DNA of 30,408 bases from Candidatus Poribacteria bacterium (GCA_016215705.1 JACRIR010000018.1:1-30408); one strand, 5' to 3'; counted from the stretch's first letter, positions 1 to 30,408 are shown. Program-made: numbers and translations. The notes: generated by a model from the sequence alone, not told the origin.

Positions 1-4
1 CGTT

Positions 5-107
5 CCCCCCTTTGCAAAGGGGGGAAGGGGGGATTTAAGACTCTTGTTTTCCAAGGATTTCTGCGACTTCCTAAATCCCCCTTTGTCCCCCTTTTTCAAA
101 GGGGGAG
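5..107. repeat. Inverted pair of C-run/G-run palindromic repeats
   Basis: Positions 5-24 form a perfect 20-bp palindrome (six C, TTTG, CAAA, six G), followed by a G-rich tail ending in ATTT near 36. Positions 73-107 hold a related unit in the opposite orientation: AAATCCCCCTTTG, then a C run, then TTTTTCAAAGGGGGAG. The two units face each other across about 36 bp of unremarkable sequence, so the whole could fold as one large hairpin. Similar C/G-run palindromes are common dispersed spacer elements in bacteria; no coding function is seen. Confidence 0.75.
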
Positions 108-136
108 CATTGCAACATTATTTAGGAGGCGCTCTA

Positions 137-337
137 CTAGTTGTCTGATAGGCCGAGTTTTACGAGGATTTGCTTGAACCTTGGTTCGGAGCGAACGCTG
201 TTGAACATTCTGTGTATCTTGATGAAGCACAGCCAATGGTCACGGTCTTCGATTGCTTTTTCCAGCCACCTGAAGCCATGTTCAATCTCTCCGAGGGTGA
301 AATGCAGAGCCGCCAACGCGAACGGTGAGACGTAAAC
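137..337 (-). pseudogene. Severed C-terminal tail of a TPR-repeat protein
   Basis: The last 66 residues of this leftward frame, from VYVSPFALAALHFTLGE to the end, resemble the conserved tail of large TPR proteins, often attached to protein kinase, TolB-like or transcriptional-regulator domains. In those tails, YVSP..LA..Y..LGE is followed by WLEKA...R..WL..IK and then .RSEPRF..ILxxLGL. Here the matching words include FRWLEKAIEDRDHWL and VRSEPRFKQILVKLGL. The frame extends to position 388, but the extra upstream residues do not fit the family, and farther upstream the DNA becomes purine-rich filler. No kinase, TolB or additional TPR sequence is present, so this looks like a 3' remnant of a gene whose body was deleted or replaced. 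Family assignment is by memory of the motif, not by search. Confidence 0.55.
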
Positions 338-545
338 GCGGCTTGCAGTGCCTTTTCTTACGTGCGGATTTTGGGGCAGAGGGGGCAAGCAAAGGGCGAA
401 AGGGGGAAGGGTGGAAGGGGACTACAAGAGGCGGAAGGCAAAAGGGCGACGGTGATAAGGTCGTCGTGAATCGGGTTTTGGTTTGGACAAGCGATACTTT
501 TATCTTCCCCTTTTTGAATTGGACGGCATGAGCGTTGAACATTCA
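338..545. other. Gene-free spacer with purine-rich low-complexity tract
   Basis: This is the gap between the TPR remnant and the 3' end of the broken endonuclease gene. Positions 376-450 are a G/A-rich stretch built of variants of AAAGGGCGAAAGGGGG and GGAAGG. The same style of sequence recurs at 3267-3325 on the far side of the restriction-modification genes. Open frames here are low-complexity translations of the repeat and show no family features. Confidence 0.6.
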
Positions 546-1511
546 TTACAGCAAATTTCTCGGCATTTCGATCAAGAGAGACTTATCGTTCTCTACAGCG
601 GCTACTCTTTCGTTGTAGGTATCCAGCAGGCGCTTGAAGCTATGAAATAATTCGGTTTTTGAGAAGGTGGCCAGTTCTTCGAGGTTTGGTCCTACGAAGG
701 ACTCTATGGATTCGACGGCGATTTTGCGCGGGGCTTTATCTTCTGCGTTCCCCCTTACGGCCGCAACTATTCTTTCGGGCACGAGAAGATATACTCTGAA
801 ACCCTCCTACAGGTTGCGTTTGCATTTGTCATAAACACCGGACATTGGCGAAACCGTGACATGGAAAACAGTGTCGCCGAGAAGGAAATCGCCGGGGCGG
901 GCTGATTGTTCATCGGCAGTGCTATACGATTTGTTTTCGATTCGAACGCTCGGGAATCTGATTTGAAGTTTTGCGCCCACGAGGTACTGGGCCACGGGGC
1001 CTTCCTTGCCCTCTGCACGCGCCAGAACCAAGAAGTCATGGATCGACTGCCGCGCCGTCTGAGTCGGATCGTACACAATCTTCAATCGTTGCCGGCCATG
1101 ATACTCGCGGACTCGTTCGATTAGATAGACTTGAAGGGTATCCAGCATTTTGTTTCTCGCGGAGCTGTCCAGTTTGTGCAACTCCGTTTTTTCTGGAGCA
1201 TCCAGCATACTGCTGACTGCGCCTGCCGCTCCTCGGTTTGTTCTTCCGCCTTCCGTGAGGAACGGCCTTGTTTCACCATGATCTCCCAGGATTCGAGCGA
1301 CCGCTACGCCGCTCAATCCGACAATTTGAGATTTTCCTGCGGCGGTTCTATGGGAATCCAGGTGAAGATCATAGTTTTCTTTGAGATGCTCCAAGACAAC
1401 CAAGGCGGCGCCAATCACGCCTCGCGCCGGACCGCCACTCGCCTTATAGACGGGTAGATTTGCATACCATTCGGAGAAAATCTTCAAAGCTTCTCTTTCT
1501 TCTTGGGTCAT
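546..1511 (-). pseudogene. DUF4928-family type II restriction endonuclease, interrupted by an in-frame amber codon
   Basis: The first 234 codons and the last 86 codons are in the same frame, separated only by TAG at 809-807. Read through, the product would be about 320 residues, the usual size of DUF4928 proteins, which are found beside DNA cytosine methyltransferases and act as putative restriction endonucleases. Recognisable words before the stop are FLTEGGRTNRGAAG, YLVGAKLQIRF and STADEQSARPGDFLLGD followed by FHVTVSP. After it come EGFRVYLLVPERIVAAVR, VESIESFVGPNLEELA and LLDTYNERVAAVENDKSLL, all expected in family order. The start ATG at 1511 has an AAGG ribosome-binding site and lies 9 nt after the methyltransferase stop, so the two are one operon. 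TAG terminates six other genes in this window, so stop reassignment is unlikely. This is probably an inactive nuclease, or a sequencing or assembly error. Confidence 0.85.
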
Positions 1512-1520
1512 GGATCAACC

Positions 1521-3140
1521 TTACTTAGCATGGGCTGCAAGGGGATGGCCTCTTATCAGTTCTATGACGGTCGGATTCAGATAGTGTTTTGCTATCCATT
1601 CTATTACGGGAACGCAGACGGCGTCTCCAAAGCCAAATAGCGCCTGATTGAGGGGAGCGGATATCCTGAAGTCATCGGCGCCCATGAGCCGCGCGCATTC
1701 TCGCGGAGTCAGGAATCTCACAAAGAATTTGCCTTTGCCGGCTTTGAAAAGGATTTGCCGCGCGCTGCCGCCTCGCGGAGTTCTCAGGCAGCCCGCTATG
1801 CCGTCGGTTCTGAGTTCGGCCATAGACTTGCCCTTACGGATGCGCCGGAATACAGTTCCATACGACCATCTCGCGCCGTTGATCATATCCTCTGCGACAG
1901 CGCTATGACGGGGACTCATCTGATTCAGAAGGTATTCCGCGCGACGAGTGTTCCACCATTCTGGCGCGTTTTCGGGAAGGTCTTCGAGTACATCTTCGAG
2001 AGTTTTGGTAGTCTGTGGAGGCGCTGGAAGATCTCTCAGCCGCCACCGAATCTCCGGGTGGTGAAATATGAAATCAGCCAGCATTTTTAGCCTTACCCTG
2101 CTTTCGTAAAAGCGAGGCGTCTCGCAAACGTCATAAGAACTTTCGAGCCTATTGAGTATTCCAACAACGAACAACCGTTGCCTGCTTTGAGGCACAAAGC
2201 TTCCCGCGTCGAGAATAAACGCATCGACGTCGTAGCCCAGATTGTTCAGGGCAAGCAATGCGTCCTTGAAATCATGGCCGTTGGCTGACGTGAGAAATCC
2301 GGTTACGTTCTCAAGGAGAACAAGAGGCGGTCTCCGTTTCCGCATTTCTTCAAGGATGCGGATAAAGCCCCAGAAAGCAGAAGATTGCTTGCCGCCTAAT
2401 CCCTTTCTTGCTCCCGCGAGAGAGAGGTCGTTGCAGGGAAAAGAAGCTGTCGCCAGCGTCACCGTGGGTATTCGACGAGATGGGACATCGTGGATATCGC
2501 CGAGGTGATGGTGTCTGTCAGCATCCTCAAAGTGAGTCTTGTACATTTCGTATTTTTGAGGATCGATGTCGTTTGCGTACGTTATGGACCAGCCTTGATT
2601 CTCAAGCGCCAGCCGCATGAGACCGATTCCGGCGAAGAATTCGGCGAACGTCCTTTGAGGAAGAACTGAATACGGGCCTGGTTTTGCGCCATTGTTTGCG
2701 ACCTCTAGAGCCATTCTGACACAACCCTCCATATCCTTACGTATGTCGCTTTCCCAAAATCTGAGAACCTGCCAACCTTCACGCAAGAGCGCGGCCGTGG
2801 CCCTGCAATCTCGCTCCATATTTTTGCGGATTTTCGCGAGCCAGTAATCTCTCGATTTGGTTTTCTGGAATTGTTCTTCCAGTGAAGCGAGCTTGCGACG
2901 ACTCCATTGGCCGCCATGCCAGAAATCTCCGTCGATAAATATCGCCAGGCGCCGGGATGGTAGAACAATATCCGGCTTTCCGGCAAGCTTTGACGGGCAG
3001 ACCCTATAGCGAAGACCATTGGAAGCAAGAGCCCTGCGAAAAGCGACTTCAGGGATCGTATCGCGGGAGCGCACCTTCCGCATAATTGCGGAGATGTCCC
3101 TATGCGTTCTTCTTTTTGGGACAGACTTCTTGATTGGCAT
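1521..3140 (-). CDS. Fused Vsr mismatch endonuclease / DNA (cytosine-5) methyltransferase
   Basis: Two enzymes share one 539-residue frame. Residues about 15-140 are a Vsr endonuclease, which nicks beside T:G mismatches left by deaminated 5-methylcytosine. It shows RSRDTIPEVAFRRAL, GKPDIVLPSRRLAIFIDGDF with candidate catalytic D57, and WHG at 74-76. Residues about 163-530 are a C5-cytosine methyltransferase. Motif I is FAEFFAGIGLMRLALE, motif IV is FPCNDLSLAG with nucleophile C236, motif VI is LLENV with E277, motif VIII is QSRQR at 318-322, motif IX is RFLTPRECARLMG, and motif X is FGFGDAVCVPV. The target-recognition region lies roughly at 333-473. An in-frame GTG start at 3221 would add 27 residues that resemble neither family, so the ATG at 3140 is preferred; neither start has a strong ribosome-binding site. 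It leads the operon with the DUF4928 nuclease. The recognition sequence cannot be read from the protein. Confidence 0.9.
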   Translation of the reverse strand: MPIKKSVPKRRTHRDISAIMRKVRSRDTIPEVAFRRALASNGLRYRVCPSKLAGKPDIVLPSRRLAIFIDGDFWHGGQWSRRKLASLEEQFQKTKSRDYWLAKIRKNMERDCRATAALLREGWQVLRFWESDIRKDMEGCVRMALEVANNGAKPGPYSVLPQRTFAEFFAGIGLMRLALENQGWSITYANDIDPQKYEMYKTHFEDADRHHHLGDIHDVPSRRIPTVTLATASFPCNDLSLAGARKGLGGKQSSAFWGFIRILEEMRKRRPPLVLLENVTGFLTSANGHDFKDALLALNNLGYDVDAFILDAGSFVPQSRQRLFVVGILNRLESSYDVCETPRFYESRVRLKMLADFIFHHPEIRWRLRDLPAPPQTTKTLEDVLEDLPENAPEWWNTRRAEYLLNQMSPRHSAVAEDMINGARWSYGTVFRRIRKGKSMAELRTDGIAGCLRTPRGGSARQILFKAGKGKFFVRFLTPRECARLMGADDFRISAPLNQALFGFGDAVCVPVIEWIAKHYLNPTVIELIRGHPLAAHAK

Positions 3141-3221
3141 AGTCTTGTGGCGCACTGCAAGTCGAATGATAACCCAGACACTGTGTTTATGATCAACGGG
3201 CTTCCACTGGACATGAAGCAC

Positions 3222-3654
3222 AATACTGGAACAGGCGCGAGGTCCTCACAGTTGCGATACCTTGTAAGAAAGAGGCGAAAGGCGAAAGCAGCAAGGCGAA
3301 AGGGAAAAAGCCAAAGAAAAGGAGAGATTGCTTCGCTCCGCCCGCAATGAAAACGCTCTTTTTTTCACCGCTAACCTGCCGCAGGCTGGGCCGGATGTTC
3401 CTAATGGATTCTCCCGCCGACGGCGATGTATGGTTCGTTCTCCATACTATACCACAAATCGACATGGGAACGGTAGGAAAGCCTGAAAAAGAATCTGAAC
3501 CGCGGAGGGGTCACGGACCCGAGGCGCGGAGGAGCGCAGAGGGAAACGAAGAGAAACCAATCTTGCTTGACATTGTTGAGTGTAAGCAGTAGTTTATGTC
3601 AACGAGCCGTGGCTAAGGAAGATAACGAGAAACCCAACAACATGGGAGGTTCGC
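3222..3654. other. Gene-free spacer with several junk-type repeats
   Basis: No supportable gene lies between the methyltransferase unit and the enoyl-CoA hydratase. Positions 3267-3325 are an AAAGGCGAAAGG-type purine tract like that at 376-450. Positions 3326-3350 read GATTGCTTCGCTCC...CGCAATGA, a short inverted repeat with ATTG/CAAT ends. Positions 3498-3553 carry a tract of CGCGGAG/GCGCAGAG words. The right part holds a possible promoter for the downstream gene. The similar purine tracts on both sides of the restriction-modification genes may mark the edges of an inserted segment, but this is inference. Confidence 0.55.
3567..3595 (+). promoter_or_regulatory. Possible sigma-70 promoter for the enoyl-CoA hydratase gene
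   Basis: A perfect -35 hexamer TTGACA lies at 3567-3572. A 17-nt spacer later the best -10 candidate is TAGTTT at 3590-3595, which matches the consensus at only half its positions. It sits about 60 nt upstream of the ATG at 3655, whose ribosome-binding site GGGAGG is strong. The placement is right but the -10 box is weak. Confidence 0.3.
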
Positions 3655-4413
3655 ATGGCTGCAGAATTCAAGTTCTTGAAAGTGAGAATCGACAAGGGAG
3701 TCGCATTGGTCACACTCGACCGCCCTGACAAAATGAATTCCCTCAGCATGGCGGTTAGAGACGAGATTGAGCAATGCTTTACTTCTCTGGAAACGGGCAA
3801 GGATGTAGGTTCAGTGGTACTCACGGGTGGAGAGGATACTTTTTGCCCCGGCTTCGACATAGTCGAGGTCATGAACGTAGGCATTGAGGCCTTCACTCAT
3901 CGGATTCTGGAGTACCACCTGAATATCTATGGGTTCACTAAACCTGTCGTGGCGGCGGTCAGTGGCTTTGCGCTTGCCGGTGGGTTCGACCTCGCCCTGT
4001 GCGGCGATATCATAATCGTTTCCGAGACGGCCATGTTTGGCCATCCAGAAATCCGGTTTGGTGTGAATCCGCTTCTCAGTCCCCTTTGGCGGAAGGTGGG
4101 GCTCTCGAAAGCCGTGGAGATAGCGATGACAGGCGAAATGATAAACGCCGAAGAAGCGCATCGCATCGGTCTGGTGAACAAGGTCGTTGCTCCCGGGGGA
4201 GTGGTCAATGAAGCATTCGAGGTCGCAAGAAAGCTGACGAAGATAGACCTGCGCGCTTTGGCCGCCGTCAAGCGGGCGAGCATGGTCGCGCCAAGGCTCG
4301 ATATTGAGGCGGGTCTGGAATACGAATTCGGGCTTAGCGCCTCAATTTTTCAGGAATCAAACCTGAAATCCAAAGTCGAAGCTTACGCAAGGAAAATCGG
4401 CCTCATCGAGTGA
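3655..4413 (+). CDS. Enoyl-CoA hydratase/isomerase (crotonase) family protein
   Basis: A 252-residue crotonase-fold protein of normal family length. Such enzymes hydrate or isomerise acyl-CoA thioesters in the cytoplasm and stabilise the thioester enolate in an oxyanion hole. The N-terminal strand VALVTLDRPDKMNSLS is typical. The oxyanion-hole segments are FCPGFDI near 63-69 and FALAGGF near 105-111. Of the two glutamates used by classical hydratases, the second is kept as E132 in FGHPEIRFG, but the first is aspartate, D112 in GGFDLAL. Isomerases, dehalogenases and other subfamilies vary at these positions, so the exact reaction cannot be named. The start follows a strong GGGAGG ribosome-binding site. 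It stands alone, with no other beta-oxidation genes next to it. Confidence 0.88.
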   Translation: MAAEFKFLKVRIDKGVALVTLDRPDKMNSLSMAVRDEIEQCFTSLETGKDVGSVVLTGGEDTFCPGFDIVEVMNVGIEAFTHRILEYHLNIYGFTKPVVAAVSGFALAGGFDLALCGDIIIVSETAMFGHPEIRFGVNPLLSPLWRKVGLSKAVEIAMTGEMINAEEAHRIGLVNKVVAPGGVVNEAFEVARKLTKIDLRALAAVKRASMVAPRLDIEAGLEYEFGLSASIFQESNLKSKVEAYARKIGLIE

Positions 4414-4483
4414 GTCACGTCATCGAGCAAGCTTTCCTTTTTCCATCCGCGTCCAATATGAACCTGGAACAAAGGAGACCAAC

Positions 4484-4648
4484 ATGCTTACAGGAATTGC
4501 TGCAGAAACACCCAAGGCCGCAACCGGACTTAGGGAAAGGACGATAGGGAATCAATATTGGGTGTGGGTGGCGGGGCGCAAATCCAGCACACGGACGAAG
4601 CAGCGACCGGGGGACTGTTTCAGGAATTTGCCGCGCTTGCCGGTCTGA
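4484..4648 (+). CDS. Possible short or truncated protein, unknown function
   Basis: A 54-codon frame starts at an ATG preceded by a very good ribosome-binding site, AAAGGAG with 6 nt spacing, 70 nt after the enoyl-CoA hydratase stop. The first residues, MLTGIAAETPKAATGLRE, look like ordinary protein. The rest is rich in R, T and P and does not look folded. The end overlaps the 3' end of the convergent ORF at 4620-4952 by 29 nt. It could be the 5' stump of a lost gene. No family is recognised. Confidence 0.3.
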   Translation: MLTGIAAETPKAATGLRERTIGNQYWVWVAGRKSSTRTKQRPGDCFRNLPRLPV

Positions 4649-4952
4649 CGGATTGCCGTGTGTGCGTTGGACTCTTCGGAAAGACCAGTCTCACGATTGT
4701 TCCCGATGGTTGGCAAATTGCTCTTTTTGAGAGAGCCATGAGGTTTTGGATCGCTCGTAGCTTGCATTTCATCTCGTGTTGCATATCGGCCGCATTCCAC
4801 ATGAGGGCATGAATCGTGGTGTCCATGTCGGACAGCGCCTGGTGCAGGTCGCGTTCCCGCTTTGCGAGTTCGTCGCGTTCCCGTCTAAGTTGTTCCAACT
4901 CGTCGGCTGGATTGCGTCGAATATATCCGCAGATTCCGATTTTTCCAGTCAT
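4620..4952 (-). CDS. Small coiled-coil hypothetical protein
   Basis: A 110-residue leftward frame with a good ribosome-binding site, AAAGGAG about 7 nt before the ATG at 4952. After a short leader, MTGKIGICGYIRRNPADE, residues 17-50 are strongly helical and charged (LEQLRRERDELAKRERDL), a short coiled coil. A second helix with many M and A residues follows. The C-terminal third, after about residue 80, is rich in P, S and T and may be disordered. No family is recognised. The ribosome-binding site and the coiled-coil pattern support a real gene, but its isolation and the overlap with an oppositely directed ORF keep confidence moderate. Confidence 0.5.
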   Translation of the reverse strand: MTGKIGICGYIRRNPADELEQLRRERDELAKRERDLHQALSDMDTTIHALMWNAADMQHEMKCKLRAIQNLMALSKRAICQPSGTIVRLVFPKSPTHTRQSVRPASAANS

Positions 4953-5097
4953 GATCGACTCCTTTCCCCTTAAAACCGAAAGCGGACTAAACTAGTCTTA
5001 TTATGTGCATTAACTTCTTTAAACGCAAGAGCCGCAACAAATCAGCCGGATTCTCCCTTTCGTCTTGTTCCTTTCATCTTTCGTCGCCTCGTGCGCC

Positions 5098-5148
5098 TTG
5101 ACACGGTTTTAGAGACTGAGATATAATTCGTTTCATTCCGGAATGAAA
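5098..5148 (+). promoter_or_regulatory. Consensus sigma-70 promoter with a palindromic operator-like site
   Basis: TTGACA at 5098-5103 and TATAAT at 5122-5127 are both exact consensus hexamers with an 18-nt spacer, predicting a start near 5134. Directly over that start lies an 18-bp perfect palindrome at 5131-5148, TTTCATTCC followed by GGAATGAAA, placed where a repressor would block initiation. The nearest downstream gene is the glycosyltransferase at 5392. That would leave a leader of about 258 nt containing a dispersed palindromic repeat (5150-5174) and a 16-bp palindrome GCGCAGCATGCTGCGC (5240-5255). The promoter could instead serve an unrecognised small RNA. Confidence 0.6.
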
Positions 5149-5149
5149 A

Positions 5150-5174
5150 GGGCGTGATGAACCACGCCCCTACA
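5150..5174. repeat. Dispersed GGGCGTGATGAACCACGCCC-type palindrome
   Basis: GGGCGTG and CACGCCC form inverted arms around ATGAAC, followed by CTACA. This is one copy of the palindromic family also seen at 8214-8370, 9455-9616, 21060-21083 and 23515-23545. It lies in the leader between the consensus promoter and the glycosyltransferase gene. Confidence 0.75.
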
Positions 5175-5391
5175 TCGGAACCATCCCCGGGCACGAACTC
5201 TTTACGACCGAATGTGTCCCGCAACTCGCGAAAGAAAGTGCGCAGCATGCTGCGCCTCTGCAAAAAACAAGACTGACTTAAAGCAGGCTTGATTTGTTGG
5301 AAACTCGGATTCTGGGACGGATTCGAAAGAGGTATTAGCATCGGCGGGCCGAAAAAGGTCTATTATCGGAAAGCGAGATAAATCAACGGTC

Positions 5392-6111
5392 ATGTCGGCA
5401 TACCGGCCCCTTGTGATAATACCTACCTACAATGAGGCCGAAAACATCGAGCGACTCATCGGGGAGGTCACACGCTCCGTCGAAGGAGTCAAGATTCTCA
5501 TTGTAGATGACAACTCGCCCGACGGCACAAGCGATATCGTGCGAAGGATATCGGCCAGGAATCAGAATGTCCTGCTGGAGACTCGCCCCGGCAAGCTCGG
5601 GCTCGGCACGGCATATGTCCACGGATTCAAACGCGCTTTGTCGATGCCGGACGTGGATTGCGTGTTCGGGATGGATGCCGACTTCTCGCACAGTCCTCAA
5701 TACTTGCCCGACTTCTTGAAAGCACTTGACGAATTCGACGTCGTTGTCGGCTCGCGATACCTGAGCGGCATCAGCGTCGTCAACTGGCCAATACGCAGGC
5801 TTTTCATAAGCTTTTTCGCAAATAACTACGCGCGCGTCATCACCGGCCTCCCTGTGCGCGATTGCACGAGCGGTTTCTGTTGCTATAAGCGAGACGTGCT
5901 CGAACGGATCAATCTCGATGCAGTTCGCGCGCGTGGATACTCTTTCCTCGTGGAAATGAAGTACCGGGCGCATAAAGGCGGATTCAAGATAGGAGAGGTC
6001 CCCATTATCTTTTTCGAGAGGCGTTCGGGAAGGACAAAGATGTCGAAATTCGATATACTTGAAGCTGTCCTGACTGTGTGGAGACTCCGGCTCGGGCTCT
6101 ATGCAAAGTAA
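5392..6111 (+). CDS. Polyprenol-phosphate mannose synthase-like family 2 glycosyltransferase
   Basis: A 239-residue enzyme of the dolichol/polyprenol-phosphate mannose synthase group (GT2), which moves a sugar from a nucleotide donor to a polyprenyl phosphate at the inner membrane face. The sequence shows PTYNEAENI (11-19), VDDNSPDGT (38-46) and GLGTAY, then the DXD metal motif MDADFSHSP with D95 and D97. VVGSRY, DCTSGF and the late RRSGRTKMS follow. There are no transmembrane helices after the catalytic domain, so this is the short soluble form rather than the GtrB-type membrane form. The lipid kinase gene begins inside its last codons (11-nt overlap), so translation is probably coupled. The acceptor pathway (glycan, lipid or protein mannosylation) is unknown, and the donor could be another nucleotide sugar. 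Confidence 0.88.
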   Translation: MSAYRPLVIIPTYNEAENIERLIGEVTRSVEGVKILIVDDNSPDGTSDIVRRISARNQNVLLETRPGKLGLGTAYVHGFKRALSMPDVDCVFGMDADFSHSPQYLPDFLKALDEFDVVVGSRYLSGISVVNWPIRRLFISFFANNYARVITGLPVRDCTSGFCCYKRDVLERINLDAVRARGYSFLVEMKYRAHKGGFKIGEVPIIFFERRSGRTKMSKFDILEAVLTVWRLRLGLYAK

Positions 6112-7039
6112 CACGTTCCGGACCAAATTCATCGTCAACCCCGCGTCAGCCAATGGTTCGACACGGCGAGTATGGGCGCGGATCGAGGCGATACTACGGA
6201 GAGACTTTGCCCCTCCGGACGTATCTTTTACGGACAGATCGAATCATGCGACGGAACTGACGCGAAAGGCGCTCAAGGCCGGCGCCGAGATGGTCGTCGC
6301 AGTCGGAGGCGACGGAACTATTAATGAAGTTGTGAACGGGTTTTTCGATGCCGGCGCGTTGATCAATCCCGATGCCGTTCTGGGTGTCATATCGCGGGGG
6401 ACGGGCAGCGACTTCATAAAAACGCTCGGTATTCCGAAAGAGATCGAGGCTGCGTGCCGGACGCTCTTGGGGCGGGCGACGCGCAGGTGCGACGCCGGCC
6501 GATTCACTTGCCTTGACCGGAACGGCAAGACTATGGAACGCTATTTTATCAATATAGCCGATTTTGGCATCGGCGGCGAAGCTGTCGAGCGCGTGAACAG
6601 GACAACGAAGGCGTTTGGCGGATTCGCATCCTTTCTGTACGGCGCATTGAGCACGTTGGTGGTATATAAAGGGAAGAGAGTCAGAGTCAAAGTCGATAAC
6701 GAGTATGAGACCGAGAAACTGGTCAACAATGTGGTCGTGGCGAACGGGCAATTCTTTGGCGGTGGCATGCGGATTGCCCCCCAGGCCAAGGTTGACGACG
6801 GCCTTTTTGACATTCTCGTGATTGAGCATACGTCACTCCTGGAATCGCTGAACAGTATTCCCAAGCTCTACAAGGGGACCCACATAGAGAATCCGAAGGT
6901 CGAATACCTGAAAGGCAAGACGGTCATTGCTGAGTCCTCCGACGTGGTCCTCCTCGATGTTGAAGGGGAGCAAATAGGGAGATTGCCGGCAAGGTTTGAG
7001 ATTCTACCGGCGGCGATCAACGTAAAGGTAGGAGGGTAG
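6101..7039 (+). CDS. Diacylglycerol kinase-family lipid kinase (YegS/DgkB-like)
   Basis: A 312-residue lipid kinase of the DAGK catalytic family, which phosphorylates diacylglycerol or a related lipid using ATP. The nucleotide loop GGDGTINEVVNG is at 69-80 and the second loop RGTGSDF at 99-105. The C-terminal lobe contains NGQFFGGGMRIAP, DDGLFDILV and a DVEGEQIGRLPARFEI segment typical of the substrate-side strands. Length and motif order are normal and the enzyme appears intact. It starts within the glycosyltransferase gene. The M28 peptidase follows after 5 nt, with its ribosome-binding site GGAGGG overlapping this stop codon. The operon therefore groups a polyprenyl-phosphate glycosyltransferase with a lipid kinase, consistent with membrane lipid handling. 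Sphingosine-type or undecaprenol substrates cannot be excluded. Confidence 0.88.
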   Translation: MQSNTFRTKFIVNPASANGSTRRVWARIEAILRRDFAPPDVSFTDRSNHATELTRKALKAGAEMVVAVGGDGTINEVVNGFFDAGALINPDAVLGVISRGTGSDFIKTLGIPKEIEAACRTLLGRATRRCDAGRFTCLDRNGKTMERYFINIADFGIGGEAVERVNRTTKAFGGFASFLYGALSTLVVYKGKRVRVKVDNEYETEKLVNNVVVANGQFFGGGMRIAPQAKVDDGLFDILVIEHTSLLESLNSIPKLYKGTHIENPKVEYLKGKTVIAESSDVVLLDVEGEQIGRLPARFEILPAAINVKVGG

Positions 7040-7044
7040 CCCGC

Positions 7045-8190
7045 ATGCCGATCCGAAACTATCTCGAAGGGCTGTGCCGGTGGAGCCACAGAGGTTCAAC
7101 CACCGAAAACGAGCGACAGGCTGCCGAGTATATCCGCGAGCAGATGGGCGCCCTGGGGCTGGAGGCGCGCCTGGAGCATTTCGTCTCGCACACGTCGTTC
7201 TCATGGGTCTACCTCATCATCTATGGCGGCTTTTTTGTTGCCGGATGGATTGGATGGAATTCATCCTTCATCGGAGTGGTTCTGTGCGGCCTGATGCTCG
7301 CGTTGTTCTATGGGGAATGCACCTCGAAGTGGAAAGCAGTTGCCGGCCTGCTCCCGAAACGGCCGTCGCAAAACGTGCTTGGCGTTCTCAAGAATCCTGC
7401 GGCCAGGAAAAAGGTCGTGTTTGTGGCGCATTATGATAGCTCGAAGAGCGGCCTGAGCTTCCATCCTTCCCTGGTTGGGTCATTCAGAAGTTCGTTCATC
7501 ACCTCTGTTGTCATGATGCTTGTGCTCGCGCAGGTCCTGGTCATTCGATACTTTGGCGGCTCGGGCGCTCTCCTGGGTTTCGTGCGTTTCATAGCAACCG
7601 CGTATATGCTGTTGCCGATTATTCTCTTGATTCATCGTGAAATTTTCGGACAGTATGTGCAGGGCGCAGCCGACAATGCCTCCGGCGTGGCCGCGATGCT
7701 GGGCGTAGCAGAGAAACTGGTAAAGGAGCCGCCAAAGACATTGGAGACATGGTTTCTGGCGACGGGCTGCGAAGAGGTCAATCTGATGGGGATGACGGCC
7801 TTCATGCGCTCGCACCAATACGAGCTTAGCGCCGGCACAACCTATTTCATCAATTTCGATAACCTTGGAAAGGGAACATTGAGGTATATTACCGGCGAAG
7901 GAATGCTCAGTGTATATCCCTCGTCGGCGGAGCTCGTGTGCATCGCGGAGGGGCTCACAAATGAACAAAGATTCGCTGACGTCCGCCCTTATGTCTACCG
8001 GCTCGCTACGCTTGACGCGCTTGTGGCGTCGAGCAGGGAATACAAAGTCCTGAGCCTCATGGCGCTTGACGAGACGGATGGTATCGCTCATTGGCACTGG
8101 CCGAGCGACACTATTTATAATGTTGATTTTTCGGTTTCGGAAAAGGCGGCGGATTTTGCCGGTTGCATAGTCGCTGCGCTGGATAAGTAG
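7045..8190 (+). CDS. Membrane-embedded M28-family zinc aminopeptidase
   Basis: A 381-residue protein with all di-zinc M28 residues: H129 in VFVAHYDS, bridging D210 in GAADNASGVAAM, catalytic E243 and ligand E244 in TGCEEVNLMG, D272 in INFDNLG, and H351 in HWHWPSDT. Two hydrophobic stretches at about 53-90 come before the domain. Two more at about 151-197 fall between the first zinc ligand and the bridging aspartate, where soluble relatives have only about a dozen residues. No cleavable signal peptide is evident. The likely topology is four membrane helices with the active site on one face. The ATG follows GGAGGG 5 nt after the lipid kinase stop. It probably trims N-terminal residues from peptides near the membrane; the substrate is unknown. 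Confidence 0.85.
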   Translation: MPIRNYLEGLCRWSHRGSTTENERQAAEYIREQMGALGLEARLEHFVSHTSFSWVYLIIYGGFFVAGWIGWNSSFIGVVLCGLMLALFYGECTSKWKAVAGLLPKRPSQNVLGVLKNPAARKKVVFVAHYDSSKSGLSFHPSLVGSFRSSFITSVVMMLVLAQVLVIRYFGGSGALLGFVRFIATAYMLLPIILLIHREIFGQYVQGAADNASGVAAMLGVAEKLVKEPPKTLETWFLATGCEEVNLMGMTAFMRSHQYELSAGTTYFINFDNLGKGTLRYITGEGMLSVYPSSAELVCIAEGLTNEQRFADVRPYVYRLATLDALVASSREYKVLSLMALDETDGIAHWHWPSDTIYNVDFSVSEKAADFAGCIVAALDK

Positions 8191-8213
8191 GGAATCATTG
8201 CAGTAATATTTGT

Positions 8214-8370
8214 GCGAATGAATTGGCGCCTACAGGGAGTTTGGGAAACCGTGCAGAGCCCTTGCGAATCGATTCGCGCCTTCAGGGGTGGCCGAATTTG
8301 ACGTGGGGTTGGGATCATTTGACCATTGTGGGAATTAACAAGGATGGGCGTGATGAATCGCGCCCCCACA
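8214..8370. repeat. Three degenerate copies of the dispersed GCG..ATTC..CGC palindrome
   Basis: Within the spacer before the PRPP synthetase gene are GCGAATGAATTGGCGCCTACAG (8214 onward), GCGAATCGATTCGCGCC (8264 onward, including the perfect 14-bp palindrome GCGAATCGATTCGC at 8264-8277) and GGGCGTGATGAATCGCGCCC (8346 onward). The third is nearly identical to the copy at 5150-5174. Each is followed by a CTACA, TTCAG or CCACA tail. The rest of this spacer shows nothing recognisable. Confidence 0.7.
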
Positions 8371-8436
8371 AATTGGGATATTTTTGGCGGATTTGGTAGG
8401 GGAGAAACAGGAGAGAGAATTAATGAGGTGGGTAAC

Positions 8437-9378
8437 ATGGGAGACAAACTGAAGGTTTTCTCGGGCAGCGCGCATCCGGTTTTGGCGCGCGAGATATGCA
8501 ACCTCCTTGAGACGGGTCTTGGCGAAATGACCATTCACAAATTCGCCAACGACAATATCAAGGTGAAGATTGAGGAAAACGTGCGCAATGCAGACGTGTT
8601 TGTGATTCAGCCGTCCACAATTCCAGTGAATGAAGGGTTCATGGAGCTTCTCATAATTATTGACGCCATAAAGCATGCATCCGCAAACCGGATTACCGCG
8701 GTTCTGCCATACTATGCTTATGCGCGCTCCGACAAGAAGGATGAGCCCCGAATCTCCATAACCGCGCGCCTGGTCGCCGACCTTCTTGAAACGGCGGGCG
8801 CAAACCGGATACTTACCATGGACCTGCATTCCCCGCAGATACAGGGGTTCTGCCGAATTCCGGCGGATCAACTGCTCGCTCTTCCGATCCTGTGCGACTA
8901 TTTCAGGGCCAAGCTGGAGGACGATTATGTGGTCGTCGCGGCGGACGCCGGCGGTGTGAAAACGACCGCTGGCTATGCAGCACGACTGCACCTGCCGCTG
9001 GCCATAATTGATAAGCGCCGATTTGCGGACGATGACAAAGCGGCTGTGCTCAACATTGTCGGCGAGGTCGAGGGGAAAAAGGCGATCATTTTTGACGACG
9101 AGATAAGCACGGGCGGTACGCTGGTCGAGGCCGCGGAGGAACTCTTGAGTTTTGGAGTGCGAGAGGTCTTGGCGGGAATCGTACATCCGGTGCTCGTGGG
9201 GAATGCTATTCAGAAGCTGGAGCGTTCAAAGCTCAAGGAACTCGTTGTCACAAACACTTTGCCGGTGCCGCCGGAGAAGAAACTGAACAAGTTAACCGTT
9301 CTTTCGGTCGCGCCCCTGTTTGCAGAAGCCATCAAAAGAATCCACGAAGGCGAATCCGTCAGCGCCCTGTTCAGATAA
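8437..9378 (+). CDS. prs: Ribose-phosphate pyrophosphokinase (PRPP synthetase)
   Basis: A 313-residue enzyme of usual length that makes PRPP from ribose 5-phosphate and ATP for nucleotide, histidine and tryptophan synthesis. The start FSGSAHPVLAREI and the ATP-region signature are clear: PYYAYARSDKKDEPRISITARL (split at 91-112) followed by TMDLHSPQIQGF with H131. KRRF at 193-196 fits the family. The PRPP-binding loop at 220-228 is DDEISTGGT instead of the usual DDMIDTAGT, so this is a divergent member, perhaps a second paralogue with altered regulation. The frame stays open upstream to 8326, but homology begins at the ATG at 8437, which has GAGGTGGG before it. That upstream extension runs through a dispersed repeat and is not used. 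Confidence 0.88.
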   Translation: MGDKLKVFSGSAHPVLAREICNLLETGLGEMTIHKFANDNIKVKIEENVRNADVFVIQPSTIPVNEGFMELLIIIDAIKHASANRITAVLPYYAYARSDKKDEPRISITARLVADLLETAGANRILTMDLHSPQIQGFCRIPADQLLALPILCDYFRAKLEDDYVVVAADAGGVKTTAGYAARLHLPLAIIDKRRFADDDKAAVLNIVGEVEGKKAIIFDDEISTGGTLVEAAEELLSFGVREVLAGIVHPVLVGNAIQKLERSKLKELVVTNTLPVPPEKKLNKLTVLSVAPLFAEAIKRIHEGESVSALFR

Positions 9379-9454
9379 TTCGCGGCAGATCACCCAATGT
9401 CGTATGAATCTGTTCGGAATTCTTGTCTGTCGAGTGCATTCAGCCCTACAAAAA

Positions 9455-9616
9455 GGGTGGAATGAATTTCGCGCCTGCGGGGGCCTGCTAATTGCGAGGG
9501 CGCAATGAATTGCACTCCTCCGAGCATACACCGGAAGATTCCGTAGGGACGCAATGAATTGCACTCCTGCGGACATACACCAGAAGATTTTGTAGGGGCG
9601 CGATTCATCGCGCCCA
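9455..9616. repeat. Tandem 49-bp repeats and related palindromes
   Basis: Two direct copies of a 49-bp unit lie at 9501-9549 and 9550-9598. Each starts CGCAATGAATTGCACTCCT, contains CATACACC and AGAAGATT, and ends GTAGGGA or GTAGGGG. A third head follows at 9599-9615 as CGCGATTCATCGCGCCC, and a degenerate unit precedes them at 9455-9480. The heads belong to the same palindromic family as 5150-5174. They occupy most of the 286-bp spacer between the PRPP synthetase and the dehydrogenase gene. Confidence 0.8.
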
Positions 9617-9664
9617 ATCTGCTTTTGGCTGCGGCTAGGGTCGGCTTCGCTTGGCAAATCTAAT

Positions 9665-10618
9665 ATGAGAGCTTTGGTTTTCGATGGTGGGCTCAGGCTG
9701 GTCAGCGATTATGCCACGCCACTTAAGCGGCCGGGGGAATCGCTCATCCGGGTCAAGCTCGCCGGCATTTGCAACACGGACATCGAAATAGCCAAAGGCT
9801 ATATGGGCTATACGGGCGTGTTGGGTCACGAATTCGTGGGAGTTGTCGAAGAAACTGATTCGCCACATCTTCTCGGCAAGCGCGTGGTCGGCGAGATAAA
9901 CCTCAGTTGCGGACAATGCGACTTGTGCAACTCCGGTTTGCGAAATCATTGCCCGAACCGCTCTGTCCTCGGCATCATGAACCATCCAGGCGCAATGGCT
10001 GACCTCTGTGTCCTACCCGATGTGAACCTGCATCCAGTTCCGGAAAACCTGCCTGACGATGCTGCTGTCTTCTGTGAGCCTGTAGCCGCCGCGTTCGAGA
10101 TTCTTGCACAGGTCCCGATCGAATCCGGCCAAACTACGGTCGTGCTTGGAGACGGCAAGCTCGGCCTGTTGGTCGCGCAAGTCTTGAGGACGACCGGCGC
10201 GGACGTATTGCTGATAGGCCGGCATCCGGACAAGCTTCGACTCGCAGAGGGGTGGTTCATCCGCACTGTCCCTTCGGAAGATTCGTGGAAGGCCAAACAA
10301 GTGGATGTCGTCGTTGACTGCACCGGCTCGACCGAGGGGTTTGCTCTGGCTCTGGACCTTGTGAGACCACGCGGTGTCATAGTCGTGAAGACGACTGTGG
10401 CCGACAGGTTCTTCATAAACCTTGCGCCGCTGGTAATAAACGAGATAACCGTCGTCGGCTCACGATGCGGGCCGTTCGAGCCCGCCTTGAAGTCGCTGTC
10501 CGATGGAAGCGTCAAGGTTGCCGAGATGGTGACGGGAATATTCCCAATGGAGCAGGCGCTCGAAGCGTTTGAGGTCGCATCGCGCGCGGGGTCGTTGAAA
10601 GTCATAATCAGGATGTGA
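9665..10618 (+). CDS. Zinc-dependent medium-chain dehydrogenase/reductase
   Basis: A 317-residue NAD(P)-dependent dehydrogenase of the zinc alcohol/polyol dehydrogenase type, slightly shorter than the usual 340-350. Catalytic zinc residues are C36 in AGICNTDIE and H55/E56 in GHEFVG, with a further candidate in FCEPVAAAFE. The structural-zinc lobe is intact, with C82, C85, C88 and C96 in CGQCDLCNSGLRNHC. A Rossmann loop, VLGDGKLGLLVAQ, begins the cofactor domain. It is the first gene of a long rightward operon, 6 nt before TldD. The alcohol substrate is not predictable; sugar, polyol and threonine-type dehydrogenases share this pattern. The GxGxxG loop is the variant GDGKLG, so NAD versus NADP preference is unclear. 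Confidence 0.85.
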   Translation: MRALVFDGGLRLVSDYATPLKRPGESLIRVKLAGICNTDIEIAKGYMGYTGVLGHEFVGVVEETDSPHLLGKRVVGEINLSCGQCDLCNSGLRNHCPNRSVLGIMNHPGAMADLCVLPDVNLHPVPENLPDDAAVFCEPVAAAFEILAQVPIESGQTTVVLGDGKLGLLVAQVLRTTGADVLLIGRHPDKLRLAEGWFIRTVPSEDSWKAKQVDVVVDCTGSTEGFALALDLVRPRGVIVVKTTVADRFFINLAPLVINEITVVGSRCGPFEPALKSLSDGSVKVAEMVTGIFPMEQALEAFEVASRAGSLKVIIRM

Positions 10619-10624
10619 CGTGGA

Positions 10625-12085
10625 ATGACTGAATCAATTGCGGACATTGCTCTGAATGTCGCCCGGCTTGCGCACGCAGAGTATGCCGACGTTCGTGTCA
10701 TAGAGATGCAAAAGGAGTCCATCGTCGTCAAGAATGGGAAACTGGAGTCGGCGCAACGGAGCAACTCAACCGGATTCGGGGTCCGGGTTCTTATCGATGG
10801 CTCATGGGGCTTTTCGAGCAGCCGCGAAAAGTCTTCAAGAGAGGCTGAATCTGTCGCGAGGGAGGCCGTGGCGATTGGCCGGGCCAGTCGTCTTGCTCAG
10901 AGAAAGAAAGTCAGGCTCGCGCCATCAGTCGTCGTGCAGGACCGGTGGGTCACGCCATTCTTGAAAGACCCGTTCCCGGTCTCTCTGGATGAGAAGCTTC
11001 TGCTGCTGGACGGCGCCGTCTCGCGTTTGCGCTCGGTTCCGGGAGTGAATATTGCAGAAGGCTTCATGAATTTCTGGAAGCGAGAGCAGCAGTTCAAAAG
11101 CACCGAAGGAAGCGAAATAGAGCAGAGCACGGTCTTCAGTGGAGCTGGAATGAGCGCCACTTCCATAAAGAACGGTGAAATACAAACCCGCTCGTATCCG
11201 AATTCGGCTCGAGGCCAGTATCAGGCCGGCGGTTATGAGGTTGTCCGGTCCATGGGGCTTCTTGAAAATGCAGAACGGATTGCGAGCGAGGCCGTGGCGC
11301 TCCACTCCGCGCGTCAGTGTCCCGCAGGCGAGATGGACCTCATCCTGGATGGTTCGCAACTGGCGTTGCAGATACACGAATCGTGCGGCCATCCGGCGGA
11401 ATTGGACAGAGCACTCGGCTCGGAAATAAATTTTGCGGGAACAAGTTTTCTCACGCCTGAGAAGAGGGGGAACTTCCGTTATGGTTCCGAAATCGTGAAT
11501 CTGGTCGCGGATGCAACACAGCATAGTTCGCCCGGGGGACTTGGCACGTTCGGTTACGATGACGAAGGTGCGCCCGCGCAATGCGTTGCGCTCGTGCGAG
11601 ACGGCATATTCGTCGGCTACCTTTCGTCTCGTGAGACGGCGAGCGAAATAGGCTGCCGGTCGAGCGGCGCGATGCGGGCTTCGTCGTGGAATCGGATACC
11701 ACTCGTCAGAATGACGAATGTGAGTCTGCTGCCGGGAAATTCTTCTCTCGAAGAGATGATTGCATCGACGGACTCGGGAATCCTCATGTGCACCAATCGC
11801 AGTTGGAGCATTGACGACAGGAGACTGCATTTTCAATTCGGGACTGAAATAGGGTGGCTAATCAAAAACGGGAAGCGCGCAGAAATGGTCAAGAATCCCA
11901 CATACTCTGGCGTGACTTCCCGGTTCTGGGGAGGTTGTGACGCGATAGGCGGACAAAAGGAATGGGTGATTTGGGGTACGCCGAACTGCGGCAAAGGGCA
12001 GCCCGAGCAGATTATGCACACCGGCCACGGCGCATCTCCATCTCGGTTTCGCAGAGTTTCTGTCGGAGTCGCATATGGCGGATGA
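10625..12085 (+). CDS. tldD: Metalloprotease TldD
   Basis: A 486-residue protein of the TldD/PmbA (TldE) family, the active metalloprotease half of the heterodimer that degrades unfolded peptides and processes some ribosomally made peptides such as microcin B17. The zinc motif HExxxH is present as HESCGH at 251-256, followed by PAELDRALG. The C-terminal cysteine motif is also present, C455 in NCGKGQPEQIMHTGHG. Family length and order are normal. The gene lies 6 nt after the dehydrogenase gene and its 3' end overlaps tldE by 11 nt, consistent with coupled production of the two subunits in equal amounts. The peptide substrate in this organism is unknown. Confidence 0.93.
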   Translation: MTESIADIALNVARLAHAEYADVRVIEMQKESIVVKNGKLESAQRSNSTGFGVRVLIDGSWGFSSSREKSSREAESVAREAVAIGRASRLAQRKKVRLAPSVVVQDRWVTPFLKDPFPVSLDEKLLLLDGAVSRLRSVPGVNIAEGFMNFWKREQQFKSTEGSEIEQSTVFSGAGMSATSIKNGEIQTRSYPNSARGQYQAGGYEVVRSMGLLENAERIASEAVALHSARQCPAGEMDLILDGSQLALQIHESCGHPAELDRALGSEINFAGTSFLTPEKRGNFRYGSEIVNLVADATQHSSPGGLGTFGYDDEGAPAQCVALVRDGIFVGYLSSRETASEIGCRSSGAMRASSWNRIPLVRMTNVSLLPGNSSLEEMIASTDSGILMCTNRSWSIDDRRLHFQFGTEIGWLIKNGKRAEMVKNPTYSGVTSRFWGGCDAIGGQKEWVIWGTPNCGKGQPEQIMHTGHGASPSRFRRVSVGVAYGG

Positions 12086-13427
12086 ACTCCGGTTTGATCC
12101 CGCAGACGAGAGATCGACGCTCGAGTTTCTCGAGAAAGTTGTCGCGATGTCGCCCGCTTCTCAAACAGAAGCTGTGCTCGAGGCCGAAAAAAGCTCACTC
12201 ACGCGATTCGCAAACAGCCACATACATCAGAACGTGAGCCAGTCCGATTGCCAACTCCTGGTCCGCGTGATCGAAAAGGGCTCCATCGGCTCCGCTTCCA
12301 CCAATAGTTTTGATTCTGATTCGCTTCGCAAGACCCTCGAATGCGCCATGGCGGTTGCCCGCACTGGCCGAATACCGGCTGAGCCTCCCGATCTTCCCGG
12401 CCGGCAGGAGTATGTCGGTATAAGAAATCGCTGTCGGGCGACCGCAGATTTTTCCCCCTCCGACCGGGCAATGGTGGCAAAACAGCTTATTGACGAATGC
12501 TCCGAAAAAGGGGCCGAAGCCGCGGGCGCTGTCTCGAACTGCGAAAATGTTCTCGCGATCGTAAACTCCAACGGACTTCGGGCGTATCACGTATTGACCG
12601 ACTCGAACTTCACAGCGACAGTCTCCGCCGAAAAGATAACCGGATGGTGTGACTGCTACGCAGTCGATGTTTCAAAGCTTGATGCCGGGCAGATGGGCAG
12701 AAACGCCCTCGAACGCGCGCTCGCGGGCAGAAATCCGAAGAAGATTCCGCCGGGCAGATATACCGTCATCCTGGAAGAGCCGGCAATCAAGGATTTCATG
12801 GACTTCCTCATGTGGCTTGGGTTCGGCGCACAAGCGGTCGAAGAGGGTCGTAGTTTCATGTGCGATAAACTCGGCAAGAAAATCACTGGCGAGAACATAA
12901 CCGTGGTCGACGATGCGTATCATCCGGCCGGCATCGGAATTCCGTTCGATTACGAGGGAACGCCCAAGAGGCGCGTATCTCTTATCGAGAACGGAATCGC
13001 CAATGGCGTTGTTTACGACAGGAGTCATGCGGCCCGTGCCGGAAAATCGTCGACGGGGCACGCTCTCCCGGCTGGCTTTACGGAGGGGCCGTTGCCCTTG
13101 AACATTGTCGTAAGCCCGGGACAGTCGACATCTGACGAGATGATTCAATCAATCAAGCGGGGACTGCTCGTTACACGTTTCTGGTACTGCCGGGTGGTTG
13201 ACCCCGCCAAGACTCTTATTACAGGTCAGACTCGCGACGGCACGTTTCTCATAGAGAACGGAGAAATCGTTTCCGGTGTGAGAGACATGCGGTTCAATGA
13301 AAACATCCTTGAGGTTCTGTCGCGCGCAGAGATGATATCGCAAACGGTCCGCCGCATCGGCTCAACCATCACGCCTGCAATGAAGATTGCCGACTTCCGA
13401 TTTACGGAGCACGTGGGTGAAGGCTGA
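12075..13427 (+). CDS. pmbA: TldE/PmbA, partner subunit of TldD
   Basis: A 450-residue TldD/PmbA-family protein that lacks the HExxxH zinc motif, as expected for the non-catalytic TldE (PmbA) half of the complex. Family words include FANSHIHQNVSQSD near residue 45, PPGRYTVILEEPAIKDFMDFL near 225-245, GIPFDYEGTPKRRVSLIENG, and the late RTRDGTFLIENGEIV-like stretch (here QTRDGTFLIENGEIV) before the C-terminus. It starts inside the end of tldD, 11-nt overlap, and ends 4 nt before endonuclease V. TldE shapes the substrate channel around the TldD active site in the known heterodimer. Identification as TldE rests on both the absent zinc motif and the pairing. Confidence 0.92.
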   Translation: MADELRFDPADERSTLEFLEKVVAMSPASQTEAVLEAEKSSLTRFANSHIHQNVSQSDCQLLVRVIEKGSIGSASTNSFDSDSLRKTLECAMAVARTGRIPAEPPDLPGRQEYVGIRNRCRATADFSPSDRAMVAKQLIDECSEKGAEAAGAVSNCENVLAIVNSNGLRAYHVLTDSNFTATVSAEKITGWCDCYAVDVSKLDAGQMGRNALERALAGRNPKKIPPGRYTVILEEPAIKDFMDFLMWLGFGAQAVEEGRSFMCDKLGKKITGENITVVDDAYHPAGIGIPFDYEGTPKRRVSLIENGIANGVVYDRSHAARAGKSSTGHALPAGFTEGPLPLNIVVSPGQSTSDEMIQSIKRGLLVTRFWYCRVVDPAKTLITGQTRDGTFLIENGEIVSGVRDMRFNENILEVLSRAEMISQTVRRIGSTITPAMKIADFRFTEHVGEG

Positions 13428-13431
13428 GCGT

Positions 13432-14145
13432 ATGCCCCGCATAAAGCAAATCCACAAATGGAATGTCTCATACCACGAGGCAGTCGCAATTCAGAATGAG
13501 CTCAGGGAAAAAGTCTTGTTCTCCCCTCTGAAACGAGAGATTCGAACCGTAGCCGGCGCCGACGTTTCGTATGACAAGCACAGTGATAAACTATATGCGA
13601 GCCTTGTCGTCTTGAGTTTTCCGGCGCTCGATGTTTTGGAAGAAGTGATTGTCGAGGAAAAAGCTGCTTTCCCGTATATTCCGGGGCTGCTCAGTTTCAG
13701 AGAAACTCCGATAGTGGTGAAAGCATACGAAAGGCTTCGGACCGCGCCCGACGTTCTTGTCTGCGACGGCCAGGGAGTAGCGCATCCGCGTGGATTGGGC
13801 CTGGCTTCGCATCTTGGCCTGCTTCTCGGGATTCCCTCGATTGGATGCGCGAAAAGCCGACTCTGTGGTGTCCACGGCCCGGTGGGTCCGGAGGTGGGGG
13901 ATTATGCTCCATTGAAGGACAACGGGCGCACAATCGGCGCCGTACTAAGAACGCGCAGAGCCGTGAAGCCTGTATACGTTTCCGTCGGCCACATGGTCAA
14001 TCTCAGGGGAGCAATCAAACTGATTCTCGCGTGTGGCGCCGGATACCGGATTCCCGAGCCTACGCGGAGGGCGCACCATATTGTAACAATGGCAAGAACA
14101 AAGAGAAAGCCTCTCTTTGTTCAGTCGAATGAGAGCGGGGAATAA
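13432..14145 (+). CDS. nfi: Endonuclease V
   Basis: A 237-residue deoxyinosine-specific endonuclease that nicks one base 3' of hypoxanthine, repairing deaminated adenine. The acidic active-site residues are D44 in AGADVSYDK, E91 in LLSFRE and D112 in CDGQGVAHPRGLGLA. The strand-separating wedge PYIP is at 81-84, and GIPSIGCAKS provides the conserved lysine. An upstream extension to 13387 lies inside tldE and is not supported. The ATG at 13432 is 4 nt after the tldE stop. Length is close to the E. coli enzyme. The position between peptidase and hydantoinase genes looks like operon packing rather than a shared pathway, although a purine-deamination link cannot be ruled out. Confidence 0.92.
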   Translation: MPRIKQIHKWNVSYHEAVAIQNELREKVLFSPLKREIRTVAGADVSYDKHSDKLYASLVVLSFPALDVLEEVIVEEKAAFPYIPGLLSFRETPIVVKAYERLRTAPDVLVCDGQGVAHPRGLGLASHLGLLLGIPSIGCAKSRLCGVHGPVGPEVGDYAPLKDNGRTIGAVLRTRRAVKPVYVSVGHMVNLRGAIKLILACGAGYRIPEPTRRAHHIVTMARTKRKPLFVQSNESGE

Positions 14146-14151
14146 CTCCCC

Positions 14152-16164
14152 ATGTATTCCCTCGGCGTCGATACAGGCGGAACTTTCACTGATTTCGTTC
14201 TCAGTGACGGTCGCCGAATCAGAGTATACAAGATTCCGTCCACGCCGCAGAATCCCGCTGCTGCTTTCCTCAAGGGTGTCCGGGAGCTTTGCCATCCCGC
14301 TGCGCCGCTGTTTGTCACCCACGGTTCTACAGTCGCAACGAACGCGCTCCTTGAAAGAAAAGGGGCGCGCGTCGCTCTTGTCACAACCGCTGGGTTTGAG
14401 AGTGTCCTGGAAATAGGCCGCCAGAACAGACCATCCCTGTATGACTTTGAGGTTGAGAAACCGCCTCCGCTCGTATCGCGTGAGAATATTTTCGGAGTTC
14501 ATGAGCGCGCCTTGTATGATGGAACAATTCTGAATGAGCCTGAAAAACGAGAAATTGAGGCGATTGCGGAGGCAATAATAGCTCGACACTGCGAGTCAGT
14601 TGCAATCTGCTTCCTGCATTCATATGCGAATCCGAAGAACGAGCGGCTGGTCGAAGAACTGATTGAGAGGTCGATGAGAGAGCGTTGCGGAAATTCCCCC
14701 TTGCCAATCTCCGTTTCGCATCGGGTGCTTCCCGAATACCGCGAATATGAACGCTTCAGCACGACTACGGTGAACGCGTACGTTTCTCCAAAGATGAGCG
14801 TATATCTCGGCTCGATAGAAAAAGATCTGCCGGAGGGCGTTCGCTTGCGAGTGATGCAGTCCAACGGCGGCTCCATGTCTGCTTCCGCCGCCCGCAAAGC
14901 GGCCGCGCAAACAATCCTCTCCGGACCTGCCGGCGGAGTAATCGGCGCTTTCGAAGTGGCGCGCACGGCAGGTTTTGAAAAGGTGATAACACTCGATATG
15001 GGTGGCACCTCAACGGATGTGGGCCTGTGCGACGGCAGTGTATCGCTGCGAACTCGTTCAACTGTGGCCGGCTGCCCTATTGGAATCCCGGTGGTTGATA
15101 TTCACACAGTGGGCGCCGGAGGAGGGTCGATTGCCTGGCTGGATTCGGCGGGGTCGCTGCGTGTCGGCCCTCAAAGCGCGGGGGCAGAGCCGGGACCCGT
15201 CTGCTACGGGCAGGGGAGAAGCTTGACCGTCACAGACGCGAATCTGTGCCTGGGACGATTGTGCGCGAGCCGCTTTCTCGGCGGGAGAATAACGCTTGAC
15301 TTTGACAGAGCAAATGAGCATATGTTAAAATTTGCCAATGACTTAGGAATCCCTGCTGACATGGCGGCTGAGGGTATTCTCAGGGTGGCGAACGCAACAA
15401 TGGAGCGGGCCATCCGCGTCATATCAGTCGAACGGGGACACGATCCGCGCAACTTTTCACTTGTCGCCTTCGGTGGCGCGGGCCCAATGCATGCATGTGA
15501 CCTTGCCCGCGCTCTCTGTATCCCAAGGATAGTCATCCCGCGCAATGCAGGTGTTCTATCTGCCTTCGGGCTACTTATAGCAGATGTCAGCCGGGACTTC
15601 TCGAAAACGGTTCTCTTGAGAGCGGAGGATACTTCTATTCCTCAACTCGACACTCTCTTCTCTCCGCTTGAAGAGCAAGCACTCGAGGAGCTGACGCGAG
15701 AAGGTTTCTCACGGGAGGAAATCATACTGGAGCGGCGTCTCGATGCGCGTTATGTCGGCCAATCGTATGAAGTGACGATTCCCGCCGGGGGCGACTTTCT
15801 TTCGTGCTTTCATTCGGAGCATTTGCGGCTGTATGGCCACTCGAATGGGGCGTGGCCGGTCGAGATCGTCAATGTGAGACTTGCAGCCGCAGGTCGCGTC
15901 GAGAAGCCGCAGTTCTCTCCGGTAGAGGAGACTCGCGACTCGTTTTGCAGTGCGGTCGTCGGAAAAAGCCGGATGGTTTTCGGTGACTTGAAGGTTGACG
16001 CTCCCATTTATGACAGGTCGGAACTGCACGGAGGCAACCGCTTTCGCGGCCCCGCTTTGGTTGTGGAGATGAGCGCGACCACCGTCGTCACTCCGGAGTT
16101 TGAAGCCGGGGTGGACTCTTATGGCAACATCATTATGACTCGTTCTGCGGGAGAATTTCAATGA
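14152..16164 (+). CDS. hyuA: Hydantoinase/5-oxoprolinase family subunit A
   Basis: A 670-residue ATP-dependent ring-opening amidohydrolase subunit of the HyuA/oxoprolinase type. The ASKHA phosphate loop opens the protein, VDTGGTFTDFVL at 6-17. The VTHGSTVATNALLERKG segment is typical, and a second nucleotide motif, LDMGGTSTDVGL, starts near 281. The THTVGAGGGSI-like glycine stretch, GAEPGPVCYGQG and FGGAGPMHACDLA are all present, so the gene is full length. Family members hydrolyse hydantoins, N-methylhydantoin, 5-oxoproline or carboxylate acetone-like substrates (AcxA), always with a HyuB partner. The partner here is at 16980, separated by an HD gene and an inserted repeat. It is 6 nt from nfi and overlaps the HD gene by 4 nt. 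The substrate cannot be chosen from sequence. Confidence 0.92.
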   Translation: MYSLGVDTGGTFTDFVLSDGRRIRVYKIPSTPQNPAAAFLKGVRELCHPAAPLFVTHGSTVATNALLERKGARVALVTTAGFESVLEIGRQNRPSLYDFEVEKPPPLVSRENIFGVHERALYDGTILNEPEKREIEAIAEAIIARHCESVAICFLHSYANPKNERLVEELIERSMRERCGNSPLPISVSHRVLPEYREYERFSTTTVNAYVSPKMSVYLGSIEKDLPEGVRLRVMQSNGGSMSASAARKAAAQTILSGPAGGVIGAFEVARTAGFEKVITLDMGGTSTDVGLCDGSVSLRTRSTVAGCPIGIPVVDIHTVGAGGGSIAWLDSAGSLRVGPQSAGAEPGPVCYGQGRSLTVTDANLCLGRLCASRFLGGRITLDFDRANEHMLKFANDLGIPADMAAEGILRVANATMERAIRVISVERGHDPRNFSLVAFGGAGPMHACDLARALCIPRIVIPRNAGVLSAFGLLIADVSRDFSKTVLLRAEDTSIPQLDTLFSPLEEQALEELTREGFSREEIILERRLDARYVGQSYEVTIPAGGDFLSCFHSEHLRLYGHSNGAWPVEIVNVRLAAAGRVEKPQFSPVEETRDSFCSAVVGKSRMVFGDLKVDAPIYDRSELHGGNRFRGPALVVEMSATTVVTPEFEAGVDSYGNIIMTRSAGEFQ

Positions 16165-16706
16165 ATCGAGAAGAGGCGCTTGAGTTGTTGAATGAACACG
16201 TGAAGACTAAGAATCTGAACAAACATATGCTCGCCGTGGAGGCTTGCATGCGTTCGCTCGCCGGCCGACTCGGAGAGAATCCGGATGAATGGGCGATCGC
16301 GGGTCTGCTGCATGACCTCGATTACGATCAGACGGTCAACGATTTCCCCAGGCATGGGTTCGTGACCGAGGAGCTATTGAAGGACAAGGGAATATCGCCA
16401 AAGATAATCGACGCCATCAAGGCCCATACGGGACACACTCCCATAGTGAACAATATGGACCTTGCTCTCTATGCGATCGACCCGGTCACAGGGCTGATTG
16501 TCGCAGCGGGCCTCATGCATCCGACAAAAAAACTCGCGAATGTAGATGTTCAATTCATCATGAAACGTTTCAAAGAAAAGCGGTTCGCTGCGGGCGCCAA
16601 CCGAGAGCAGATTCGGAAATGTGAAGGCTTGGGCCTGGCGCTCGAGGAATTTGTCGGCATATGCCTCGCGGCTATGCAGGGTATAGCCGGCGAATTGGGA
16701 CTCTAG
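16161..16706 (+). CDS. HD-domain phosphohydrolase-like protein
   Basis: A 181-residue HD-superfamily protein. Candidate metal ligands are H22, the HD pair H51-D52 in GLLHDLDYD, H65 in FPRHGF, H89/H92 in AHTGH, and D107 in YAIDPVTGL. This order matches small HDIG-type hydrolases acting on nucleotide or phosphate-containing substrates. The product is about the usual size for a single HD domain. The ATG overlaps the hyuA stop (ATGA), so it is translationally coupled to hydantoinase A. Its stop codon TAG at 16704-16706 lies inside the left end of the inverted-repeat element that follows, so the extreme C-terminus may have been reshaped by the insertion. The substrate is unknown. Confidence 0.82.
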   Translation: MNREEALELLNEHVKTKNLNKHMLAVEACMRSLAGRLGENPDEWAIAGLLHDLDYDQTVNDFPRHGFVTEELLKDKGISPKIIDAIKAHTGHTPIVNNMDLALYAIDPVTGLIVAAGLMHPTKKLANVDVQFIMKRFKEKRFAAGANREQIRKCEGLGLALEEFVGICLAAMQGIAGELGL

Positions 16707-16834
16707 TGTAGTGTCTCAGAAATAACTTGAAGCGTTGCGAAGGGGACGGTCCCAGATTTACGGGCGCTTTGCGCCGTAGAATCGGGACTGTCCCCGAAGA
16801 TCAATGTAAAGAAGCGTTAGAGACACTACTCTAG
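16704..16834. mobile_element. MITE-like 131-bp inverted-repeat element
   Basis: The ends are inverted repeats: TAGTGTAGTGTCTC at 16704-16717 against the complement of GAGACACTACTCTA at 16820-16833, 13 of 14 bases matching. A second, inner pair is GGGGACGGTCCC near 16742 and GGGACTGTCCCC near 16784. The centre is ACGGGCGC-TTT-GCGCCGT, so almost the whole element can fold back on itself. It has no coding capacity. It sits between the HD gene and hydantoinase B, splitting what would otherwise be a continuous hyuA-HD-hyuB operon, and supplies the HD gene's stop codon. No target-site duplication is obvious. Confidence 0.65.
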
Positions 16835-16979
16835 GAATTGTCCCGCAATTAACCACCGGGGCGAGGCCGCTGTGGGCGCGAATCTGTTCGCACCACGTTT
16901 CCGGTCTCCTTTCGCCTTGGCATGCGAACGAATTCCCACATACGCAATGCGGGACTGATTCTGCATGGCTTGTTCGAGT

Positions 16980-18536
16980 ATGGTTGACGCTATCACACTA
17001 GAAATCTTCAAGAACCTGTTCGGTTCCGTTGCCGAAGAGATGGGGGTGGTGCTCCAGCGCACCGGCTTTTCACCCAACATCAAAGAGCGGCTGGACTTCT
17101 CATGCGCTGTTTTTGACCAGAAAGCCGACATGGTTGCTCAGGCCGCGCATATCCCCGTTCATTTAGGCTCCATGCCCCTATCAGTGCAAAGCGCAGTGCA
17201 GGACGTTCCAATGGAACCCGGCGACGTCGCAATATTGAACGATCCGTACCGAGGCGGGACGCATCTGCCGGATGTGACAATGGTAGCCCCGGTGTTTCTC
17301 GGCGAACCACGTCCCACTTTCTACGTTGCAAGCCGGGCCCATCACGCAGATGTAGGCGGTTCGACGCCGGGTTCGATGCCCCTCTCAACGTCGATTTTTC
17401 AGGAGGGTCTGAGAATACCGCCGCTGAAGATCATGGCGAAAGGGAAACCCGTGCCGGATGTCCTTTCGATGTTTCTCGCAAATGTGAGAACTCCGGAAGA
17501 GAGAGAGGGCGACATTTCCGCGCAACTTGCCGCCTGCGCAACCGGCGGTAAGAGGCTTGCCGAAATGACTGCGCGTTACGGACTGGATGAACTGAAGAGT
17601 CATGCCGCCGCGTTGCAGGATTATTCCGAGACCCTTATGCGACAATGTATTTCGCGGATACCGTCCGGCAGATACGGTTTTCAGGATTTTATGGATGACG
17701 ACGGCGTAACTGACGAGAAAATCCCTATTGTCGTTACGATAACCGTCGAGCATGATAGCGCCACCATCGACTTTTCGGGAACGGCGGCGCAGGTTAAGGG
17801 GTGTGTAAACGCCGTTCTTGCGATCACCGTTTCTTGCGTATTCTATGTCTTCCGATGCCTTGCCGGAGAGAATATCCCTTCTAACTCAGGCTGCATGAGA
17901 CCGATAACCGTGTCGGCGCCGTTAGGCACGCTTGTAAATGCGCTCCCACCCGCTGCCGTCGCAGGCGGCAACGTCGAAACTTCGCAGCGAATAGTGGACG
18001 TCCTGCTCGGAGCGCTGGCGAAGGCGCTTCCGCGTCAAATCCCGGCCGCAAGTTGTGGAAGCATGAACAATGTGTCAATCGGCGGTTACGACTGCATACG
18101 GCGTCGTCCCTTTGCGTACTATGAGACACTAGCGGGCGGGATGGGCGCGCGGCCCGACAAAGACGGCGTCAGCGCGGTCCACTCCCACATGACAAACACC
18201 ATGAATACTCCCGTCGAGGTAATTGAAAATGCCTATCCGCTGAGAGTTTTGTGCTACAATATCAGGCAAGACTCAGGCGGATCGGGAGTGCGCCGGGGGG
18301 GAGACGGCTTAATAAGAGAATACGAATTGCTCTGCGACTCAAGCGTTTCGATTCTGTCGGAGAGGCGTCGCTACGCTCCTTACGGACTTGACGGAGGTAA
18401 GGACGGCCGGAGGGGCGAGAACCATCTGTTCAGGAACGGCGAGTGGAAGAGTCTGCCGTCGAAGGCAAATCTCGATTGCAGAAAAGGAGAGCGTTTGCGC
18501 ATTATGACTCCTGGCGGGGGCGGATATGGCCGATAG
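16980..18536 (+). CDS. hyuB: Hydantoinase/5-oxoprolinase family subunit B
   Basis: A 518-residue HyuB-type subunit, the partner of HyuA in ATP-dependent opening of cyclic amide or imide rings. The opening VDAITLEIFKN followed by EEMGVVLQRTGFSPNIKER is the family signature. NDPYRGGTHLPDVT, SRAHHADVGGSTPGSM, GNVETSQRIVD and the final MTPGGGGYG are also present. Family alignment favours the ATG at 16980; an in-frame ATG at 16965 would add MACSS, and neither has a good ribosome-binding site. About 270 bp, including a MITE-like repeat, separate it from the HD gene, so it may rely on readthrough or its own promoter. Its last 11 nt overlap the VWA/FHA protein gene. Confidence 0.91.
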   Translation: MVDAITLEIFKNLFGSVAEEMGVVLQRTGFSPNIKERLDFSCAVFDQKADMVAQAAHIPVHLGSMPLSVQSAVQDVPMEPGDVAILNDPYRGGTHLPDVTMVAPVFLGEPRPTFYVASRAHHADVGGSTPGSMPLSTSIFQEGLRIPPLKIMAKGKPVPDVLSMFLANVRTPEEREGDISAQLAACATGGKRLAEMTARYGLDELKSHAAALQDYSETLMRQCISRIPSGRYGFQDFMDDDGVTDEKIPIVVTITVEHDSATIDFSGTAAQVKGCVNAVLAITVSCVFYVFRCLAGENIPSNSGCMRPITVSAPLGTLVNALPPAAVAGGNVETSQRIVDVLLGALAKALPRQIPAASCGSMNNVSIGGYDCIRRRPFAYYETLAGGMGARPDKDGVSAVHSHMTNTMNTPVEVIENAYPLRVLCYNIRQDSGGSGVRRGGDGLIREYELLCDSSVSILSERRRYAPYGLDGGKDGRRGENHLFRNGEWKSLPSKANLDCRKGERLRIMTPGGGGYGR

Positions 18537-21015
18537 GAAGAAAAGTCGATACACGGGAACAGTGACACTGCTGCGGTTCATTGTCTTCGTTGGCTTGTTC
18601 TTGGGAATAGGTCTGTCCAGCCCGTTTGCCGGCGCATGGGAAGACAACCGGACACTGATATTCGTCATCGACTCGTCTGGGAACATGTCCCCATATCTGT
18701 CCAGCATCAAAGGAGTGATTCTGACCTGTGCGGACCAATCGAGGGAAGGGGATTATCTTGGAATTGTCGCATGTTCTGACATGGCAAAGCTGCTGCTGAG
18801 CAAGAAAATCGGCGGGCCGAGAGATCAGAAGTCCATAAGCATGATGCTTGACGCAATGACCGCGGATGGCGCGACAGCCGATGTCGCAGGCGGAATAGTC
18901 CGGGCGTTGGAAGAAACCGCGACACTCAAACGCAAGGGCGACAAGAACGTCAAGGGCATTGTCGTTGTCTCGGCATCCGAATCGACCGGGAACGAAAGTG
19001 TCGCCGAGGCGCTTGAGAAGGCGTTGCGCGATGCGTCAAAATCTGTTGACAACAACGAATGGTATATCCAGTACTGCTATCTCAATGGCAAGCGCAACGC
19101 GCAAGTCGAGAGCTTTGTGTCCTCTGTCGGCGGACTCTCCTATGATGTCAGCGCGCTACAGTCCGGTGACGCGACGGAAACGATTGCGGAACTCTATAAA
19201 ATCGTCTCTACACCGGAAGAACTCTGCGCGGTGCGCGTGCTCGACCTTAAGAATACGGTCCTGGCTAAAGGGGCTGAGGGCGGGGATTGGGCGCCGCTCA
19301 AGACCGGCGCCGGCGTCCCGGCCCAAACACTTCTAAAAGTCGCAACAGAGTCGCGCGCCGTCCTTGCGCTCGGCGACTATGGTGAGATCGGGCTCGACCC
19401 CGAGGCAGACCTCGCGTTGATAAGTATGAAGAACGACCCTCTCAAACATCGGGCTATTTTTCGTTTCTCCTTGAATACTGGTTCCATGTGGCTGCATTTT
19501 GGCGAGAAACCGGCAAGTACGCTGCAAGTAGACGCGAACGGAGGGCGGCTGTTGGTGACGGGCGAAGCGGCGACAGTGAGCCGTTTGACGGAAACCGGTG
19601 ACCTTCAAGTGAACTCTTTTTGTGATTCGTTGTCGGTCGCCGTTGCGGGAAAGGATGCTGAGCCGATTAACGTCGCGTTGAACCAGTCGACGCGCCTCGG
19701 CGGCGGCCAAATACTTGCGCAGGCCGACCCCTCAGAGGCTTCCGTAATCGAGGAATGGAAGTCATGGAGCAAAGCGCTTGTCGGAAAAACGTCTCTGGCC
19801 GTGCTCGATTTTAGTATCCCCGAGGTCGTGTTTCCTCACAAGACAATAAAGCTCGGCCCCGTGAGATCGGGCGGCTCAGAGGCTGCGACATTCACAATTC
19901 AGATTGTGGGAGCGGCTGACGCATTAAAGGTGAAAATGGCGGTGGACACCTCGATAGACCTGCCCGAGGGCCTCTCTTTGTCGACTGGCGTCGTCGACGG
20001 CGACAGACCGGACAGGAAAGTCTTGGCGGTGAAAGTTGACGGCACGCAGGGTTTTCGCGCGACCAGAAGAGAGAAGCACGAAGGACTCCTCAAGATTGTG
20101 CCCGCTCCCGATTCCGGGATCGTTTTCAAAACAATACCGGTTCAACTCACGATAACAACAAAGGGAGCCTTGGTTCCTCCCCGGATTCTGGCTTTGGGAA
20201 TATTCGCGGTTCTGGCAGGGGTATGCGCGGCAGGGATCAGCTTTGCGCGCCGGGCCAGGAAGGCGGAGCGCCCAAGGCCGCACCGCGTCATAGGACGTCT
20301 GATTGCGGTCAACGATCCGACGGGAGGCCGCGTAGGCACCATAAACCTGGAGGAGATAAGCACAAAGTCGAGCCGCCTTTCGCTGGTGATTGGCAGCAAC
20401 AGAACTGCGGAAGTAAGATTGAAACATGCTTCAGTTAGTCCCGATCACTGTACGCTGGGGGCGAATCTGGCGGGTGATCGCCTGCTGACGTACATCGAGC
20501 CGATTGGCTCCGCCAAAGTGAGCGTCAACGGCGAGGCTATCCGCTCAAGCACGTGTCTCAACGATGGGGCCAAAATCGAAATCGGCGATTTTATCTACCA
20601 GTTCGAGGATACCCAATTCTACAAGAAAGTCGAAGTTGTCTATAAGAACGGAAAACAGCTGGCCGGCATCCTCGATGTAGCCGGCATGGACGCGGAAGGC
20701 TTCAAAATAAGTCCGACGGACGCCGTATCAACCAGCGAACGGGCGCGCGTGAAATTCTCGGATATACGCTCGGTCACTTTTCATCGCAGGGCCATCGATA
20801 TGTTCGCGCAAAAGTCACGGTCGGGAGTGAAACCCGATACCATGAAGCGCGTGGAATTGATGTTCAAGAAGGGGGCCACTATTAGCGGATATGTCCAGCG
20901 GGAATACACCGAGGGACGCCATCGCTACATTGAACTCCTGCCGCTCGAATTGGAAAGCATTATCGACTATATAGTCGTTGATTATTCATCCGTGGTGGAG
21001 AAGAAGTTCACCTAA
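18526..21015 (+). CDS. Membrane protein with VWA, FecR-like, FHA-like and duplicated C-terminal domains
   Basis: An 829-residue protein. Residues 13-37 form a signal sequence or anchor ending AGA. Residues 43-225 resemble a von Willebrand A domain, but the MIDAS is DSSGN (49-53), with Asn instead of the last Ser. Residues about 270-400 resemble a FecR domain (FSLNTGSMWLHFG, then DANGGRLLVTGEA). One transmembrane helix lies at about 552-573, followed by a basic stop-transfer RRARK. The predicted cytoplasmic part has an FHA-like domain at about 614-695 (LVIGSNRTAEVRLKHASVSPDHC, then VSVNGEAI), whose usual phosphothreonine-binding Arg after the first Gly is Ser. The C-terminus has two similar units, VEVVYKNGKQLAGIL (702-716) and VELMFKKGATISGYV (776-790), like DUF6982-type beta domains. 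The gene starts inside hyuB (11-nt overlap). It is probably an envelope sensor or scaffold; the function is unknown. Confidence 0.8.
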   Translation: MADRKKSRYTGTVTLLRFIVFVGLFLGIGLSSPFAGAWEDNRTLIFVIDSSGNMSPYLSSIKGVILTCADQSREGDYLGIVACSDMAKLLLSKKIGGPRDQKSISMMLDAMTADGATADVAGGIVRALEETATLKRKGDKNVKGIVVVSASESTGNESVAEALEKALRDASKSVDNNEWYIQYCYLNGKRNAQVESFVSSVGGLSYDVSALQSGDATETIAELYKIVSTPEELCAVRVLDLKNTVLAKGAEGGDWAPLKTGAGVPAQTLLKVATESRAVLALGDYGEIGLDPEADLALISMKNDPLKHRAIFRFSLNTGSMWLHFGEKPASTLQVDANGGRLLVTGEAATVSRLTETGDLQVNSFCDSLSVAVAGKDAEPINVALNQSTRLGGGQILAQADPSEASVIEEWKSWSKALVGKTSLAVLDFSIPEVVFPHKTIKLGPVRSGGSEAATFTIQIVGAADALKVKMAVDTSIDLPEGLSLSTGVVDGDRPDRKVLAVKVDGTQGFRATRREKHEGLLKIVPAPDSGIVFKTIPVQLTITTKGALVPPRILALGIFAVLAGVCAAGISFARRARKAERPRPHRVIGRLIAVNDPTGGRVGTINLEEISTKSSRLSLVIGSNRTAEVRLKHASVSPDHCTLGANLAGDRLLTYIEPIGSAKVSVNGEAIRSSTCLNDGAKIEIGDFIYQFEDTQFYKKVEVVYKNGKQLAGILDVAGMDAEGFKISPTDAVSTSERARVKFSDIRSVTFHRRAIDMFAQKSRSGVKPDTMKRVELMFKKGATISGYVQREYTEGRHRYIELLPLELESIIDYIVVDYSSVVEKKFT

Positions 21016-21059
21016 GTATATACTTTCATACGGACGGTCACGTATCCCCGGTCTTACGT

Positions 21060-21083
21060 GGGGGCGACCCGGTGGGTCGCCCT
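21060..21083. repeat. GGGCGACCC-GGT-GGGTCGCCC hairpin repeat
   Basis: Nine-base perfect inverted arms (21062-21070 and 21074-21082) enclose a 3-nt loop, in the GTGGGGGCGACC context typical of the dispersed palindrome family of this window. It lies 45 nt after the VWA/FHA gene stop and just before galactokinase. No T-run follows, so it is not a classical terminator. Confidence 0.75.
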
Positions 21084-21152
21084 TGCATCCGTGCCGTGGT
21101 GAGAAACGTGATTGAATCTGTGAAACCGACCACCAAGGAATACCAGACAGTT

Positions 21153-22310
21153 ATGAACGAAACTGAGAGCCTCTTGACAAGACGGTTCTATGAACGGTTC
21201 GGCGGCAAACCGCAGGTCAGTCTTTGGGCTCCGGGACGAGTCAATCTCATTGGCGAACACACGGACTATAATGACGGTTACGTGCTGCCTATCGCGATCG
21301 GCAGAAGAATATATGCGGCCGGAGCCGCCAGTGGAAACGATACCGTTACCATCGTTTCAGGAAACATCAAAGGCGAGGTCGTCTTCGATATAAACCGGAT
21401 CGAGCCATCGGGAGATTGGGGCGACTATGCCAGGGGCATAGTGGCGAAGACTCGTCGGGAACAGCGCCCGCTTGCCGGCTTCAACGCGTTCTTCCTGGGC
21501 AATCTGCCGATTGGAGCAGGCGTTAGCAGTTCGGCCGCTATGGAAGTGGTTGTCTGCTATCTCCTCCAAAAACTGTTCGGATACTCTATACCCCCTGCAG
21601 GGGCCGCGCTCCTGTGCCAGCAGGCTGAGCATGAATTCGCCGGAACGCGCTGCGGAATAATGGATCAATTCGTTTCGGTCATGGGCCTTGAAGGAAAGGC
21701 ATTGTTCCTTGACTGTCGCACGCTTGAGTTCAAGCACGTGCCCCTCTCGCTGGGCGATTACTCGCTCGTCGCTTGCGACTCGCGTGTCGAGCGAGGCTTG
21801 GCCACTTCGGAATACAACCGGAGAAGGGCGGAATGCGAACAAGGGGTCCGCATACTGGCTCAACGCTTCGAGGGCGTGCGCGCGCTTCGGGATGTCTCTT
21901 TGTCTCAGTTGGAGGAATGCTCTACGTTGGTGGAACCGACCATATTTCGCAGATGCCGCCACGTGGTAACCGAGAACGCGCGAGTGCTGGAAGCAATCGA
22001 GGCGATGCGAACAGGCAATGTGGAAAAGTTCGGGCGCCTCATGAACACTTCCCACGACAGTTTGAAGGACGATTATGAAGTGAGTTGCGCCCAGTTGGAC
22101 CTGCTCGTGAACACTGCCCGGTCCGTCAGGGGCGTGCTCGGCTCGAGACTGACCGGCGCGGGATTCGGCGGCTCCACAATCAATCTAGTCCATAACTCCG
22201 CAATCGACCTGTTTCAGAACACGCTTACGGAAGCGTACCTGAAAGCGTTCGACACAGTCCCCAGATTCTTCGAGTGTGTCGCATCAAATGGCGCAGAACA
22301 CGCGCGCTAA
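21153..22310 (+). CDS. galK: Galactokinase
   Basis: A 385-residue GHMP kinase that phosphorylates galactose at C1 in the Leloir pathway. The galactokinase signature GRVNLIGEHTDYNDGYVLP is at 28-46. The ATP loop LPIGAGVSSSAAME is at 118-131, the catalytic-base region GTRCGIMDQF has D171, and the third motif is LTGAGFGGSTINLV near the C-terminus. The frame is open upstream to 21072, but that would run into the hairpin repeat. The ATG at 21153 gives the standard length and the normal distance to the signature; a GTG at 21108 is an alternative. No epimerase or uridylyltransferase gene is adjacent, so the rest of the pathway must lie elsewhere, or the enzyme may serve a related sugar. Confidence 0.92.
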   Translation: MNETESLLTRRFYERFGGKPQVSLWAPGRVNLIGEHTDYNDGYVLPIAIGRRIYAAGAASGNDTVTIVSGNIKGEVVFDINRIEPSGDWGDYARGIVAKTRREQRPLAGFNAFFLGNLPIGAGVSSSAAMEVVVCYLLQKLFGYSIPPAGAALLCQQAEHEFAGTRCGIMDQFVSVMGLEGKALFLDCRTLEFKHVPLSLGDYSLVACDSRVERGLATSEYNRRRAECEQGVRILAQRFEGVRALRDVSLSQLEECSTLVEPTIFRRCRHVVTENARVLEAIEAMRTGNVEKFGRLMNTSHDSLKDDYEVSCAQLDLLVNTARSVRGVLGSRLTGAGFGGSTINLVHNSAIDLFQNTLTEAYLKAFDTVPRFFECVASNGAEHAR

Positions 22311-22396
22311 GAAACCGTCCGCTGATTGCACAGGCTCGAGTTCATTCGTACAGTTTACAGGGAACCGGGCCTGAACGTCACCTTGAGTCCTTCGCC

Positions 22397-22423
22397 GTCA
22401 TTCTTCGCTCGGCCCGGAATGAC
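22397..22423. repeat. GTCATTCTTCGCTC..GGAATGAC short inverted repeat
   Basis: GTCATT and AATGAC arms enclose a TTCGCTCGGCCCGG-type core in the 195-bp spacer after galactokinase. It is the same style of dispersed word-like spacer repeat as 3326-3350. Nothing else is recognised in this spacer apart from the strong GGGAGGA ribosome-binding site just before 22506. Confidence 0.5.
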
Positions 22424-22505
22424 CATCATCGTCGGGATGCCGACCGATGTCTACGCCGTAGAGTTCGAAAAGCGCTCGATGTGAGAGGCCACGCGGGAGG
22501 AAATA

Positions 22506-23345
22506 ATGCGCTCTCAACCGTGTTTCAGCGCCTGCATTATTGCGCTTGTGTTCGGCGTTCTTCAAGTTGCCTGCGCCACGCGGAAACCTTTTGTTTCACC
22601 AACTCCCGAGAAGCCGACAATCGAGACGCCGGAAGACGCAAAACAACTCCTTATCCGTAGCTATGGCCGCATGAGATCTCTAAAGGCAAGCGGCGAGATC
22701 GAAGTCAGGCTTGGAGAGAACGAGCGGAAACCTGCCACGTTTGTTCTTATGCTTGAGCGACCGGACAAACTGCGCCTGCGGGCTTATAGGCCGCTTGTTC
22801 CCTTCATATTCGAGCTAGTGTCCGACGGCGCAGCATGCTGGCTATATATTCCTTCGGAAAAAACGGCGTACCTGAATGAAGACTGCGATTTGTCAAAAGG
22901 CGCAGATGGCGGCATAGCAATCTCTGCCGAGACAATAATCGCTGCTCTGGCCGTGATAGCCGATCCCGAAAAATTGTCCGATGCTCCGTCGCAGATCGAA
23001 CGTGAGGATGATGCCGTCGGGTTGCAATTGATCGAAGAAGGCGGCGCCGAAAGAACAATATGGCTCGATCCGCAAACAGGTCTTGCGGCCCGTCAGTTGC
23101 TTGCAGATAGGGAAGGAGTCGCGCAGGCCGAGATCGTCTACAGGAAACAGGCGCTCGAAAAAGAGACGGTCATACCTGTCGATATTGAGATTGTTCTCCC
23201 GCAAAGACATGTTTCGATAGTCTTGCGAACAAGCGACCCACAGGTTGATCCCGAAATACCGGCGGCGGCATTCGAGTTCCTTCCGCCCGTCAACACACGG
23301 ATACTCGCATCGAAAGATGTCGCTCAGGATTGGTTTCGGAAATAG
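22506..23345 (+). CDS. Probable lipoprotein, LolA/DUF4292-like
   Basis: A 279-residue exported protein with a strong ribosome-binding site (GGGAGGA, 5 nt before the ATG). The first 22 residues are a signal sequence ending LQVAC, a lipobox-like site with C23; Gln at -3 is atypical, so lipidation is likely rather than certain. The mature protein has the LolA-like pattern of periplasmic lipoprotein-handling proteins: YGRMRSLKASGEIEVRL, then FVLMLERPDKLRLRAYRPL, LVSDGAACWLYIPSEKTAY, and a late EIPAAAFEFLPPVN. DUF4292 outer-membrane lipoproteins share this layout. A role in lipoprotein or envelope assembly is possible, but no partner genes are adjacent. It lies between galactokinase and the spacer before nagB and may be an independent unit. 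Confidence 0.7.
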   Translation: MRSQPCFSACIIALVFGVLQVACATRKPFVSPTPEKPTIETPEDAKQLLIRSYGRMRSLKASGEIEVRLGENERKPATFVLMLERPDKLRLRAYRPLVPFIFELVSDGAACWLYIPSEKTAYLNEDCDLSKGADGGIAISAETIIAALAVIADPEKLSDAPSQIEREDDAVGLQLIEEGGAERTIWLDPQTGLAARQLLADREGVAQAEIVYRKQALEKETVIPVDIEIVLPQRHVSIVLRTSDPQVDPEIPAAAFEFLPPVNTRILASKDVAQDWFRK

Positions 23346-23488
23346 CAAAAACGCAATTAAACTCGCGCTCATATGGATTTATCCAGGCCAATGTTTGAGA
23401 CAGAGGAAACAAATCGGGTGGTGTTTACCGCCGCATCGTTGCAATTTCCGTTTTTTTTTCATATCATAATCTTGCCGTCTTAGGAGGT

Positions 23489-23585
23489 CGTTTCATAAAT
23501 CCTGTATCGTATCTTGTAGGGGCGACTCGGTGAGTCACCCCTACAGAATTCAGGTGCATACGTTACCGTATTTATGAAAAGACGT
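23489..23585. mobile_element. About 97-bp MITE-like inverted repeat with palindromic core
   Basis: Outer arms TTTCATAAAT (23491-23500) and ATTTATGAAA (23570-23579) are perfect inverted repeats. Inner sequences TATCGTATC and its loose counterpart ACGTATGC extend the pairing. The core at 23515-23545 is TGTAGGGGCGACTC facing GAGTCACCCCTACA, differing at one base, and belongs to the dispersed palindrome family. It lies about 40 nt upstream of nagB and has no coding capacity. It could be a non-autonomous mobile element or a folded leader. Confidence 0.6.
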
Positions 23586-23623
23586 ACTTGGGACATAGGG
23601 AGGAGCCCTTTTCAGAGATATTG

Positions 23624-24382
23624 ATGGAACTTATCATTGCAGACAACCGCAAAGACCTGGGCCGCAAAGGCGCCGAATTCATCCTTGATGAAATGAAGAA
23701 GGCGTCGCCGTTCATCCTGGGGCTGGCGGCCGGCAACACGCCCGTGCCGGTATACGAGGAGCTTGTGAAGAAATATGAGGCCGGAGAGGCTGACTTCTCG
23801 CATGTCGAAACATTCAACGTGGATGAGTTCGCCGGGATGCGAACATCGGATGAGCGGAGTTTCGCGACCCAACTTCGACAACAGTTCCTTGACAGGGTTA
23901 ACATACCGTTTGCCCGCAGAAACACATTGGAATCGAGTTCCGGGAGCCCGCGATCAGCGTGTGAACAATATGAGGCAAAGATTCGGGCGGCCGGCGGCAT
24001 TCATCTCCAGATACTGGGCATCGGAAAGAATGCGCATATCGGATTCAATGAACCGTCAAATGCGTTCTCCCGAAGAACGCAGAGGGTAAGACTCGATGAG
24101 CGAACCCGAAAAGCAAGCCGGTCGCTTTTCCCTGCTCTGTCAGATGTCCCCGGATATGGAATCACAATGGGAGTGGGAACGATCATGCGCGCCCGCGCGA
24201 TATTGCTTCTTGCAAACGGGCCCGACAAAATTAACCCGCTGAAGCGTGCTTTCTTGGGACCCGTGAATCCACGAGTTCCTGCCTCAATCTTGCAGTTTCA
24301 CCCGAATCTCACTGTAGTTGTAACAAAAGAAGCTGCGCGTTTTGCGAGCGCAAGTTACGGAGGGAAAAGATGGCAACACTAA
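23624..24382 (+). CDS. nagB: Glucosamine-6-phosphate deaminase
   Basis: A 252-residue isomerase-deaminase converting glucosamine 6-phosphate to fructose 6-phosphate and ammonia. Family words are LGLAAGNTPVPVYEEL near 32-47, FNVDEFAGM with D67, and LGIGKNAHIGFNEPS with H138 and E143. Position 136 is Asn where the E. coli enzyme has Asp, as in the Bacillus-type NagB; the short length also fits that non-allosteric branch. A TTG 36 nt upstream would extend the protein, but homology starts at the ATG at 23624. The ribosome-binding site GGGAGGAG lies somewhat far upstream. Its last 13 nt overlap the Gfo/Idh/MocA gene, indicating translational coupling and suggesting joint amino-sugar catabolism. 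Confidence 0.88.
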   Translation: MELIIADNRKDLGRKGAEFILDEMKKASPFILGLAAGNTPVPVYEELVKKYEAGEADFSHVETFNVDEFAGMRTSDERSFATQLRQQFLDRVNIPFARRNTLESSSGSPRSACEQYEAKIRAAGGIHLQILGIGKNAHIGFNEPSNAFSRRTQRVRLDERTRKASRSLFPALSDVPGYGITMGVGTIMRARAILLLANGPDKINPLKRAFLGPVNPRVPASILQFHPNLTVVVTKEAARFASASYGGKRWQH

Positions 24383-25524
24383 AAGCAGGCGTAATCGGCA
24401 CGGGTTTCATGGGACCAGCTCATGTCGAAGGGATCCGCCGGTGCGGTTTGGGTGAAGTCATAGCGATAGCCGGCTCATCCGAAAAAGCGGCGCGTGAAAA
24501 AGCCGCTGAACTCGGCGTGGACCGTGCCTATGGCGATTTCATGGAACTGATACAGGACCCCGATGTGCAGGTTGTCCATAACTGCACGCCTAACAATCTG
24601 CACTATGTGATAAACCGGGCCGTCCTGACCGCAGGAAAACACATTATTTCTGAAAAACCTCTCACGGTCAATCTGCGCGAGGCCAAACTGGTGATGAGCG
24701 CGATCGAAAGGACCAACGTGGTCCACGCGGTGATGTTCAATTATCGTCACTACCCGATGGTGGCCCATCTGCGAGCTATGGTGCAGGCGGGAGAACTCGG
24801 CAAGATATATGCAATTCACGGCAGCTACTTGCAGGACTGGCTCCTGTATGAGACCGACTATAATTGGCGCGTGGATGCTGAGTTGGGTGGACCCTCTCGA
24901 GTTGTGGCCGATATCGGGTCACATTGGCTCGACCTTGCCCAATTCATAACCGGCCGGAAGATAACAGAGGTAGTCGCCGACTTCCGCACTTTCCTGCCGG
25001 TCCGCAAGAAAAGCGTTACTACGGTAGGCACCTTCGGGCGCGCGATTACCCCTCACCTCGTTGACGTCCGCGTATCCACTGAAGACTATGCATCCGCCTT
25101 GCTTCGGTTCGAGGACGATATGCCGGGAGTCGTCACCCTGTCGCAGGTGAGCGCCGGCCGAAAGAATCGTCTCTACTTCCAGATAGATGGTTCCTTGCGT
25201 TCAGCCGCCTGGGATCAGGAAGAGCCGGAGGCGCTCTGGTTCGGTTATCGGGACCGCCAAAATGAACGCATGGTAAAGGAAAAACCGGCACAGAAGCAAG
25301 AAGCACGCCGACAGGTTCAGTATCCCCCCGGGCACGATGCCGCGTGGGAGGATGGAATCAAGAATTTCATGAGCGAGGTATACCAGTGCATCGGCAAAGG
25401 CAAGAGAGCGGCTCGCGACACCGTGGGTTTTGCTACCTTCGCGGATGGCTACAGAGCCGTAATGCTGGTCGACAAAATATTTACTAGCAACCGCCAAAAA
25501 CATTGGACCAAGTGCGACGTGTGA
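24370..25524 (+). CDS. Gfo/Idh/MocA-family oxidoreductase
   Basis: A 384-residue NAD(P)-dependent sugar or inositol oxidoreductase. The N-terminal Rossmann loop VIGTGFMGPAH is at 8-18, HNCTPNNLHY at 70-79 follows, and the conserved EKP is at 95-97. The C-terminal domain carries ADIGSHWLDLAQFITG, with D181 and H185 as the likely substrate-site pair. Length and order are standard. The gene begins inside nagB (13-nt overlap) and is followed, after 113 bp, by a sugar-isomerase TIM barrel. This pairing is typical of catabolic clusters that oxidise and then isomerise unusual sugars, inositols or amino-sugar derivatives. The exact substrate is not predictable. An upstream ribosome-binding site GGAGGGAAA lies within the nagB coding sequence. 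Confidence 0.9.
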   Translation: MATLKAGVIGTGFMGPAHVEGIRRCGLGEVIAIAGSSEKAAREKAAELGVDRAYGDFMELIQDPDVQVVHNCTPNNLHYVINRAVLTAGKHIISEKPLTVNLREAKLVMSAIERTNVVHAVMFNYRHYPMVAHLRAMVQAGELGKIYAIHGSYLQDWLLYETDYNWRVDAELGGPSRVVADIGSHWLDLAQFITGRKITEVVADFRTFLPVRKKSVTTVGTFGRAITPHLVDVRVSTEDYASALLRFEDDMPGVVTLSQVSAGRKNRLYFQIDGSLRSAAWDQEEPEALWFGYRDRQNERMVKEKPAQKQEARRQVQYPPGHDAAWEDGIKNFMSEVYQCIGKGKRAARDTVGFATFADGYRAVMLVDKIFTSNRQKHWTKCDV

Positions 25525-25637
25525 CGGGAGGCGCCTCGCGAGGGCTGGTCCCAATTGTCATGCCTGACCACATGCTTTGTACGCCTGAATAATCCGGTCC
25601 CTGTCGGGTTCGGCGTCGAATTGCGGGAGGAGGCACA

Positions 25638-26606
25638 ATGAAAATCGGAGTGTTTACGCCTTTGTTCTTCAATCTCTCGATCTATGAGGTGCTCGACAAG
25701 CTTGCGGAACTGGGGGCGCAAATGGTCGAAATCGGCGCCGGCAACTATTGTGGGAACGCCCACTGCGACATCGATGAACTGCTCGGTGATGAGAGAAAAC
25801 TGAAGGAATATCAGAATAAGTTTGCCGAAAGGAAGATTCGGATCAGCGCGTTAAGCTGTCACGGGAATCCGCTTCATCCTGATACGGAATTTGCACGAAA
25901 TAATCACATCACGTGGCGAAAAACCGTTCAGCTCGCCGACAAATTGGGTGTGGAGGTAGTCAACTGCCTTTCAGGGTGTCCGGGTGACTCGGAGACCTCG
26001 AAATATCCAAACTGGGTCACGTGCCCGTGGCCGCAGGATTATCTGGAAGTCCTGGAATGGCAGTGGAATGAGAAAGTGATTCCCTACTGGAAAGAGGAGG
26101 CGAAATTCGCCAAATCACACGGAATCAACAAGATTGCATTCGAAATGCATCCGGGTATGGTCGTCTACAATCCGGAGACTCTCTTGAAACTCAGGGAGGC
26201 CGTGGGGGATAGCGTCGGAGCGAATTTCGACCCAAGCCACCTTTTCTGGCAGGGAATCGATCCTGTGGCCGCTATTCGAAAACTGGGAGCCGTAATCTAT
26301 CATGTTCACGCAAAGGACACGTATATCGATCCCGTTAATAGCACGGTAAACGGTGTGCTCGACACGAAGCACTACGCCCAGGTGCCGCAGCGCTCGTGGA
26401 GTTTCCGCACTGTCGGCTACGGACACGATTATAAAACGTGGAAAGATATTGTCAGCGCCTTGCGCACGGTAGGCTACGACTACGTTCTCAGTATTGAGCA
26501 TGAGGACATACTCGCATCGCCCGACGAAGGCTTGCGAAAGGCGATATCCTTCCTCCGGGAGGTCCTCTTCAACGAAGAAGTGCCGGGCGGCATGTGGTGG
26601 GTGTAG
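25638..26606 (+). CDS. Sugar phosphate isomerase/epimerase-like TIM-barrel protein
   Basis: A 322-residue xylose-isomerase-like TIM barrel (AP endonuclease family 2 fold). Candidate metal ligands follow the family order: E169 in AFEMHPG, D198 in NFDPSH, H224 in YHVHAKD and E287 in SIEHED. A cysteine-rich stretch, NCLSGCPGD (109-117) and NWVTCPWP, is a distinctive subfamily insertion. The ATG has a strong GGGAGGAGG ribosome-binding site. It follows the Gfo/Idh/MocA gene in the same direction, and the DUF3786 gene begins 4 nt after its stop, so it is probably the middle of a short operon. Enzymes of this group act as 2-keto-inositol dehydratases, 3-epimerases or isomerases on rare sugars; the substrate is unassigned. 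Confidence 0.87.
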   Translation: MKIGVFTPLFFNLSIYEVLDKLAELGAQMVEIGAGNYCGNAHCDIDELLGDERKLKEYQNKFAERKIRISALSCHGNPLHPDTEFARNNHITWRKTVQLADKLGVEVVNCLSGCPGDSETSKYPNWVTCPWPQDYLEVLEWQWNEKVIPYWKEEAKFAKSHGINKIAFEMHPGMVVYNPETLLKLREAVGDSVGANFDPSHLFWQGIDPVAAIRKLGAVIYHVHAKDTYIDPVNSTVNGVLDTKHYAQVPQRSWSFRTVGYGHDYKTWKDIVSALRTVGYDYVLSIEHEDILASPDEGLRKAISFLREVLFNEEVPGGMWWV

Positions 26607-26610
26607 TCAT

Positions 26611-27270
26611 ATGACTGCACGTAACGCAAGTGGACAGGCAAGCGGCGACACCTTTTTCGAGAAAGACGACAAGATCGATCCGATGTATTGGAAAGAGCTG
26701 ATGTCGATGGACCCATTGGATGTCTGCAGAAGGAGTCTTGCCGCCTACAATGAAACCGAGAGGGCCTATGAACTGAGAGTGCTGAACGATGATTTGCTTG
26801 TATACTCGGATCAGAAAAGGGTTACGCGCGTCAGTGAGCCCGCGAGCGGGAATGACCGTCCACCCGGATTCAATGCCGTTCTTGTTTCGGTACACTATCT
26901 CATCAGGGCAAAGGAGATTCCGATAGCGCGTGAGTATATCACAGAAACCGAAGTGACCGATGGGGGATTCTTCTTCAAGGGGCCGCATGCGCTGCCAAGC
27001 TGGAAAGTCGAGAAGAAGTTCGGCAACGACGCTGCGATGTTCATCGAGAAGGGACATCTCATCGGCGGCAAGCCGGTGCGTTTTGGCGACGCCGCGCTCG
27101 AGTTCCTCGTCCTTCCGCGTGTCCGGATAGCCTATGTCCTTTGGATCTCAGACGACGAGTTTCCGGCTCGCTCGCAAATACTCTTCGATGCCTCGGCAGA
27201 AAAACATTTCGCGCTCGACGTCCTGTGGGCTATGTGCAACCTGGTCACGAATAAACTGCTGGCTGTTTAA
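26611..27270 (+). CDS. DUF3786 domain-containing protein
   Basis: A 219-residue protein matching the DUF3786 pattern. There is an N-terminal DPLDVCRRSLAAYNE segment, a middle VSVHYLIRAKEIPIAREYI helix and a GGFFFKGP strand. The most diagnostic C-terminal block is VLPRVRIAYVLWISDDEFP followed by QILFDASAEKH (168-198). DUF3786 proteins are often found near corrinoid or one-carbon methyltransferase genes in anaerobes, but no such gene is visible here. A longer frame reaching back to 26494 lies inside the TIM-barrel gene and is not supported. The ATG at 26611 is 4 nt after that gene's stop, with GGTGGG as a weak ribosome-binding site. Function is unknown. Confidence 0.8.
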   Translation: MTARNASGQASGDTFFEKDDKIDPMYWKELMSMDPLDVCRRSLAAYNETERAYELRVLNDDLLVYSDQKRVTRVSEPASGNDRPPGFNAVLVSVHYLIRAKEIPIAREYITETEVTDGGFFFKGPHALPSWKVEKKFGNDAAMFIEKGHLIGGKPVRFGDAALEFLVLPRVRIAYVLWISDDEFPARSQILFDASAEKHFALDVLWAMCNLVTNKLLAV

Positions 27271-27321
27271 GCTGCCTTCCTGAGAGTCTTATCCACGGAT
27301 AGAGAGGACACGAGAAAGACT

Positions 27322-28176
27322 GTGCGAATCGACGCCAAAACCCAACTATGCGCTGTCATAGGAAACCCCATCGAACATTCGCTGTCGCCGGCCATCCATA
27401 ACGCCGCCTTTGAGGCTCTCGACCTCAACTACGCATATGTCGCATTCAGAGTCGAGGACATCGCGGGCGCGGTTGCGGGCCTGCGCGCACTGGGAAATTT
27501 CAGGGGACTCAGCGTCACTATTCCCCATAAGGTCTCGATCATGGAGTGCCTCGACGAGATCGATGCGACCGCCAGGAATATCGGCTCCGTAAATACGGTA
27601 GTCAAGGAGAACAACATCCTGAAGGGCATAACCAGCGACGGGCAAGGTGCTCTAAAGGCGCTGGTAGACTACGGCGTTGATTTGCGGGGGAAAACAGTAC
27701 TTATCATTGGGTCCGGTGGCGCCGCAAGGGCGATTGCGTTCACACTTGCCATGTCGCAGCAGCCGCCCGAGATTTGGATAATGGGTATCGTTCGAGAAGA
27801 ACTCGACCGACTCGTGCGTGACTTGAAGGATAAAACGACTGCATGTGTGAGCGGCATGATGGGTGACCCCGATTCGCTCAAACAAGGCGTGATCGCCGCC
27901 GACATCGTCATCCACTGTTCGCCCATGGGAATGCATCCACGGACGGACGAGACGCTCGTACCGAAAGAACTGCTCCGTCCCGAGCACGTGGTTTTCGACA
28001 TCGTCTACAATCCTAAAAAGACTCGGCTTCTTGCAGAAGCGGAAGCGGCCGGCTGCGTGACTATCCCCGGCCTGGAGATGTTCGTGAACCAGGCCGTCGT
28101 CCAGTTTGAGCTATGGACAGGGCAGCGCGCCCCTGTAGCCGTGATGCGGAAAGTCGTAGAGGATAGCCTGCGATGA
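27322..28176 (+). CDS. aroE: Shikimate dehydrogenase
   Basis: A 284-residue enzyme reducing 3-dehydroshikimate to shikimate with NADPH, in aromatic amino acid synthesis. The substrate site is clear: GNPIEHSLSPAIHNAAF at 14-30, catalytic K70 in VTIPHKVS, N91 in SVNTVV and D106 in TSDGQGA. The Rossmann loop is GSGGAARA at 130-137, and the C-terminal GLEMFVNQAVVQFELWTG is typical. The start is GTG, with GAGAAAG before it; no better ATG is available at the homologous position. The stop overlaps the aroK start (ATGA), giving a coupled aroE-aroK pair. The 51-bp gap from the DUF3786 gene is small enough for one transcript but also enough for separate initiation. Confidence 0.93.
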   Translation: MRIDAKTQLCAVIGNPIEHSLSPAIHNAAFEALDLNYAYVAFRVEDIAGAVAGLRALGNFRGLSVTIPHKVSIMECLDEIDATARNIGSVNTVVKENNILKGITSDGQGALKALVDYGVDLRGKTVLIIGSGGAARAIAFTLAMSQQPPEIWIMGIVREELDRLVRDLKDKTTACVSGMMGDPDSLKQGVIAADIVIHCSPMGMHPRTDETLVPKELLRPEHVVFDIVYNPKKTRLLAEAEAAGCVTIPGLEMFVNQAVVQFELWTGQRAPVAVMRKVVEDSLR

Positions 28177-28688
28177 ACGTCGTGCTGATAGGCTACCGGG
28201 GAACCGGCAAAACCACCATCGCCCGGAAACTCAGCGAGCGGCTCTCGATGCGGGTTGTGAACATGGATGCTGAAATCGTCAAACGAGCCGGAATGACTGT
28301 CCCCGAAATAGTGGAACGATACGGCTGGGACCATTTCCGCGATATCGAGTCGGCGGTTGCCGCCAAATTTGAAACCGAAGACAATCTGGTAGTCGACGCC
28401 GGCGGTGGCGTCATAGTAAGGCCCCGGAACATTGACAGCCTCAAGAAAAACGGTATTATCTTCTGGCTCGTGGCCGACGAAGAAACCATAGTCAGCCGTA
28501 TTATGTATGATCACCAAAGGCCTTCCTTGACCGGGACAAAATCCTTTCTTGAAGAAGTGACGGAAGTATTGGCCGAGCGCACTCCGAAATACCGGGCTGC
28601 CGCCGACCACGTCATCGATACCGCCGTCATGAGCGTCGAAGAAGCCGTCAACACGATCGTGCAAATCTTCGCAGACACTAAGCTCTAA
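28173..28688 (+). CDS. aroK: Shikimate kinase
   Basis: A 171-residue P-loop kinase that phosphorylates shikimate at O3, the step after AroE and one before EPSP synthase. The Walker A motif GYRGTGKTT is at 7-15, the magnesium/shikimate aspartate is D32 in NMDAEI, and the substrate arginine is R56 in FRDIES. The glycine triplet lies at 77-79, and the lid carries R116 in QRPSLTG. Length is normal. The ATG overlaps the aroE stop by 4 nt. No classical terminator follows; instead the spacer to the oppositely oriented hydrolase gene is filled with AACCRT-type heptamer repeats. Confidence 0.93.
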   Translation: MNVVLIGYRGTGKTTIARKLSERLSMRVVNMDAEIVKRAGMTVPEIVERYGWDHFRDIESAVAAKFETEDNLVVDAGGGVIVRPRNIDSLKKNGIIFWLVADEETIVSRIMYDHQRPSLTGTKSFLEEVTEVLAERTPKYRAAADHVIDTAVMSVEEAVNTIVQIFADTKL

Positions 28689-28727
28689 ACCCCGAACCGT
28701 AGTTCGTCTTTCCTTTTTCCTTTTCCC

Positions 28728-28842
28728 AAACCTTGAACTTTGAACCTTGAACTATGGTTTGTCTTGACCGTGAACCGCAAACCGTGAACCGTACTTTGTC
28801 TTGACCATAAACCATGAACCATAAACCATAAACCATGAACCA
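28728..28842. repeat. Heptamer-type AACCRTG/AACCTTG repeat tract
   Basis: The spacer between the convergent aroK and hydrolase genes consists largely of 7-bp words: variants of CTTGAAC and TTTGAAC near 28730-28752, then GAACCGT/AAACCGT, and finally an almost pure GAACCAT/AAACCAT run at 28804-28842. The phrase TTTGTCTTGACC occurs twice (28758 and 28796), showing a larger duplication. The heptad phase means the period is not a coding triplet, and no ORF of interest runs through it. Confidence 0.8.
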
Positions 28843-28851
28843 TCTTTTATA

Positions 28852-29628
28852 TTACTTGAATATTTCCGCAAAAAATGCCTTCATTGCCTCCCACGATCGC
28901 TTGTCGGCCTTTTCGTTGTATGCCGCGCCGGCCGACGGGTCATTCCCTGCCTCCGGATTCGTGAAACTGTGCACTGCCCTTCCGTAATACACCATCTGCC
29001 AATCCACCTTTGCGTCGCGCATTTCCTTTTGAAACGCTGCGACCTGTTCGGCCGACACGTGTGGATCATCCGCGCCATGCAGTACAAGGACTCTTGCTCT
29101 TATGTTCTTGGCGTCGGCAGGATTCGGTGTATCGAGATTTCCGTGAAAACTTACGACTCCTGCAATATCAGCGCCGCCTCGGGCTAGCTCGAGCGCTGTG
29201 CCGCCGCCGAAACAATAACCGATGGCCGCGATACGTTTTGAATCGGTGAGTCTGTGCGCTCTCAGAACATCCAATCCGGCGTTTGCGCGAGCCCGCATCA
29301 ATTCGCGGTCGGATCGATATTTCCCGGCCTCGGCCCCCGCCTCTTCTCGATTCTTTGGCCTGACGCCTTTCCCGTAAATATCCGCGGCGAACGCAATATA
29401 TCCTAGCTTCGCCAGTTGTTCAACGCGCGTCTTCACGTACGGCCCGATCCCGGTCCATTCGTGTATTACCAATACGCCGGGCCGCTTTCCTTTGATCGCG
29501 TCGTCATATGCCAGATATCCCTCCAAAACCGTGTCGCCCTGCTTGTATTCGACGACTTCCGTCATTACCTTCGCCTCTGCGCTTGCCGCCCATGCCAGGG
29601 CTATAAGTATTCCCAATAAGTACTTCAT
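28852..29628 (-). CDS. Secreted dienelactone hydrolase-family protein
   Basis: A 258-residue alpha/beta hydrolase with an N-terminal signal peptide (hydrophobic residues 3-15, likely cleavage after AEA at 17-19). The cysteine nucleophile of the dienelactone hydrolase family is C139 in IGYCFGGG. The acid is D188 in HGADDPHV and the histidine is H220 in RAVHSFTNP. E57 in VIHEWTG is the conserved residue that positions the cysteine. The ATG at 29628 has a strong GGAGGG ribosome-binding site. Family members hydrolyse lactones, esters or similar bonds; a periplasmic location suggests an exogenous or envelope substrate, which is unknown. The gene is transcribed toward aroK and appears to be a single-gene unit. 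Confidence 0.88.
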   Translation of the reverse strand: MKYLLGILIALAWAASAEAKVMTEVVEYKQGDTVLEGYLAYDDAIKGKRPGVLVIHEWTGIGPYVKTRVEQLAKLGYIAFAADIYGKGVRPKNREEAGAEAGKYRSDRELMRARANAGLDVLRAHRLTDSKRIAAIGYCFGGGTALELARGGADIAGVVSFHGNLDTPNPADAKNIRARVLVLHGADDPHVSAEQVAAFQKEMRDAKVDWQMVYYGRAVHSFTNPEAGNDPSAGAAYNEKADKRSWEAMKAFFAEIFK

Positions 29629-29717
29629 CTCACCCTCCTGTACAACCCAGTTTCGAAATCGCTCTTAATCGCTGCTTCTTCTTTTTCTTCGCGCCTTTGT
29701 GGTTAATGCCTTTTCCC

Positions 29718-29890
29718 AAATCCGCGTTTATCGGCGTGCATCTGCGGTTAGGAATGCCTTTTGTCGTTTCTTCTTCTTTCCGCAAATCCGTGCCAATCCG
29801 TGTTAATCTGTGGTTAGGAACGCTTCTTCTTCTTCCTCTTTTCGCCCATCTCTTTCCCAAATCCGAGTGCATCGGCGGTTCCCGTACTTC
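29718..29890. repeat. Three imperfect AAATCCG..ATC..GGTTAGG repeats with TTCTTC linkers
   Basis: Units begin with AAATCCG at 29718, 29784 and 29859. Each continues with a GTGCATC or CCAATCC stretch, TCTGYGGTTAGGAA (shortened to ATCGGCGGTTCCC in the third), and a pyrimidine-rich linker of CTTCTT words. The period is 66-75 bp. Similar pyrimidine-rich text precedes the first unit from about 29660. The array lies upstream of the leftward hydrolase gene. Confidence 0.7.
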
Positions 29891-30408
29891 TTCTTTGTTC
29901 AATCCAAAATCCAAAATCTAAAATCCAAAATACAACTATTCGTTTCATTCCGATGCTACTCTCCAAAAAAGGTTATCATTCAATTGCCCGGGCCGCTATC
30001 TTGTGCCCCCTCGACATCGTTTTCTGTCGGTCTAGTTTTCATGTCGTTTCCTCTCGCGCGCGGTTGCAGGACGCGCGGCTGCGTCTCGCGAGTCAGATCA
30101 AGAAGTGATCCTCTCTTTGTGTCTTGGTGGTACGCTTCTGCCGATGTGAATTTCTTCCCCAACGAAGTCACAATAACTTTATATCAATATTTGTGCGCCT
30201 GTCAAGATGTGAAGATGTAAAGGGCCTGCGACATAAAAGGGGGATTGTTGACATTTGTTTTATTTTTGAGGTTCTTCTCCAAATTAGTTGTTTACTGAAA
30301 ATGCCTGAATAACCTTTAGAGCAAAATATCGGTTGTCATGGAAACCGAAAGCCTGTTTGGAAACGACTTTTATTTTGTTATTACATCCTTCAAGCACGCT
30401 TGTATGAA
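29891..30408. other. Gene-free AT-richer end region
   Basis: No supportable complete gene was found here. Positions 29905-29933 repeat AATCCAAAATC words. Positions 29938-29952 (ATTCGTTTCATTCCG) match exactly the 15 bases overlapping the start site of the promoter at 5126-5140. A TTGACA at 30248-30253 has no matching -10 box. From 30338 an ATG opens a frame (METESLFGNDF) that stays open to the window end, but it has no ribosome-binding site and is too short to judge; it could be the 5' end of a gene beyond the window. Confidence 0.45.

Follow-up and report, generated by a model that had tools for sequence, protein, structure and literature searches.

A lineage-expanded membrane protein family of Candidatus Abyssubacteria as a candidate receptor or scaffold with an exported VWA half and a non-canonical cytoplasmic FHA domain

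Results

Genomic setting of the window gene

The window, by which we mean the whole 30,408-nucleotide stretch of DNA analysed here, is a contig of a 5.47-Mb metagenome-assembled genome and is assigned to Candidatus Abyssubacteria, a deep-subsurface phylum. The gene under study starts with an ATG at 18526 (ORF 18526-21015), and the stop codon of hyuB lies at 18534-18536, so that the gene begins inside hyuB, as proposed in the initial annotation; both orthologs keep this overlap (Table 1). Each of the three genomes in the phylum sample, all of one family, has one copy of the gene in a syntenic position, and the window protein shares 52% identity with its ortholog L047 (in G002) and 49% with L048 (in G001). 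When these orthologs were used as queries in a contig scan, the only match was in Candidatus Abyssubacteria SURF_17 (QZKI01000040.1). The gene order common to the three genomes comprises tldD/E-like genes, endonuclease V (a name assigned from sequence), hyuA, an HD protein, hyuB, the window gene and galK, and continues to shikimate dehydrogenase, with one Gfo/Idh/MocA-like gene inserted between the ortholog and galK in G002 only. The neighbours of the window gene are metabolic (hyuA, HD, hyuB, galK), with no kinase, phosphatase or sigma factor among them; the window thus offers no obvious kinase partner, as had been remarked before, and this setting counts against a receptor or scaffold explanation for the window member. 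A PADLOC search for a defence role gave no match. No NCBIfam or PADLOC model covered the full chain above cut-off.

Table 1 Features of the window gene (positions counted from the first letter of the window)
Feature	Position	Strand	Evidence
Whole gene, 829 aa, exported VWA / FecR-like / beta region / TM / FHA / DUF6982	18526..21015	+	Syntenic orthologs L047, L048 at 49-52% identity
11-bp overlap with the end of hyuB	18526..18536	+	Overlap with hyuB also in L047, L048
Probable export signal: hydrophobic N-terminal segment, residues 12-30, with an AGA site after it	18559..18615	+	Hydropathy 2.21
VWA domain, ~residues 39-235, MIDAS reduced to D49 and S51	18640..19230	+	Pfam VWA_2, fold matches
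FecR-like module, ~residues 265-414	19318..19767	+	Pfam FecR E 2e-4 (isolated region); PupR fold match
Unnamed beta-rich exported region, residues 428-548 (GP...G ... LPEG)	19807..20169	+	Family alignments, common to family
Single transmembrane helix, residues 554-572, positive-inside on C-terminal side	20185..20241	+	Hydropathy 2.40
Cytoplasmic FHA domain, ~residues 590-697, Ser624 at Arg position	20293..20616	+	Pfam FHA
DUF6982 unit 1, residues 702-754	20629..20787	+	Pfam DUF6982 700-799; hhalign to unit 2
DUF6982 unit 2, residues 776-828	20851..21009	+	hhalign; alignment with stand-alone DUF6982 proteins

Domains of the exported half

The chain of VWA, FecR-like, transmembrane, FHA-like and duplicated segments described in the initial annotation was recovered segment by segment from profiles, fold matches, hydropathy and hhalign. 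Cleavage of the N-terminal signal is predicted from the sequence. The VWA domain scored above the Pfam cut-offs with PF13519 (29.2 vs 27 bits) and PF00092 (25.2 vs 23.8 bits), and VIA-align of model residues 39-237 matched TFIIH p34 (Z 11.9) and ITIH1 (Z 10.9). The metal-binding signature (DxSxS...T...D) is incomplete: D49 and S51 are kept and N53, A118 and A150 occupy the other three ligand positions. The outside VWA-like domain with an impaired MIDAS therefore stands on both the Pfam VWA_2 score and the residue table. Of the 22 members of the family described below, 18 have a complete MIDAS, whereas the identical three ligands are missing in 3/3 members of the window orthogroup; the impairment is thus specific and was inherited. 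With D49 and S51 retained and the VWA domain 48-57% conserved, this loss suggests an inherited switch to binding without a metal.

The FecR-like module fell below the PF04773 cut-off of 24 bits in the window protein (19.3 bits as a whole, 22.2 bits when isolated), and the best FecR match among the isolated regions of its clade reached 3.2e-9. Residues 265-414 of the model adopt a FecR-type fold, matching PupR (6ovk; Z 12.6, rmsd 3.5 over 138 residues) and BDI_1681 (4m0n; Z 12.2). These clade profile and fold matches agree with the FecR-like domain placed outside by the initial annotation. The full-length AlphaFold2 model, built from a two-row alignment, is poor (pLDDT 41); its best part is the FecR zone (local pLDDT ~60-74), and its top four Foldseek matches are FecR-type anti-sigma regulators. 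A PDB profile search with the FecR region found nothing. The following beta-rich region gave no consistent Pfam match; against PDB sequences its matches were all ribosomal and insignificant (best E 0.37).

Membrane helix and cytoplasmic half

Hydropathy and positive-inside charge, with 7 Lys/Arg in the 15 residues after the helix, confirm a membrane helix between the outside and inside parts. Most of the 22 family members likewise have, by hydropathy, an N-terminal segment and one internal helix followed by FHA and DUF6982.

The FHA domain scored 28.0 bits with PF00498 against a cut-off of 20.7. The KIF1A FHA domain matched model residues 602-700 with Z 8.6 (VIA-align), which is in the middling range of this tool, and the assignment therefore rests on the profile. 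Thus, both VWA and FHA, the assignments on which the initial reading depended, pass the Pfam curated cut-offs. Yop-YscD_cpl also matches the FHA region in 15/22 members, with a score in the window protein below the model cut-off (22.4 vs 33.2). As for the residues that read phosphothreonine, the Arg of the GR motif is replaced by S624, and the Ser of SxxH (S638) is kept together with His641 and Asn668. The lack of the usual Arg was correctly pointed out before, but it is not peculiar to the window protein: across the family, Arg is found in 3/22 members, Ser in 5/22 and both in 1/22, whereas Gly and Asn are found in all 22. Both orthologs of the window gene are among the three with Arg, and in L047 it is accompanied by Ser; phospho-binding within the window orthogroup may therefore still occur.

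The two C-terminal units are similar to each other, as noted before, with an hhalign probability of 95.8% (P 7e-9; two negative controls run). They are not novel: sequence comparison identifies them as tandem units of one known family, DUF6982. The window protein itself scored below the PF22478 cut-off (18.2 vs 24.5 bits), but both units align with members that pass it, and the profile is matched by 22/22 family members (best 7.6e-18). AlphaFold2 on DUF6982 alone gave a pLDDT of 33, and hence we state no fold for it; a PDB profile search found nothing, and no relatives were found on viral contigs by the test used. Outside the phylum, DUF6982 occurs in 28/383 sampled genomes, mostly as short stand-alone proteins. 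A literature search on DUF6982 found no paper.

A family of 22 paralogs

The domain chain, called novel at first, is no one-off: the window protein belongs to a set of 22 paralogs spread over three genomes (10+8+4), with the common plan VWA–beta–TM–FHA–DUF6982; all evidence on the family comes from these three metagenome-assembled genomes. DUF6982 is matched in 22/22 members, VWA_2 in 20/22 and FHA in 18/22, and L052 has lost the VWA domain. The family tree contains well-supported orthogroups, and the window orthogroup, present in the three genomes, forms a clade of five with L049:12965 and L059 (support 100/99). Only this clade carries the FecR-like insertion. Between genera, identity within the window orthogroup is 67-77% for FHA, 64-75% for DUF6982 and 48-57% for VWA, and only 27-33% for the FecR region. 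Judged from these sequences, the conserved inside and variable outside are what would be expected if a receptor or scaffold kept its inner partner while its outer partner changed.

The survey of architecture and neighbours proposed with the initial annotation thus yielded the paralogs, synteny in three genomes and, in another phylum, the core arrangement: 8/10 genomes there encode a VWA-TM-FHA protein that lacks DUF6982. Because this protein exists, the core plan is a known one, and the FecR/DUF6982 chain with MIDAS loss is a variant of it. The full chain was found in none of 383 genomes outside the phylum when the best two candidates per genome were scored, an absence that is provisional.

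Ser/Thr kinases in the genome and beside paralogs

The initial annotation had advised looking for a Ser/Thr kinase elsewhere. Indeed, the window genome encodes 13 above cut-off, and one more when it is counted with its neighbours in frame; the sister genomes encode 19 and 20. In 4/22 family members, belonging to 2/8 orthogroups, the gene that follows encodes a Ser/Thr kinase, against a chance expectation of 0.09 of 22 (P 4e-4 to 4e-3 at orthogroup level). One of the two orthogroups consists of L054, L061 and L067; directly after each lies a gene for a kinase with a PQQ-type propeller, and after that one for an alkaline phosphatase. In the second, L059 overlaps a CHASE2-kinase gene, which is followed by an FHA-GAF-cyclase gene. 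These kinase genes support a signalling role of the family without thereby naming the partner of the window protein, which would be encoded elsewhere, possibly as one of the 13-14 kinases of the genome. The FHA site is most degraded (GT/GT/GV with V/I/I) in the orthogroup that adjoins a kinase in each of the three genomes, as would suit docking that does not depend on phosphothreonine.

Discussion

With about even confidence, we regard the window protein as a member of a lineage-expanded family of bitopic receptors or scaffolds, with an exported VWA/FecR-like/beta portion, one helix, and a non-canonical FHA domain and DUF6982 inside. The exported VWA domain, FecR-like module and beta region would bind an envelope or surface partner, which the VWA domain of the window orthogroup would grip without the MIDAS metal and for which the FecR-like module may provide a second contact surface. 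The single helix would convey the contact state inward. In the cytoplasm, the FHA domain would hold a partner by protein contact and not by reading phosphothreonine, and the DUF6982 pair may provide the surface for output or assembly. For at least two sister orthogroups, the Ser/Thr kinase whose gene follows directly is the probable partner. The transmembrane relay put forward in the initial annotation is thus plausible and gains from the four kinase-adjoining paralogs, but its phosphothreonine reading is argued against.

The FHA domain of the family is non-canonical and probably works independently of phosphate. EssC FHA domains without a phosphothreonine site are reported to bind the EssB pseudokinase (PMC11217815), and we count this as a precedent for phosphate-independent FHA docking. 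In our analysis, the safest reading is that, as reported for EssC (PMC11217815), the FHA fold serves the family mainly for contact between proteins. A more far-reaching proposal, which we put forward tentatively and consider somewhat doubtful, is that a new transmembrane receptor family links an exported VWA domain, with or without FecR, to Hanks-type kinases via phosphate-independent FHA and DUF6982, and that the window orthogroup, within the FecR clade, switched from a metal-dependent to a MIDAS-free VWA domain.

Alternatively, the protein may be a structural envelope scaffold, in which VWA, FecR-like, FHA and DUF6982 are contact modules bridging envelope and cytoplasm and no signal is passed. 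FHA-type folds do serve in assemblies such as T3SS YscD and T7SSb EssC, and Yop-YscD_cpl matches most family members, though below cut-off in the window protein. The phosphate-site residues that are not conserved, the MIDAS lost in the window orthogroup and the metabolic neighbourhood devoid of signalling genes would also suit a passive role. However, two paralogous orthogroups lie directly before Ser/Thr kinase genes, one of them with the CHASE2-kinase and FHA-GAF-cyclase genes in a row, and the window neighbourhood contains no secretion or pilus genes, which makes a purely structural role unlikely, if still the most serious of the alternatives.

We consider it improbable that the family works as a classical phosphothreonine relay, in which a Hanks-type kinase phosphorylates a Thr that the FHA domain then recognises, on the model of ArnA/ArnB/ArnC. 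Kinases are available in the genome and beside paralogs, and the FHA Arg is kept in both orthologs, with Ser in L047. Nevertheless, Ser replaces Arg in the window protein, Arg is missing in 19/22 members and accompanied by Ser in only one, and the most degraded site belongs to the very orthogroup that has a kinase in all three genomes. The rarity of Arg argues against phosphothreonine reading as the working principle of the family.

Signalling of the FecR/PupR type, in which the FecR-like module would take a signal from a TonB-dependent receptor and release a sigma factor, agrees with the profile and PupR fold matches of this module. It is nonetheless very improbable: no FecI-type sigma factor or TonB-dependent receptor is encoded among the scanned neighbours, the cytoplasmic side is FHA-DUF6982 and not an anti-sigma domain, and the FecR-like module is present in only 5/22 family members. 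Finally, the loss of three MIDAS ligands and the FHA Arg might mark a paralog decaying into a pseudogene, a reading that we reject as scarcely credible on the grounds of synteny and codon-position pattern, since the reading frame is open and syntenic in three genera, FHA and DUF6982 are strongly conserved, and differences from L047 in the FHA part far exceed at third codon positions (0.61) those at first (0.18) and second (0.11), which shows that the gene is maintained.

As a receptor or scaffold family, these proteins would give an uncultured deep-subsurface phylum, whose description paper (PMC6121073) mentions neither kinase, FHA, von Willebrand nor signal, a candidate family of receptors that act from outside to inside and fall into clear orthogroups. 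The window orthogroup is a natural experiment in MIDAS loss, and the family is a concrete test case for FHA domains without a phosphate site docking bacterial Ser/Thr kinases outside type VII secretion. Moreover, the uncharacterised DUF6982 gains a context, since it recurs at the end of membrane proteins of a signalling type.

Among known proteins, the VWA-TM-FHA protein P0002 of another phylum (in G018; 630 aa) likewise has an exported VWA domain, one transmembrane helix and a cytoplasmic FHA domain. In contrast to the window protein, its MIDAS is intact and its FHA motif is canonical (IGRGEG...VSRRH...STNGT), preceded by a second, degenerate FHA-like stretch. Proteins of this type lack the FecR module and DUF6982, have one match per genome and neighbour another FHA protein. 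Sulfolobus ArnA, ArnB and ArnC (FHA protein, VWA protein and kinase; PMC12852372) also combine VWA and FHA in a unit with a Ser/Thr kinase, and ArnB is among the VWA fold matches of the window protein (8s05, Z 9.2). In the Arn system, FHA and VWA are separate proteins, ArnB has a MIDAS metal and the FHA domain reads phosphothreonine (PMC12852372), whereas in the family described here VWA and FHA are fused on opposite sides of the membrane and the phosphothreonine-reading residues are mostly absent. T7SSb EssC resembles the family in that its FHA domain, without a phosphothreonine site, contacts the kinase-fold domain of EssB without phosphorylation (PMC11217815), but it is a secretion ATPase with N-terminal FHA domains and without VWA or FecR. 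FecR/PupR anti-sigma regulators share the exported FecR-like module (PupR 6ovk, Z 12.6), but the window protein has FHA-DUF6982 inside in place of an anti-sigma domain, and FecR occurs in one clade only. Stand-alone DUF6982 proteins (PF22478) likewise consist of two tandem units of ~55-60 aa each; they are mostly separate and short, whereas in the window protein DUF6982 forms the C-terminal end of a receptor-like chain. The combination is unusual, although both its component domains and its core arrangement are already known.

Genes adjoining the paralogs and hyuA-hyuB

The order VWA-FHA-DUF6982 protein, Ser/Thr kinase with a PQQ-type propeller and alkaline phosphatase is conserved across three Abyssubacteria loci (L054, L061 and L067). 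At a fourth, L059, the paralog is directly followed 3′ by a CHASE2-cyclase-like-Ser/Thr kinase protein (960 aa) and then by an FHA-GAF-adenylate cyclase protein. Gene-order comparison showed that an HD-domain gene between hyuA and hyuB, as present in the window, is kept in all three Abyssubacteria genomes.

Related domain architectures

The family member at L052 retains the helix, FHA and DUF6982, with a different N-terminal part replacing VWA. DUF6982 was also matched, below the cut-off, in an ExeA-like AAA ATPase, and it is present in a B-box zinc finger/TPR protein of the same genome. A VIT-VWA-ankyrin-repeat protein is encoded at L106, a locus of an Abyssubacteria genome, and the L107 protein resembles it at its start.

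Restriction-modification locus

One ORF in the window encodes both a Vsr mismatch endonuclease (residues 43-107) and, fused with it, a C5 DNA methyltransferase (residues 191-546); this ORF adjoins a DUF4928 gene, a type II restriction enzyme according to PADLOC; together they form a restriction-modification locus with fused vsr and dcm.

Coordinates of the features described
Feature	Location
Three-gene array	L054:5859-9043
Three-gene array	L061:11278-14674
Three-gene array	L067:5164-8514
Genes 3′ of paralog	L059:11299-15841
HD-domain gene	window 16161-16706 (+)
Member lacking VWA	L052:8400-10658
ExeA-like ATPase	L057:9322-11379
B-box/TPR protein	L056:9661-10719
VIT-VWA-ankyrin protein	L106:1010-3454
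Similar protein	L107:1089-3503
vsr-dcm fusion	window 1521-3221 (-)
DUF4928 gene	window 807-1511 (-)
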